Shown here in pieces: positions 1 to 64,000 of a DNA stretch of 64,000 bases. Source of the stretch: Methanocaldococcus vulcanius M7 (GTDB lineage: Archaea > AGJL01 > Methanococci > Methanococcales > Methanocaldococcaceae). The notes beneath the pieces are model-generated. The model had not been told where the DNA came from, did no database searches, and was given only the letters and a program-made list of their open reading frames with translations. The stretch spans positions 1,178,001 to 1,242,000 of the forward strand of contig NC_013407.1 in NCBI RefSeq assembly GCF_000024625.1. Reading direction: 5' to 3'. Each line of letters starts with the position of its first letter. Positions within the stretch are counted from its first letter, which is position 1. The position numbers and the translations under genes were made by a program.

Positions 1-1389
1 TTCTGCAACAATGCAGCAATACAGCAGTTGGTTGATGATATTAAGAGAACAGTTATTGTTGGGATGGATACAGCTCACGCTGTTCTTGAAAAGAGGTTGG
101 GAGTAGAGGTTACTCCAGAGACAATTAACGAATACATGGAAACAATTAACCACGCTCTCCCAGGAGGAGCAGTTGTTCAGGAGCACATGGTTGAGGTTCA
201 CCCTGGTTTAGTGTGGGACTGTTATGCAAAGATATTTACAGGAAATGATGAATTAGCCGATGAAATTGACAAGAGATTCTTAATTGACATAAATAAAGAA
301 TTTCCAGAAGAGCAAGCAGAGATGTTAAAGAAATACATTGGAAATAGAACCTATCAAGTGAGTAGAGTTCCCACACTTGTTGTTAGATGTTGTGATGGTG
401 GAACTGTTTCAAGATGGAGTGCTATGCAGATAGGAATGAGTTTCATTACTGCTTATAAGTTGTGTGCTGGAGAGGCAGCAATTGCTGACTTCTCATACGC
501 TGCAAAACACGCAGATGTCATTCAAATGGGTATGATATTGCCAGCAAGAAGAGCAAGAGGGCCAAATGAACCAGGAGGAGTGCCATTTGGAATATTTGCC
601 GATATAATACAGACCTCGAGGGTTTCGGAAGATCCTGCTCAGATAACGTTAGAGGTTATTGGTGCTGCTGCAACATTCTATGATCAGGTTTGGTTAGGAA
701 GTTATATGTCTGGAGGGGTTGGATTCACTCAGTATGCGTCAGCAACATATACAGATGACATATTGGATGATTTTGTCTATTATGGAATGGATTATGTTGA
801 GAAGAAGTATGGATTGTGTGGGGTTAAAGCAAATATGGATGTTGTTAAAGATATAGCAACTGAGGTAACACTCTACGGATTGGAGCAGTATGATGAATAC
901 CCTGCCCTGTTGGAGGACCACTTTGGTGGCTCACAAAGAGCAGGAGTTACAGCAGCAGCTGCGGGCTGTTCAGTGGCGTTTGCAACAGGAAACTCAAACG
1001 CTGGAATCAATGGGTGGTATTTAAGTCAAATTATGCATAAAGAGTACCACAGCAGATTAGGATTCTATGGTTATGATTTGCAAGATCAGTGTGGAGCAGC
1101 TAACTCGTTATCAATAAGAAGTGATGAGGGTTTATTGCATGAGGCAAGGGGGCCTAACTATCCAAACTACGCTATGAATGTTGGACATCAGCCAGAGTAT
1201 GCTGGAATTGCCCAAGCTCCCCATGCGGCGAGAGGAGATGCTTTCTGCTTGAATCCAATAATTAAGGTGGCTTTTGCAGATAATAATTTAATATTTAACT
1301 TTAAGTGGCCAAGGAACTGTATAGCCAAAGGGGCTTTAAGAGAGTTTGAACCAGCTGGAGAAAGAGATTTAATTATTCCTGCTGCGTAG
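1..1389 (+). CDS. mcrA: Methyl-coenzyme M reductase alpha subunit, 5'-truncated by window edge
   Basis: C-terminal part of the alpha subunit of methyl-CoM reductase, which releases methane from methyl-CoM and CoB using F430. The frame is open from base 1, so about 90 N-terminal residues lie outside the window; 462 residues plus stop remain of a usual ~550. The sites modified in the family are kept: His of AKHADV, Arg of [13 protein letters not shown], Gln of GGSQRA, and the block [13 protein letters not shown] with the thioglycine Gly (codon 1069-1071), the didehydro-Asp position and the S-methyl-Cys (1090-1092). It ends ...[10 protein letters not shown]. It could be isoenzyme I (mcr) or II (mrt). 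The next gene is a lone mcrD on the opposite strand, so isoenzyme II (mrtA) is possible, but this is inference. Confidence 0.96.
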
Positions 1390-1562
1390 ATTTTAAATTT
1401 TTAAGTTTTTAACTATTTGTTTTATTCTTTTATATTTTTATAGAGCAATTTGGGATTAATTATTGATAAAACATAAAATTTAATTGGAAAGATAAAGATA
1501 AAAATTATAAAAAAGGAAAAATATTTAGAAACAGAATAAAAGTAATTTATTTTATTCTTTTT
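1390..1562. terminator. Convergent T-rich termination region
   Basis: Short AT-rich gap between two convergent genes. The top strand right after the mcrA stop has several T-runs (1391-1440), the usual archaeal terminator signal. The bottom strand has T-runs downstream of the mcrD homologue (about 1500-1560). No gene is seen here. Confidence 0.5.
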
Positions 1563-2045
1563 TTATTTTATCAGTTTTACGGAATCTTTTAATGTTGAAG
1601 TTGTATCAACCATCCCAATTAATCTCGGATCTATTCTGTTAACATCCCCATACTTCATATAATCAGTTACTGTTGGTTTTATTTTTGTAAACACGCCTAC
1701 TCCAATATCATATCCAAACGGAAAATCCTCTTCACATATTTTTTCTAAATTTTTTATTATTTCTTCGAGTTTCTCTTCGCATGCGGTTATGATTATCTCT
1801 CCAACTTTGATTTTTAATTCCATTTCTTCTCCTTTAACTTTTATAACCTTTCTATCTTTATGATTTACTGGCAAACCTCTTGCTGGTCCAAAAGGAACGG
1901 TTTTTGGTAGTGGCTGTCCATGAATTATAACTCTTACAACTCCATCTAAATCATATATTTTATTTAAAACTCTTTCCGTAGTTTCTGCCTTTAAATATCT
2001 GTGTGGAAACACTTTGATGTCAACAACTTTCACTTCATCACTCAT
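1563..2045 (-). CDS. mcrD: McrD-like methyl-coenzyme M reductase operon protein D
   Basis: 160-residue McrD family protein. The family is encoded in mcr/mrt operons and is linked to assembly or activation of methyl-CoM reductase; it is not a subunit of the final enzyme. The N-terminus (VKVVDIKVFPHRYLKAETTE) and the GPARGLPVNH segment are typical. The start follows an AGGTGAAAAG ribosome binding site. The gene stands alone and converges on the mcrA/mrtA gene instead of sitting inside the usual BDCGA or BDGA order. This suggests it is the copy serving the second isoenzyme (often called mrtD), but only the McrD family assignment is firm. Confidence 0.9.
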   Translation of the reverse strand: MSDEVKVVDIKVFPHRYLKAETTERVLNKIYDLDGVVRVIIHGQPLPKTVPFGPARGLPVNHKDRKVIKVKGEEMELKIKVGEIIITACEEKLEEIIKNLEKICEEDFPFGYDIGVGVFTKIKPTVTDYMKYGDVNRIDPRLIGMVDTTSTLKDSVKLIK

Positions 2046-2386
2046 ATCTTTTCACCTCATTTTCATACTCTTAATTATAGACCTCCTTCTTTATAATATT
2101 TTCTATCAATATCGTATGAAAATAGAGCATTTAAAAATATTATTTTAGTATTCAATTATTTGAATATATATTGAAGGAATAACCTCAAAAATCATAAAAC
2201 TCAAACTATCTTTTTATACTAAAAAAACCATTTAGAATAAATAACACCCACAACCTAAATGAAGATCATAATAAAATCATAATAATAAAAATAAAATAAA
2301 AATCAAATAATACCAATTTAATATTTAAATTAATATTTAAATAGTCATAAAGAAACACAAAATAAATCAATTAAGAGGTGCTTATT
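2046..2386. promoter_or_regulatory. Divergent intergenic region, mcrD / aIF2-alpha
   Basis: About 340 bp of AT-rich DNA holding the promoters of two divergent genes. A TTTAAAT-rich stretch at about 2325-2345 is a plausible TATA region for aIF2-alpha. On the bottom strand a strong Shine-Dalgarno-like AGAAGGAGGT (about 2088-2097) is not followed by a start codon at normal distance; it lies ~45 nt upstream of the mcrD start. No gene seen. Confidence 0.4.
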
Positions 2387-3178
2387 ATGAGAAGGGACTT
2401 TCCAGAAGAAGGGGACATAGTAATAGGAACTGTAAAGGACGTTAAGCCGTATGGAGCATTTGTAGAGCTTTTAGAGTATCCGGGAAAAGAAGGAATGATT
2501 CACATCTCTGAGGTTACATCAGGATGGGTTAAAAACATTAGAGATCACGTGAAAGTTGGGCAGAGGGTTGTTGCAAAGGTTCTGAGAGTTGATGAAAGGA
2601 AAGGACATATTGATCTATCGTTAAAGAGAGTTACTGAACAACAGAAGAGAGCAAAAGTTCAGGAATGGAAGAGATTCCAAAGAGCTTCAAAGATGCTTGA
2701 AAGGGCAGCTGAAAAATTGGGTAAGAGTTTGGAAGAGGCGTGGGAAGAGGTTGGATATTTATTAGAGGATGAGTTTGGAGAACTTTATAATGCCTTTGAA
2801 ACGATGGTTATTGAAGGAAAAGATATTTTAGATGAGTTAGAGATTAGTGATGAATGGAAAGATGTTTTATATGAGGTGGCAAAGGAGAGTATCGAATTAA
2901 CAAATATTGAAGTTGAAGGAATCGTTGAAATGAAGTCCTATGCTCCAGATGGAATAAAACAAATAAAAAAGGCATTAACTACTGCTATAAAAGCGAATCC
3001 ATATGAGGATGTTGAAGTAAGCATAACATATATTGGGGCTCCAAAGTACAGGGTTTTGGTTATAGCTCCCGATTATAAGAGTGGAGAGGAGGTCTTTAAA
3101 AAGGTCTGTGAAAAGGCAGTAGCAACAATCAAAAAACTCGGTGGAGAAGGAAGTTATTACAAAGAGAGCAAAAAATAA
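2387..3178 (+). CDS. Translation initiation factor aIF2, alpha subunit
   Basis: 263-residue alpha subunit of archaeal IF2, the heterotrimer that carries initiator Met-tRNA to the ribosome. An S1 OB-fold fills residues ~8-85 (EEGDIVIGTVKDVKPYGAF ... GHIDLSLKRV), followed by the helical domain and the C-terminal alpha/beta domain that contacts the gamma subunit. Start: an in-frame GTG nine bases earlier is part of the GAGGTG ribosome binding site, so the ATG at 2387 is used. nop10 follows 38 bp later, a linkage known in many archaea. The beta subunit gene is also in this window (62046-62477). Confidence 0.95.
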   Translation: MRRDFPEEGDIVIGTVKDVKPYGAFVELLEYPGKEGMIHISEVTSGWVKNIRDHVKVGQRVVAKVLRVDERKGHIDLSLKRVTEQQKRAKVQEWKRFQRASKMLERAAEKLGKSLEEAWEEVGYLLEDEFGELYNAFETMVIEGKDILDELEISDEWKDVLYEVAKESIELTNIEVEGIVEMKSYAPDGIKQIKKALTTAIKANPYEDVEVSITYIGAPKYRVLVIAPDYKSGEEVFKKVCEKAVATIKKLGGEGSYYKESKK

Positions 3179-3216
3179 ACAAATAAAAATTATAAAAATG
3201 ATAAATTTGTGAAATT

Positions 3217-3390
3217 ATGAGAATGAGAAAGTGTCCAAGGTGTGAATCTTATTCTTTGAGAGATACTTGTCCTAAATGTAGGGAAAAAACAATAATTCCA
3301 AAACCCCCAAAGTTTTCGTTGGAGGATCGATGGGGAAAATATAGAAGAATGTTGAAGAGAGAATTAAAAAAGAAAATGGGAACAAAATAA
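3217..3390 (+). CDS. nop10: H/ACA ribonucleoprotein subunit Nop10
   Basis: 57-residue protein translated directly from the sequence. It begins MRMRKCPRCESYSLRDTCPK and continues with a basic segment containing PKPPKFSLEDRWGKYRR. Two CX2C knuckles (CPRC and CPKC) form the zinc ribbon of archaeal Nop10, and the C-terminal helix is the Cbf5-binding part. Nop10 is a core protein of H/ACA guide RNPs that make pseudouridine in rRNA. It sits directly behind aIF2-alpha on the same strand, probably in one operon. Confidence 0.93.
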   Translation: MRMRKCPRCESYSLRDTCPKCREKTIIPKPPKFSLEDRWGKYRRMLKRELKKKMGTK

Positions 3391-3453
3391 ATTTATACTA
3401 AATAATGAGTGTATAAACACTTTATATCTCTTTTATTTCAACACCAAATATTT

Positions 3454-4833
3454 TTATTTTATTTCTATTGCCTTCCACGGTGCCTTTTTTGGATCTATAT
3501 TTGATAAATAAGTTCCTAACAATTTATCTTTTTTTAAAGAACTTAATAATTGAGAATAGTTTTTAGAACGGCCTAAATAGTCCCCAATAATTTTATCTCC
3601 TCTGGCTAATACACACTGACATACCATTGCATTAAAATTTTCAGTTCCCACTTTTATATTCTCTTTTTTTAATTTTTTTTCAATATATTTTACCTTCTGC
3701 TTAGAGGATAAATCAAATGGCTCCATTTCGAAATCGGTGTGTGGTTTTGGGATCATTGGGTTTATTGACACTTCTACTTTTTTTATTTGATTTTTTATTT
3801 TTTTTGATAGGTTTATAATCTCTTCAACATCCTCTTCTGTCTCTGTCGGCAAACCTACCATGAAATAGAGTTTGATCTTTTCAACATTAAACTTCTTTGC
3901 AATATCTACTGCATTCATTATATCTTCTTCTGAAATATCCTTTTTTATAAACTCTCTAAGTCGCTCGCTCCCCGCTTCTGGGGCAATGGTTAGTGTTTTT
4001 AGTTTTAGAACTTTCATAAGTTCTTCTGTTATTGTATCTGCCCTCAGTGAGGATGGAGAAACTTGAACCCCTTTCTCATCTAAAAAATTGCATAACTCAA
4101 CGATATATTTATAATCTCCAACAGAAGGAGATATTAAGGCCACTTTATTAACCTTATTAACTTTTATTCCTTCTTCTGCTAAATACATTAGATCTTCAAG
4201 TTTTCTAAATCTTGGAGGATAATAAATTGCTCTCGCTAAGCAAAATTTACATCTTCTTGGGCATCCTCTTCCAATTTCTAAAAGAAAAGATTTTCCATAG
4301 GCACTTTCTTCAGATGTTGGTTGATATATTGGGTAGTCATCTATTGTTAATTTTTTTGGGTAAATTCGTTTAATTTTCTTTGGTTTTGTGTATTTTGAAT
4401 AAACTCCATTAAGATTAAAGTTTCTATTGACGAGTTCTGCCATTACGTTAGTTCCCTCTATCTCTCCAACAATAAATGCATCAAAATATTTTTCCAGAGG
4501 GAAGAAGTTCTGCATTATACATGGTCCTCCGGCGACAAAAATAGCATTTGGATTTGTTTTTTTTAAGGATTTTATAATGTTTAGGGCATTAAAATAATCA
4601 TTCTCATATTGTAGGGTGATAAACACTGCATCAAAGTTTTTTATCAGTTCATAGTTTTCTATAAAAAAAACCTTTGTATCTATCTCTTTAAATTTACTTA
4701 AATGTTCTGCCAATATGTGGACAGCCAGACAAGAAATGCCTGCTTTAAATTTATTAGGGTAGAGTATAGCAACATTTTTAATTTTATTCTTATCTTTATT
4801 TTCAGTTTTATTTTTAATATTGAATTTTTTCAT
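3454..4833 (-). CDS. Radical SAM protein with N-terminal cobalamin-binding-like domain
   Basis: 459-residue radical SAM enzyme of the B12-binding-domain class. Residues ~20-170 look like the Rossmann-like B12-binding domain (VAILYPNKFKAGISCLAVHI, IFVAGGPCIMQNF). The radical SAM cluster motif is CPRRCKFC (CX3CX2C) near residue 191, and TIAPEAGSERLREF plus LYFMVGLPTETEEDVEE are typical later motifs. The substrate is unknown; relatives are often annotated as Fe-S oxidoreductases. The first ~18 residues are lysine/asparagine-rich and may be partly untranslated. It is last in a leftward run of RNA- and cofactor-related genes. Confidence 0.85.
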   Translation of the reverse strand: MKKFNIKNKTENKDKNKIKNVAILYPNKFKAGISCLAVHILAEHLSKFKEIDTKVFFIENYELIKNFDAVFITLQYENDYFNALNIIKSLKKTNPNAIFVAGGPCIMQNFFPLEKYFDAFIVGEIEGTNVMAELVNRNFNLNGVYSKYTKPKKIKRIYPKKLTIDDYPIYQPTSEESAYGKSFLLEIGRGCPRRCKFCLARAIYYPPRFRKLEDLMYLAEEGIKVNKVNKVALISPSVGDYKYIVELCNFLDEKGVQVSPSSLRADTITEELMKVLKLKTLTIAPEAGSERLREFIKKDISEEDIMNAVDIAKKFNVEKIKLYFMVGLPTETEEDVEEIINLSKKIKNQIKKVEVSINPMIPKPHTDFEMEPFDLSSKQKVKYIEKKLKKENIKVGTENFNAMVCQCVLARGDKIIGDYLGRSKNYSQLLSSLKKDKLLGTYLSNIDPKKAPWKAIEIK

Positions 4834-4905
4834 TAAAGATCCCGTTGGTCAATATTTTTATTTTTATTTTTTATTATATTTTTATATTATTTTATTTTTA
4901 GTCCT

Positions 4906-5145
4906 TTATAATTCATGTTTTGAATAAATAACATCTCCACGTCCTTTCTTTCTTATCATCAATATCCTATGTAGAGGAATGTAGGTGTCTTCATAAACTA
5001 TGTAGCTTCCTTTAATATCAACATTCTCCAGCGGAATAACCTTTTTATTGTTTTTAGCTCCTCTGTGTAGTATAACCAATTCGAACTCCTCTTTTTTATA
5101 CTTTGGATGCCATAGGATCTTATTTAAAATATCTTTTAGGGTCAT
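4906..5145 (-). CDS. DUF504 (MJ1316-type) RNA-end recognition domain protein
   Basis: 79-residue single-domain protein of the DUF504/UPF0248 family, whose domain is described as an RNA cyclic-group end recognition domain. Visible hallmarks are ILNKILWHP near the N-terminus, FELVILHRGA, and IPLHRILMIRKKG at the C-terminal side. It lies 91 bp downstream of the Clp1-like RNA kinase gene. The pairing suggests a joint role in handling RNA 5'/3' ends. No start conflict: the ATG is the first in frame. Confidence 0.85.
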   Translation of the reverse strand: MTLKDILNKILWHPKYKKEEFELVILHRGAKNNKKVIPLENVDIKGSYIVYEDTYIPLHRILMIRKKGRGDVIYSKHEL

Positions 5146-5236
5146 AATTAAACCTATTTCTTATTTTTTTATATTTTTATATTATATTCTTAATTTCAAT
5201 AATTTTAATTTTCTAATATTTTTTAAATGTTGTTTG

Positions 5237-6328
5237 TTATAAATAATCTCTATCCAACAAATATTCATCTCCATCTTCTACTATTTTCAATCTTCCAATC
5301 CTGATTTCTTTAACATCTTTTAATAGTTCTTCATCTATTGGAGAGATAATTTTTAAAACTTTATTTTCAAAATCGATCTCTTTTAAAATTCCAATGTCTA
5401 TACAAAATCCCCTCTCATCTATTAAACCCACAATTATATCTTCGAATTTTTCTGGCTCTAAGTAGTATAAAACATTTTTATCTATTTTTCGAGGTATCTC
5501 TTCTAAGTCCCTCTTCACTACTGTGTATTTACCTTCACACTTACTTCCATAAAAAACCTTCCACTTAAACAATGCCTCCATTAAATATTTCTCTTCCTCT
5601 GATATTTCTTTTCCTTGAAATACCTTAGATCCTGTAAGATTAATGGTTATCTTAATCTCGTAAGATCTTGAATCTTTAAAATACTCTCTCCACTTTTCTA
5701 ACCTTATCTTTCTTCTTTCTTCTCTACTAAAACTTTTTGCATAATCATAAACTTTTAATTTGACAATTTTATATTTATTTTTAAAAAGATCTAATAAAGG
5801 TTTAAGTTCTCCTTCTTTCTCTAATCCTACTATAATATTAGGATTTATTAGTTCTATCTTCATCCTTTTTAAGTCAAATCCTGATCCAAAGATCAGACCA
5901 GTTGTGTCTATTATCACAACCTCTACCCCAAGTTCCTCTGCAAGATCGCATAACCGCTTAATACCAACAATCATTTCTCCAAAAAATTGGATTGGAGTTG
6001 TAGATCCTATAAAATAACTTTTATATGGTTTAATATTATGAAGTTCTTCAAATTTCTCATTTAAAATACCTAAACTTATAGTTGCTGGAGGAAGAATACT
6101 TTTTTGTCCAACATCACAATCCAAGATAGCTACTTTGTATCCAAGATTCAAAAGTTCTTTTGATAAAAACGCTGTTAATGTTGTTTTTCCACTATCTAAT
6201 CCTCCAAGAATTATTATCTTTAAAATATCCCTTTCTTTTTTCTTTTCTGATAATTTTTCTTTTATTAATTCGAGCAGTTCTATCCTACTTTCTGGAATAT
6301 CATCTGGATAGTTTGCCTTTGTAATCAT
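5237..6328 (-). CDS. Clp1-like polyribonucleotide 5'-hydroxyl kinase / P-loop NTPase
   Basis: 363-residue Clp1/Grc3-family P-loop kinase, expected to phosphorylate 5'-OH ends of RNA with ATP. The Walker A is GGLDSGKT (residues ~42-49). It is followed by DCDVGQKSILPPATIS and the VVIIDTTGL strand, all typical of Clp1_P. The C-terminal half holds the beta domain seen in archaeal members. Start: a GTG nine bases upstream belongs to the GGTGGAGGG ribosome binding site, so the ATG at 6328 is chosen. It precedes the DUF504 RNA-end gene, consistent with RNA repair or processing. Confidence 0.88.
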   Translation of the reverse strand: MITKANYPDDIPESRIELLELIKEKLSEKKKERDILKIIILGGLDSGKTTLTAFLSKELLNLGYKVAILDCDVGQKSILPPATISLGILNEKFEELHNIKPYKSYFIGSTTPIQFFGEMIVGIKRLCDLAEELGVEVVIIDTTGLIFGSGFDLKRMKIELINPNIIVGLEKEGELKPLLDLFKNKYKIVKLKVYDYAKSFSREERRKIRLEKWREYFKDSRSYEIKITINLTGSKVFQGKEISEEEKYLMEALFKWKVFYGSKCEGKYTVVKRDLEEIPRKIDKNVLYYLEPEKFEDIIVGLIDERGFCIDIGILKEIDFENKVLKIISPIDEELLKDVKEIRIGRLKIVEDGDEYLLDRDYL

Positions 6329-6373
6329 ACCCTCCACCTAAATAAAACTTTAAATCAACACATTAAAGGAAAA

Positions 6374-7318
6374 TTAACCAAAATATATAATAATAAAGTA
6401 TAAAATATACATCAAAGAATAAATTACAAGATATGAAAGAACAACCATATCCACTGCCTTAAAGGCATTGAGCGATTTTTCAATATTTATCTTCCCACGG
6501 CCGATTTTATAAACTCCGATCTTTTCAAGGGTTATGTTAAGTGCATTGGCTAATGTAGCCATAGTATATCCAGAATTCGGAGAGGAAACTTTATTTGCCT
6601 CTCTTAAAAACCCATAAATAGCTCCTTTCACACTGCCTCCATATAGAGGAGATGTTACAATAAGTAAAATTCCAGATAATCTCGATGGGATAAAGTTTAC
6701 CACATCATCCAATCTTGCTGAGAACTTTCCATACCATAAATACTTTTCATTTTTATAACCCATCATTGCATCTAATGTATTTATTGCCCTATAAACAAAA
6801 GCCCCGGGCATTCCAAAGAGTGTGGCATAGAATAATGCCCCTATTATACTATCAGTTATGTTTTCAGATAAGCTTTCTATTGAAGCGGAGAGGACGTGTT
6901 CTTCATCTAACTGCGATGTATCCCTACTTACAACGTGTTGAACTGCTTCTCTTGCTTTCTCTAAATTTCCTTCCTTTAACAAGTTTACTGGCCTTTTACA
7001 GAAATCAAAAAGTGATTTATAACCTATTGCTGTGGAGAGCACAATCCCATAAGTTATATAATTTATAGGGGTAGGTAGTAAGAAAATTAATTTTTCTATA
7101 AAAAAAGAGGTAATTCCAACAGTTGTTATGGTTATTAAAGCAATTAATGTTCCAAATATAAAATCCCTTGTCTTATTCCTACAATTGGTTGATTTAAATG
7201 TATTTTCTAATAATGAGATAATATTTCCTATCCATACCGTAGGATGAATACACTCCGGAGGTTCACCAAATATTCGATCAAATATCACACTTATCCATAA
7301 AACTACTGGATTTAACAT
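6374..7318 (-). CDS. cobD: Adenosylcobinamide-phosphate synthase CobD/CbiB
   Basis: 314-residue integral membrane protein of the CobD/CbiB family, which joins adenosylcobyric acid to aminopropanol phosphate in cobalamin synthesis. Family signatures are DRIFGEPPECIHPTVWIGNII at the N-terminus, VSRDTSQLDEEHVLSASIESL, ALFYATLFGMPGAFVYRAIN and MATLANALN. Hydrophobic segments span ~50-100, 165-185 and the last 25 residues. The start codon overlaps the stop of the upstream AcnX gene (TAATG), so the two are translationally coupled. B12-type cofactors are needed for methanogenesis. The window's last gene is another cobalamin enzyme. Confidence 0.94.
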   Translation of the reverse strand: MLNPVVLWISVIFDRIFGEPPECIHPTVWIGNIISLLENTFKSTNCRNKTRDFIFGTLIALITITTVGITSFFIEKLIFLLPTPINYITYGIVLSTAIGYKSLFDFCKRPVNLLKEGNLEKAREAVQHVVSRDTSQLDEEHVLSASIESLSENITDSIIGALFYATLFGMPGAFVYRAINTLDAMMGYKNEKYLWYGKFSARLDDVVNFIPSRLSGILLIVTSPLYGGSVKGAIYGFLREANKVSSPNSGYTMATLANALNITLEKIGVYKIGRGKINIEKSLNAFKAVDMVVLSYLVIYSLMYILYFIIIYFG

Positions 7319-8532
7319 TACTCTCCCATCAACAAATCTTTAATATCTTTAAATACAACTTCACTCTTACAGAAACTTGGTAAATAAACCGCTGCTTTTC
7401 CCGAGTTCGTTGCTACAACATCGTATCCTAAATCCTCTATTGGAGAAACAACCATGCATGTATCTTTAACAATCTTTCCTCCTGCTTTTTCAATGATCTC
7501 TGTATATCCCATTCGATCAGCAATGGCTTTTATGTGTAGAGAACAACATATCCATAGTTCAGATTTTATCTTATAATTTCTTTTTTTCAATAGTTCTGCA
7601 ATATATTTTATCTCTCTGACACTACAATGCGGACATCCAACACATATTAACTCTGGTTTTCTATCTGTCGTATTTAACTGTTCGTATGCATCTTTTATCT
7701 CTTCCTTTCCCAATGTTATCTTCTCCTCATTTTCGATTTCAACCTTTTTACAATTACACTCTGCTGTTAATCTTTCAGCGTGGTAGAGGGCGATTCCACC
7801 GCTGGCGGCCATAACCGCCCCAAGTGATTTTAAATCATCAACGTTTGGTTTAAGCCTATACAGATTTTTGAAGTAAGGAACTCCTTTTTTCACTTCTTTA
7901 CCTACAATGTATCCTATGGCTCCATAGATGCTTTCTTTTAACTCAGTGTTTAAAATATTTTCTTCTATTTCAATTATAACTGTCGCTTTTCTATTTTCAT
8001 CTAAGTGATAACCATAATATGGAGTTTTCCCAATAATTGCAGATGCTAATGCACTTTGAGCACCTTCCCTATTAGTTTTAGCACCCAATACGGAATTTGC
8101 AAAACTTACGGCAGAACTTTCTGCCCAACTAATATGATCTGCAAATTTTGGAACGTTTCCGGTTAAGTAAGGTGTGCAAGTGCAACCTATCTCAACGCCC
8201 ATTTTTTTAAATGCATCAATTATTTTTAGTTGTTTTGAAGCAAATTCTTCATCTATTCCAAGATCTTTCCAATCATCCAAATCCATCCCTGCTGGATTTA
8301 GTGTGGAGTGAACTTTAACTTTAACATTTTCTTTTGCAAAGTCATCTAAAAACTCTAAACCAATGTCTCCTATTGTTTTATATGAAACTCCGGAAATTTG
8401 AGCAGAAGTTATCGGGATTAGCTTCTCAGCTCCATATATCTCCCCTAAAGATACAAGGAGGTTCATACATTTTCTTAATATTTCCCCATATTCTCCATCG
8501 AGTATTTTCTCCTCTTCCCTGGTTAAATGCAT
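7318..8532 (-). CDS. Aconitase X / phosphomevalonate dehydratase large subunit
   Basis: 404-residue AcnX (DUF521) large subunit. In archaea this family dehydrates (R)-5-phosphomevalonate to trans-anhydromevalonate 5-phosphate in the modified mevalonate route to isoprenoid lipids. Cluster and active-site cysteines are visible in IGCTCTPYLTGN, CVGCPHCS and ICCSLHIKA. The start is set by an almost perfect ribosome binding site, GGAGGTGATCTA, ahead of the ATG at 8532; an earlier in-frame ATG gives a tail without support. The small subunit is not in the window. Confidence 0.88.
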   Translation of the reverse strand: MHLTREEEKILDGEYGEILRKCMNLLVSLGEIYGAEKLIPITSAQISGVSYKTIGDIGLEFLDDFAKENVKVKVHSTLNPAGMDLDDWKDLGIDEEFASKQLKIIDAFKKMGVEIGCTCTPYLTGNVPKFADHISWAESSAVSFANSVLGAKTNREGAQSALASAIIGKTPYYGYHLDENRKATVIIEIEENILNTELKESIYGAIGYIVGKEVKKGVPYFKNLYRLKPNVDDLKSLGAVMAASGGIALYHAERLTAECNCKKVEIENEEKITLGKEEIKDAYEQLNTTDRKPELICVGCPHCSVREIKYIAELLKKRNYKIKSELWICCSLHIKAIADRMGYTEIIEKAGGKIVKDTCMVVSPIEDLGYDVVATNSGKAAVYLPSFCKSEVVFKDIKDLLMGE

Positions 8533-8598
8533 TAGATCACCTCCTTTGTTTATCATTTTACATTTTAGTTATCTTTTTTTAGTTTTATTTTTCAACTT

Positions 8599-10533
8599 TT
8601 AATCCTCCATCTCTTTTAATAACTTTATTTCCTTATCTACATCAACATCCTCTACTCTTTTTACGATCATGATTAAATCCTCTTCCTCTTTCCTAACATT
8701 TCCATAGAAAACAAATTCCTCTCCAAGTAGTTCACTTTCTATCATCTCAAATGGGATGTTCTTTAACTCTTCCTTACTCATCTTCAACATTCTTTCAACT
8801 TTTTTATCGTAAACTCTACAGATCAAAGTCCCTGTTCCATCATCTACTACAAAGTTTAGTCGTATTATCTCATCTGGGACAATCTCTCCGCAGTTTGGAC
8901 AAATGTTTTCCCCTTCTTCAATTTTTCTTCTACAATGTGGGCATAAATACAGGAATACACCTTCACTGAGTATTTTAACAATTGCCCCCCTAACTTCTAC
9001 TGTTTCATTATCTTCAATATCTGCTATAAATTTTCTTTTAGTTTTTATTTCAACTCCTTGAGGATTTATAGTTATTTTCGCATATTTTCCAAGCACTAAA
9101 TCAATATAATCTCCCTTTTCTTTAACATAAGCGTGATTTATTTCCAAAATATCTCCTTCTTTAATATCCATTTCAGCCAGATCATCCCATAATGTTAATC
9201 TTATAGTCCCACTTCCATCATCGAGCATTAAATTCCTAACTTTTCTTATTTTTCCATCAATTTCTAATTCGTTTATCCCATAATCTTCTAAAACTCTCGC
9301 TATTAAATTAATATCATCCCAATCCACGTTTCTTTTATATATATCTCCAATTTTGCAATAATCTAACTTATACTCTGGGACTTCAATATTTTTATCTTTA
9401 ATAACCTCTGTCCCAAAAGTTGCCACTAAATCAACCTTTTTATTACCTTCCCTATCGTAATATGTCTTTATTCTGCAATTTTTTATTTTAACAGCATCTC
9501 CTTCTCGAATATTATCCAACAATGAAGTTTTATCTCCCCAAAAAGATACTCTAACTTTACCTGTTCCATTTTGTAGAATAATATCTTGAACTTCCGCCTC
9601 TCTTCCACCTAAGTTTACTCTTTTTTTATTACTTATTGCTATAACTCTTCCTTTGACATCTACCATATCTCCATCATTATACTCACTTAATTTTTCAATA
9701 TCTACTTCATCTACATCTTTTCTTTCTCCTTTTTCCAATATCTCAATATTGTTCGCTGAACATTCAACTCCTCCGTAGTATCCCTCTTTTACATAACCCT
9801 CGACTCTAACTATGTCCCCTTTTTCTACTTCTGTTTCAGCCAGATCATCCCACAATGTAATTCTTACAGTTCCAGAATCGTCCTTAACTGTTATTGATTT
9901 TAACTTTCCAAAACTTCCGTCGGATTTTTTAAACTCCTTAATTGGAAAAACTGAGATAACTTCTCCCTCGATCACTGCGTTTGTGCCAGGAATTAATTCT
10001 TCTATTTTATACTTATCCTTTATTTCTGGAAGTTCCTCTTCGTGATTTTCTAATTTTTTTATTTTTGTTTCTGAGGTTGAACTTAGTTCGATATTATTTT
10101 TCCATTTTCTTGCTCTTGCTCTCTCTACCTTTATTACATCTCCTTTTTCTACTTCTGTTTCAGCCAGATCATCCCACAACGTAATTCTTATAGCTCCTGA
10201 AGCATCTGCTACTCTTATACGTTTATATTTTCCAACACTGCCGTCCTTTCTCGTAAAGGTTTTTAGATCTGATGTTTCAACGACTACTCCAACTATCTCA
10301 ACTCCGATCTGCCCTTCCTTAATATCTTTAATTTGAAACTTTTCGCTTTTATCTTCTTTTTTTAGCAATCCTTTTTCATTAGCAATCATCATTAAAGCAG
10401 CATCTTTTAGTATTATTCCACCACTTTCTTCTATTTTTTTTTCAATAAGTTTGTCTAATTCATCTTCGGAAATATTAAGTTCTTCTGCAATTTTTCTTTT
10501 TAAATCTTTAAATTGTTCATAAGTTTTTGTCAT
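8599..10533 (-). CDS. rpa: Replication protein A, multi-OB-fold single-stranded DNA-binding protein
   Basis: 644-residue single-chain RPA, the single-stranded DNA-binding protein of replication and repair. Four OB-fold units are recognisable by the repeated signature [11 protein letters not shown] or a variant (around residues 130, 227, 330 and 455). A C-terminal zinc finger (CPHCRRK ... CPNCGE) near residue 555 is followed by a last OB-like segment. The N-terminus is helical and basic. The start at 10533 follows GGGTGATGATT; the two alternative upstream codons lie within this signal. The length matches the large RPA of Methanocaldococcus. Confidence 0.93.
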
Positions 10534-10837
10534 AATCATCACCCGATCATCTTATATCCTTTAACTTTTTAATATTTTTATTTATTTCAGTTTTTTAATG
10601 TTTTTTGGTTGATTTTGTTAATCTTGTTGGTTGTTCTTATTTTTATTCCTATTTTTTAAACTGCATAAATTTGTGAATGTATATCAATAACTTGATATAT
10701 ACTTATCCTATTAATTGTTCTTTGATAAACCTATAAATTATCGCTTATTTTGCATTCTTGATATTAAATATTAAATATCATAATTGTAATGTTATAACTA
10801 AATGTATATCTATTGCTCAAAAATCCTATCTCCTATT
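10534..10837. promoter_or_regulatory. Intergenic region between TtuA-like gene end and RPA start
   Basis: About 300 bp, AT-rich, holding the leftward RPA promoter and the terminator of the TtuA-like gene, which is itself transcribed leftward and ends at 10838. T-rich stretches are common on both strands. No open frame with a good start and no structured RNA were recognised. Confidence 0.3.
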
Positions 10838-11755
10838 TTATAATCCTTTTAAAATCTCCAACCATGAACAAACCTTGCATAACTCCCCACTACACAAACT
10901 TCCACAAATTTTACACTTTTTTAAATTACCTTCTCTATACTCGATCAACTTTAATAAACTTTCATAGCCCCTGAGTATTCCAAACCTAACCCCTGGTTTA
11001 TCTTCTTCTAACATTTCAATGATCTTTTTTATCTTATACCTATATGAGAGATGAGAGTATGGGCAGGGTTCTTTTTGATACTTTAAATTATTTAATTTTG
11101 CATATAAAATGACTTCCTCTTCTGGAATTAATTTTAGGGGCTTTATTCTTTTCACAAAGTTAGTAGAGGATGAAACATCTTTTCCAAATTGGATGATATT
11201 TTTAACATTACCTTCAATATAGTTCATAAGTATCGTTTGACAGAAATCGTCTAAATTATGGCCTATTGCCAAATATGTGCAATTATTAAGGAAGGCATAC
11301 TTGTTTAGTAAGTATCTTCTAACTACTCCACAAAACGAACATGGTTTCCCGATATTTAAGTGTTTCAAATAATTTTTTTCCACCAACTCATCCATGGTGT
11401 AGTTGATCTCCTCTTTAAAAGATATTATTCTTAAATCAATATCAAATTCTTTACAGAACTCCACAACATACTTTTTTGCAACATCTCTAAATCCTTTTAT
11501 TCCCTCATCAACAAAAAAACAAATTATTTCAGAATTTGGAATAGAATCATAAAATTTTTTTAAAATATATGTCATAACTAAGCTGTCCTTACCTCCACTA
11601 ATTCCTACACCAATTTTTACATTATTCCTTATTACTTCTCTTCCTAATACCTTTCTAACTCTCTTCTCCACGTCCTTCTTGAAACAATCCTCACAAAGCC
11701 ATCTATTAGCATATCTTTGATAATATACGCTTTCTCTACCGCAGGCACATTTCAT
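10838..11755 (-). CDS. TtuA/Ncs6-family tRNA 2-thiolation enzyme
   Basis: 305-residue PP-loop ATPase of the TtuA/Ncs6/CTU1 group, which thiolates uridine in tRNA. Order of motifs: N-terminal zinc ribbon (CACGRES ... CEDC), PP-loop GISGGKDS (residue ~55), catalytic PCSFCG, the AIGHNLDD loop, and a C-terminal zinc ribbon (CKICGSLCSGELCKVC). Cysteines in PCSFCG and PCPYS are those expected to hold the Fe-S cluster. Start: the ATG at 11755 precedes the zinc ribbon directly and has a GGGTGTGGAAG signal; a longer upstream frame adds 22 residues with no similarity. Confidence 0.9.
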   Translation of the reverse strand: MKCACGRESVYYQRYANRWLCEDCFKKDVEKRVRKVLGREVIRNNVKIGVGISGGKDSLVMTYILKKFYDSIPNSEIICFFVDEGIKGFRDVAKKYVVEFCKEFDIDLRIISFKEEINYTMDELVEKNYLKHLNIGKPCSFCGVVRRYLLNKYAFLNNCTYLAIGHNLDDFCQTILMNYIEGNVKNIIQFGKDVSSSTNFVKRIKPLKLIPEEEVILYAKLNNLKYQKEPCPYSHLSYRYKIKKIIEMLEEDKPGVRFGILRGYESLLKLIEYREGNLKKCKICGSLCSGELCKVCSWLEILKGL

Positions 11756-11869
11756 TCTTCCACACCCTTTGATGCTTAAATCCACCTTCCATGATCTAAA
11801 AAGTAATATATAATAGCACATTCTATAATATTATATTGAAACTAATCGTGGGGAATACTTGGTGATCTT

Positions 11870-12217
11870 ATGGAAAAGTGGACATTAAAAAAATCTGCTG
11901 AATGTTTTAACTGTAAAACGATAGCAGAGCAAATAATAGAGATTTATGCAAATCAGGCATTTGTTAAGTGTAGTAATTGTGGAGCCACAAGATACTATAT
12001 TCTAAGAAGAGTGGGGATTGAAGATGAGGACATAATCAACGAAGAGAAAAATAGAAAGCATAAATATGAGCCATGGTTTTTAGAAAAAACTACAATTTGT
12101 TTCAATTGTAAAAAAGAGGCAGTGCAAGATATTGTAATAACAGAAACAAAGATGATCGTTAGATGCAGAAATTGCGGATTTACAAGGGTTTATCAATTTC
12201 ATATCTTAGAAGTGTAA
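11870..12217 (+). CDS. Tandem zinc-ribbon protein (duplicated module), unknown function
   Basis: 115-residue protein made of two copies of one ~50-residue zinc-binding unit: CFNCKTIAE ... CSNCGATRYY (residues ~13-45) and CFNCKKEAV ... CRNCGFTRVY (residues ~77-108). The eight cysteines would bind two metal ions. An acidic/basic linker joins them. The start follows GGTGATCTT. Divergent from the TtuA-like gene (114 bp apart) and directly upstream of cdc48, but a TATA box lies between it and cdc48. A role in binding nucleic acid is a guess from the ribbon fold alone. Confidence 0.75.
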   Translation: MEKWTLKKSAECFNCKTIAEQIIEIYANQAFVKCSNCGATRYYILRRVGIEDEDIINEEKNRKHKYEPWFLEKTTICFNCKKEAVQDIVITETKMIVRCRNCGFTRVYQFHILEV

Positions 12218-12236
12218 AGGTCATGCACAGAACCGT

Positions 12237-12249
12237 AAAGTATATATAG
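12237..12249 (+). promoter_or_regulatory. TATA promoter of cdc48 with long leader
   Basis: AAAGTATATATAG is a strong archaeal TATA element 20 bp after the preceding stop. Transcription would start near 12272, leaving a leader of about 145 nt before the Cdc48 start, unusually long for this organism group. The same AAAGTATATATAG form recurs at about 24273 and 25645. Confidence 0.6.
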
Positions 12250-12376
12250 AACTTCAAAGGTATATTATCTCTGAGGCGGAGGATCATAATTCACCCCACT
12301 AACAAATATTTATTATTTACAATTATTATCAAATATTATCAAAATCAAAATTATTGCAAATTTATCGCATTATTAA

Positions 12377-15130
<2,754 letters not shown>

Positions 15131-15243
15131 TCTCATAAAATTTCTTTCTTTTTAGAATTTTTGTATTCCCTTCTTTTTTATCTTTTTTATTTTATCTTTA
15201 TCAGTTTATATTTGGATATTAGTCCTCTTGAAAATTCTCAAAA

Positions 15244-15789
15244 TTAATCTCCTAAGCATCTTTTGTGTCTTATTATCTCAAAATCAATATTGTAGTATTT
15301 TTTTATTTCTGATCGTAAATTTTCAGCAAATTTTTTAGCATCTTCCTCTTTTTCAAATCCTAAAACCCATATTCCCCACATCGTCTCCCAGTTTGATGAG
15401 AGTTTACACGTTTCTTTTAGAGGTGTTTTTCCATAAAACTTATGAATTATAATTTTTTTATTCTTCCAATCAATGTATAGGGCATAATTTTCTCCTTCAA
15501 TGTCCATGTTTTCGATATTTTCTCCATAAGCCATTTTATCTTTAAGATTTTTTTCCAAATAGATTTTTATAAACTTACTAAGAGGTAGTCGAGAAATTCT
15601 TATTCTTGCATTTTTAAATATTTCTTCCAATATTTCTTCTATTTCCTCTTCTTCAATCCAATTTAATACTTTGGGAAGCAAGATTGTTATGTATCTGTCT
15701 CCATCAATCTCTATATCTAAAATTTTTAGATAATCGTCTAAAATTCCAAAGTGTCTTAAAATATTAATTAGTTTTTTGATTTCATCCAT
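15244..15789 (-). CDS. Unknown protein paired with HEPN-like gene
   Basis: 181-residue protein not recognised. The N-terminal ~70 residues are acidic and helical. The middle ([19 protein letters not shown]) and the end ([25 protein letters not shown]) look like alpha/beta elements, the last like a ferredoxin-like or RRM-type strand-helix. Two starts are possible, at 15795 (overlapping the upstream stop) and 15789; AGAGG fits the latter. It is the third gene of a tightly packed leftward set after wecC and the HEPN-like gene. Confidence 0.6.
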
Positions 15790-15791
15790 AA

Positions 15792-16262
15792 TCATTCCTC
15801 TAACATTATATATAACTTCAACAATTTTTCTATAATTTCGAGTTTTTCTATTATTATAGAGATCAGTTGATTTTTTCGATATGTGTAGAGTTCCTGCCTT
15901 AATATGTGTAGGTAGTGAAAAAATTTTAATCTAAGATAGCTCTCTTTAAACTCTTCCCAGTGTTCTTCGTAGTGCTTTCCGTGCTCTAATTTTGGAGAGA
16001 GGATATAATCAGAAGCATGCCTATAAAGTTTTAAATCCATCAAAAAGTTTCTTATTTTTTTACTAAAATTTAAGTATCGATCTTTATTATGCCAATTTTC
16101 AACGTCCTTTTTTATATTGTATTCAAATGCATTTAGCAGATATAACACACCATAGTAGAATCTCGATACAAAAGTTCTTAAATCAAAGTCCTTCAATGCG
16201 TTGATACAACTCTCTAAGAAGTGAATACATTCTTTTAAATACTCATCATTCAGATCATGCAT
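15792..16262 (-). CDS. HEPN-like helical protein, unknown function
   Basis: 156-residue all-helical protein. The block [20 protein letters not shown] followed by [18 protein letters not shown] resembles the HEPN layout (an RxxYYxxxH-like helix, then an R..ADY helix), but no clear RX4-6H nuclease motif is seen. Several His residues cluster at [12 protein letters not shown]. The start at 16262 has GGTGATGGTAAAA before it and overlaps the end of wecC by 8 bp. Its stop overlaps the start area of the next gene. Whether this is an antitoxin-like, regulatory or glycan-related protein cannot be decided. Confidence 0.55.
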
Positions 16263-17571
16263 TTTTACCATCACCCAATACATACACCTTAAACCCTACG
16301 TCTCTCCACAAGTTTCTATCTATTATATTTTTAGTATCTAAAATCACTTTCTTTTTCATCTTCGAAGCAATTTTTGTTAATTTCTCTTTATCAAATGACT
16401 TATATTCATCATGATCTGTTAGAATAACAATCATATCCGAATTTTCTATTGCAGAATCTAAATCATATAATGGATACTTAAATTCATTGGCATATTTATC
16501 ATAACATCTGACTTCAAAACCCTCTTTTATTAGTTCTTCAACAACTCTCTCTGCTGGACTTTCTCTTGTATCGTCAACATTTCCTTTGTATGTGATTCCA
16601 AAGATGGATATTATCTCTTTTTCCTTTTTATTATTTTTTTTGTTATCCATATTATTTAAAATTTTCTTGATCTTCTCAACGACAAATAGAGGCATTGAAT
16701 CGTTTAACTCTCTTGCAGTTCTTATTAATTTAGCATTCTTTGATTTTTCAATAATAAACCATGGATCTATGCTTATACAGTGCCCTCCAACGCCTGGCCC
16801 AGGTTTTAAAATATTGACTCTCGGATGTTGATTGGCTAATTTTATCGCTTCCCAAACATCAATACCGATCTCTTCAGCTATTTTCGCAAACTCATTGGCT
16901 AATGCAATATTAACATCTCTATAAGTGTTTTCCATTAACTTTACCATTTCAGCTGTTTTTGCATCGGTTAAATAGATCTTACCCACTACAAAGGATTCAT
17001 AGATCTCTTTTGCCATCTTTGCTGATGTTTCATCAACCCCTCCAATCACTCGATCGTTTTCAACCAACTCTCTCAATATATTTCCGGGTAGAACTCTCTC
17101 TGGGCAGTGGGCTAAATGTATCTTTTTATTTTCTGATAAGAGATTATATATCTCCTCTGTTGTTCCAGGAGGGATCGTGCTCTCTATTATTATGAGATTT
17201 CCATCTTCTAAGAGTGGACGTAGGTTTTTCATTGCTTCATTTAAATATGTTAAATCACATTTTTTTTCTCCGTCAATTTCGATACATGGGGTAGGGACAC
17301 ATATAATATATACATCAGCTTTCTCAGGTTTCGTTTGAACTTTTAGGTTTCCAGAACTTATGGCTCCTTTAACTAATGTCATTAGGTCTTTCTCAGTAGT
17401 TTTAAATGTCAGATTTTTTATTTCTTCAACTCTCTTTTTATTTATATCTACTCCAATAACATTGAAACCCTGTATTGCGAGCATTGAGGCAGTTGGTAAA
17501 CCGATGTAGCCCAATCCAATAACACATATTTTTTTGTTTTCTTTATTTTCGCTTTTGATTTGTTCTCCCAT
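16255..17571 (-). CDS. wecC: UDP-N-acetyl-D-mannosamine dehydrogenase
   Basis: 438-residue UDP-sugar dehydrogenase, best fit UDP-ManNAc dehydrogenase, which oxidises UDP-ManNAc twice to the uronate used in glycans. The N-terminal NAD fold starts [18 protein letters not shown]. The catalytic Cys lies in [15 protein letters not shown] (residue ~263). The C-terminal UDP-binding fold contains [19 protein letters not shown]. The start at 17571 follows GGGGGTTAAT; the longer frame adds four residues. A lysine/asparagine-rich insert ([14 protein letters not shown]) separates the domains. No glycosyltransferases are adjacent; the two downstream genes are unknown. Confidence 0.9.
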
Positions 17572-17975
17572 ATTAACCCCCAAAAACCGTGATGGATATA
17601 GTTTTTATTTTTTTAGTTTATTTTTGCTTTTTGATTTTTATTCTAATATTTTTAATTCCAAAGTTTTTATTGTTAGTTTTTATTATTTAAATTTATTTAA
17701 ATCAATTATTAAGGGCTGAGTTTTTAACAACCTAAAATAATAACATTCAATCTCTAAATAAAAACTTTATCTTTATCAATTTAAAACTTTAATACGATAC
17801 AAACAAAAATAAACATAAACTGGATAAAATTAAAACTGAGATTATATTATAATTTAAAAATAATACAAAATAACATAATAGCATATGATAAATCCATAAA
17901 AATAAATAATAAAATAAATAATATAAAACTATAAAATAAAAATATCAAAAATATCTTAATGAAAAATTAGGAAGG
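17572..17975. promoter_or_regulatory. Intergenic region between lon end and wecC start
   Basis: About 400 bp of very AT-rich DNA between two leftward genes. It should hold the leftward wecC promoter (TTTAAATA-like boxes on the bottom strand near 17685-17700) and the lon terminator (bottom-strand T-runs around 17880-17970). No coding frame, repeat or RNA recognised. Confidence 0.3.
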
Positions 17976-19952
17976 TTATGCCTTTGCCACTTCCTCGCTT
18001 TTTTCTTCTTTCTTATTATCTTTTTTTATAGAGCTCAAATCAAATACAAGCGGAACTATCTCATCTAACGTCTTAACTGGGATTATTTCAATACCCTCTG
18101 TCTCTATAACATCTATCATATTCGCTTCTGGAATAATAACCCTCTTAAATCCATATCTTCTCGCGGCTTCTATCTTTTCATTAACTCCTCCAATTGCTAA
18201 AACATTTCCACTTAAATCTAAACTTCCAGTTATAGCAAAGTCCTGTTTTAATGGAATTTCTAATAAAGCGGATATTATTGCTAAGCAGACAGCAGCAGTT
18301 GCACTATCTCCATCTATTTTGGAATAAGATTGGCTAAATTGTATGTAAATTTCTTTATTTGTCAGATCTATATCTTTCTCTGGAAGTGGTAGTTTTTTCT
18401 CTGAGACGAGTTTTTTTGATAATGCAGAAGCAAGAGTTATTGAATGTTTTGCAATATCTCCACTAATGTTTAACAAATGGGTTCCTGGATTTTTAGAATC
18501 GAGTATTTGGACTATTATTTTAGTTACATCTCCTATTCCGCCACTTCCAATAACTGCCAATCCATAAACAACCCCAACTTTTGGAGTATCATTTGGAACG
18601 ATATGTTTGTATCTTTTAAAGTTTTTAATGTAGTTAAGAGCCACCTGTTTTTCCATGCTATATATTCCAGTATCAAAGACCTTTCTTACGTGTTCGGCAG
18701 TTATATATACTTTATTTTTCTTATCTTTCTGAGTTTCTGGATTGTAATTTCCTTTTTCGTCAAAATTGCCTAACAATTCTTCAACTTCTTTACCCATTGC
18801 CACATCATTGGCCATTTTAATTATATTAGCAAGCAATCTTAATCTTAATGTTAATTTATCTTTGGATCCTGCTAAATATTCAGCAATTCTAACAACTTCA
18901 CAGCAACCGTCATAGGTCATTGGATTTAAATTGTTGTTTTTTATTTCTTGAACTATAAATTGCAATAGTTTATCCCTATTTTCTAAGGTGTTATCCATCT
19001 TGTTTTTTAGAACGATCTTATAGTCGATCCTATCTAAAAGTGGAGCTCTCAAATTGTAAACATCATCCATGTTTCCAGACATTATTAGGATGAAATCACA
19101 AGGTATTGGATTTGTTTCAACCGTTGCTCCGCTTGAATTAGGATTTCTACCGCTTATTGGAAGTTGTTTATCTTGTAGAGCTGTTAATATATAGTCCTGA
19201 ACATCTAACGGCATTGTTTTGATTTCATCTACGTATAGGATTCCTCTGTGGGCTTCGTGAATAGCCCCTAAAATTATCCTTTTGTGAGGAGGAGTTCCTA
19301 ATGGCGGTCTTCCTCCAAGAGGACAGTGTTTTATATCTCCTAATAATCTTGTAACGTTGTAAGCACTTGCCCTTACAAGTGGTCTTTTTTTACATTCATA
19401 GAGAAGGACGGGTTTTAAATCGGAGGGGTTTATATTTCCTGCCATAGATGTTCTTGATGCTCCCATTATGCTCGTCAATATAATTACGAATCCGAATATT
19501 AAAACGATCAGTGAGGCAATTGAAACCGCTGCAAGTAGATACTGCTGAGGTAGGAATTTTAATAGATACTCTGAAATTAAAATTGCACCTATCATTATAA
19601 GTATTAAAGTTGTGGAGTTTGGAGTTTTAAAGTCCAGTTTTGGCATTTCTTTGTGCTCCTCTTTATACTCTCCATCTATAACTTCAACAATAGGTCTTTC
19701 CATATTCTTTAAATTTGGTTTTGCAATTATATAATAGGGTTTAAATTCTCCAAAATCCGATATTATCTCGCCAACTGCCTTAACAATCATCGATTTTCCA
19801 ACCCCTGGTTCTCCAAGGAGGATCACATTTCTTTTATTTTTTACAGCAGATACGATGATTTTTACTGCTTCATCTTGCCCAATAACCTGATCTATCAATC
19901 TTGGTGAGGGTTCTGGAAGTTCTTCAGTAGTTTTAAAGTCCGTTGAAAACAT
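17976..19952 (-). CDS. lon: Archaeal membrane-anchored Lon protease (LonB)
   Basis: 658-residue archaeal LonB, an ATP-dependent protease at the cytoplasmic membrane. Walker A GEPGVGKS (residue ~47). Two hydrophobic helices inserted in the AAA domain (~122-143 and ~148-173, AVSIASLIVLIFGFVII) anchor it. Walker B-side GILYVDEIKTM. The C-terminal protease domain has the Ser-Lys dyad: Ser550 in DGDSATAA and Lys593 in GGVNEKIEAA. The last ~20 residues are Lys/Glu-rich. A bottom-strand TATA (19986-19995) places the transcript start close to the start codon. Confidence 0.96.
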   Translation of the reverse strand: MFSTDFKTTEELPEPSPRLIDQVIGQDEAVKIIVSAVKNKRNVILLGEPGVGKSMIVKAVGEIISDFGEFKPYYIIAKPNLKNMERPIVEVIDGEYKEEHKEMPKLDFKTPNSTTLILIMIGAILISEYLLKFLPQQYLLAAVSIASLIVLIFGFVIILTSIMGASRTSMAGNINPSDLKPVLLYECKKRPLVRASAYNVTRLLGDIKHCPLGGRPPLGTPPHKRIILGAIHEAHRGILYVDEIKTMPLDVQDYILTALQDKQLPISGRNPNSSGATVETNPIPCDFILIMSGNMDDVYNLRAPLLDRIDYKIVLKNKMDNTLENRDKLLQFIVQEIKNNNLNPMTYDGCCEVVRIAEYLAGSKDKLTLRLRLLANIIKMANDVAMGKEVEELLGNFDEKGNYNPETQKDKKNKVYITAEHVRKVFDTGIYSMEKQVALNYIKNFKRYKHIVPNDTPKVGVVYGLAVIGSGGIGDVTKIIVQILDSKNPGTHLLNISGDIAKHSITLASALSKKLVSEKKLPLPEKDIDLTNKEIYIQFSQSYSKIDGDSATAAVCLAIISALLEIPLKQDFAITGSLDLSGNVLAIGGVNEKIEAARRYGFKRVIIPEANMIDVIETEGIEIIPVKTLDEIVPLVFDLSSIKKDNKKEEKSEEVAKA

Positions 19953-20286
19953 GCTAACACCCTTATAGAAATAATATGATGAATTGATATATATGAACCT
20001 ACAAAATGTTAGATAATTTTATAAAATTGCGTTTATACTTGTAGATGTAAAACATATTTAAAGTTTTGTGTTAGAGTTTAATTGAAAATTTTTAAAATTT
20101 TTTGAGTTTGTTTTGAATATGAAGAAAGTTTAACTTCCTATTATCAGTATTTCATAAGCTTTATCAGGATTTTAAAGTTTATAAAGTTTAAAAAAGCTTA
20201 ATTAAACTAAATAATCAAAAAATCTATAAAAAAATAAAAAATACTATAAAATAAAAATAATATTAAATAAAGAATAGGTGGAGAGT
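19953..20286. promoter_or_regulatory. Divergent promoter region, lon / AIR-synthase-like gene
   Basis: About 330 bp. On the bottom strand, CATATATATC at 19986-19995 is a good TATA box for lon, with an expected start near 19963 and a leader of roughly 10 nt. On the top strand AT-rich TTATAAAGTTTAAA (about 20175-20190) is a weaker candidate for the rightward gene. No gene seen. Confidence 0.45.
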
Positions 20287-21630
20287 ATGGATTTAGAGGG
20301 ATATGTTAGAAGATGTCTAAGAAAAAAAATACCAGAAAACAAAATAATCGAAGATGGATTTAAAAGAATCTTGGAAATAAAAGAAGATGTTGATGATGTC
20401 TTTGCTAAAAAATTTATAAAGGCAATTTTGGAGGAAGTAAAAACCTCAGAAAAAGCAAAAGAAACAAAAGATAAAAATTTAAAAACTTTACTAAACTATC
20501 CAAAATCTGGCATAACGATGGGAAAGATGGGAGTGGGAAGTAGAGGAGAGGGAGATTTCTTTGTTCATAGGGAGATTGCAAGAATAATAAAAAGCACAAA
20601 GGTTAATGCATACGTCTCAGCAGAAGAACAAGACGATGCAGGAATAGTTAAAGCAGATGCAAAATATGTTGTAGCAGCAATAGATGGAACTCACTCTCGA
20701 CTAAGTGAATTTCCATTTTTAGGAGGATTCCATGTTGCAAGAGCAGCTTTAAGAGATGTTTTTGTTATGGGAGCTGATGCAGTGGCATTAATAAGTGATA
20801 TACACTTGGCTGACGATGGAGATGTTGGAAAGATATTTGATTTTACAGCAGGAATTTGTGCCGTTTCCGAGGCAGTTAATGTTCCACTAATAGGCGGAAG
20901 CACACTTAGGATTGGAGGAGATATGGTAATCGGAGATCGATTGGTTAGTGCTGTTGGGGCAATTGGGGTTATTAAAGATGGAAAACCAACTGCAAGAAGA
21001 AATGCAGAAGTTGGAGATGTTATACTAATGACAGAAGGTAGCGGAGGAGGAACTATAACTACAACTGCTCTGTATTATGGATGGTTTGATGTGATTTATG
21101 AAACGTTAAATGTTGATTTTATAAAGGCATGTCAAAACTTAATAAAAAGTGGTTTAGTTAAAAAGGTTAGTGCAATGACCGACATTACAAACGGAGGGTT
21201 GAGAGGAGATGCTTATGAGATCTCTAAAACCGCAAATGTGTCTCTAATCTTTGAGAAAGAAAAAGTTTATAAAACGATCAACCCAAAGGTCTTGAAGATG
21301 CTTGAATCATTAAACATTGATCCACTTGGAATTTCCACTGACTCTTTGATGATAATATGTAAAGAAGAGGATGTTGAAGAGATAAAAAAATTAACTGGAA
21401 GTATAGAAGTAGGATATGTAGAAAAAGGGAGCGAGAGTTATCTGATAGATGGAGATAAAAAAATACCGCTGAAACCTATGTTCAGGGAATCTGCATATAC
21501 GCCTGTCAAAAAGGTTGTTGGAGAGATGAAACCCGATAACTTCGAGGAAATGAAAGAGAAGGTAAGAAAGGCCTGTGATGATGCAATTAAAAAGAAGGAT
21601 CTTGTTATAGAACTTATAAACAGCCGTTAG
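20287..21630 (+). CDS. AIR synthase-related (PurM/HypE superfamily) protein
   Basis: 447-residue ATP-binding protein of the PurM/HypE/SelD/ThiL superfamily. The Gly-rich start SGITMGKMGVGSRGEGDFF (~78), the AAIDGTHSRLSEFPFLGGFHVARAALRDVFVMGA block and MTDITNGGLRGD are typical of the dimeric ATPase fold. The first ~70 residues are an extra helical domain. The exact reaction is unknown; it is not a clear PurM or HypE because it lacks the HypE C-terminal Cys tail. The start at 20287 follows GGTGGAGAGT, which contains an in-frame GTG. Its 3' end overlaps the convergent methyltransferase gene by 17 bp. Confidence 0.8.
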   Translation: MDLEGYVRRCLRKKIPENKIIEDGFKRILEIKEDVDDVFAKKFIKAILEEVKTSEKAKETKDKNLKTLLNYPKSGITMGKMGVGSRGEGDFFVHREIARIIKSTKVNAYVSAEEQDDAGIVKADAKYVVAAIDGTHSRLSEFPFLGGFHVARAALRDVFVMGADAVALISDIHLADDGDVGKIFDFTAGICAVSEAVNVPLIGGSTLRIGGDMVIGDRLVSAVGAIGVIKDGKPTARRNAEVGDVILMTEGSGGGTITTTALYYGWFDVIYETLNVDFIKACQNLIKSGLVKKVSAMTDITNGGLRGDAYEISKTANVSLIFEKEKVYKTINPKVLKMLESLNIDPLGISTDSLMIICKEEDVEEIKKLTGSIEVGYVEKGSESYLIDGDKKIPLKPMFRESAYTPVKKVVGEMKPDNFEEMKEKVRKACDDAIKKKDLVIELINSR

Positions 21631-22696
21631 ATGAAAATTTAATAAAAAACTTTTCGTCTCCAAAAAACTCAGATCTCATTTTTTTAATAACTTTTGAAGA
21701 ACTTAATGCCTCTTCCTGAATATTTATTATATAATCCGGAACTTTGCCCTTTTTTATCCTTTTAGTTGATATAAATTTGTCTATTCTAATTAAGTCATCT
21801 TTTAATTGTTTTCTAAGCTCTCTTCTAAAATTTTCTATCTCTAACGAACTGAGAGATAAACTCTCATCTCGATAAGGTAAAGCCGTTGTTGACAATGCTA
21901 TAACCCTTTCGTCAGTTCTATTAACCCTATCAACATCAAAGTTTGGGCACTTATAGGCAAGAGTTATCCCCCTCTTTCTTCCAACACTCTCTTTTTCTGA
22001 AATCTCAAATCCACAATCAACTAATGCACTTCTAAATGGTATTGAAGATGAGTAAGAGATCAACACTCCTCCTTTTTTTGTATTAAAAAACAACATCTCC
22101 AAAAAATCGTAAGTATAGAGTGTTGGATCTCTCTTTGGAGAAAAGGCATCGTGAAAAATTGCATGATAATCAGTTTTCTTTTTACAGATAAACTCTCTCG
22201 CATCCATAACATATACATGCACATTATCAAAGTTTGAAGCATATTCTATACCTTTTTTATTTAAAAAATATTCTCTAACTTTATCTTTTATTATCTCATG
22301 CTCTTTATATGGAATATCTAAAAATAAGGTTAAAAATAAAACCTCTTCACATACTTCTACCATATCAATATGTGCATTTTTGTTATAGTGAAGGGCTGTG
22401 GTGGCGTTGTATCCTAATCCGCTACACAGATCCAATATTTTTGGTTGTTTTATGCTTGCTATGTTTGAGGGCTCAACAAATTTATAAATAGATTCTGTTA
22501 ATGCACCTACATTTGAATGCATTAATTCATCTTCACTCTCAGCTTTTAATGTAAATGTCCCATCTTTGGTTTTTACTAAGACATCGTTTTTTAGGAGGTC
22601 TTTAATTAAAGATCTTTTTATCTCATCCTCATTTTTTCCATCATATATTTTTATATATTTTTCGATAATTTTTAAAGCTTTTTTGTTTGGAAGCAT
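21614..22696 (-). CDS. MnmC-like SAM-dependent methyltransferase (tRNA wobble uridine type)
   Basis: 360-residue protein whose core matches the MnmC-like methyltransferase family: motif I ILDLCSGLGYNATTAL (~residue 95), a DAREFI acidic loop, and the signature HDAFSPKRDPTLYTYDFLEM with GGVLISYSSSIPFRSALVDCGF. In bacteria MnmC methylates the aminomethyl group of wobble U34; a similar tRNA role here is inference. The FAD oxidase half of MnmC is absent. The longer frame upstream of 22696 overlaps a perfect 22-bp palindrome and the relE remnant and lacks support. GTGAAAAC precedes the chosen ATG. Confidence 0.75.
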   Translation of the reverse strand: MLPNKKALKIIEKYIKIYDGKNEDEIKRSLIKDLLKNDVLVKTKDGTFTLKAESEDELMHSNVGALTESIYKFVEPSNIASIKQPKILDLCSGLGYNATTALHYNKNAHIDMVEVCEEVLFLTLFLDIPYKEHEIIKDKVREYFLNKKGIEYASNFDNVHVYVMDAREFICKKKTDYHAIFHDAFSPKRDPTLYTYDFLEMLFFNTKKGGVLISYSSSIPFRSALVDCGFEISEKESVGRKRGITLAYKCPNFDVDRVNRTDERVIALSTTALPYRDESLSLSSLEIENFRRELRKQLKDDLIRIDKFISTKRIKKGKVPDYIINIQEEALSSSKVIKKMRSEFFGDEKFFIKFSSNGCL

Positions 22697-22724
22697 GTTT
22701 TCACGATAAATATTATATATTATT

Positions 22725-23059
22725 ATGACAAATAAAAAACAATTTGCAGTCCAAATTTGGACTGCACAAACCTCAAATGGTGAAAGAATATTCTCCATAA
22801 AATTTCATAAAAATGCTGTAAAGTCAGCCAAATATCTCCCAAACTCTCATAAAAAGAAATTGGAAGAGTTCTTAAATAATGTTTTAAGACATAATCCAAT
22901 CCAATTGAAAGGATTTAATATAAAAAAATTAACTGGAAAACACCCTCCGCTATATAGGTTAAGGTTGGGAGATTTTGGTTGATATATGCAGTTGATTTTA
23001 AAAACAAAATAATATATATCCTCGACATTGAAAGAAGAGAAAAAGTTTATAAAAGATAA
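22725..23059 (+). pseudogene. RelE-like mRNA interferase toxin, frameshifted
   Basis: The frame from 22725 reads FSIKFHKNAVKSAKYLPNSHKKKLEEFL ... LTGKHPPLYRLRLGDFG and stops at 22980. In the next frame the sequence continues at once as LIYAVDFKNKIIYILDIERR ... to the stop at 23059. Together these give a full ~90-residue RelE/ParE fold (final strands YRLRLGDFRLIYAVDF), so one base was lost near 22976. The expected start, just before FSIKFHK, is an ATA codon behind GGTGAAAG, a second sign of decay. The ATG at 22725 leads through a perfect palindrome and is probably not the original start. Confidence 0.75.
22745..22766. repeat. 22-bp perfect palindrome, possible operator
   Basis: Perfect dyad of 22 bp (half-site TGCAGTCCAAA) lying 49 bp upstream of the MnmC-like gene start and ~15 bp upstream of the ancestral relE start. 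Much more G+C-rich than the surrounding DNA. It could be a repressor site for the lost relBE-like locus or for the methyltransferase gene. No second copy was noticed in the window. Confidence 0.7.
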
Positions 23060-23093
23060 ATTCTTCCTACTTTTTTATTTTTATTTAAAAACA

Positions 23094-23309
23094 TTATTCT
23101 TTATCGTTATCTTCATTTAATACTCTAAAAAACTCTTCTTCATCAACCCACAGTTCAGGATTCTTTAAATCTTCATAATATTTATTTATCTTTTCTTCAG
23201 TAATTTTCTCAAATCCCTCATCCTCCGGAATCTCTACCGGCATTAATTCAGCTTTTAATTTATACAATTCAACCTCAATATTTTCTATGATTTCCATAAT
23301 TGAATCCAT
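23094..23309 (-). CDS. Small acidic RelB-like antitoxin candidate
   Basis: 71-residue acidic protein, MDSIMEIIENIEVELYKLKA at the N-terminus and a C-terminal KNPELWVDEEEFFRVLNED. The helix-then-acidic-tail shape resembles archaeal RelB-type antitoxins, but the match is only by eye. It converges on the broken RelE gene (35 bp between the ends) rather than preceding it, so the two may not be an original pair. The Shine-Dalgarno is weak (AAGGGC). Confidence 0.5.
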   Translation of the reverse strand: MDSIMEIIENIEVELYKLKAELMPVEIPEDEGFEKITEEKINKYYEDLKNPELWVDEEEFFRVLNEDNDKE

Positions 23310-23397
23310 AAAAAAGCCCTTTTTAAATAATTTTTTATGTCATTTAACCATTTCCATTTTATTTATTTTAATACTATTTTCTAATACTATTTAAACT

Positions 23398-24084
<687 letters not shown>

Positions 24085-24240
24085 TTAATTGCTTTTTTAT
24101 TATGTTATTTTGTTATGTTTTAATTACATTTTTTAAGATTTACTAAAAATTAAAACCATTTTTGAACAATAATTGTTTAGGAAAATAAAAATAAAAATTT
24201 AAAAACCCCATATAATGTAGAAGATATATTTCAATATTTT

Positions 24241-24285
24241 TATATATACTTTTTATGTTTAATTCTACATCGAAAAGTATATATA
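24241..24285. promoter_or_regulatory. Back-to-back TATA promoters in a 13-bp inverted repeat
   Basis: AAAAGTATATATA occurs on the top strand at 24273-24285 and, exactly inverted, at 24241-24253 with a 19-bp spacer. The rightward box serves the DUF169 gene (expected start ~24310). The leftward box would start an RNA near 24218, about 160 nt upstream of the pyrimidine reductase gene. Confidence 0.55.
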
Positions 24286-24342
24286 GAGGGGAGTTAAATA
24301 ATATAGTTCGTAAAAAATACACAACCATCCACAGGTGAGATC

Positions 24343-25044
24343 ATGGACGTTAATGAAATAAGAACATATGCAAAAAAACTAATGGAATTGATGATGTTGG
24401 ATAAACCATTTGTTGCTGTAAAATTAGCAAAATCTGAGGGGGAGATACCAGAGGGCTATGAAACATTAGAAGAAGAAAGAAGACACTGTGAAATGATTCA
24501 GTTAGCAAGATTGGAAAGAAAAAAACTATATGCAACAGTTGATAAACACCTCTGTAAAGGAGGAGCTTATGCAATGGGTGTTTTTAGAAACCCACCAGAA
24601 CCATTGGCAACGGGAAAACTATATGTCAAATTAGGAAACTTTAAAGATGAAGAAGCAGCTAAAAAAACAGTTGAAGCAATTCCAAAAGTTGAAGAAGAGA
24701 TATATGCAACTGTTTATGCTCCATTGGATGAAACCGACTTTGTTCCTGATTCAATTGTATTCATTGGAGAGCCACTATATGCTTTAAGATTAGTTCAAGC
24801 AATGCTCTACCACAAAGGAGGAAGATTCCAAGCGGACTTCTCAGGAATACAGTCATTATGTGCTGACGCTGTTGCAGCTGTCTATACAAGAAAAGCACCA
24901 AACATGACATTAGGTTGTAATGGTTCAAGAAAATACGCTGGAATTAAGCCAGAAGAAGTCGTTGTTGCTTTCCCACCTGAGAAATTAAAAGACATTGTTG
25001 AAGCAATCGAATATTTCAGACAAGTTTGGACATGTGGACATTAA
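24343..25044 (+). CDS. DUF169 family protein
   Basis: 233-residue DUF169 protein (archaeal/anaerobe family of unknown function). Conserved features: KPFVAVKLAKSEGEIPEGYE, HCEMIQLARLERKKLYAT, and Cys residues in HLCKGGAYAMG, SGIQSLCADAVAAVY, LGCNGSRKYAG and the C-terminal WTCGH. The cysteine pattern would allow metal or cofactor binding, but nothing is proven. Preceded by a strong TATA box and a GGTGAGATC ribosome binding site. Monocistronic by context. Confidence 0.85.
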   Translation: MDVNEIRTYAKKLMELMMLDKPFVAVKLAKSEGEIPEGYETLEEERRHCEMIQLARLERKKLYATVDKHLCKGGAYAMGVFRNPPEPLATGKLYVKLGNFKDEEAAKKTVEAIPKVEEEIYATVYAPLDETDFVPDSIVFIGEPLYALRLVQAMLYHKGGRFQADFSGIQSLCADAVAAVYTRKAPNMTLGCNGSRKYAGIKPEEVVVAFPPEKLKDIVEAIEYFRQVWTCGH

Positions 25045-25327
25045 ATTAAATTTATCTTAAACATAATATTTAGTTTTTAATTTTAATGTAATAAAAGATC
25101 GTAATGAAAATAGATCTGATAAAAAATTTTTTAACATTATGAGCATCTATTTATTTGATTATTCATTTAATTTAATGGTAAAGGTAAGGTTGAAACGATA
25201 TTTTTAGTTATAGTTAATTCAAAAAACTATTTAAAAAATAAGGTCCATAAAAACTAATGGGAAAATTGAACATAGATAAAGGTAATAAAAACTAAAAACA
25301 AATTAAAAAATATTCAAGGTGTTTAAT

Positions 25328-25585
25328 ATGTCAAAAGTAAAAATTGAACTATTTACATCACCAATGTGTCCTCACTGCCCCGCTGCTAAGAGAGTTGTTG
25401 AAGAAGTTGTAAGTGAAATGCCAAATGATGTGGATGTTGAATACATAAATGTTATGGAAAATCCTCAGAAAGCTGTTGAGTATGGAATAATGGCAGTTCC
25501 AACCATAGTAATAAATGGAGACGTTGAATTTATCGGAGCACCTACAAAAGAGGCGTTAATTGAGGCAATAAAGAGGAGATTATAA
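25328..25585 (+). CDS. trx: Small thioredoxin/glutaredoxin-like redox protein
   Basis: 85-residue thioredoxin-fold protein with active site PMCPHCPA (CX2C) at residues ~13-16 and the cis-Pro in MAVPTIVINGD. Nearly the same as the small M. jannaschii thioredoxin known from structural work (from memory), which has a glutaredoxin-like fold with thioredoxin activity. The start at 25328 follows AAGGTGTTTAAT; the in-frame GTG nine bases earlier is part of the signal. Confidence 0.93.
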   Translation: MSKVKIELFTSPMCPHCPAAKRVVEEVVSEMPNDVDVEYINVMENPQKAVEYGIMAVPTIVINGDVEFIGAPTKEALIEAIKRRL

Positions 25586-25644
25586 ATATTAATTACATAA
25601 TACCTTATTTATTTTCAAGTATTATGGTTGATTGTATTTTTTGA

Positions 25645-25657
25645 TAAAGTATATATA
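25645..25657 (+). promoter_or_regulatory. TATA promoter of small Cys protein gene
   Basis: AAAGTATATATAG, the same element form as before cdc48 and DUF169. The expected start is near 25680, giving a ~47-nt leader to the ATG at 25727. Confidence 0.5.
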
Positions 25658-25726
25658 GGTCTAAGAACACACGTTAATTTGTAAAATATGATATTGTAAA
25701 CCTAAGTTAGTTTCAAAGTGAACGTT

Positions 25727-25906
25727 ATGAAATTGAGAATAATTTGCAAAGATGATAACTTTACAGATGACGAGTTATGTATTAAATGCGAACTATGCGT
25801 GGGGAAAGATCTAATAACAATAATTAAAATGATGAACGAAGAATACGACATTGATGAAGTTATAATTCCAGATTGTCAAACTTTAAAGAGGGTTTTAAAT
25901 CCTTAA
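25727..25906 (+). CDS. Small cysteine-containing protein, unknown
   Basis: 59-residue protein with CIKCELC (CX2CX2C) at residues ~21-27, another Cys at residue 7 and one near the end (IPDCQTLKR). Ribosome binding signal GTGAACGTT; the in-frame GTG nine bases upstream belongs to it. It may bind a metal or Fe-S cluster, but this is not shown. It has its own TATA box. Confidence 0.65.
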   Translation: MKLRIICKDDNFTDDELCIKCELCVGKDLITIIKMMNEEYDIDEVIIPDCQTLKRVLNP

Positions 25907-26095
25907 TAGAACTCTTTTAGATTTATTTTAATACTATTTTTTATTTTTATCTCATTTTTTTATTCTATTCTTTGATTTCAGCATAGATTAAAATATAAAG
26001 GATAAATATGACTAATATTAAAGGTATCGAAAGTATTAAATATAAGGATACCAATTAACAACGGATGATATAAATATATAAAACAAATAAATATT

Positions 26096-27280
26096 TTAAA
26101 ATCTGATATACTTGAATATCGTCTCAAACTTGGTCATCTGATACCCAATAACTGCCCCTATCGAAGACGGAACTGCAAAATCAAAACCAAAGATCTCAGT
26201 GCATAAAACTGCTCCACCCAGTGGGGCGTTAGTAGTTGCTGAGAGGGTTGTTGCAATGCCCAAAACTATATATGGGGCTGAACAGTCCCCTACGAGTGTT
26301 CCAAATATCATTCCTGAAATTGCTCCAATGCACATGGAGGGAAATACCAAACCTCCTGGTGTTCCAGATCCAACTGTAAAAGACGTTGCTAACATTTTGC
26401 CTACAAGTAGCATAATCAAAAATAACAAAGAAAAACTTTCAACAAGAAATAACTCTTTTGTAAGTTCTAAACCCATTCCCATAATTTCTGGGATGAAATA
26501 TGCTATCACAGCAACCAATATCCCTCCGATCAACGTTTTAATACAGTAGGGAAGATTAAAACTATCAAATGTTAAGGATATTTTCTTATATGTTTTTATA
26601 TAAATGTGTGCAATTAGTGAACAGAAAAATGCTCCAACAATAAACAGAAAGAAATCATGTGGAGTTATAGTATAGGTTAATCTCAAATTAAACAGATGTT
26701 TTCTTCCCATTATTGTATAAAAAATCAAATACCCAACTACACTCGAAACTATCGGTGGAATTAAATTAATATAGTTAAAGTTCTCGTGTTCAATAATCTC
26801 ACAGGCAAGAATTGCAGTTCCTAAAGGAGCAGAAAACGCTCCACTCAGCCCTCCTGCAATTCCAGTTATGATAACCAACTCCCTATTTTTCAATTTTAGC
26901 AATCTATAAAGTTCATCGGCGAAAGATGCACTCGACTGAACACAGGGTCCCTCTTTTCCTGCACTTCCTCCAACAGCAATAACAGCCCCTGCCAATAAAA
27001 TTTTTAAAACCCCTCTAAACCAAGTCAATTTTTCATTTGTGTTTAGTGCTTTTAAAACCCTATCGATCCCAGAACCTTTCAACTCATAAATATGATCAAC
27101 GAACAATCCTGCAACGAAAAAGACAATTGGAATTAACAAAATATTATGTTTTTGGGGGAAATATTCTATAATAATCGCCATAATAACTGAACTTAACCCC
27201 CCAACAATACCAATCAACGATGCAATACTTATCCATTTGATTATTTTAATTAACTTTTTAAGAGGTAGAATGATATTCAT
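26096..27280 (-). CDS. ClC-family chloride channel/transporter
   Basis: 394-residue ClC protein with about ten hydrophobic segments. The selectivity signatures are present: GGSAGKEGPCVQSSASFADE (GKEGP loop), GGLSGAFSAPLGTAILACEI, and VGSGTPGGLVFPSM followed by TTNAPLGGAVLCTEIFG. The cytoplasmic CBS pair found in many ClCs is absent. Whether it is a channel or a Cl-/H+ exchanger depends on the gating glutamate: GKEGP keeps Glu. It is the last core-type gene left of the defence island. Start follows GTGAAAATAT. Confidence 0.92.
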   Translation of the reverse strand: MNIILPLKKLIKIIKWISIASLIGIVGGLSSVIMAIIIEYFPQKHNILLIPIVFFVAGLFVDHIYELKGSGIDRVLKALNTNEKLTWFRGVLKILLAGAVIAVGGSAGKEGPCVQSSASFADELYRLLKLKNRELVIITGIAGGLSGAFSAPLGTAILACEIIEHENFNYINLIPPIVSSVVGYLIFYTIMGRKHLFNLRLTYTITPHDFFLFIVGAFFCSLIAHIYIKTYKKISLTFDSFNLPYCIKTLIGGILVAVIAYFIPEIMGMGLELTKELFLVESFSLLFLIMLLVGKMLATSFTVGSGTPGGLVFPSMCIGAISGMIFGTLVGDCSAPYIVLGIATTLSATTNAPLGGAVLCTEIFGFDFAVPSSIGAVIGYQMTKFETIFKYIRF

Positions 27281-27746
27281 ATATTTTCACTTGATTATTT
27301 TTTCTCCATCATTTTCATTTTTAATTACATTATTATCACATCAATTTTATGATTTATGGTTTTGTTGGTATCTTATTAAAAGATTATTTTTATTTTTAAC
27401 CTTTTTATATTAATTTACATATTCTCATGTATGATTAATCATATCCTCAGCCCAAAAGATCAACAATTTAAACACTGAACAAATAAATTAAATTAAATCA
27501 AGAGATAAAAAAAGGAATTATAGAAATCACGTTTGAGGAAGAAAGAGAAATCTTAGAGCTACCTTCAAAAAATATGAAAATACAAAACTAACTAACTTTT
27601 TAAAAAATATCAAAAGTAAATTCTAGAGATCTATTCTAATATATACCTACAAAAAGAATCGTAAATAAGATAAAGGAGAATGATAAGATAATAACTATAA
27701 AAGAAATTTTTTCTTGTAGATTTATAAAGTATTGTAGGTAGGTAAA
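27281..27746. other. Left edge of defence island, non-coding
   Basis: About 465 bp between ClC and the first defence gene. No gene with a proper start. A short open stretch around 27508-27590 reads GIIEITFEEEREILELPSKN before a stop and may be a decayed gene piece. Possible TATA sequences for the operon are AATATATAC at about 27637 and TTTATAAAG at 27721. TTGTAG occurs twice just upstream of the ATG. No CRISPR repeat was found. Confidence 0.4.
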
Positions 27747-29009
27747 ATGAGGAAGATGTTGTCATTCTTAGGAACGGGAAACTATAAACCATGCATATAT
27801 GAGTTTAATGGGACTCTAAGTGAGAAGACAAGATTCGCTCAAGAGGCAATAATTCAAAAATTGTGTAAAGATTGGGGGGAGGAGGATAAGATAATAATAT
27901 TCTTAACAGAGGGGGCTAAAATTGGAAATTGGTATGGTGAGAATTATAAAAATGAGAAAGAATTAACAGAAGGATTAAAAGAAAGGTTAAAAAAGCTAAA
28001 TTTAAAAGCTGAGATAATCCCAGTAGATATTCCTGATGGTAACACTGAAGAAGAAATTTGGAAATTGTTTAAGATAGTTTATGACACATTAGAAGAAGGA
28101 GATGAGGTTTATTTTGACATTACACACTCATTTAGATATTTACCAATGCTTACAACTATTTTACTGAGTTATGCCAAGGTATTAAAGAACATTAGAGTTA
28201 AAAGAATCCTCTATGGAAATATATATGGAGAAACTCCAAAGATTATGGATATCACAGCCTTTGATACTTTAATGTCTTGGACTAATGCTATTGATAAGTT
28301 TTTAAGTGGAGGTTATGCAGAGGATATTGTTAAATTGGCAGAAAGAGAATATTATCCAAGATTAAAAGAAAGTAAAGGTAAGGATGAATTTGCAAGGAAT
28401 TTAAGATTTGTAAGTAACCAACTTAACACTTTTATGGAATATCTTGCAACAGTTAGAGGACCAATGATTGATGAGTATGGATATAATAAGCTCAGAAATG
28501 CAATTGATGCAGTTCTAAAATCTATCAATGAGGGTAGTTCTATAGAACCAATGATTCCATTGTTAGAGAGGGTTAAAGAAAAATTAAGTGATTTTGAAGA
28601 TAACGATATTTATAATGGCTTAAAGGCAGTTAAATGGTGTATTGACCACAACTTAATACAGCAGGGATATACATTACTTCAAGAGAGCATTGTTACAATA
28701 ATCTGTAAAAAATTTGAGTTTGATGAATTAGATAGGGAATATAGGATGTTAATTAGTTCTGCTCTGAATATAAAGGGGCAAGATATTCCTGAAGATAATT
28801 GGAATGAGTTTGCAAAGAAAAATAAGGAGTTGATAAAAGAGACAATCTCTAAATGTGATGATGAATTGTCTAAAATATTTGTTGAAATTACACAATATAG
28901 AAATAATTTAAATCACGCTGGCTATAATAGAGATAAGAAAAAACCTAAGGATTTTGAAAACAAATTAAAGGAATTGTATGAGAGAACTCTAAAAGTGCTG
29001 TGGGGATAG
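27747..29009 (+). CDS. csx1: CRISPR ancillary CARF-HEPN RNase (Csx1/TM1812 type)
   Basis: 420-residue type III CRISPR accessory protein. The N-terminal CARF domain begins MLSFLGTGNYKPCIYEF and continues with IIIFLTEGAK, EVYFDITHSFRYLPML. The C-terminal HEPN domain carries the nuclease motif RNNLNH (Arg385-X4-His390). Such proteins are activated by cyclic oligoadenylate made by Cas10 and then cleave RNA non-specifically. It is the first gene of the operon, two bases ahead of cas10. Start ATG at 27747 behind GGTAGGTAAA; a second ATG three codons later is possible. Confidence 0.9.
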   Translation: MRKMLSFLGTGNYKPCIYEFNGTLSEKTRFAQEAIIQKLCKDWGEEDKIIIFLTEGAKIGNWYGENYKNEKELTEGLKERLKKLNLKAEIIPVDIPDGNTEEEIWKLFKIVYDTLEEGDEVYFDITHSFRYLPMLTTILLSYAKVLKNIRVKRILYGNIYGETPKIMDITAFDTLMSWTNAIDKFLSGGYAEDIVKLAEREYYPRLKESKGKDEFARNLRFVSNQLNTFMEYLATVRGPMIDEYGYNKLRNAIDAVLKSINEGSSIEPMIPLLERVKEKLSDFEDNDIYNGLKAVKWCIDHNLIQQGYTLLQESIVTIICKKFEFDELDREYRMLISSALNIKGQDIPEDNWNEFAKKNKELIKETISKCDDELSKIFVEITQYRNNLNHAGYNRDKKKPKDFENKLKELYERTLKVLWG

Positions 29010-29011
29010 GG

Positions 29012-31318
29012 ATGGATGAATTAAAACCAATAATTTTAGGAGTTATTTATAAAAACATTGGTGAAAATCTAAAGGAATGTTTAAAAAATTATGGTTATGA
29101 TGATGAGCTAATAGATTTAGTAGAAAAGCTTGTTGGAATTTCTGAAGAATGTATATTATCAAATGAAGAAAGTAAAAATAATGATAATTACGCTTTAAAA
29201 TCAGTATTTTGCTCAATTAAATTAGGTGATAAAGAAACAAAACCAAAATATTATCCTATTAAAGAGTTAGTTGTAAATCCAAAAACTATTGAAGAAATTC
29301 CAATTCCAAAAGACAAAGTCAAAGTAACTAAAGAAGATTATGAAAAGTTCATTTCTAAGTTTAAAAATGAGTTAAAAAATGCTGACACTGTTAATAAAAT
29401 ACTGACAATTGCTGAAAGGTATTTAACCTTTCTTCCAAAATATGATGACATCTCATTATACGACCACATAAAAATGAGTTCTGCAATAGCTACGGTATTG
29501 TTTAGATACTATGGGGGGAATATAAAAAATAAAGATATTGACTCAAATGAGCATGTATTTTTACTAATTGGTGGGGATTTATCAGGAATTCAGGACTTTA
29601 TTTATACAATATCAATGAGTGGTGCTTTAAAATCATTAAGGGCAAGGTCTTCATTCTTGGAATTGATGATAACAGATATTTGCTTAGAGATTGTTGATAG
29701 ATTAGGGCTATCAAGAGCTAATATTATCTACAATGGTGGTGGTAGCTTTACAATACTTGCACAAAATACTGAAGATGCTAAAAAGATATTAGAAAAAATT
29801 AGATTGGAATTAACCCAGTATCTATATGAAAAATTTAATGGAAAATTATATTTGGCTATGGATTGGATAGAAATTAGTGGTAAAGAGTTAAAAGAGTTTA
29901 AAAAGGGTAAAAAACCATTAATTACTATGTTAAAAAATAGAATTAATGAGAGAAAGTCAAAAAGATTTGGAGAGATTATTGAAAAAGATATTTTCAAGTT
30001 TTATGACACTACTTCAAAGAGGGATGAATGTGAGATTTGTAAAAAGTTATTAACTGAGAGTGAAATGAAATACATTAAAGAAAAAGATATTTATGCCTGT
30101 GAATTTTGTAAAATGTTATTTTACTTTGGAACCTCTTTACCAAAAATTGATGGATTTATTAGGACAAAGGAGGACATCTCCTTATATTTAAACCAGAAAG
30201 CACACTTAGAAATGCCATTTTCACACATATATGCTGTTAATGTTGAAGATTTAAAAGAAGAGCTAAAACATACTAATAAAAAAGTTTTTGAAGGAAGTTT
30301 ATTACTTTTAAAGAATTCCTTTGATTTTTCAAACATTCCAGAACCTTTTGATGTAATTCCATATATCGTTGCAGACTATGCAAAAAAATCAGAGAAAAAG
30401 AGCAAAAATGAAGAAGAATATAACAACGATAATAATAAAGAACAAATTGCTGATTTTGATGAATTAGCTGAAAATTCAAAAGGAGCTAAGAGGATTGGAG
30501 TTTTAAGAGCAGATGTTGATAATCTTGGACTGATATTTGGGTTTGGTTTAAAAAATCCATCACTTCCAAGAATAGCAACACTGTCAAGATTCTTAGATTA
30601 CTTCTTTAAGGGATATTTAAACACAATAATTAAGCATGACATTAAAGAAGTTCCAAAAATCCCAAAAGACAATAAAGAGCCAAATATTGTAGTTGTTTAT
30701 GCTGGAGGGGACGATTTATTCATTGTTGGAGCTTGGGACGAAGTGTTTAACTTAGCATTTAAGATAAATGAAATGTTTAGAAAATACGTTGGAGAAAATT
30801 CCAATATAACAATCTCTGCTGGTTTAGGATACTTTGATGAGAAATTTCCAATCTCAAGAATGGCTAACACAACTTATGATAGATTAGACACAGCAAAGGA
30901 TGAAGGAAAGAATAGGATTTATGTTATTGAAAGATTAAAGCCAAAAAAAGATGGATTTAAAAAGAGTCATAAATTATCTTATGAATGGAATGAATTTAAA
31001 AAATTATGGGATAAGTATGTAGAAGATGAAAAAATAAAACTTTATAAGAGATTAACTGAAAAATCAGAAAATAAACTCTCAAAAGGAGTAATTTGGAAGA
31101 TTTTGACGGCTCATAATATGTACGTGAATAATCCAAACGGTATTAAGTGGAATTATTACTTAACTTATCACCTTGCAAGGCATGAGGTGGATGAAATGTT
31201 TAAGGATTTAATAGCTATTGACGTTCCTAAGGCAGTGAATAAAGAGCCACAAGAGATTTACTATATTGATGGTATTTTGAAGATAGTGTTATTCTCACTA
31301 AGGGAGGGGGTGAAGTGA
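29012..31318 (+). CDS. csm1: Cas10/Csm1, type III-A large subunit, GGDD cyclase, no HD dyad
   Basis: 768-residue Cas10 of the Csm type. Seen: SLYDHIKMSSAIA (typical linker), first palm (GGDLSGIQDFIY, INYNGGG-like IIYNGGG), zinc ribbon with CX2C at ~340 and ~364, and the second palm with GGDD at 565-568 in YAGGDDLFIVG, then SAGLGYFDEKFPISRMA. The GGDD site makes cyclic oligoadenylate. The N-terminus is only ~75 residues up to the linker; where an HD nuclease has LLHDIGK this protein reads VIYKNIGE, so DNase activity is likely lost. The start at 29012 lies two bases after the csx1 stop. Confidence 0.94.
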   Translation: MDELKPIILGVIYKNIGENLKECLKNYGYDDELIDLVEKLVGISEECILSNEESKNNDNYALKSVFCSIKLGDKETKPKYYPIKELVVNPKTIEEIPIPKDKVKVTKEDYEKFISKFKNELKNADTVNKILTIAERYLTFLPKYDDISLYDHIKMSSAIATVLFRYYGGNIKNKDIDSNEHVFLLIGGDLSGIQDFIYTISMSGALKSLRARSSFLELMITDICLEIVDRLGLSRANIIYNGGGSFTILAQNTEDAKKILEKIRLELTQYLYEKFNGKLYLAMDWIEISGKELKEFKKGKKPLITMLKNRINERKSKRFGEIIEKDIFKFYDTTSKRDECEICKKLLTESEMKYIKEKDIYACEFCKMLFYFGTSLPKIDGFIRTKEDISLYLNQKAHLEMPFSHIYAVNVEDLKEELKHTNKKVFEGSLLLLKNSFDFSNIPEPFDVIPYIVADYAKKSEKKSKNEEEYNNDNNKEQIADFDELAENSKGAKRIGVLRADVDNLGLIFGFGLKNPSLPRIATLSRFLDYFFKGYLNTIIKHDIKEVPKIPKDNKEPNIVVVYAGGDDLFIVGAWDEVFNLAFKINEMFRKYVGENSNITISAGLGYFDEKFPISRMANTTYDRLDTAKDEGKNRIYVIERLKPKKDGFKKSHKLSYEWNEFKKLWDKYVEDEKIKLYKRLTEKSENKLSKGVIWKILTAHNMYVNNPNGIKWNYYLTYHLARHEVDEMFKDLIAIDVPKAVNKEPQEIYYIDGILKIVLFSLREGVK

Positions 31319-31897
31319 ATGAATACTAGGAGTCAGAGAGTACCAAATGATATGTTAATAACAGAAATGGAAAAAATTGTAGCATTACTTAATGAAGATA
31401 CTATAAAAGTGAACGAAATTAAAAAATTGGTAATAAATATATCAAAAAATCTTGAAAAAATTAAAAGTAAAATAGAAAAAGAGAAAAAGAAAAGTAAAAT
31501 TTTAGAAAAATTAAAACCAAAATATGATGAAATAATCAAAAAATCTCAAAACTTCAAGGACTGGGATGAAAAAAGAGAATTGCTAAGATATGCTATAATC
31601 ATGGCAATATACTGTAGAATAAACGATTTAAAAACTAATCAAATTAGAAAAGTTCTCGATTTAGCAAATAGGACTCATTTAAAATTGAGAAGAAATAAAA
31701 ATGAAAATATTGAAAGTGATTTAGCAAAAATGTGTTATATTTTAGCATATACTGCAGGAAGGAATCAGGCAGTAGAACCATTAGCTAATGTATTAGACAT
31801 AATGCTTCAAAATGCTGATAACAAAAGTTTTAATAAACTTTATGATTTCATTCAAGCAGTTGTTGCATACCATAAATTCTTTGGAGGGGGAGAATAA
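31319..31897 (+). CDS. csm2: Csm2, type III-A small subunit
   Basis: 192-residue helical protein in the Csm2 position. The C-terminal half (KPKYDEIIKKSQNFKDWDEKRELL is the recognisable area, then AYTAGRNQAVEPLANVLD, LYDFIQAVVAYHKFFGG) fits Csm2, which lines the inner side of the complex along the crRNA/target duplex. Residues ~20-75 form a Lys/Glu-rich coiled segment. The ATG follows the cas10 stop directly (TGAATG). Confidence 0.85.
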   Translation: MNTRSQRVPNDMLITEMEKIVALLNEDTIKVNEIKKLVINISKNLEKIKSKIEKEKKKSKILEKLKPKYDEIIKKSQNFKDWDEKRELLRYAIIMAIYCRINDLKTNQIRKVLDLANRTHLKLRRNKNENIESDLAKMCYILAYTAGRNQAVEPLANVLDIMLQNADNKSFNKLYDFIQAVVAYHKFFGGGE

Positions 31898-32778
31898 TGG
31901 AGGATAGAAATAGAAAATTCTATGGAAAAATAATTTTTAAAGGAAAAATAAAAGTTAACACTGGATTACATATTGGCTCTCAAAGAGATGTTTCAGAAAT
32001 TGGAGGGATTGATAATCCAGTTGTTAAGGATCCAATAACCCAACTACCATACATCCCAGGCTCCTCTTTAAAAGGTAAGTTAAGGTCTCTCTTAGAAATT
32101 GCTGAAAATACAAAAAAACCAAAAGAAGAACAAGGTATTGGAGATGAAAAATTCTTTAATAGAAAAATAATAAGAGGTTCAAAAGAGCCAATTTGGATTC
32201 ATGTTTGTGAAAATTATAAAGATGCAAAAGAGTGTCCAGTTTGTAGATTGTTTGGTTCTGGAGGAAATTCAAACTTCCCAGCAAGAGTTGTTGTTAGAGA
32301 TGCTCATCTAACAGACTATTGGAAAGAAAAATGGGAAACTGGTGAAGAACTTACAGAAATCAAGCATGAGAACACTTTAGATAGAATTACTTCAGCTGCA
32401 AGTCCAAGAAAAATTGAAAGAATCCCACCAGGAGTTGAATTTAATTTTGAGATTATTTACACCATAGAAGATGAAAATGATTGGAAAGAAGACGTTAAAA
32501 ACTTATTAAGCACTATGAAAATGCTTGAGGATAGTTATTTAGGTGGATGTGGTTCAAGAGGTTATGGAAAAGTTGAATTCATATTTGAAGAATGTAAATT
32601 TAGGAGTTTAAATTACTACTTCGGAAAAGATTATGAAAAACCAATTGAAATAAAGGAAAACGTTGAAAATACAATTAATGAGTTTTATAATATATTTAAT
32701 AAAGAATTAGAGGAAATTATTAAATCAATATCCCAAAATAACGGTGGAGACAATGGATACAAAAATAATAAAACTTAA
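31897..32778 (+). CDS. csm3: Csm3, Cas7-family target RNA-cleaving backbone subunit
   Basis: 293-residue RAMP protein. LHIGSQ, GGIDNPVVKDP with the expected catalytic Asp39, YIPGSSLKGKLRSLLE, CPVCRLFGSGG and the Gly-rich end of the RRM (GGCGSRGYGKVEF) are all Csm3 hallmarks. Csm3 copies form the backbone and cut bound target RNA at 6-nt spacing. The start overlaps the csm2 stop by one base (TAATG). The C-terminal ~50 residues (from ENVENTINEF) are an extra helical tail. Confidence 0.95.
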   Translation: MEDRNRKFYGKIIFKGKIKVNTGLHIGSQRDVSEIGGIDNPVVKDPITQLPYIPGSSLKGKLRSLLEIAENTKKPKEEQGIGDEKFFNRKIIRGSKEPIWIHVCENYKDAKECPVCRLFGSGGNSNFPARVVVRDAHLTDYWKEKWETGEELTEIKHENTLDRITSAASPRKIERIPPGVEFNFEIIYTIEDENDWKEDVKNLLSTMKMLEDSYLGGCGSRGYGKVEFIFEECKFRSLNYYFGKDYEKPIEIKENVENTINEFYNIFNKELEEIIKSISQNNGGDNGYKNNKT

Positions 32779-33715
32779 TTTTAAAACACCAATTCATGTG
32801 GGGGATTTTAACAATCTTTCTGGACAAGAAATTCCTATACATTCTGATACAATTTTTGGGGCTATTTGTAATGCTTTGGATAGGTTAGGAGTAGATGTTA
32901 AGGATTTTGTTAAAAATCATGGAGAAGATTTTGTAATATCATCAGGATTCCCATACGTAAAAGATAAGTTATACTTTCCAAAACCTTTGAATGTTGATAA
33001 GTTGATTAGCAAAAAATTCAATGAAAATGCCAATGAAGAGACATATAAAAAATTAAAAAAATTCAAAAAAATGAAATTTTTTGATAAAAAAATGTTTGAG
33101 GCAGTTATTAATAGAGATGAAGAAATGATTGATAGTATTTTAGATGAAATAGAGGATGAAGAAGATTATGGTTATAAGATATTTGATTTACCAAAGGTTG
33201 TTTTAGATAGGGTTACTGTAGATTCCCAAATATACTACTTAACAATGGCAAGATTCGAAGAAGATTGTGGTATCTATTTCTTATATAGGGGCAATAAAAA
33301 AGTGTTTAAAAATTATATAGAGCCAGCTATAAGATTACTTGAAGATGAGGGCATTGGTGGAAAAAGAAGTTGGGGTTTGGGGTTGTTTAATGCAAAAATA
33401 GAAGATTTTAAGTTAAATGTTCCAAAAAATGGAAATTATTATTTAACATTATCCCTTATGTATGTAGATAATCCAAAAATCTTAGAGAGATGGAATTTTG
33501 TATATAGGAAAGGTTGGATTTTTACAAGGTATGGAAAACCTCATAGAAAACCATTAATAACAATGATAAGTGAGGGTTCAATTGTTAAAGAAAATTATAG
33601 TGGAGAAATTATTGATTTAGATGGATTCTGGGAAATATCTAAGGAAGTAGGGCATAAAGTGTTTGTAAATGGTAGAGGGTTTTTAATTCCGATAAAATAT
33701 GGGTGGAGGAAATGA
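32753..33715 (+). CDS. csm4: Csm4, Cas5-like 5'-handle-binding subunit
   Basis: 320-residue RAMP of the Csm4 type: FKTPIHVGD, SDTIFGAICNAL, FPKPLNV, LPKVVLDRVTVDS and GGKRSWGLGLF (Gly-rich loop) are visible. Csm4 holds the crRNA 5' handle and contacts Cas10. The start at 32753 follows GGTGGAGACA and overlaps csm3 by 26 bp. A lysine-rich stretch (KKLKKFKKMKFFDKK) lies in the middle. Confidence 0.92.
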   Translation: MDTKIIKLNFKTPIHVGDFNNLSGQEIPIHSDTIFGAICNALDRLGVDVKDFVKNHGEDFVISSGFPYVKDKLYFPKPLNVDKLISKKFNENANEETYKKLKKFKKMKFFDKKMFEAVINRDEEMIDSILDEIEDEEDYGYKIFDLPKVVLDRVTVDSQIYYLTMARFEEDCGIYFLYRGNKKVFKNYIEPAIRLLEDEGIGGKRSWGLGLFNAKIEDFKLNVPKNGNYYLTLSLMYVDNPKILERWNFVYRKGWIFTRYGKPHRKPLITMISEGSIVKENYSGEIIDLDGFWEISKEVGHKVFVNGRGFLIPIKYGWRK

Positions 33716-34809
33716 AGCTTGAGATTCTAACACCTACTCATATTGGTAGTGGAGAGAAACTTTTACCAACGGATTATTATCCAATTAAAGATATGCATGG
33801 GAATATAACAAAAATTATTGTTATTGACATTGATAAATTGTTTAATACCTTAATTTCAATGGGTGTAAATGTTAATGAGGTTGTAGAAATTTTGAGAGAA
33901 AGTAAAAGTTACCCATTAACTAAAATTTTTGAAAAATATCATTTAAAACCAAAAGATTTTGAGAAATATCCTTTGGACATTGTTGGAGGTTATGGAAAAT
34001 ATAGTATGCAAATAAATACTTTTATAAAAACGTGTGGAATGCCTTACATTCCTGGAAGTTCAATAAAAGGAGCTATAAGGACTGCATTGATGTATTATAT
34101 TGTTAAGGATAATAAAAAACTTCTAAGTGACATAATAAATGAACTTAATAAAATTGTAACTCAAAAAAATGCTAAAAATTTTGTTAAAAGGGCTGATGAT
34201 AAGCTTGATAAAAAGATATTTGGTAATGACCCAAAATTTGACGTTTTAAAATCTTTAATCATTAGGGATAGTGAAAAAATAAGCTTAAAAAAATTAAAAG
34301 TTTATAAGGTTGAAATTTTGGGCAATGACGCTCCAATCCCTACATATATTGAAGGACTTGAAAACATTAAAATAAATTTTGAAATGCAAATTAACGATGC
34401 TATATTAAAAAATGTCAATTTTAATGGAATGTTAAAAAATATTGACTTTGAGTTGATTAAAAATGCAATTAGGGAGTTTTCTAAAGCAGTTATTAATGCA
34501 GAGATTAACGAGATATATAAATATGGTAAATATAAAGAGAATATGCTTAAATTTTACAAGAATTTGGAAGATAAAATTGAAGATGGAGAGTTGTTTATAA
34601 GGATTGGATGGGGCAGTGGTTGGTATTCTACAACCATAGGAGTTTTATTAAAAACTCATCCAAAGTTTGAAGAATTGAGAAAGAAATTGGGCTTAGGTAA
34701 AAATCCTAAAACAAAAAAGGTTGTTAATGATTATCCAAAAACAAGGAGGATAGTTAATAACAAACCACTTGGATGGGTTAAATTAGAGGGAGAGTTATGG
34801 TTAATATAA
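33712..34809 (+). CDS. csm5: Csm5, Cas7-like cap subunit
   Basis: 365-residue RAMP protein of the Csm5 type: LEILTPTHIGSGEKLLPTDYY at the N-terminus, MPYIPGSSIKGAIRTALMY, and the Gly-rich RIGWGSGWYSTTIG at the C-terminal side. It caps the complex at the crRNA 3' end and is linked to crRNA maturation in other systems. ATGA overlap with csm4; its own 3' end overlaps the helicase start by 13 bp. Confidence 0.92.
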   Translation: MKLEILTPTHIGSGEKLLPTDYYPIKDMHGNITKIIVIDIDKLFNTLISMGVNVNEVVEILRESKSYPLTKIFEKYHLKPKDFEKYPLDIVGGYGKYSMQINTFIKTCGMPYIPGSSIKGAIRTALMYYIVKDNKKLLSDIINELNKIVTQKNAKNFVKRADDKLDKKIFGNDPKFDVLKSLIIRDSEKISLKKLKVYKVEILGNDAPIPTYIEGLENIKINFEMQINDAILKNVNFNGMLKNIDFELIKNAIREFSKAVINAEINEIYKYGKYKENMLKFYKNLEDKIEDGELFIRIGWGSGWYSTTIGVLLKTHPKFEELRKKLGLGKNPKTKKVVNDYPKTRRIVNNKPLGWVKLEGELWLI

Positions 34810-37800
34810 TTGATAATTCAAACATCAAATTGGCAGATTTTATTAAAAGAAAACTTAAAAAATCCAAAGAAGCAAAGTTTGCTTTGGGTTATTTCTTTTT
34901 AAGTGGTTGGGATATTGTAAAAAATGATTTACCTGATGATTTAAAAGATGAGTTTTTAAAAATAGTTATTGGTGATGAAACTACAGAAGATACTGCAAAA
35001 GAAATTTCAAAAGGATATAAGTTGAGGGTTAAAACAAAAATTATAGAAGAGCTATCAGAAGCTAAGAATGAAGAAAAGATAAATGAACTTTATGAATTAA
35101 TAAAAAATAATAAGATAGATATAAAAATTTACGATAAGGGGAAATTACACGCTAAACTTTATCTATTCTTAGAAAATCCAGATGAGCTAAACAATGATAT
35201 AGGTTCTTCTCCAGGGGTCGCGGTTGTTGGTTCATCCAACTTTACAAAAAGTGGATTAATTAATAATAAAGAGTTGAATGTTGTTTTTACGGATAGAGAA
35301 GCAATAATCAACTTAAATGAATGGTTTAATAAACTTTGGGAAGAGAGTAGTGAATTTAGAGAAGAATTACTAAAAATTATTGAAATTTCAATGCCAAAGG
35401 GTAAGAAAGAAGGATTAAAGTTAGGAAAATACATTACTCCAAAAGAACTGTTTAAATTTTTAGTTTGGAAATGGTTTGATGGTAGGATTGAACCAATAGA
35501 GAAAAGGGATATTCTTGCTGATTTTCAATTAATTGGGGTTATAAATGCTATAAACATAATAAATAGTCATAATGGTGTTATAATCGCTGATTCTGTTGGT
35601 TTAGGAAAGAGTTTCATTGGAGCTACTTTAATTGAAGAGTATTTAATTGGAAAAATTCCAGAATGGGACCCAAATAAGTATGGAATTAACAAAGATAGAA
35701 AGGCATTATTGATATTGCCACCCCCATTAATCCCACAATGGGAGGATTTATTATTAAGAAGTCCATTTTTCTTTGGACATAGTGAGTATTATGTTAGGAA
35801 AAAGGAGAAAAATGAATTAGATACTGATAAGTATAGAGTTTATGAGATTTACAAAAAGGATATGACAAAAGTTGGGGAAATTGGATTTTTATCCTTAGGA
35901 ATTTTTAGTAATTTAAGTAAAGAGGTTTTAGAGCATTTAAGTTATGAGTATGATTTGATTTTGATTGATGAGGCACATAAGTTTAGGAATTCACAAACAA
36001 ATAGGTGGAGAAATGCCCACGATTTAAGATTTAAGGAAAATGATAAAATATTCCAGAATAAGTTTATTCTACTGACTGCAACGCCTTTAAACAATACAAT
36101 ATGGGATATTTATTATTTAATAAAGATGTTTTCAGATGATTTGTTCTCTACATTTAAAGCAAGAGGGGTTAATATTACTGAATTATTTAGGGAATACCGA
36201 GATTTAAAGAAAAAATTCAAAGAAAATCAAAATTATGACACTGAGTCAAAATTAAAATTAAAAGCACAGGAGATTAAGGAGAAGGTTTTAAATGAGGTTA
36301 TGATTTTAAGGACAAGGAAGTATATTTTAGAGAATTTTGGTAAAGATGGAAAGATTAAAATTGGTAGTAGGGAGTTAGTGTTTAAAGAACCGCAACCAGA
36401 AAAAGTGTTGTATGATGATATTAAGGATTATAAAGAGTATTGGGAGTTTTTAAAGAATATTGCAAATGATTTAGAGAATTTAGAGTTTGCATACACAAAA
36501 CTTTATACAAGTGGTTATGTGGTTTTAGGAAATTCTTGCTCTTCATTATTTGAGGATAAACCAGAAGATGCTGAAAAAGAAAAAATTGCTGTTCCAATAC
36601 ACTTAATATTGAGGTTTTTAATTGCTAAGAGGTTGGAAAGTAGTATTTACGCATTTGAAAAAACATTAAGGAAGATTTACAATAAAAATAAAACTTTATG
36701 TGAAATTCTTGGAGGATTGGATTCTGAAATTGAGAAATTATCAGCTGGAAATCTAAAATTGGATGAATTCTTTGAAAAATTAAAAGAAATTACAGATAGG
36801 CTCTTAGAAGTTGCAGGCAAGGAGGATATTGTTGAGGAGGGAGAAATTGGAGAGGAAGAATCTACTTATAACCCAAAGGTAAGGATGCTTATAAACTTCC
36901 TTACTTATGGTGAAGAGAAAAAAGAGTTATCATTCAATAGTGAGGAAGAGGTATTTAACTACTTAAAAAAACATCCCGAAATGGTTTATAAATTAAAAGA
37001 GGGTATTTTTAGAATATTAAATGAAATGAAGAAAGATAATGAGATAATTGAGAAGATAATTGGAAAATTGGATAATGTTAAGGTAAAGAATGAGAATGGT
37101 AATCCAATTACAGTTGGGGTTATTATAGAGGATAATGTAGAGTATCCAATATACGTTTATAAAGACCCAAAATTAAAGAAACTCAGGTCTTTAATGTATA
37201 ATGAATTAGTTGGTAAAAAATACGTAATTTTTACACAATATAAAGATACTGCAAAGTATCTTTACCACTCTCTAATTAAATATGTTGAGAGGCAAAAATC
37301 CACATTAACTTATTTATTTGATACAAAACGAAACAAATTAAAAATCGGATTAGTTACTGGAGAATTGGGTATTGAGGAGAAAGAGAGATTAATTAAAAGG
37401 TTTGCTCCAAGTGTTAATAATGGTTATGAGGTTGTTGAAAAAGAGGGAGAGATTGAGATTTTAATATCAACTGATTCATTAAGTGAGGGAGTTAATTTAC
37501 AAGAGGGAGATGGAGTTATTAACTATGACTTGCCATGGAATCCTATGGTTATAGTGCAAAGGGTTGGAAGAGTTAGTAGAATAGGTAATGAAAAGGATGT
37601 ATTTGTTAAAAACTTTGTTCCAGTGCAAGAGATTGAGGTTTCTGTTGGATTATTGGCAAAATTGCAGGAAAAGATTAAGGATATTACATTAGTTGTTGGG
37701 AAAGAGTTTTATATTTTAAGTTCTGCTGATGAAGAGATTTCTATAGAGACATTTGGGGAGAAGATTAAAAACCTTGCTGAATTGAAATTAACTGAATTAG

Positions 37801-38519
37801 AGGAGGTTTCTGCTACTGAAGAGGCTAAGGAAATTATGGGGGGTAAGATTCCTGAAGAAGTTAAGGCAGAGTTTGAGTTATTGGACTTTGTTCAAAATAG
37901 ATTAGGGTTGAAAAAAGAGGATTTTGAGGATGTTAAGGGGTTGTTATCTTCAAGAGTTCCAGGTTATACTTTGATTGAAGGAGATGATATTTTTGGAGTT
38001 TTTGAAGTTTATAGAGGAGATATGAGGATTGGAAAGAAGGTTGTGGTGTATAAGGAGGATAAGTTAGAGGAAACAACTTGTAGAGAGTTTATTAAATTAT
38101 GGAATGCTGAGGGATATAAAGAAGATGTTGATTTTGAAAAAATTTCCAATAATTTATTGTTATTGAGAAATAAGTTTAAGGATGAGATTCTTCCAAAGCA
38201 TAAGGGAAATATAAAAGGAAAAGGTTTTATAAAGAATCTATATAATCACCTATACAAATTTAAAAAACAAAGAACATTAACTGATGATATTGATAGGAAA
38301 AAATTAGACAGTGTTTTATCTTTCCTATCATGGTGTGAATTAACCACGCATGAAGTAAAAGAGTTTAAAGATTATCTCAAATCTAAAGGAATTCTTGATG
38401 ATAAAGGAAATTTAAAAGATAACAATCCAAAGATTCTTATTGAGTTAATTTATGGTTATTTCAATATAGGGGAGCTTAATAAGAAATTAGAAGGAAAAAT
38501 GATTGCATGGTGGTGTTAA
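34797..38519 (+). CDS. PLD nuclease-SNF2 helicase fusion, defence protein
   Basis: 1240-residue protein. Residues ~1-175 form a phospholipase-D-type nuclease half with the HxK motif LHAKLYLF (His118, Lys120) and SSNFTKSGL (Asn148). Residues ~235-960 form an SNF2/HepA-type helicase: DFQLIGV (Q-motif area), VGLGKS (Lys271), DEAH (391-394), LLTATPLNN, ISTDSLSEGVNLQ and QRVGRVSRIG. The last ~280 residues are unassigned. The SNF2 and PLD parts recall DrmD and DrmC of DISARM, here in one chain. Only one HxK is seen, so a dimer would be needed for a full PLD site. Ribosome binding signal GGGAGAGTT lies inside csm5. Confidence 0.88.
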   Translation: MVNIIDNSNIKLADFIKRKLKKSKEAKFALGYFFLSGWDIVKNDLPDDLKDEFLKIVIGDETTEDTAKEISKGYKLRVKTKIIEELSEAKNEEKINELYELIKNNKIDIKIYDKGKLHAKLYLFLENPDELNNDIGSSPGVAVVGSSNFTKSGLINNKELNVVFTDREAIINLNEWFNKLWEESSEFREELLKIIEISMPKGKKEGLKLGKYITPKELFKFLVWKWFDGRIEPIEKRDILADFQLIGVINAINIINSHNGVIIADSVGLGKSFIGATLIEEYLIGKIPEWDPNKYGINKDRKALLILPPPLIPQWEDLLLRSPFFFGHSEYYVRKKEKNELDTDKYRVYEIYKKDMTKVGEIGFLSLGIFSNLSKEVLEHLSYEYDLILIDEAHKFRNSQTNRWRNAHDLRFKENDKIFQNKFILLTATPLNNTIWDIYYLIKMFSDDLFSTFKARGVNITELFREYRDLKKKFKENQNYDTESKLKLKAQEIKEKVLNEVMILRTRKYILENFGKDGKIKIGSRELVFKEPQPEKVLYDDIKDYKEYWEFLKNIANDLENLEFAYTKLYTSGYVVLGNSCSSLFEDKPEDAEKEKIAVPIHLILRFLIAKRLESSIYAFEKTLRKIYNKNKTLCEILGGLDSEIEKLSAGNLKLDEFFEKLKEITDRLLEVAGKEDIVEEGEIGEEESTYNPKVRMLINFLTYGEEKKELSFNSEEEVFNYLKKHPEMVYKLKEGIFRILNEMKKDNEIIEKIIGKLDNVKVKNENGNPITVGVIIEDNVEYPIYVYKDPKLKKLRSLMYNELVGKKYVIFTQYKDTAKYLYHSLIKYVERQKSTLTYLFDTKRNKLKIGLVTGELGIEEKERLIKRFAPSVNNGYEVVEKEGEIEILISTDSLSEGVNLQEGDGVINYDLPWNPMVIVQRVGRVSRIGNEKDVFVKNFVPVQEIEVSVGLLAKLQEKIKDITLVVGKEFYILSSADEEISIETFGEKIKNLAELKLTELEEVSATEEAKEIMGGKIPEEVKAEFELLDFVQNRLGLKKEDFEDVKGLLSSRVPGYTLIEGDDIFGVFEVYRGDMRIGKKVVVYKEDKLEETTCREFIKLWNAEGYKEDVDFEKISNNLLLLRNKFKDEILPKHKGNIKGKGFIKNLYNHLYKFKKQRTLTDDIDRKKLDSVLSFLSWCELTTHEVKEFKDYLKSKGILDDKGNLKDNNPKILIELIYGYFNIGELNKKLEGKMIAWWC

Positions 38520-41500
38520 TGGTTAAGGTTGAAAAATTATTGAGTTATGATGGATTAATTGAATATTTAAGAAAAAATAATTATAAGGAAATTGAGGAGG
38601 GAAGATTTGTTGTTTATGAGGATGAGGATTTGGGTGTTGAGGAAATATTGGTTGTTAAAAAAGGTAGTAACTACAAAGAAGACTTAAAAAACCTAAAAAA
38701 GGAACTTTCAAAATCTGAAGAAGTTTTAGAGGGAGAAAAAGTAGAGTATGGAATTTTGTTTGTAGATAATTATGTTCTATTCTTAAAAAAAGAAATGGTT
38801 GGACTACCAGCAAAAGTTGTAGTTCTCAAAAAATCATTGGATAAGATTAGTCCAGCATTTAAGAAGAAGTTGAAAAAGTTGGCTAAAGATTTTGGAAATC
38901 TTGAGTATTGGGAGGTATTGTTTGATAGGAGTGATATTGTTGAAGAATTCTATAAACTATATGTTAAGGCAAGAGAGTTATTAATTAAAAATATTAAAGG
39001 CATTGATGATGATGAGAAGAAAATAAAGTTTGCAAATAATTTATTGATGAAGTTGTTTATAATTTGGTATTTGCAAGAGAAAGGATTTTTAGATGGAGAT
39101 AAAAGGTATTTAATAAACAAATTTAAGGAATATAAAAATTTAGGGTTTAATAGCTATTATGAATTCCTTAAAGAGTTGTTTAGTATAATGATGGGGGATA
39201 AGGGAGGAAATTTAACATTTAAAGATAATAAGTTTGGAGAGATTGTAATTACTGGACCTGCACCATTTATTAATGGAGAGATAATAGAAAATGTTGAAAT
39301 TCCAGATGAAGTGTTTTATATTGATGGAAAAACTGAAGAATTGAAAAAGATAGAACCAAAAAATGTTAGCATAGTTCCAATTTTGAACTTATTTGAGAGT
39401 AGAGATTGGGTTGTTGAAGGAGGAGATGTTGAAGGAGATATAACTGATATGATGTTGGGAGATATTTTTGAAAAGCAGATGGTAGAGGAGGAGAGAAAAG
39501 ATAGCGGTTCTTACTATACTCCAGCAAAGATTACACGATATATTTCACAAAATGCCATTGAATCTTATGTTTTAGATAGGTTAAATGAAGAGTTAAAGAC
39601 AAATTATAAAAATTTAGATGATTTCTTTAAAAATGAGAAGGATTTAAGGGCTTATAAGTTGTTGTATGATATTTTGAATGATATTAGGATATTAGACCCT
39701 GCATGTGGTAGTGGGCATTTTTTAGAGAGGGCAGTTGAGGTTTTAGTTGATATTTATGAAAGATTGAGGGATAAAGTTAAAGAACTTGGTTTTGATGGCA
39801 ATTTGTTTATAATAAAAGTGGCTGATGACAATGGAAACATTAGGAATGAGAATTTATTATCTATTGATGATGAAGAGTTTAAGATGAGAATTAAATTCCA
39901 TGTTATTGTTTCAAAGAATATTTATGGAGTAGATATTAATGAGAGTGCTGTTGGGATAAGTAAGGCAAGGTTGTTTTTATCAATTGCAAAACATTTTGAT
40001 AAAGAGAAGGGAATTTTTGTTAGATTTCCAAATGTTCATTTCAACATAAGGGATGGAAATAGTTTAATCGGTTATGCAAGGATGAAAAAACCAGAAAGAA
40101 CATTAGATGCATGGCTTAAATTTGGTAGTGAGAAGATTGAAGAGTTAAAGGAAGAGTTTAAGGTTGTTTCTGAATTGGGAGATTATTTAAAAGAGGTTTC
40201 TAAGGTTTTAAATCAGAAGGGAGATATTTTAAAGGACATTGAAGAGTTGAATAAGATAATAAGTAAAAAAGAATTAAGTTGGTTAGATTTTGAGAAAGTT
40301 TTAAAGATAAAAGAAAAATTAGTTGAGATATTATTAGTTTCATTAAATTCAAAGTATGCAATTCCATTGAATAAATTGTTAAGGGATATTAATAAGAAAT
40401 TTAATGAAAAATTGGATGAGATGTTTGTAAAAGAGTTTGGAATTGAGGAATATGTTAGTCCAAAAATTTTAAGGGAGGGAAAATTAAAAAGATTCCATTG
40501 GTTTTTTGAATTTTCAGAGGTTTTTGTTGATAATGGTGGGTTTGATGTAATTATTGGAAATCCTCCTTATGTAAGGCAAGAGAGGATAAATGACATTGTT
40601 AAAGGTGTTGATTATAAGGAAATATTATCAAAATTGTATAAACCTTATGATAAAATGTTTGATTTCTCTATGTTCTTTATATTGAGAAGTTTGGAGTTGT
40701 TGAAAGATAAGGGCTATCATTCCTTTATTATAACCAATAAATGGTTAAGGGCAAGGTATGGAAAGAAGATAAGGAAGTTTTTAAAAGAAAATGTTACAAT
40801 TAAGAAGGTTATTGATTTTAATGCTGTTAAAGTATTTGTTGGTGTAACAGTAGATACTATGATTTATATTGTTAAGAAAGAGAAACCAGATAAGGATAAT
40901 AGGATATTTTATAATAATCCAAAGAGTTTGGAGAATATTGAAGAAGGAGGTTATTATGTTAAACAGTTTAATTTAGAGGATGATGTTTGGAACTTTGTTG
41001 ATGAAAGAACTTTGGAAATAAAAGAATGGATTGAAAAAGTTGGAGTGCCTTTGAAGGAATTAGATATTAAAATTTTCTATGGTATAAAAACTGGATTTAA
41101 TGAGGCGTTTATAATTGATGATGAAACAAGGAAAAAGTTGATTGAAGAGGATGCAAAAAGTGAAGAGTTGATTAAACCAATATTGAGGGGTAGGGATATA
41201 GGAAGGTATTATGTGGAATGGGATAAATTATGGATGATTATAATACCTGCTGGATTTACTAAAAGATTATTTAAAAAAGATTTACCATTAAAGGATGCTG
41301 AAGAATTGTTTAAAAAAGAATATCCTTCAATTTATAAACACTTTGAACCATTTAAATACAAAAAAGGAAAAGGAAAAGGGTTGGTAGATAGGGATGACCA
41401 AGGAGATTATTGGTGGGAGTTAAGACCATGTGATTATTATCAAGAATTTGAAAAACCAAAAATTATGTGGCAAGAAATAGTTAGAGAACCTTCATTTTAT

Positions 41501-42112
41501 TTAGACCAATCTAAAATATATGGAGAAGCAACAACATTTATAATGACTTCAAAGAAGATGAATTTAAAATTTTTATTAACAATTCTCAATTCAAAATTAT
41601 CTTGGACAGCAATTAGGTTTTATGGGACTAATTTAGGAGATAATACAGCAAGATATAAAAAAGCATATATTGAAAAAATCCCAATCCGACTTCCAAATAA
41701 CACCAAACCTTATGAAATCTTAGCTGATTATCTATTATTCTTAAATGCAAAAGAGGATTGGAGAGAGAAATATAAAGAACTCATAAACTTCTTTGATAAG
41801 GAAATTGCTGACTCTTTAGTTTATGAACTCTACTTCAAAGAAAAATTATACAATGAAGATAAAGAATATCTATTAAATGCAATCTCAAAGCACTTAAAAT
41901 CAATAAATTATGATAGATGGGCTGAATTGTATTGGAAAAAGCAATTAAATGATGAATTAACAGAAAAAGAGGAAGAAGAATTAAAACAGTTGGAAGAAGA
42001 GAATTTAAGAATAATTATAGATGTCTATGAAGCAATAAAAGATGATGAAGAAATAAATAAACTAATTAAGAAAATAAAATCTCATAAATGGGTTAGGATT
42101 ATTGAAGGATAA
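38519..42112 (+). CDS. Adenine-specific DNA methyltransferase (type IIG/PglX/DrmMI-like)
   Basis: 1197-residue N6-adenine methyltransferase. Motif I DPACGSG (393-399), an X-motif-like SGSYYTPAKITRYI just before it, and catalytic NPPY (681-684) in VIIGNPPYVRQERI. The C-terminal third has a TaqI-like target recognition region (KPILRGRDIGRYYVEW ~885, then GDNTARYKKAYIEKIPI). The ~330-residue N-terminal region shows no clear PD-(D/E)XK nuclease motif, unlike true type IIG enzymes. It starts with TAATG overlap to the PLD-helicase gene, behind GGTGGTGTTA. It likely marks host DNA for that helicase-nuclease. Confidence 0.9.
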   Translation: MVKVEKLLSYDGLIEYLRKNNYKEIEEGRFVVYEDEDLGVEEILVVKKGSNYKEDLKNLKKELSKSEEVLEGEKVEYGILFVDNYVLFLKKEMVGLPAKVVVLKKSLDKISPAFKKKLKKLAKDFGNLEYWEVLFDRSDIVEEFYKLYVKARELLIKNIKGIDDDEKKIKFANNLLMKLFIIWYLQEKGFLDGDKRYLINKFKEYKNLGFNSYYEFLKELFSIMMGDKGGNLTFKDNKFGEIVITGPAPFINGEIIENVEIPDEVFYIDGKTEELKKIEPKNVSIVPILNLFESRDWVVEGGDVEGDITDMMLGDIFEKQMVEEERKDSGSYYTPAKITRYISQNAIESYVLDRLNEELKTNYKNLDDFFKNEKDLRAYKLLYDILNDIRILDPACGSGHFLERAVEVLVDIYERLRDKVKELGFDGNLFIIKVADDNGNIRNENLLSIDDEEFKMRIKFHVIVSKNIYGVDINESAVGISKARLFLSIAKHFDKEKGIFVRFPNVHFNIRDGNSLIGYARMKKPERTLDAWLKFGSEKIEELKEEFKVVSELGDYLKEVSKVLNQKGDILKDIEELNKIISKKELSWLDFEKVLKIKEKLVEILLVSLNSKYAIPLNKLLRDINKKFNEKLDEMFVKEFGIEEYVSPKILREGKLKRFHWFFEFSEVFVDNGGFDVIIGNPPYVRQERINDIVKGVDYKEILSKLYKPYDKMFDFSMFFILRSLELLKDKGYHSFIITNKWLRARYGKKIRKFLKENVTIKKVIDFNAVKVFVGVTVDTMIYIVKKEKPDKDNRIFYNNPKSLENIEEGGYYVKQFNLEDDVWNFVDERTLEIKEWIEKVGVPLKELDIKIFYGIKTGFNEAFIIDDETRKKLIEEDAKSEELIKPILRGRDIGRYYVEWDKLWMIIIPAGFTKRLFKKDLPLKDAEELFKKEYPSIYKHFEPFKYKKGKGKGLVDRDDQGDYWWELRPCDYYQEFEKPKIMWQEIVREPSFYLDQSKIYGEATTFIMTSKKMNLKFLLTILNSKLSWTAIRFYGTNLGDNTARYKKAYIEKIPIRLPNNTKPYEILADYLLFLNAKEDWREKYKELINFFDKEIADSLVYELYFKEKLYNEDKEYLLNAISKHLKSINYDRWAELYWKKQLNDELTEKEEEELKQLEEENLRIIIDVYEAIKDDEEINKLIKKIKSHKWVRIIEG

Positions 42113-42550
42113 TTCAAAAAAATATTACAAATAATCTTTATAGAGTATTTGAATATAAATAGTGGACACTATCAGTAATTGAAAAATGTTTGTTAAGAGA
42201 AGAAAAGGATATTAAAAATTGATATTGATAGAGAAGATATGACTACTCACAAATAGTTGATACTATGTAAAGATGATTGTGCCAAGATATATGGAGAATT
42301 ATTTCTTAATTGGAGCTTAACAATAAAGTGGTAATATTAGAACCACTTTTAAAATTTATTAATATATATGTCCAATATATTCTAAAAAGAAATCAAGAAG
42401 AAGTTATACCAAACGAATAACTCATATACTTATCACTCTAAGTAGTTAACATTAGTTTGTCGCTAAGAAACTCTGATTTAGGGTGGTGACATCCTTAATC
42501 ACTTAACCTACCGCATCGAAATTATGGAATGTCACTAACTACCAAATAAG
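42113..42550. other. Non-coding right flank of defence island
   Basis: About 440 bp after the methyltransferase stop. Stops in all frames; no gene with a start. The part from about 42400 on is probably decayed IS200/IS605-type sequence, because the tnpB end follows. A 7-bp inverted pair, GTGACAT at about 42486 and ATGTCAC at about 42529, lies near its end. Confidence 0.4.
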
Positions 42551-42730
42551 TGTAGCAACTGCGGAATTATAAAGAAGCCGAATAGGAAATGTAGAGGGGT
42601 TTATATTTGTTCGAAGTGTGGGATAGTGATAAATGCTGAATGTTAAATATATGGTGCAGGGAATATTTTGTTAAGGTAGTTCCGAATCTCCTTAATGGAG
42701 ATATGGATAGTGGGCTTGGCAACCAGAGGA
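42551..42730 (+). pseudogene. TnpB (IS200/IS605 family) C-terminal remnant
   Basis: 42551-42646 reads CSNCGIIKKPNRKCRGVYIC then SKCGIVINAEC and a stop: the four-cysteine zinc ribbon and INA(D/E) motif that end TnpB proteins. After frame changes GAGNILLR (42653-42676) and VVPNLLNGDMDSG (about 42675-42714) continue the family's tail. The upstream RuvC-like parts are missing or unreadable. So this is the degraded 3' end of a tnpB gene, left by an insertion sequence next to the island. Confidence 0.8.
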
Positions 42731-42733
42731 GGT

Positions 42734-42783
42734 GAGCTTTAAAGCTCTGCTCTCCTAAAGAAATTCCGCCCTTTAGGGCAGAG
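42734..42783 (+). repeat. IS200/IS605-type right-end hairpins
   Basis: Directly behind the tnpB remnant: a perfect 14-bp palindrome (42734-42747, GAGCTTTAAAGCTC) and a long hairpin with arms CTCTGC / GCAGAG (42745-42750, 42778-42783) and CCTAAAG / CTTTAGG (42754-42760, 42771-42777) around a 10-base loop. This position and structure fit the right end of the element, where TnpB's omega RNA is also encoded. The former element boundary is probably within ~20 bp downstream. Confidence 0.65.
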
Positions 42784-42897
42784 AGAATGTCATATCATTA
42801 ACCTTATATGGTAATGTAGTTTTATAATATAATTATCAAACAAACGTATCAACAGTATTTAATAATTTAATAGTTTAATATAAATTTTGGGGATACG

Positions 42898-43365
42898 ATG
42901 ATTTCAAAAACCGCAAAGATTGCAAGAGGGGCAGTAGTTGTTGGAGATGTTAGTATTGGAGATTACTCGTCAGTTTGGTATAATGCAGTTGTTAGAGGAG
43001 ACGTGGATAAAATAATAGTTGGAAATTATTCAAATATACAGGATTGCTGTGTTGTTCATTGCTCTAAGGGCTATCCTACTATAATCAAGGATTATGTTAG
43101 TATAGGGCATGGAGCGGTTATCCACGGTTGTAAAATTGAAGATAACGTTTTAGTTGGGATGAATGCAACGATATTGAACGGGGCTAAGATTGGAGAAAAC
43201 TGTATAATTGGAGCTAATGCATTGATAACTCAGAACAAAGAAATCCCTCCAAATAGTTTGGTTTTAGGAATTCCGGGAAAAGTTGTTAGAGAACTTACAG
43301 AGGAGGAAATCAAAAGTATAAAAGAGAATGCGATAAGATATGTTAAATTATCTGAGATACTATAA
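42898..43365 (+). CDS. Gamma-class carbonic anhydrase-like hexapeptide protein
   Basis: 155-residue left-handed beta-helix protein of the gamma-carbonic anhydrase/ferripyochelin-binding-like family. Hexapeptide repeats run through most of it. The metal-binding His residues fit VVHCSKG and SIGHGAVIHGC. The C-terminal helix (TEEEIKSIKENAIRYV) is usual. Start behind GGGGATACG. It is the first intact core gene right of the defence island. Confidence 0.9.
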   Translation: MISKTAKIARGAVVVGDVSIGDYSSVWYNAVVRGDVDKIIVGNYSNIQDCCVVHCSKGYPTIIKDYVSIGHGAVIHGCKIEDNVLVGMNATILNGAKIGENCIIGANALITQNKEIPPNSLVLGIPGKVVRELTEEEIKSIKENAIRYVKLSEIL

Positions 43366-43511
43366 AGGTTATAGAGGAATATTTTTGTAGGATCATATTA
43401 AATTAAAACAAAATATCTGTATGACACAAAATAATATTCACAAATAATATTAATGGTATAAATATAAAAAATTAAAAAATATCTGCAAATAAATTATCGA
43501 GGTGAATTAAA

Positions 43512-43928
43512 ATGGTAAATCTTGGATTTGTTATTGCTGAATTCAACAGGGATATAACCTACATGATGGAGAAAGTTGCTGAGGAGCATGCAGAATTTTT
43601 AGGAGCTATTGTAAAATATAAAATCGTTGTTCCCGGCGTCTTTGATATGCCATTAGCAGTTAAAAAACTGTTAGAAAAAAAGGATATTGATGCAGTTGTA
43701 ACAATTGGATGTGTTATTGAGGGAGAGACAGAGCATGATGAAATTGTAGTGCATAACGCAGCGAGAAAGATAGCAGATTTATCTTTACAGTACGATAAAC
43801 CGGTTGCCCTTGGAATATCAGGGCCGGGAATGACTCGACTACAAGCAGAGGAGAGAGTCGATTATGGTAAGAGAGCAGTTGAAGCAGCTGTTAAAATGGT
43901 TAAGAGATTGAAGGCGTTAGATGAGTAA
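43512..43928 (+). CDS. ribH: 6,7-dimethyl-8-ribityllumazine synthase
   Basis: 138-residue lumazine synthase of the short archaeal type, the step before riboflavin. Motifs: [48 protein letters not shown] with the catalytic His, and [13 protein letters not shown]. Ribosome binding site AGGTGAATTAAA. Followed by hisE 21 bp later. Confidence 0.95.
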
Positions 43929-43949
43929 AAGAGAATAAAAAGGGAAATT

Positions 43950-44237
43950 ATGATATTGGAAGAGGTTTATGAAACTATAAAACAAAGAATAAAAGAAAAG
44001 CCAGAAGGTTCTTATGTGGCAAAGTTAACAACCGATGATAAAAAGTCAGCAATAAATAAGATATGTGAGAAGATTGGAGAGGAGGCGACTGAATTAATCT
44101 TAGCAGCCAAGGATAACAAAAAGGATGAGATTATTTATGAGGCAGCTGATTTAATATTTCATACTATGGTTTTACTGGCTTATAAGGGTATAGAGTTTGA
44201 AGACCTATTAAAGGAGTTTGAACAGAGGAGAAAATAA
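43950..44237 (+). CDS. hisE: Phosphoribosyl-ATP pyrophosphohydrolase
   Basis: 95-residue HisE, second step of histidine synthesis. The MazG-like four-helix pattern is clear: [35 protein letters not shown] and [16 protein letters not shown] with the metal-binding EExxE/EAADL residues. It is a stand-alone domain, not fused to HisI. Same direction as ribH; possibly co-transcribed. Weak signal AAAGGGAAATT. Confidence 0.95.
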
Positions 44238-44460
44238 CATACCCATTATAATCTTAAATTTTTAAATTTATAGTTTTATGCATCTTTTTGCTTTTATTTA
44301 TACTTTAATTAAATAATCAAATTTTTATTGGATTTTAATATTAATTTGTTAATATTAACTTGCCAATTTCATTGTTATTAAGTTTTGGTTGAATTAGTTT
44401 GATTTTTCATTAATTATTTATTTTTATATTATATTTTTATTATTTTATTAGGTGGAGAAG

Positions 44461-45853
<1,393 letters not shown>

Positions 45854-46067
45854 AAATAATACGCGAAATTTAGAGAAAAAGTAATAATATACGACGAATT
45901 TAAAACAGAAATCTATAAAACTCAAAAATTGCAAAGTATAACTAATAAACCATAATTAATAAAAGAATAATAAAAATAAATAAAAATAATAAATCTAACA
46001 AATTATTAATAAATTATTATTTGTGGTAAGATTAATAAATTGGTAAAATGATAAAAAGGGAGTGTAA

Positions 46068-46328
46068 ATGAAAGAAAAAATCATAGATATGGAAAATCCC
46101 AAAGATATTATTGACTACTTAAACAGTGTGGACTTAGATGAGTATGTTGAAATTTACTTTGGAAGAGTGCATGTAGAAGGAAGATTAATGCAGTATAGCG
46201 AAGGATTTGTAAGATTAGTTCATGAAAAATATGGAATCATTGAAGTAGAGCTCGAGAAAATACTAAACGACCTTTTAGAGGTTGTTCACAGCGATGGAGA
46301 GCGAAGAGTGGTGATAAGATTTTATTAA
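46068..46328 (+). CDS. Small conserved protein, unknown
   Basis: 86-residue protein, not recognised with certainty. Acidic helix (MENPKDIIDYLNSVDLDEYV) followed by beta-rich VEIYFGRVHVEGRLMQYSEGFVRLVHEKY and a C-terminal strand RRVVIRFY. It could be one of the small methanogen-only DUF families. Good ribosome binding signal GGGAGTGTAA. Stands alone, 215 bp after NMNAT and ~470 bp before lysS. Confidence 0.65.
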   Translation: MKEKIIDMENPKDIIDYLNSVDLDEYVEIYFGRVHVEGRLMQYSEGFVRLVHEKYGIIEVELEKILNDLLEVVHSDGERRVVIRFY

Positions 46329-46795
46329 CAGGATTTATCAACCAGCTTTATTATTTAATCTATTAAATTAAATTATTTGCTTATTTAGAATATTATAAAT
46401 TTAACATTTCAATATTTTTATCTATTTAAATTTTAAAATTTTAATTATTTAAACAAGTGCGATATATTTATTTTTCTTGGGATGGGTAAAATTATTTATA
46501 CTATTTTACTCTATTTTAAAGGTAAACCATTCTTAAAACCACGAAACCTTACAAAGTGTTTTCTTACAATTTTGAATTCCATTTCAGATTTTAAATTTTT
46601 TGATAGCAAGCCATAATTTAAATCATAGTTTTTGGCGTAAAAAACCTTAAATGTTAATTTATGGGCGTTATCATTTATACAAAATAATAATTATTAAATA
46701 ATCTACAAAAGCATCTATAAAAACTCTATAAAACATAAAATAAAATATAAAAATTAACATAGAACATTATAAAACTAAGTTTTGAGGTAGAAAAC
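46329..46795. other. Intergenic region with possible leftward gene remnant
   Basis: About 465 bp. On the bottom strand an open stretch from about 46687 to the stop at 46511 reads AHKLTFKVFYAKNYDLNYGL then SEMEFKIVRKHFVRF, a protein-like composition but with no ATG before its middle and no ribosome binding signal. It may be a decayed gene end. The remainder is AT-rich and should contain the lysS promoter. Confidence 0.35.
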
Positions 46796-48385
46796 ATGCA
46801 TTGGTCGGATATAATTGCAGAGAAATTAATAAACGAAAGAAAAGAAAAGAAATATATCGTAGCAAGTGGTATCACTCCGTCTGGACATATTCACGTTGGA
46901 AATGCAAGGGAAACACTAACCGCAGATGCAATATACAAGGGATTAATACATAAGGGAGTTGAAGCAGAACTGATCTTTATAGCAGATACTTACGATCCAC
47001 TCAGAAAACTCTATCCATTTTTACCAGAAGAGTTTAAAGAATATATAGGCATGCCTATAAGTGAAATCCCATGCCCAGAAGGTTGTTGTAAAAGTTATGC
47101 AGATCACTTTTTAAATCCCTACTTAGAAAGTTTAAACGATTTAGGGATTGAGTTAACAACTTACAAAGCAGATGAAAATTACAAAAAAGGTTTATATGAT
47201 GAAAAAATAAAAATTGCATTAGAAAATAAAGAAAAAATTAGGGACATATTAAACAAATTTAGATCAAACCCCCTACTAGAGGACTGGTTTCCGATAAACG
47301 TTGTCTGTGAAAATTGTGGAAAATTAAAGACAAAAGTTTTAAATTACGATAAAGAAAAAGAAAAAGTTATTTATAGATGTGAGTTTTGTGGACATGAAGG
47401 AGAGGTAAAACCCTACAAGGGAAGGGCTAAACTCCCGTGGAGAGTGGACTGGCCAGCAAGATGGTCAATATTCAACGTATCTATTGAGCCAATGGGTAAG
47501 GATCATGCAGCAGCAGGAGGAAGTTATGACACGGGAGTGTTAATCGCAAGGGAGGTTTACAACTATACTCCACCTAAAAAGGTTGTTTATGAATGGATTC
47601 AGTTAAAAGTTGGAGATAAGGCAGTTCCGATGAGTTCATCAAAAGGAGTTGTCTTTGCAGTAAAAGATTGGACACATATTGCACATCCAGAAATTTTAAG
47701 ATTTTTACTATTAAGAAGTAAGCCAACAAAACATATTGATTTTGATTTAAAGAAAATTCCCGACTTAGTAGACGAATATGATAGATTAGAGGATCAGTTT
47801 TTTAAAATTAAGGAGAAGGAAAATTTAAGTGATGATGAAAAAGAAAAAATAAGGATGTATGAACTTTCAACTCCAAAAATCCCTGAGAAAAAGCCATTTG
47901 TCATTCCATATCGATTCTGTTCAATTATTGGGCAATTAACATATGATGAGTGTAAAAAAGATGTGGATATGAACAAGGTGTTTGAAATATTACAAAGGAA
48001 CAATTATGTGGTTGAAGATATAGATGAATTTAGCATTAAAAAATTAAGAGATCGATTAATTATGGCAAGGAACTGGGCTTTAAAATACGGAGAGAAACTT
48101 ATAATAATAGATGAAGAAGAAGCGAAAAAGATCTATGAAAATCTAAAAGATAAGCAAAAAGAATGGATAAAATACTTTGCAGAGAAACTAAAATCTGTTA
48201 ATTTTGATGCCCTAACTTTGCATGAGTTAATATATCAAACAGCAAAAGAACTCGGTTTAAATCCAAGAGAGGCATTTCAAGCATCATATATGATACTCTT
48301 AGGTAAAAAGTATGGGCCAAAGTTGGGGGCATTCTTAGCAACACTTGGGAAGGACTTTGTTATTAGGAGATACTCCTCACTCTAA
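46796..48385 (+). CDS. lysS: Lysyl-tRNA synthetase, class I
   Basis: 529-residue class I LysRS, the archaeal form unrelated to the class II enzyme. HIGH-type motif [12 protein letters not shown] (~25), KMSKS-type motif [11 protein letters not shown] (~280), the zinc site CENCGK ... CEFCGHEG (~170-205), and the [16 protein letters not shown] block. The C-terminal all-helical domain binds the anticodon. Start behind GAGGTAGAAAAC. Confidence 0.96.
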
Positions 48386-48417
48386 TTATTTTCAAATTAT
48401 TGTTTTTTGGTGATATT

Positions 48418-49194
48418 ATGATAAAAATCCGTGCATTAGAAGAGGTTAAAGGAAATCATAAAGATATAGTGGAGAAAGAATTCGAACAACTTGTTGAGGA
48501 GTTAAAAAATAGGTATAATGCAAAACTTGAATATGTAGATGAAGATATCGAAGAAGATGAACATCTAAAATTTTACACAAAAATAGGGGAGTTTGAAATT
48601 GACTTCGACAATTTTAAGGACTATATAAACTTCTGTTTAAAGTATGGGGCAGATATTGAAGTTATAACTCCAGAAAAAATAAAACTTAAAGCCGAAGAGA
48701 TAAATGAGACACTTGGAGTAGTGATAAACGCTTTTAAATCATTTGTAGATAAATATCAAATAGGATTCAACATCTATCTTAAAGAAAAAAAAGATATTGA
48801 CATAGAAGAATTCAAAAAAGGAAAGTATGATGAAGAGGAAATAGTGGAGTTCGAAGAGGACGGATATATAAGAGTAAAAGCAGTTTTTGAAGGAATTGGT
48901 AAGAGCGAAGAAGAAGTTATAAAAAATTTAATAACCTCACTTGATCGAGAAGAGATCGTGGTAAATAAAATCTTAACTAAAAATTTCGATGAAAAGAACT
49001 TTAATGGTTTAATAGCGATAGATCTATTATGTTTACCTTTCGAAATGTTTGAAATTGCATACAAATATTTACCAGTAGCTTTGTCAGTTCAAAAAGAAGA
49101 GATCGAGTTAACCTTATCTGATATTCAAGATATTGGAAATGAAATCTCAGGGGCAATGTTTGAGCTTAGCCATGCAGTTGTAATGAGAAGATAA
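48418..49194 (+). CDS. Conserved acidic protein, unknown function
   Basis: 259-residue acidic protein not assigned to a known enzyme. The first ~80 residues include a helix (GNHKDIVEKEFEQLVEELKN) and IGEFEIDFDNFKDYINFCLKYGADIEVI. The middle has EEEIVEFEEDGYIRVKAVFEGIGKSEEEVI, and the C-terminus ends SGAMFELSHAVVMRR. Start 48418 follows GGTGATATT; a TTG 18 bases earlier lacks a signal. It directly follows lysS (32 bp) and may be co-transcribed with it. Confidence 0.7.
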   Translation: MIKIRALEEVKGNHKDIVEKEFEQLVEELKNRYNAKLEYVDEDIEEDEHLKFYTKIGEFEIDFDNFKDYINFCLKYGADIEVITPEKIKLKAEEINETLGVVINAFKSFVDKYQIGFNIYLKEKKDIDIEEFKKGKYDEEEIVEFEEDGYIRVKAVFEGIGKSEEEVIKNLITSLDREEIVVNKILTKNFDEKNFNGLIAIDLLCLPFEMFEIAYKYLPVALSVQKEEIELTLSDIQDIGNEISGAMFELSHAVVMRR

Positions 49195-49301
49195 GTTCTC
49201 TGATCATTTAAAAGTTGGATTAAATATCCATTGCTTTATAGAAAGCATCACCGAGCATAGCGAGGGTTAAGCTTTTTCTAAAAGATTTTAGGGGTGATAA
49301 A

Positions 49302-50117
49302 TTGCATCCTGCTTTAAAATATATGAGGAGAGATAGATTACCACATATTTTTTGTTCTGGATGTGGAAATGGAATCGTTATTAATTGCTTTTTAAAGGCA
49401 ATTGAAGACCTAAATATAAAGCCAGAGGACTATATAGCTGTTTCAGGAATTGGATGTTCTTCGAGAATACCGGGTTATTTATACTGTGATTCCTTACACA
49501 CAACCCATGGAAGGCCTATTGCATTTGCAACCGGAATTAAGATAGCAAGGGCAGATAAACACGTTGTTGTATTTACCGGAGATGGGGATTTAGCAGCCAT
49601 AGGTGGAAATCACTTTATACACGGATGTAGGAGGAATATAGATTTAACAGTAATTTGCATAAATAATAATATCTATGGGATGACTGGGGGGCAGGTTTCT
49701 CCAACAACCCCCTACGGAAAAAAAGCAACAACTGCTCCTTATGGTAGTATAGAGAACTCTATGGATCTTTGCAAATTGGCGATCTCTGCGGGGGCAAGTT
49801 ATGTTGCAAGATGGACAACAGCTCATCCGATTCAACTCGTTAAGTCAATAAAAAAGGGCATTCAGAAGAAGGGTTTTGCATTTATTGAAGTTATCTCACA
49901 GTGTCCAACATACTACGGACGATTTAATATATCAAGAAAACCAGCAGATATGATCAAATTTTTAAAAGAAAACTCCATATATTTAAGTAAAGCTAAAAAT
50001 ATGAGTGAGGAAGAATTGAATGGAAAAATTATTGTTGGAGAATTTTTAGATATAGAAAAACCCGAGTTTGTTGAAGAACTGCATAAGTTAGTTGAGAAGT
50101 TAAAATTGAATGAATAA
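49302..50117 (+). CDS. korB: 2-oxoacid (2-oxoglutarate):ferredoxin oxidoreductase, beta subunit
   Basis: 271-residue thiamine-diphosphate subunit of a 2-oxoacid:ferredoxin oxidoreductase, best fit the 2-oxoglutarate (Kor) enzyme of the incomplete reductive TCA path. Seen: HPALKYMRRDRLPHIFCSGCGNG, GIGCSSRIPGYLYCDSLHTTHGRP, the ThDP motif GDGDLAAIGGNHFIH ... NNNIYGMTGGQ. TTG start at 49302 behind GGGGTGATAAA. The gamma subunit gene follows; alpha and delta subunits are not in the window. Confidence 0.9.
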   Translation: MHPALKYMRRDRLPHIFCSGCGNGIVINCFLKAIEDLNIKPEDYIAVSGIGCSSRIPGYLYCDSLHTTHGRPIAFATGIKIARADKHVVVFTGDGDLAAIGGNHFIHGCRRNIDLTVICINNNIYGMTGGQVSPTTPYGKKATTAPYGSIENSMDLCKLAISAGASYVARWTTAHPIQLVKSIKKGIQKKGFAFIEVISQCPTYYGRFNISRKPADMIKFLKENSIYLSKAKNMSEEELNGKIIVGEFLDIEKPEFVEELHKLVEKLKLNE

Positions 50118-50197
50118 ATATTATAATTAACTTTATCCGTGTTTTTTGTTTTTATTTTGGTAATTTCAGATGAATAGTTCAAAATTATGGTGAAATA

Positions 50198-50740
50198 ATG
50201 AGAAAAGAGATAAGATTATCTGGTTTTGGTGGTCAAGGAATTATTTTAGCAGGAGTTATTTTAGGAAGGGCAGCAGCGTTGTATGATAAAAAAGAGGCAG
50301 TTCAAACACAGTCCTATGGACCAGAGGCAAGAGGTGGAGCAAGCAAGTCAGAAGTGGTTATTAGCGAGGAGCCAATTGATTTTCCCAAAGTAATAAAACC
50401 AGATATATTGGTTTGTCTTTCACAGCAAGCTTATGATAAGTATAAAGATGACATTAAAGATGGAGGAATTTTGCTAATTGATGAGGACTTAGTTTCAATA
50501 GAGCAAAAACCAAAAGCAGACGTAAAAATTTATAAAATACCATTTACCAGAATTGCTTCAGAAGATATAAAGCTTCCAATAGTTGCTAATATCGTTATGT
50601 TGGGATCTTTAACAAAATTAACAGGAATAGTTTCAGAAGAGAGTATGAAGAAATCAATACTGGATAGTGTTCCAAAAGGAACTGAGGAAAAGAATTTATT
50701 AGCATTTAATAAGGGCTATGAGTTTGCAGAGAATCTATAA
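50198..50740 (+). CDS. korC: 2-oxoacid:ferredoxin oxidoreductase, gamma subunit
   Basis: 180-residue gamma subunit: IRLSGFGGQGIILAGVILGRAAAL, TQSYGPEARGGASKSEVVIS and PIVANIVMLGSLTKLTG are the family signatures. It works with KorB, coded 80 bp upstream. Start behind GGTGAAATA. Confidence 0.92.
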   Translation: MRKEIRLSGFGGQGIILAGVILGRAAALYDKKEAVQTQSYGPEARGGASKSEVVISEEPIDFPKVIKPDILVCLSQQAYDKYKDDIKDGGILLIDEDLVSIEQKPKADVKIYKIPFTRIASEDIKLPIVANIVMLGSLTKLTGIVSEESMKKSILDSVPKGTEEKNLLAFNKGYEFAENL

Positions 50741-50887
50741 CTTATCTTAAATCGATATTAAAGACATTAAACGATATTGGAGAATCTAATACTTACTTTT
50801 TTATATTTCTTTTATCAAGTTTAATTAGATTTTAGTAAAAATCAAAATAAAGTATAAATAAAAGATTAAGAAATATTGGTTGATATT

Positions 50888-51337
50888 ATGATCATATTGT
50901 TAGATTTAAATGGAACGATTGCAACAGATGGAAGGATAAAAGACGGTGTTAAAGAGAGATTGGCTATTTTAAAGGAAAGAGCAGAGATTTACATCTTATC
51001 GGCAGATACTTTTGGAACTTTGACAGATATTTCAAAACACTTGAATGTAAAAGGTTTAAAGGTTGAAAAAGAGAAATACGGTAGTGAAAAATTAGCAAAG
51101 TTAAAAATTTTAGAAGAAATAAAAAGTCAGAATGGCAATAAGAAGATCGTTGCTATAGGAAATGGAAACAACGACGAACTATTATTAAAAAATGCTGATT
51201 TGGGAATATGTGTTATTGGAGATGAAGGGGCGTATAGTAAAACAATATTAAATTCAGATATTGTTGTAAAAGACATTAAAGATGCTCTCGATCTACTTAT
51301 AAAAGAAAATCGACTAAAAGCCACAATAAGGGATTAA
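50888..51337 (+). CDS. HAD-superfamily phosphatase-like protein (soluble P-type ATPase-like)
   Basis: 149-residue minimal HAD protein. Motif I is LLDLNGTIATDG: the nucleophile Asp is present, but the usual second Asp is Asn-Gly-Thr as DLNGT. Motif II is ILSADT, and IAIGNGNNDELLLKNAD / GICVIGDEGA form motifs III-IV. It matches the small archaeal group resembling the phosphorylation domain of P-type ATPases. Substrate unknown. Start 50888 follows GGTTGATATT. Its stop overlaps the stop of the convergent PIN gene by two bases. Confidence 0.8.
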   Translation: MIILLDLNGTIATDGRIKDGVKERLAILKERAEIYILSADTFGTLTDISKHLNVKGLKVEKEKYGSEKLAKLKILEEIKSQNGNKKIVAIGNGNNDELLLKNADLGICVIGDEGAYSKTILNSDIVVKDIKDALDLLIKENRLKATIRD

Positions 51338-51732
51338 ACCATCCCAAAAACTTCAAAATATTTCTTTTGCCTTACTACCATAACAGGAATGTTATTCTCC
51401 ATTAACTTAGTTTTCAACTCCTTATCATTAGTTGCCACAATTACATTATCCTTCTTTAATGCATAATTCAATATTGCATCATCCGCATAGCCCTCACACT
51501 CAACAATATCATAATTTTTTATCTTAGATAGGGCTAAACTAACTGCTAATCTCTCTTTTCCTTTAAGATCCTTATTTTTCAATAACTCTTCCAACTCTCT
51601 CTTAACCGGAGATAGGAGAATAATCCTAAATTTTGTATTCAAAGCCCTCTCTATTTCATAATCGAAATTTATCTTATGCTTAAAAACATAAATCAGAAAA
51701 TTTGTATCTGGAACAATTTCGTATATCTGCAT
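51334..51732 (-). CDS. PIN-domain ribonuclease (VapC9/Fcf1-like)
   Basis: 132-residue PIN domain: first acidic residue in IVPDTNFLIYVF, Glu in SPVKRELEELL, and the later acidic pair in GYADDAILNYALKKDNVIVATNDKELK. Archaeal members of this type resemble Fcf1/Utp24 rRNA-processing nucleases more than TA toxins, and no antitoxin gene is adjacent. Start ATG 51732 sits directly after GGGTG; the fit is tight, so the start is uncertain. Follows the small membrane protein gene in the same direction. Confidence 0.8.
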   Translation of the reverse strand: MQIYEIVPDTNFLIYVFKHKINFDYEIERALNTKFRIILLSPVKRELEELLKNKDLKGKERLAVSLALSKIKNYDIVECEGYADDAILNYALKKDNVIVATNDKELKTKLMENNIPVMVVRQKKYFEVFGMV

Positions 51733-51758
51733 CACCCTTAAACCATTTCTCAAACTTT

Positions 51759-52028
51759 TTATTTTGAAAAACTCTGAATCGCTATAAAGAACATCCAAAT
51801 GACCATTAGGATTGCAATTAGCACAGAGAGTATCATCAACCCTGGAGAATTACCAAACACAATGGGAATAGGGCCGATCATTATCACTCCTGAGTATTCA
51901 ACATCCTCTTCTTCTGTTTCTGCATTTTTATAACTGCCCTGAGAACTTGGAAGGATCATTCCCAATGTTATCATAAAAAATCCAATAAACATTAAAATTA
52001 TTCCTAAAAATATTAAACTCGGCTTCAT
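51759..52028 (-). CDS. Small two-helix membrane protein (DUF131-like)
   Basis: 89-residue protein with two membrane helices: residues ~5-27 (LIFLGIILMFIGFFMITLGM) and ~65-87 (GLMILSVLIAILMVIWMFF), joined by an acidic outer or inner loop and SGVIMIGPIPIVFGN. That GPIPIVFG motif fits the DUF131/TIGR00304 archaeal family. Start 52028 behind GGGATGATT. Function unknown; next to the PIN gene. Confidence 0.75.
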   Translation of the reverse strand: MKPSLIFLGIILMFIGFFMITLGMILPSSQGSYKNAETEEEDVEYSGVIMIGPIPIVFGNSPGLMILSVLIAILMVIWMFFIAIQSFSK

Positions 52029-52208
52029 AATCATCCCAACTATTTTTTAATTTTTTAGAGGAGAGAATGTCAAATGGTTTATGAAATAACTACAATGAAC
52101 TTTACCTAATTCAAAAATAATAAGTAAAATTCCCAAATCAATGTATTTTAAAAGAGATATAAAAATGTTTTGTGAAAAGGGATTATCTCTAAATATTACC
52201 TTTATATC

Positions 52209-54266
<2,058 letters not shown>

Positions 54267-55022
54267 ATGATTCTCTGCGTAGATGGAGTTGAATTTCACT
54301 ATAAAAGTAGAAAAATATTAAATGGAATAAAATTTAATGTTGAAAGGGGAGAAGTCGTTTCTATCTTGGGAATCAATGGGGCTGGAAAATCAACGCTTTT
54401 AAAGTGTATAAATAAGATATTAAAACCAAAGAAAGGAACAATATTAATTGACAATTTTGATATAAACAATTTAGAGGGCTATGAATTAGCGAAGAAAGTT
54501 GGTTATGTTCCACAAAGAGCAAGTGGAAACTATATGACTGTTTTTGATATGGTTCTACTTGGAAGAAAGCCACATATAAAATGGGATGTATCTGAGAGAG
54601 ATATTGAAATAACACATGAAATATTAAAACTCTTAAATTTGGAGGACTATGCGTTGAGATACGCTAATGAACTTAGCGGTGGAGAGTTGCAAAAAGCAGT
54701 TATTGCGAGAGCATTAGTTCAAGAACCCCAAGTGCTACTTTTAGATGAACCAACAAATAACTTAGATCCGAAAAATCAATTAGAGGTTATGAGAACTATT
54801 AGAAATATCTCCAAATCAAAGAGTATAACATCTATTGTGGTTATGCATGATTTAAATTTAGCTTTAAGATATTCAGATAAATTTATAATGCTAAAAGATG
54901 GAAAAGTATATGCAGAAGGAGATAAAAGTGTAATAAATCCAGAAAATATTAAAGCAGTTTATGGAATAGACGTTTACGTTGAAGAAGTTAAAGGGATCAA
55001 AGTAGTTGTTCCCGTAGATTAA
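54267..55022 (+). CDS. ABC transporter ATPase, FecE/BtuD type (iron chelate or cobalamin)
   Basis: 251-residue ABC ATPase: Walker [16 protein letters not shown]-loop VPQRASG, signature [19 protein letters not shown], Walker [13 protein letters not shown] and the switch His in VMHDLNLAL. The family energises uptake of Fe(III) chelates or B12. No permease or binding protein gene is next to it, so its partners must be coded elsewhere. The start at 54267 follows GGTGTGGAC; an ATG 21 bases earlier lacks a signal. Confidence 0.9.
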
Positions 55023-55157
55023 ATCATAAATTAATTAAATTACAAATACCACATATTAGAGCTTCTCAATTTAATATATCATATTTTTTATATTTTACTA
55101 ACAAATTTAAAGATTAATAAAAAAATAAAAACAGCAGAACCTTATTAAGTGATAATT

Positions 55158-56369
55158 ATGGTAGAACTTTTATCCCCTGCTAATAATTTAGCATGTTTAA
55201 AAACAGCCATTGATTATGGAGCAGATGCGGTTTATTGTGGATTAAAGGAATTAAATATGAGAGCAACTGCAAAAAACTTTACAAGAGAGGAGTTAGTTGA
55301 AGGAATTAAATACGCTCACGATAACAACAAGAAGGTATACCTCTGCACGAATACAGTTGTTTATGAAAATGAGTTAAAAAAAGTTGAAGAAATTTTGGAC
55401 TTTGCAAACTTTGCTGAGGTAGATGCAGTTATAGTTAGTGATTTAGGAACCATGCAGTTGGCTAATGAGTTGGGATTGAGAGTTCATGCAAGCGTTCAAT
55501 GCAACATAACAAACTCATTAACAGCCAAGTTTTACTCAAAATTTGCAAAGAGAGTTATATTATCAAGAGAATTAACTTTAAACCAAATAAAAGAAATTAG
55601 AGAAAATTTAAAAAAAGATAATATAAACTTAGAGTTAGAGGGCTTTGTTCATGGTGCTTTATGTGTCGCTATAAGTGGAAGATGCTTTTTAAGCTCCTAT
55701 TTATTTGGAAGACATGCCAACTGCGGAGATTGCTTACAACCGTGTAGAAGAAAGTGGAAGTTGATTAATGAGCATCATGATGGAACTTATGAGATCGTTT
55801 GTGAAGGAAAATATCTACTATCTCCAAAAGATCTATGTATGATAGGGCATATTCCAGAATTAATGGAGGTGTTTGATTCATTTAAAATTGAAGGAAGAGC
55901 TAAAAATGCCGATTATGTAATGAGAACAACAAAAATTTATAGAGAAGCAATAGATAGCGTTTTAGATGGCAGTTATTACGATAAACTCCCATATTTCAAA
56001 AAAGAGCTTGAAAAGGTCTATAATAGGGGTTATGAGACAGGATTTTACTTTAAAGATGTTAATAAAAATCATGACTTCCAGTATGAAATTGAAGGGAATG
56101 CATCAAAATATAGAAAGGTTGAAATTGGGAAAGTTGTTAATTTTTATAAAAAAGTTAATGTAGCAGAGATTGAGTTATGGAACGATTTAAAAGTTGGAGA
56201 TACAATATTAATAATTGGAAAGACAACTGGCTGTGTTGAAGAAATTGTTAAATCAATGCAAATAAATCATAAAGATGTTAAAATTGCTAAAAAAGGCGAT
56301 AGAGTTGGAGTGAAGTTGAATCATATAGTTAGAGAGGGAGATAGAGTTTATCTATTAAAGGAAAAATAA
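55158..56369 (+). CDS. U32 family peptidase-like protein
   Basis: 403-residue U32 protein. Seen: ELLSPANNLACLKTAIDYGADAVYCGL, HASVQCNITN, LEGFVHGALCVAISGRCFLS, the cysteine set GRHANCGDCLQPCRRKW, and KIEGRAKNADYVMRTTKIYREA. U32 members bind an Fe-S cluster through such cysteines and, in bacteria, some act in tRNA or rRNA hydroxylation with prephenate; the role in this archaeon is unknown. Start 55158 follows GTGATAATT. Confidence 0.88.
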   Translation: MVELLSPANNLACLKTAIDYGADAVYCGLKELNMRATAKNFTREELVEGIKYAHDNNKKVYLCTNTVVYENELKKVEEILDFANFAEVDAVIVSDLGTMQLANELGLRVHASVQCNITNSLTAKFYSKFAKRVILSRELTLNQIKEIRENLKKDNINLELEGFVHGALCVAISGRCFLSSYLFGRHANCGDCLQPCRRKWKLINEHHDGTYEIVCEGKYLLSPKDLCMIGHIPELMEVFDSFKIEGRAKNADYVMRTTKIYREAIDSVLDGSYYDKLPYFKKELEKVYNRGYETGFYFKDVNKNHDFQYEIEGNASKYRKVEIGKVVNFYKKVNVAEIELWNDLKVGDTILIIGKTTGCVEEIVKSMQINHKDVKIAKKGDRVGVKLNHIVREGDRVYLLKEK

Positions 56370-56384
56370 AATTTATGGTATTAG

Positions 56385-56849
56385 AGGAATTCTTATATAT
56401 GCTTAAATATTGGAGAGAATGAAAATGTTCTTGATTTAGGATATGGAATTGGAAATCTGACAAAGAAGATCAGGGAATGATCGAGAGGTCAAAAAATTAA
56501 CTGTAAAGGGCTAAATATAATTTTTGAAGTTAAGAGTGCTGAGGAGATGGATTATACAAGATGAATTTGATGTAATCTTTTGCAATAAGAGTTGTTAATT
56601 GCTACAATGCTTTAAGAGAGGTTGGTTGAAAGAATAAGAGTTCAATGCCCAGCAAAGAAGGTTTATTCTTCAAACATTATAAAATCTGCTGGGAAAGTTA
56701 AAGAACATCCAGAAACAAGGAGATATTTAAGCATTTTAAAGAATCATGGTTTTTTGTGGATAATAAAGAGAAATATAAAGATTTATTTGAAAGGTGGGAT
56801 TGGAGTTAATTTTTATATAAACTATTTTTTAATAGCAGTTAAGGAATAA
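56385..56849 (+). pseudogene. Class I SAM-dependent methyltransferase, multiply frameshifted
   Basis: Pieces of one methyltransferase lie in different frames: ENVLDLGYGIGNLTKKIRE (motif I, about 56418-56478), DEFDVIFCN (about 56562-56584), and RVQCPAKKVYSSNIIKSAGKV ... VNFYINYFLIAVKE to the stop at 56849. Several stops and frame changes separate them, and part of the middle is missing. The first Gly-rich motif has Tyr where Cys is usual. It has no working start and must be a dead gene. Confidence 0.8.
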
Positions 56850-56921
56850 TGATTTTTTACTTAATGTTTAAATATTATTGAAAAGAATATCAAAAACAAA
56901 CGTAAATTTGTAGGGATGATA

Positions 56922-57836
56922 ATGCTAATTTTAGGAATAGGTTATTTTCTACTTGGGCTCATTTTGTTATATTATGGGAGCGATTGGTTTGTGTTAGGAG
57001 GAGAAAGGATAGCAAAGCATTTTAATGTTTCAAATTTTGTTATTGGAGCCACGATTATGGCTATTGGAACCTCTCTACCTGAGATATTAACATCTGCTTA
57101 TGCTTCTTATATGCACGCTCCAGGAATCTCTGTAGGAAATGCTATTGGATCGTGTATCTGTAATCTTGGATTAGTTCTTGGTGTTAGTGCAATTATCTCT
57201 CCTATTGTTGTAGATAACCACTTGAAAAAAAATGTTCTCGTATATCTTCTGTTTGTTATCTTTACTGCAATCATAGGATACGATGGATTCTCCCCTATTG
57301 ATGGAATATTATTGTTGATATTGTTTGTTCTTTATCTAAAATGGACAATTAAGAACGGATCGATCGGAATTGAATTAGAAGAAAAAAATGTAAAAGAAGA
57401 CACATCAATAGCATTTTCATTAGTTTTACTTATAATAGGACTGGTTGGTGTTTTAGTTGGAGCGGAGTTTTTTGTTGAAGGGGCTAAAAAAATAGCCATA
57501 TCATTAAATATCTCTGATAAGATCATTGGATTTACACTGGTTGCGTTTGGAACATCTCTTCCTGAGTTAATGGTCTCCTTGGCAGCTGCAAAGAGAAATC
57601 TTGGTAGTATGGTTTTAGGGAATGTGGTTGGAAGTAATATTGCAGATATTGGAGGAGCTCTTGCAATGGGAAGTTTATTTATGTATCTTCCAGCAGAAAA
57701 TTTACAGATGCTTATTTTATTAATAATGAGCTTACTTCTCTACCTATTTGCAAGATATTCAAAAATCGGCAGATGGCAAGGAATGTTATTTATTATCCTC
57801 TATGTGATAGCAATAGCGTCTTTGGGGATGGGATGA
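56922..57836 (+). CDS. Na+/Ca2+ exchanger of the NCX_Mj type
   Basis: 304-residue ten-helix membrane protein built from two inverted five-helix halves. The ion-binding alpha repeats are GATIMAIGTSLPEILTSAYAS with GNAIGSCICNLGLV, and GFTLVAFGTSLPELMVSLAA with GNVVGSNIADIGG. Very close to the crystallised M. jannaschii exchanger as I remember it; it moves Ca2+ out against Na+. Start 56922 behind GGGATGATA; the ATG six bases upstream lies in that signal. Stop overlaps the tfrB start by one base. Confidence 0.95.
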   Translation: MLILGIGYFLLGLILLYYGSDWFVLGGERIAKHFNVSNFVIGATIMAIGTSLPEILTSAYASYMHAPGISVGNAIGSCICNLGLVLGVSAIISPIVVDNHLKKNVLVYLLFVIFTAIIGYDGFSPIDGILLLILFVLYLKWTIKNGSIGIELEEKNVKEDTSIAFSLVLLIIGLVGVLVGAEFFVEGAKKIAISLNISDKIIGFTLVAFGTSLPELMVSLAAAKRNLGSMVLGNVVGSNIADIGGALAMGSLFMYLPAENLQMLILLIMSLLLYLFARYSKIGRWQGMLFIILYVIAIASLGMG

Positions 57837-59308
57837 TGGTAAAAATAACAATTAAAAGATTTGATGGAATAAAAAGCTACTTCGAAAGTTATAACGTTCC
57901 AGAGAATATAACTGTATTGGAGGCATTAGATTACATCAATAAAAAATTTGGGGCAAATATCTTATTTAGATACTCCTGTAGAAATGGGCAGTGTGGAAGT
58001 TGTGCACTAACTATAAACGGAGAGCCAAAGTTGGCATGTGAAACAAAAGTAGAGGAGGGAATGATAATAGAGCCGTTGAAAGGTTTTAATGTAGTTAAAG
58101 ATCTTGTTGTCGATAGAGAGCAGTATTACAAAAAATTAACAAGCATAAAAAACCATCTTATAAAGGAAAAGTTTCCAGAAGACCTCGAACGTATACCTCA
58201 AGATGTGGTAGAAAAAAACAAAGATCTGAGAGGATGTATCGATTGTTTATCCTGCCTTTCTCTATGTCCATCAAGAGATGTTAGCGAATATCCCGGAGCA
58301 ACGTTTATGAGGCAGTTGGCAAGGTTTGCCTTTGACATTAGAGATGAGGAAGATAGGGAGAGGATTGCATTTTTTGAGAATATTTATAACTGCACAACTT
58401 GTGCTAAGTGTGTTGAAGTTTGTCCAAAAGAGATCGATATAGTTCACAGGGCTATCGAGCAGTTGAGACATTTAGCGTTTAGTAAAGGATATAGGTTGGA
58501 TAGTCATTTAAAAGTTAGAGAGAATGTTTTAAAATATAATAGGAGTGTTGTCGAAGAAAAACTCCCCCTCTTGAAACAGGTATCTGATTTTTATCCTGCT
58601 GAAGATGAGAAATTAAAAGTTGCATTTTTTACTGGATGTTTGGTTGATTTTCGACTTCAAGATGTTGGAAAAGAGGCAATTAAAGTATTAAACGCTCATG
58701 GTATTTCTGTGGTTATTCCCAAAACCCAAGTTTGTTGTGGATCTCCGTTTTTTAGAACTGGGCAAAGGGATGTTGCAGAAAAATTAAAAGAGAAAAATTT
58801 AAAAATATTCAATAATTTGGATGTAGATTATGTTATAACGATCTGTGCTGGCTGCGGAAGCACGTTAAAAAACGATTATAAGGAGAGAAATTTTGAGGTT
58901 AGGGATATAACAGAGGTATTAACAGAAGTTGGACTTTTAAATTATAAGCCCATAAAGATGAGGATAACTTATCACGATCCATGCCATTTAAAAAGAGGGC
59001 AGGGTATATGGAAAGAACCGAGAGAGATTTTAAAATCAATTCCTGAACTTGAATTTGTAGATATGGAGGCAAGATGTTGTGGAGCTGGGGGTGGAGTTAG
59101 AAGTGGAAAACCTGAGATCGCTAATTTGATCGGAAAGAGAAGGGCAAAAATGATATATGATTTAAAGGTTGATGCAGTTATTACTGTCTGTCCTTTTTGT
59201 GAATATCATATAAGAGATTGTTTAGATAAATTTAGAGTAGAGACAGGAGATGTTAAAAAAAGTGTTGATGTTATGAATATTGTATCTCTACTTTCAAAGG
59301 TTATCTAA
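57836..59308 (+). CDS. tfrB: CoM/CoB:fumarate reductase subunit B (TfrB)
   Basis: 490-residue iron-sulfur subunit of methanogen thiol:fumarate reductase, which reduces fumarate with CoM-SH plus CoB-SH. N-terminal 2Fe-2S domain (CRNGQCGSC ... LAC), two 4Fe-4S sets (CIDCLSCLSLCPS and CTTCAKCVEVCPK), and a C-terminal HdrB-like half with two CCG motifs (CCGSPFFRTG, CCGAGGGVRSG). The second ATG of an ATGATG pair is used; it overlaps the exchanger stop (TGATG). Subunit A is not in the window. Confidence 0.9.
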   Translation: MVKITIKRFDGIKSYFESYNVPENITVLEALDYINKKFGANILFRYSCRNGQCGSCALTINGEPKLACETKVEEGMIIEPLKGFNVVKDLVVDREQYYKKLTSIKNHLIKEKFPEDLERIPQDVVEKNKDLRGCIDCLSCLSLCPSRDVSEYPGATFMRQLARFAFDIRDEEDRERIAFFENIYNCTTCAKCVEVCPKEIDIVHRAIEQLRHLAFSKGYRLDSHLKVRENVLKYNRSVVEEKLPLLKQVSDFYPAEDEKLKVAFFTGCLVDFRLQDVGKEAIKVLNAHGISVVIPKTQVCCGSPFFRTGQRDVAEKLKEKNLKIFNNLDVDYVITICAGCGSTLKNDYKERNFEVRDITEVLTEVGLLNYKPIKMRITYHDPCHLKRGQGIWKEPREILKSIPELEFVDMEARCCGAGGGVRSGKPEIANLIGKRRAKMIYDLKVDAVITVCPFCEYHIRDCLDKFRVETGDVKKSVDVMNIVSLLSKVI

Positions 59309-59310
59309 TT

Positions 59311-59736
59311 TTAAACTCCAACGTATATTTTTTTATCCGCTACATTTACCACTTCGCTATCTTCTGGCTTTTCCTCAACGATCTCAATAAAGTTTCTATT
59401 TGCAATGTCATTTTTTAATTCATTTAATATGTATCTTAAATCCTCATCTTCTGCATATACCTTTGCCTTTATGTTGTATTTTCTTGCTAATCTTGCAATA
59501 TCTCTAAGGGCTAATTTTGCCTCTGTAATTAATTGTAAATACTTTTTAGCTTTTTCTAATTCATTTTCTTTTCCTATTAATACAGGATATTTTACATTAT
59601 ACAATTCATCATCTCTAACATCAAATTTTACATTACAAATTTCTATTAATCTCGCTATAACTGATTGAGGCAATCCCGGAGGAATTATAAGCTCTTTTTC
59701 ATCAATATCATAACATTTAAAGTTAAAATCATTCAT
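59311..59736 (-). CDS. Methanogen protein next to mmp7, unknown function
   Basis: 141-residue protein not assigned to a family with certainty. Features: LIIPPGLPQSVIARLIEICNV, a helical centre (EKAKKYLQLITEAKLALRDIARLARKY) and strands VYAEDED / KKIYVGV at the end. It overlaps the mmp7 stop by 8 bp and has its signal GGGAGAAAA inside that gene, so translation is coupled. Its context suggests a role connected with methyl-CoM reductase. Convergent with tfrB, stops 2 bp apart. Confidence 0.65.
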   Translation of the reverse strand: MNDFNFKCYDIDEKELIIPPGLPQSVIARLIEICNVKFDVRDDELYNVKYPVLIGKENELEKAKKYLQLITEAKLALRDIARLARKYNIKAKVYAEDEDLRYILNELKNDIANRNFIEIVEEKPEDSEVVNVADKKIYVGV

Positions 59737-60649
59737 TTTTCTCCCTCATTTCAAATTCTACTTCTGATTTTGGTTTTATCTTTATTAAAATATAGTTTTT
59801 CATTTCACTTCTTTTAATTTCTGCTATATCGCTTAATTTATAGTTTTTAACTTTGACATTAGATATCTTTTCAGCATATTTGTCATAATCCAACTTAACT
59901 CTCAAACCATCAAGTTGAGTTACTATTGGCATTGGAGAGAGTATTGAATAAACTTCATCAACCTGTTTTTCTATCTCATCCTTAACAACAACTGGAGGAA
60001 CTATTGGCGGATCGTAAGAGAGTTCTCTCCTTCTTTCGTTTATCAGTTCGGTTATAACTTCAACCATCTTTCTCAGAGCCCTTATCTCTTCTCCATGCCT
60101 TAACCTATGGCTCCTTCTTCCCAGATCTCCAACATATGGGTAGGGAATGTCGAGTGTTTGTGGCCCTCCTGTTATCACAACAGGTATATCTACGTCAAAT
60201 AGATGGGTCTTATTTTTAATACAATCCTCAAAATTACCCATAACATAAACAGCTAAATCATGCTCTTCGATTAATCTTTTTTCTTTTTCTCTAAGTTGTG
60301 CTATATCTCTCCCAACTCCTCTCGCTAATCCGATCATGTTTGGTTTTGCCCCAAATCTTCTTAGGTATTCTGAAATGTCGCATGCGGTATGAGGTAGATG
60401 ATGTCTCGATAAACTTGGAGCTACGACAGCTATTTCAGTTCCTGCGAGTGGTGTTTCGATAATTTTTCCTTTATATTTTTTTGCTTCTTCTCTTAGATTT
60501 TCAAGTTCGTTTTGAGGAACTGCTAAGGTCATATAAACATCCAACTGCATTATATGCTCTTGAATTATAAATCCCCCAATATCTTCGATCCATTCCTTAA
60601 AGATGTTGTTTTTATAAACTCCTCCTTCGTATCTAACAATCTCATACAT
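59729..60649 (-). CDS. mmp7: Methanogenesis marker protein 7
   Basis: 306-residue protein that reads as methanogenesis marker 7, a family present only in methanogens and related alkane oxidisers; it is linked to methyl-CoM reductase maturation by genome distribution. Conserved stretches: YEIVRYEGGVYKNNIFKEWI, GTEIAVVAPSLSRHHLPHTA, KPNMIGLARGVGRDIAQL, VDIPVVITGGPQT and LGRRSHRLRHGEEIRAL. Start behind GGTGATTTTAA. The precise biochemical step is not known. Confidence 0.88.
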   Translation of the reverse strand: MYEIVRYEGGVYKNNIFKEWIEDIGGFIIQEHIMQLDVYMTLAVPQNELENLREEAKKYKGKIIETPLAGTEIAVVAPSLSRHHLPHTACDISEYLRRFGAKPNMIGLARGVGRDIAQLREKEKRLIEEHDLAVYVMGNFEDCIKNKTHLFDVDIPVVITGGPQTLDIPYPYVGDLGRRSHRLRHGEEIRALRKMVEVITELINERRRELSYDPPIVPPVVVKDEIEKQVDEVYSILSPMPIVTQLDGLRVKLDYDKYAEKISNVKVKNYKLSDIAEIKRSEMKNYILIKIKPKSEVEFEMREKNE

Positions 60650-60716
60650 TTAAAATCACCAATTCAATTTTTAACGGTTAATTATTATCTATCTAATGTG
60701 TTAATAATTTTTATTC

Positions 60717-61109
60717 TTAACCACTCCCCTTACTTTTTATCAGCAGTTTTCTTACAGAGTAAGAGACATGATGAGCTATATTTATTGCCTCCAATTCTCC
60801 TCTTGTTTTTGGAAATATGACCTCTTTTTTTAGTATCGCTGAGACCGACTCATTGGGTAAGTTAAAAAATTCTCCTTTTTCACATAGGATATAGTCAAAC
60901 TCATGACCCATTTTATCAACAAACTCTTTAAACTCTTTTACTATGTCTCTCAATTTCTGACTTTTTCCTTCTTTAATCATAACATCTATTTTTTCAACGT
61001 GAACAATTCGATCTGCTTTTATTTCTAATATAACTCCTGCATAGACCCTAAAAAAAGTTCCTTCCTCTTTATGCCTTCCTGAAACATCGATCGCTAATAC
61101 TTTAATCAC
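60717..61109 (-). CDS. Methanogen conserved protein with RNase H-like features (DUF2209-like)
   Basis: 130-residue protein. VLAIDVSGRHKEEGTFFRVYAG at the start, DYILCEKGEFFNL in the middle and GELEAINIAHHVSYSVRKLL near the end resemble the D ... E ... H/D layout of small RNase H/RuvC-like folds. I recall a methanogen-only DUF (DUF2209) of this type but cannot verify it. GTG start at 61109 behind GAGGTGATC; the earlier in-frame GTG is inside the signal. Confidence 0.6.
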   Translation of the reverse strand: MIKVLAIDVSGRHKEEGTFFRVYAGVILEIKADRIVHVEKIDVMIKEGKSQKLRDIVKEFKEFVDKMGHEFDYILCEKGEFFNLPNESVSAILKKEVIFPKTRGELEAINIAHHVSYSVRKLLIKSKGSG

Positions 61110-61263
61110 GATCACCTCTCTTACTAAAATAGGACAAAAAACAGATAAAATTATAAAAAATATAAGAATGTATTAAAAAATCACAATCATATTGGTAGTT
61201 TGGAATTATATGGATTATTTATACACCTAATACTTCCTAATATTATTATCTATAAGTTATTAT

Positions 61264-62037
61264 TTATATATGAGATATTAGGTAGAGAATGAGATGTTTA
61301 TATGCAGTTATAAACGCGTATGTTAATGGATAATTGTTTATTCTTGCGTATTCAAATATATACCAGTCAATTGGCTCTAAAAATCCTGCAATTGATATAA
61401 ATATAAATGACGCTAAAACAAGTAAAGCGAGTTTTTTATAAGTGAGAGATTTTTTAACAATTGGGAAGATTTTATTTGCCAATTCTACTCCTGCAACAAC
61501 AGAAATTGCAAATCCCATAAATTCAAAAGTTCCGTGAGGGATGACTGCAACTAAATCATGATAATCTAAATTAACTCCAATTAGACCAGTTAGTGGATTT
61601 ATAACTGTAAAGATGAACAGTATAAATAGATATTTTTGATAGTTTGCGATTATTTCCTCTTTCTCTTCTGGTGTTTTCGCATTTTCCATATCTTTTTTAT
61701 ATAGGTAAGCAAGGGCTCCGAGAGCAGAGATTATTATTAAACACCCTAAAAAGTTAGATATTATATATGAGAGAGAATAGGTTAAATATGCGTTTTTCGC
61801 GCCCACTGTTGTAGATACTGCTGAGGATACTGCTTTAAATTTTGCAGTTCCGACAGTTTGAGCTACTTTGGCGGGCTCAGTTATAACTTTGGATTTGAAA
61901 ATAGAAGAAAAGTATAATAAAAGTTTTCCAATAGAAAAAGAAAATAAAAATCCTGCCCAACATAAAAAATAAGTAATAATTATTTTTTTAGGAACGCTTA
62001 GTGAAACATATTTTTTAAAAAATTCAAGACCTTTCAT
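61264..62037 (-). CDS. SpoIIM/DUF95-like membrane protein
   Basis: 257-residue membrane protein with about five to six hydrophobic helices. AVIPHGTFEFMGFAISVVAGVELA is the SpoIIM/DUF95 signature (HGxxE). A cytosolic loop contains EKEEIIANYQK. The role in archaea is unknown. Start 62037 behind AAGGGAG; a longer frame runs into aIF2-beta. It begins 8 bp after the aIF2-beta stop and is probably in its operon. Confidence 0.8.
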   Translation of the reverse strand: MKGLEFFKKYVSLSVPKKIIITYFLCWAGFLFSFSIGKLLLYFSSIFKSKVITEPAKVAQTVGTAKFKAVSSAVSTTVGAKNAYLTYSLSYIISNFLGCLIIISALGALAYLYKKDMENAKTPEEKEEIIANYQKYLFILFIFTVINPLTGLIGVNLDYHDLVAVIPHGTFEFMGFAISVVAGVELANKIFPIVKKSLTYKKLALLVLASFIFISIAGFLEPIDWYIFEYARINNYPLTYAFITAYKHLILYLISHI

Positions 62038-62045
62038 TTTCTCCC

Positions 62046-62477
62046 TTAGATCATTCTTATTGGCCTTATAGCCCCACAAGCCATACATTTAAGCATGTGC
62101 ACTCTTCCTTCTTTAATAATCTTAGTATCTGGTTTCCCGCACTCTCTACATATTACATATTCTTTTAAGAAGTCATTAATTCTTGATTTTAACAATTCTG
62201 GGTTTATTCTTCTTTGGAGTATTAATCTTCCTCCTTCTAAGTTTCCAGCACTACCTGTCTCTTTCAATAGATACTTTGCGAAAAATTCCTCTTCTCTGTT
62301 TACCGCCTTTGCCAACTCTCTAAAATTCCTAATAATTGTTCTATTCCCTTCTATTAGTATTTCAATCTCTGGAAGCTCGAATCTATCTTTTTGGAATACA
62401 TATTCTGGGATTTGACTTCTTGCTCTTTTCAATAATGCTTTATAATCGTAATAATCGATACTTTCAAGATCACTCAT
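62046..62477 (-). CDS. Translation initiation factor aIF2, beta subunit
   Basis: 143-residue beta subunit of archaeal IF2. N-terminal helix with DYKALLKRARSQIPEY, alpha/beta domain with EGNRTIIRNFRELAKAVNR and the C-terminal zinc ribbon CRECGK ... CMACGA. Start behind GGTGATAAA. Followed by the SpoIIM-like gene; L37e is 219 bp upstream in the same direction. Confidence 0.96.
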   Translation of the reverse strand: MSDLESIDYYDYKALLKRARSQIPEYVFQKDRFELPEIEILIEGNRTIIRNFRELAKAVNREEEFFAKYLLKETGSAGNLEGGRLILQRRINPELLKSRINDFLKEYVICRECGKPDTKIIKEGRVHMLKCMACGAIRPIRMI

Positions 62478-62695
62478 TTTATCACCGTGATTATATGTTG
62501 GATGTTTATCTTATAAAAAACTAACTTTTTTAGCAAACTTCTTTATCTACGTTCTTCTCTCTTTAAATTTTTTTAAATTTTTTAAAATAAATGACGATTA
62601 TGCCTTTAATGATTTTAAAAATATAAAAATCAAGATAAAAGCATCCTTTTATATTGTTATTTTACATATTATTGTTTTTTTCATGCTTTTATTAT

Positions 62696-62881
62696 TTATT
62701 TTATTCTCTTACCATTTACTTTTTTATTTTGCCATGAGTATTTTCTCATTCTCTTATTTGGAAATCCACATGCAGCACATCTCTTTTTTCTTACGTGGTA
62801 AGCTCTTCTTCCACATCTTCTACATCTTATATGTAATGACCCCTTGTTTCTTCTACCCATTGATGGAGTTCCCTTTGACAT
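62696..62881 (-). CDS. rpl37e: Large ribosomal subunit protein eL37
   Basis: 61-residue basic ribosomal protein with the four-cysteine zinc ribbon: [25 protein letters not shown] and [14 protein letters not shown]. Start behind GGGTGAAATA. Upstream of aIF2-beta in a leftward translation-gene group; no sm-like (lsm) gene lies next to it. Confidence 0.96.
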
Positions 62882-63225
62882 TATTTCACCCTATAAAAAA
62901 TTTTAATGTTTTTCCATATTTAAGGAATTGATCGGTTAATTAACTGGTTTTTGTTAATTTTTGTATATTTTACATAGTTTTATCTGTTTTTTGAGTTGTC
63001 ATAAGTGGGTTTTTATAAAATTTCGTATTCCAATTCCTTTGATGGATAATAGCTTATTGTGGTATTTAAAGTTTATCATCAATCTCTTTTAATAATTTTT
63101 AGTTAATGTTTCCTTATTTGTTAAAAATATTTTTTGTTTAGATCAACTAAAACTATATATACTCTTGGTAAATATACCTCTCTTATCCTTCAAAAACCTT
63201 AAAAAATTTAGATTGTGGTGAGATG
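62882..63225. promoter_or_regulatory. Divergent intergenic region, eL37 / SPOUT-like gene
   Basis: About 340 bp. ACTATATATACT at 63150-63161 is a TATA-like box; on the top strand it would start the rightward gene near 63185. The eL37 promoter lies in the AT-rich left part. No gene or structured RNA recognised. Confidence 0.4.
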
Positions 63226-63654
63226 ATGTTCGTGTGCTTACACAACACGTACAGTTCTAAGCAGGTTGAAGAGTTTGGAAGAATTGCATATGGTTTTGAT
63301 GTTAACACGGTTGTTATAACAAAAGCCACGGCATCTGCCGCTCAAAGTGGTATTCCTATCCTCCACAAATTGGCTTATAAATTAAAAAAGAACATATTGT
63401 TTTTTGAAGAGTTAGACGATGCTATTGAAGTTTTGAGACCGGAAAAAGTAATTTTAATCGGAAATAAAAGTATATGTGATGAGAAACTTGATTTTGATGA
63501 GGTTGGAGAAAACGATTTGATTGTTTTTTGTGGTGCATCCACTGGATTTACAAAGTTAGAGTTAGAGAAGGGAATTGGGAGGTATATAGTTGAAAATGAG
63601 ATTGGGGCTCTTGGAAATTTAGCAATATTCTTGTATGGGATGAACAAAAAATAG
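63226..63654 (+). CDS. SPOUT/SpoU-like conserved archaeal protein
   Basis: 142-residue alpha/beta protein: LHNTYSSKQVEEFGRIAYGF, VVITKATASAAQSGIPILHKLA, VILIGNKSI and GASTGFTKLELEKGIGRYIVENEIGALGNLAIFLYGM. The last block, with Gly-rich turns and NEIGALGNLA, resembles the knot region of SPOUT RNA methyltransferases; the family is often listed as SpoU-like with no proven activity. Two ATGs start it (63223 and 63226); GGTGAG fits the second better. Confidence 0.72.
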   Translation: MFVCLHNTYSSKQVEEFGRIAYGFDVNTVVITKATASAAQSGIPILHKLAYKLKKNILFFEELDDAIEVLRPEKVILIGNKSICDEKLDFDEVGENDLIVFCGASTGFTKLELEKGIGRYIVENEIGALGNLAIFLYGMNKK

Positions 63655-63821
63655 GGGCAATTTAATAGTCGCATATGGTTTTATTGTAATCTTTAAATTT
63701 TATTATAAAATTTTATTATTTATTTTATTATATTATGTTTTAATTTATATTTTTGTTTAACGTTGGCTGAATGCGTCTTAATTAAACACTATTTGTTATT
63801 TTTGTTAAGATGAGGGATAAT

Positions 63822-64000
63822 ATGGAAAAAAAAGTTATTATAGTTGGAGCAGGTCCAGGAGATCCTGAATTAATAACTATAAAAGGCAAGAAAGCATTAG
63901 AATCAGCAGATGTTGTTGTTTATGCAGGATCTCTTGTTAATGAAGAGCTTTTAAAATATTGTAAAGATGGAGTTGAGATATACAACAGTGCGAGTATGAA
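63822..64000 (+). CDS. cbiF: Cobalt-precorrin-4 C11-methyltransferase, N-terminal part
   Basis: First 59 codons of a tetrapyrrole methylase, cut by the window edge. [40 protein letters not shown] and ICNSASM-like YNSASM match CbiF/CobM, which methylates C11 of the corrin ring in cobalamin synthesis. Start 63822 behind GAGGGATA; an in-frame ATG 12 bases earlier precedes that signal. Confidence 0.88.

Follow-up and report, generated by a model that had tools for sequence, protein, structure and literature searches.

Type ISP restriction-modification enzymes, such as LlaGI and LlaBIII, are single polypeptides in which a nuclease, a helicase, an N6-methyltransferase and a target recognition domain are brought together in one system. 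Class 1 DISARM joins an SNF2 helicase and an adenine methyltransferase with DrmA, DrmB and a separate PLD protein, DrmC. Another example of ATP-driven restriction is NgoAVII/CglI, which uses a PLD nuclease, an SF2 helicase-ATPase and a methyltransferase; in that system nuclease and helicase are encoded as two proteins, a B3 domain confers specificity and the methyltransferase is of the C5 type (PMC4267653). The BREX-related (BR) type 2 systems carry an HKD(PLD)-Swi2/Snf2 helicase effector and an N6-methyltransferase together with a DUF499 ATPase and DUF3780 (PMC12839542). Type III-A CRISPR (Csm) systems follow the order cas10-csm2-csm3-csm4-csm5 and are accompanied by a Csx1/Csm6-type effector. 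An HD domain is found in 65% of type III-A loci and about a third lack a recognizable one, so that an HD-less type III-A Cas10 is not rare (PMC11229360). The locus described here holds a Csm half and a PLD-SNF2 plus methyltransferase half side by side, and we read it, with a probability of about 0.82, as two independent defence modules sharing one tight gene run, which forms an insert between two housekeeping genes.

The window, meaning the whole 64-kb stretch of DNA that was analysed, corresponds to 1178001-1242000 on the main contig of a three-contig, 1,761,737-base genome from a thermophilic, methane-producing archaeon. Within it, csx1, cas10, csm2-csm5, a PLD-SNF2 helicase gene and an adenine methyltransferase gene form a single rightward run at 27747-42112, with 8/8 open reading frames on the + strand. 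Using ATG starts (cas10 at 29012, csm4 at 32753, csm5 at 33712, PLD-SNF2 at 34797 and the methyltransferase at 38519), the spacings read from the sequence are +2 bases for csx1/cas10, 0 for cas10/csm2, -1 for csm2/csm3, -26 for csm3/csm4, -4 for csm4/csm5, -13 for csm5/PLD-SNF2 and -1 for PLD-SNF2/methyltransferase. The order, strand, coordinates and spacings claimed in the earlier note were thereby reproduced, and its module identities were borne out by profile searches. It had also described the csm5/helicase join as being as tight as those within csm, and this holds: the two genes overlap by 13 bases, a Shine-Dalgarno-like GGGAGAG lies within the end of csm5 just 5' of the helicase ATG, and both proteins are complete at the join, Csm5 being alignable with its homologues up to its own C-terminus and the helicase from residue 3. 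As both ends are natural, the choice of start codons does not explain the tight join, which is real. Co-transcription of the run is plausible.

The type III-A half starts with csx1 (27747..29009, +), a CARF-HEPN ribonuclease gene matching PADLOC CARF2--CARF_HEPN with 401 bits and encoding the HEPN motif RNNLNH (R-x4-H). It is followed by cas10/csm1 (29012..31318, +; Cas10/Csm1 profile, 577 bits), csm2 (31319..31897, +; PF03750, TIGR01870), csm3 (31897..32778, +; TIGR02582, 228 bits), whose translation carries the conserved catalytic Asp region GGIDNPVV, csm4 (32753..33715, +; TIGR01903, 285 bits) and csm5 (33712..34809, +; TIGR01899, 228 bits), and all five of the Csm proteins, Cas10/Csm1 to Csm5, score above the NCBIfam cut-off. 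The cyclase motif GGDD of Cas10 is intact (VYAGGDDLFIVG in the translation). No HD motif was found in the Cas10 encoded at 29012-31318, which matches TIGR02578 only from about profile position 82; the LLHD[IV]GK start, present in 28/28 other Cas10s examined, is missing here (1/29), and the closest relative, about 50% identical and encoded in genome G024, has the HD domain. The csx1 gene directly adjoins this truncated end of Cas10, at a 5' junction that may be the scar of a recombination event.

In its full cas10-csm5 order, its CARF-HEPN gene and the closest solved Cas10 sequences, which belong to the Csm1 group (4uw2, 6iqw and 6mur), this half agrees with type III-A CRISPR; it differs in its HD-less Cas10, in the position of csx1 immediately 5' of cas10, and in the absence of cas6, cas1 and an array beside the operon. 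No CRISPR array was found within the 64-kb window, and a Methanocaldococcus repeat sequence had no match in the source genome. A k-mer scan of the genome located arrays near cas1 at the contig end and near the genome's other type III-A locus (position 1123546), whose Cas10 contains the HD domain. Judged from its protein families, the complex (Csm1-5 with Csx1 and the HD-less Cas10) most likely binds target RNA, guided by crRNAs that arrays elsewhere in the genome would supply in trans; Csm3 would cleave the target, and the Cas10 cyclase would produce cyclic oligoadenylate and thereby activate the Csx1 RNase.

The second half begins with the PLD nuclease-SNF2 helicase fusion (34797..38519, +; 1240 aa), in which PLDc_2, SNF2 and Helicase_C domains were recognised (PF13091, PF00176 and PF00271) and which matches PDLC01075, the PADLOC profile C3a139 HKD+Snf2, with 1324.6 bits. 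Conservation over seven homologues indicates that the PLD active-site residues (HAK...GSSN) and the helicase motifs are intact, with identities of 46-62% for the SNF2 motor lobes and 51-59% for the PLD domain. The adjoining gene (38519..42112, +; PF07669, PF12950) encodes an Eco57I-type N6-adenine methyltransferase with DPACGSG and NPPY motifs and a TaqI_C specificity domain. Its core is 38-51% identical across homologues and residues 800-1065, TaqI_C included, only 10-26%; a hypervariable region next to a conserved core is what exchange of a target recognition domain would produce. The PLD-helicase, by contrast, is uniform. The C-terminal tail (41710-42112, about residues 1065-1201) shares 60-74% identity with the tails of methyltransferases found elsewhere in the order, one of them on a small G008 contig, which suggests domain swapping around the specificity domain. 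A search of the unassigned parts of both proteins for a CARF or SAVED sensor found none; a CARF_m1 match inside the PLD domain (E=0.012) was judged spurious. With these motifs intact, the two genes look like an ATP-dependent restriction-modification system, an activity predicted from sequence. The TaqI_C domain would direct the methyltransferase to the specific DNA site that it reads and methylates, while PLD-SNF2 would translocate on unmethylated DNA and cut it with the PLD nuclease.

The run occupies a site that is empty in congeners: the genes for a ClC channel and a gamma carbonic anhydrase, which flank the run here, are adjacent with a short gap in eight congeners, so that the entire stretch between them (27281..42897) is a species-specific insert. 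In the sister species (G004, contig C17, locus L255; 96% identical over the carbonic anhydrase region) only about 50 bases separate the contig start from the carbonic anhydrase gene. A probable transposon remnant (42540..42806, +) marks the right edge of the insert; it consists of a decayed zinc ribbon resembling the TnpB C-terminus (PF07282, E=0.0017, below cut-off) and, 3' of it, a full-length but weak match to HgcC RNA (RF00062, 23.3 bits, below the gathering score). This remnant suggests mobile-element activity at the site. The HgcC-like RNA may occupy the 3' terminus of an IS605-type element, like omega RNA. GC content is 25-31% in the csx1/csm genes, 28-29% in the pair and 33-37% in nearby housekeeping genes, and it does not separate the csm half from the pair. 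The cassette may have arrived in one event or in several.

The PLD-SNF2 protein was searched against 394 archaeal genomes. Close relatives, near full length and 43-55% identical over the matched segments, were found in six other genomes (G014, G031, G035, G037, G372 and G434), the G035 copy being interrupted by stops. The same methyltransferase gene follows it on that strand in 6/6, overlapping or abutting in four, which brings the linkage to 7/7 close pairs with the present one included. In G014 (L047, 12572-13636) a 355-aa protein encoded just 5' of PLD-SNF2 resembles an HsdR-type N-terminal domain by eye. No Csm or Cas10 gene was seen in the fetched flanks of the six other pairs (0/6), flanks that are contig-limited for some of the draft genomes, and no Cas10 palm domain was detected anywhere in G014, G037, G372 or G434, each about 99% complete. 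Conversely, neither PLD-SNF2 nor the methyltransferase was found at 28 other type III-A loci (21 Cas10/Csm loci from within the order plus seven remoter relatives of this csm lineage). The nearest csm relatives are in G024 and G305 and the nearest pair relatives in G014, G031, G372 and G434, that is, in different genomes. The wider PDLC01075 family, comprising 15 further genomes of the G037 phylum, G022 and haloarchaeal loci, has no Csm neighbours in the available stretches; the haloarchaeal PLD-SNF2 relatives, at about 30% identity, have a methyltransferase homologue and no Csm nearby among the matches listed. A contig scan with PLD-SNF2 gave predominantly distant SNF2 proteins among the matches listed, and a plasmid search returned only haloarchaeal relatives at <30% identity.

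It had been proposed that both halves belong to a single composite system, expressed and inherited together. What stands of this claim is their joint presence within one insert in this genome; the composite system does not follow, as the halves live apart elsewhere, and the neighbour survey that had been suggested as a check gave no recurrent neighbourhood in either direction. Because the pair is found without Csm elsewhere, and III-A loci without the pair, it is by these comparisons a self-standing two-gene system, and functional coupling of the halves is not indicated. The two-module reading draws on a mostly archaeal survey with few close relatives of the pair (n=6), and two observations run counter to it: csm5 and the helicase overlap no less tightly than neighbours within csm do, which suggests selection for co-expression, and the one csm/PLD-SNF2 join found is also where Cas10 has lost its HD domain. 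Both would suit a system in which the HD-less III-A complex senses foreign RNA, PLD-SNF2, whose nuclease and helicase residues are intact, replaces the DNA destruction of the lost HD domain, and the methyltransferase protects self DNA. Such a composite is nevertheless unlikely, given the four genomes that have the pair and no Cas10, the csm relatives that occur without it, the lack of any cOA-sensing domain found in the pair and the share of type III-A Cas10s that do without a recognizable HD anyway. A rare and recent functional merger, in which Cas10 lost its HD DNase after cassette formation since a translationally coupled PLD-SNF2 had taken over DNA clearance, appears very unlikely; an HD-less Cas10 at the sole PLD-joined csm locus is a single case and may be coincidence.

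Other readings concern the second half by itself. Residues 313-1110 of the methyltransferase are covered by matches to type IIG models, and the protein could thus be imagined as a complete restriction-modification enzyme of the type IIG kind, with PLD-SNF2 as a separate nuclease; this is quite unlikely, as no nuclease domain was recognised in its N-terminus and the linkage to PLD-SNF2 is strict. A reduced class 1 DISARM, retaining DrmD and DrmMI after loss of DrmA and DrmB, is highly improbable. The profile matches on which it could be built are significant (DrmD 110 bits, DrmMI 134 bits), but the matches to C3a139 (1324 bits) and REase_MTase_IIG (350 bits) are far stronger, the NCBIfam DrmD model is reached with 134 of 610 bits, well below cut-off, and no open reading frame beside the pair is fit to be DrmA or DrmB, the flanks being housekeeping genes. 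The likeness to DISARM parts that the earlier note had pointed out is therefore weak, DrmD and DrmMI being the best profiles for neither protein.

Two independent modules, set head to tail at one insertion locus, would make this insert a miniature defence island of self-standing systems, and the case cautions that operon tightness should not be read as functional coupling. Were the halves coupled after all, RNA-triggered CRISPR sensing would be linked to a DNA restriction motor powered by ATP. The suggestion of an undescribed system is doubtful, since PADLOC already contains a profile for this PLD-SNF2. This protein scores 1324 bits against PDLC01075 and its same-order homologues 390-551 bits, so that the profile was very probably built from it or from a close twin, and the proximity of the accession to those of Cas models suggests cataloguing as a neighbour of type III loci. 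No mechanism is conveyed by the profile name, and a literature text search for C3a names returned nothing relevant.

Among the described systems, class 1 DISARM shares the SNF2 helicase and adenine methyltransferase, but the locus is not DISARM, as DrmA and DrmB are absent. The effector and N6-methyltransferase of BR type 2 are present here as well; DUF499 ATPase and DUF3780 are absent from the locus, where the eight genes are otherwise assigned and no extra gene lies from csm5 to the insert edge. With NgoAVII/CglI the pair has in common a PLD nuclease, a helicase-ATPase, a methyltransferase and the predicted ATP-driven restriction, whereas the defining features of that system, like those of BR type 2, are missing. 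The set of activities recalls type ISP, here divided between two polypeptides and with a PLD nuclease. C3a139 HKD+Snf2 matches over its full length with no evident difference, and for the two-gene PLD-SNF2 plus methyltransferase system an archaeal distribution is now given.

Follow-up and report, generated by a model that had tools for sequence, protein, structure and literature searches.

The genome of Methanocaldococcus vulcanius M7 encodes a type III-A Csm effector whose Cas10 (Csm1) subunit has very probably lost its N-terminal HD nuclease domain within its own lineage, and which would act through a cyclic oligoadenylate signal, not through DNA cutting by Cas10. In this Cas10 the HD residues are absent and the cyclase motif is intact. 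Its gene sits in a csm gene order, the protein nests among HD-positive relatives, and the same genome carries a second Csm locus. The locus lies in a 64,000-nt window, the whole stretch of DNA that was analyzed (C1:1178001-1242000 on a contig of 1,746,329 bp); coordinates below are those of the window unless prefixed with C1 or with a locus number.

Organization of the csm locus

The locus and the two genes behind it comprise the following features.

27747-29009, + strand: Csx1-type CARF-HEPN ribonuclease, first gene (DITHS at residue 124, HEPN motif RNNLNH at residue 385)
29012-31318, + strand: Cas10/Csm1, 768 aa; HD nuclease absent, GGDD and zinc-finger cysteines intact
29012-29188, + strand: stub (Cas10 residues 1-59) where the HD domain normally sits; predicted helices, no histidine
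31319-31897, + strand: Csm2 (PF03750, TIGR01870)
31897-32778, + strand: Csm3 (TIGR02582, 228 bits; GGIDNP motif kept)
32744-33715, + strand: Csm4 (TIGR01903, 285 bits)
33703-34809, + strand: Csm5 (TIGR01899, 228 bits)
34797-38519, + strand: PLD-SNF2 helicase (HAKLYLF, GLGKS, DEAH; PLDc_2, SNF2 and Helicase_C; PADLOC C3a139 HKD+Snf2, 1325 bits)
38507-42112, + strand: Eco57I/TaqI-type N6-adenine methyltransferase, IIG-like (DPACGSGHF, NPPY; PF07669, PF12950; PADLOC REase_MTase_IIG)

Cas10 scored 577 bits against the Csm1 profile TIGR02578 (cut-off 170), identifying it as a type III-A Csm1, and Pfam matched its palm2 (PF22335, 130 bits) and Csm1_B domains. Beside it stand csm2 to csm5, four adjoining genes on the same strand, each over its NCBIfam III-A cut-off. 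The aspartate of the Csm3 GGIDNP motif cuts target RNA in studied Csm3 proteins. The first gene is a CARF-HEPN nuclease, as the initial annotation of this DNA had it. It matched the PADLOC CARF2--CARF_HEPN profile (E 1.8e-120) and TIGR02221 (90.5 bits, cut-off 76), gave only 18 bits with Pfam Csx1_CARF (below the cut-off of 24.7), and on motif reading has DITHS for the CARF domain and RNNLNH for the HEPN R-x4-H.

Elsewhere in the window, at 52209-52403, a gene that by eye resembles IMP dehydrogenase has 65 nt of its 3′ end duplicated at 98%. A 65-nt insert that is richer in G+C separates the copies, which lie 130 nt apart; either a small insertion that left a long target duplication or a partial duplication could have produced this arrangement.

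Absence of the HD nuclease site

The initial annotation had described a short N-terminus without an HD pair, and both observations held. The segment before SLYDH measures 147 residues, whereas the HD-positive rows of the tree described below have at least 188 (median 203). Residues 1-151 contain no histidine, the first being residue 152, within SLYDH itself. Pfam HD (PF01966) gave no match in Cas10 (29012-31318), yet picked up the domain in two positive controls, the closest relative (E 3.2e-6) and the second Csm1 of the genome (E 1.2e-7). The alignment of Cas10 to TIGR02578 spans only model positions 82-753 of 753; the profile matched in 12 of the 14 genomes of the genus, and the 12 other over-cut-off matches among these 14, including the second Csm1 of the same genome, begin at position 3 or 4. 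Because the reading frame (778 open codons for 768 aa) opens only about 10 codons ahead of the ATG at 29012, where the Csx1 gene (27747-29009) ends, no in-frame HD domain has been missed through a wrong start.

Histidine content was informative only in its extreme. The 63 HD-positive rows have at least four histidines before SLYDH (median six) and the other HD-less rows have 1 to 10, so that a low number alone does not prove loss of the domain; judged from the sequence, the zero count in Cas10 29012-31318 does exclude a histidine-based site. The closest relative shows GGLLHDIGK, FHH and ESDNISSSER; the HD dyad, further histidines and late aspartate of a DNase-competent protein are all missing from Cas10. 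The A-D-x-x-A-S helix, previously described as lost, indeed does not conserve its late aspartate (SEECILSNEES opposite SDNISSSER of the closest relative). An HD-domain HMM scored the stub at -0.8 bits, against at least 61.4 for the 63 HD-positive rows, from which the HMM was itself built.

The motif VIYKNIGE had been placed opposite LLHDIGK, and by position it is in the same register: the best window of an HD-helix profile in the stub falls there. Homology was not established, however, since 20% of 5000 shuffled stubs score equally well, as do 36% of shuffled stubs with a profile from the nine archaeal relatives; the equivalence is positional only.

The intact remainder and its predicted structure

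From SLYDH onward, Cas10 retains each of the 22 columns that are invariant in the 63 HD-positive rows, so decay of the gene is not apparent. These columns include GGDD (residues 565-568), reported as intact in the initial annotation; G565-D568 and the zinc-finger cysteines C340, C343, C363 and C366 are invariant in 31 sequences. An AlphaFold2 model (mean pLDDT 88.3) has helices at residues 4-15, 20-25 and 31-48, ahead of the linker. This three-helix stub is predicted to occupy the place of the HD domain, a position toward which the input alignment, with mostly HD-bearing relatives, may draw it.

The Csm1 of Thermococcus onnurineus has an HD nuclease, and two Thermococcus relatives (L069, L070) show LLHDIGK. 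In VIA-align the Cas10 model aligned with solved Csm1 chains from residue 1-2 to 765 (Z about 36), among them 6o7h (Z 36.5, rmsd 2.3 Å, 694 aligned residues). The T. onnurineus protein (4uw2, 6mur, 6o7h) has the same architecture after the HD domain, with 42% identity over the 694 residues aligned to 6o7h; it is HD-bearing, whereas Cas10 here has a stub without ligands.

Relatives of Cas10 and the probable loss of HD

An alignment search for Csm1 relatives found at least 547, of which the best 80 were taken. A single-sequence pattern search of the genome contigs found no Csm1 relative, and none of its 38 matches in viral contigs was one. Among the matches listed, the closest relative (L047:10066-12570, 52% identity) is one of two Csm1s of a genome (G035) that we take to be Methanotorris, and the next closest are proteins from Thermococcus and Archaeoglobales; the genus and order names used here for the other sampled genomes are likewise our assumption. 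Cas10 is only 27-31% identical to 12 other Csm1 rows of its own genus (from 11 other genomes, plus the second copy in its own), which are at least 48% identical to one another.

In a 91-row quick tree built with the N-terminal columns left out, Cas10 falls inside a starred set of ten archaeal rows, the other nine of which are HD-positive. This nesting makes a lineage-specific loss the most likely reading of the sequences. Gain of the domain in the other nine rows but not here is a less likely story, although the number of changes on the tree cannot by itself separate gain from loss. HD labels were assigned by eye on the alignment, and L082, negative by a narrow pattern, has HDTG and was counted as HD. 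A first tally that included L101 gave 28 HD-less rows and 8 changes; without it there are 27 HD-less rows, 63 HD rows and 7 changes. L101, a Syntrophomonadaceae Cas10, has an HD region separated from the rest of the protein by an in-frame stop. Two rows counted as HD-less, L121 and L132, reach 61.6 and 78.6 bits, which falls among the scores of HD-positive rows (from 61.4), and so are damaged HD sites rather than missing domains; recounting them as HD leaves 25 HD-less rows and 5 changes. Left off the tree were L099 and L130 (frame cut by a contig end), L142 (incomplete 5′ end), the Csm1 of G004 (L009) and the second-family Csm1 matches except both of G035. The L009 frame stops early, at profile position 670 of 753.

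Loss or damage of HD also occurs elsewhere on the tree, in 20 cyanobacterial rows that form a clade and in six bacterial rows at scattered places. The cyanobacterial proteins (20 of the 91 rows; loci between L079 and L141) resemble Cas10 in the length of the part before SLYDH (138-166 residues, against 147 here) and in having no HD signal (at most 2.0 bits with the HD HMM, one row without a match). Their position elsewhere on the tree points to a separate loss.

In the csm locus of the closest relative, Csx1 seemingly survives only in pieces (L047 8327-9789; 30% match, pieces by eye), and CRISPR repeats lie within the same stretch. The window's Csx1 is most similar to that of the other csm locus of G035 (L049, 48%).

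A second, HD-positive Csm locus in the same genome

The initial annotation did not foresee that the M. vulcanius genome has a second Csm locus (C1:1123546, L050), whose Csm1 has both HD and GGDD and which carries two CARF-HEPN genes and Csx20. The genome has one Cas1 match (PF01867) and one Cas6 match (TIGR01877, the sole Cas6 profile searched), and one repeat pattern occurs 197 times, with at least 10 clusters among the 101 matches listed; no CRISPR array was found in the 64-kb window. The single Cas1, Cas6 and repeat pattern suggest that the two Csm loci may share guides.

The HD-less Csm may be an accessory that adds a signal, DNA being cut by the HD-positive Csm of the same cell with shared guides. 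We consider this a real possibility, though somewhat short of an even chance. The HD-positive locus and the single Cas6, Cas1 and repeat pattern speak for it, as does a report, in the part of the article available to us, that effector-less loci are enriched in genomes carrying several type III loci (PMC11229360). The window locus has its own Csx1, however, and is not of that effector-less kind. An accessory role is compatible with the explanation we prefer, a signaling Csm effector whose Cas10 lost its HD domain.

The adjacent helicase-methyltransferase pair

The initial annotation suggested that the lost DNase may be replaced by the neighboring PLD-helicase and methyltransferase. Such a replacement, brought in or switched on once the Csm complex has bound target RNA, is very unlikely. 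In its favor, the pair is on the same strand as the csm genes, with overlaps of 13 nt both between csm5 and the helicase gene and between the helicase and methyltransferase genes; PADLOC names the helicase C3a139, a name we take to denote a type III-associated protein; and C3a139 finds nothing at E 1e-20 in the HD-positive G035, whose csm locus L047 matches neither gene. The overlap with csm5 makes it probable that the pair is co-transcribed with the csm genes.

Against replacement stands the distribution of the pair. C3a139 matches (E 1e-20) occur in 9 of the 36 genomes of the phylum set, and roughly 19-kb stretches were compared from the four best-scoring other genomes (G028, G030, G017, G031). 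In three of these four loci of the order (L063, L064, L066) both window proteins match and adjoin, with the L066 helicase interrupted by a stop; at L065 the helicase matched in part only and the methyltransferase not at all. No csm gene matched within any of the four stretches. G028 (L063) has the pair and no Cas10 match, and G030 and G031 each have a Cas10 match on another contig. On haloarchaeal and Thermococcus plasmids (L067, L068) both proteins match without being adjacent, with no csm match nearby.

The converse comparison agreed. Among the best 80 of at least 547 Csm1 relatives, 26 of them HD-less or HD-damaged, the methyltransferase is beside none and the helicase beside one (L101, a weak match). 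Of the 80 loci, 40 have more than 5 kb of sequence on each side of cas10, including 19 of the 26 in which HD is absent or damaged, and 48 have more than 8 kb downstream. No CARF or SAVED sensor was recognized in either protein, by Pfam or among the PADLOC rows listed (25 of 41 and 25 of 54). The helicase and methyltransferase are probably a restriction-type module separate from the csm genes and lying behind them. A bolder arrangement, in which two defense layers are joined, is more doubtful still: DNase-less, RNA-triggered Csm signaling would be combined with a pair coupled to csm5 translation that cuts DNA with methylation as the self mark, the HD stub serving as a docking site for the helicase.

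That a complete HD site is displaced within Cas10 or supplied in trans by a standalone HD protein is scarcely credible. The sequence speaks against a displaced site, there being no histidine before residue 152 to form one. The HD domain of the relative found four matches in the genome (E up to 1): the second Csm1, the later part of Cas10 itself, a 170-aa HD protein at C1:34896 (E 2.2e-4) and a weaker match at C1:1367999 (E 0.01). The 170-aa protein lies more than 500 kb away, has neighbors that are not CRISPR-like and looks by eye like an ordinary HD phosphohydrolase.

Proposed working of the system

In the signaling model that we favor, crRNA would be made by the genome's one Cas6 from arrays elsewhere on the chromosome and would guide the Csm complex to a viral transcript, where Csm3 would cut the target RNA and the GGDD palm of Cas10 would make cyclic oligoadenylate. 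The adjacent Csx1, presumably activated by this product, would then degrade RNA, perhaps together with both CARF-HEPN proteins encoded at the second Csm locus. With three helices filling the HD place, the complex itself would cut no DNA; any that is needed may be done by the HD-positive complex of the second Csm locus, and guides and signals may be shared between the two systems. The anatomy (no HD site, a cyclase motif and Csx1) fits the earlier suggestion of signaling by cyclic oligoadenylate without DNA cutting by Cas10.

Comparison with known systems and significance

Cas10 29012-31318, with HD absent, GGDD present and an effector gene nearby, has on sequence grounds the make-up of an HD-less, cyclase-positive protein. 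According to the accessible part of PMC11229360, 437 of 1113 type III loci (39%) have a recognizable HD, the share being 65% for III-A, and 92% have a cyclase. A Cas10 that lacks HD but keeps its cyclase is common among type III systems, and the present protein is ordinary in kind. As far as the available text of each report goes, the Cas10 proteins of Vibrio metoecus, with a NucC effector (PMC8682760), and Bacteroides fragilis (PMC10600005) have no HD nuclease domain and use their cyclase. Both share the missing HD domain with Cas10 here; in contrast to the III-A system with Csx1 in the window, theirs are III-B systems with other effectors. The effector in B. fragilis is CorA. A literature search for M. 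vulcanius with CRISPR and Cas10 found no paper.

Knowledge of type III systems is unchanged by this finding. The locus offers what looks like a single, clean loss of HD, the nine other sampled rows of its archaeal group all being HD-positive, and, with an HD-less and an HD-positive Csm in one genome, a natural comparison for what the HD nuclease adds.
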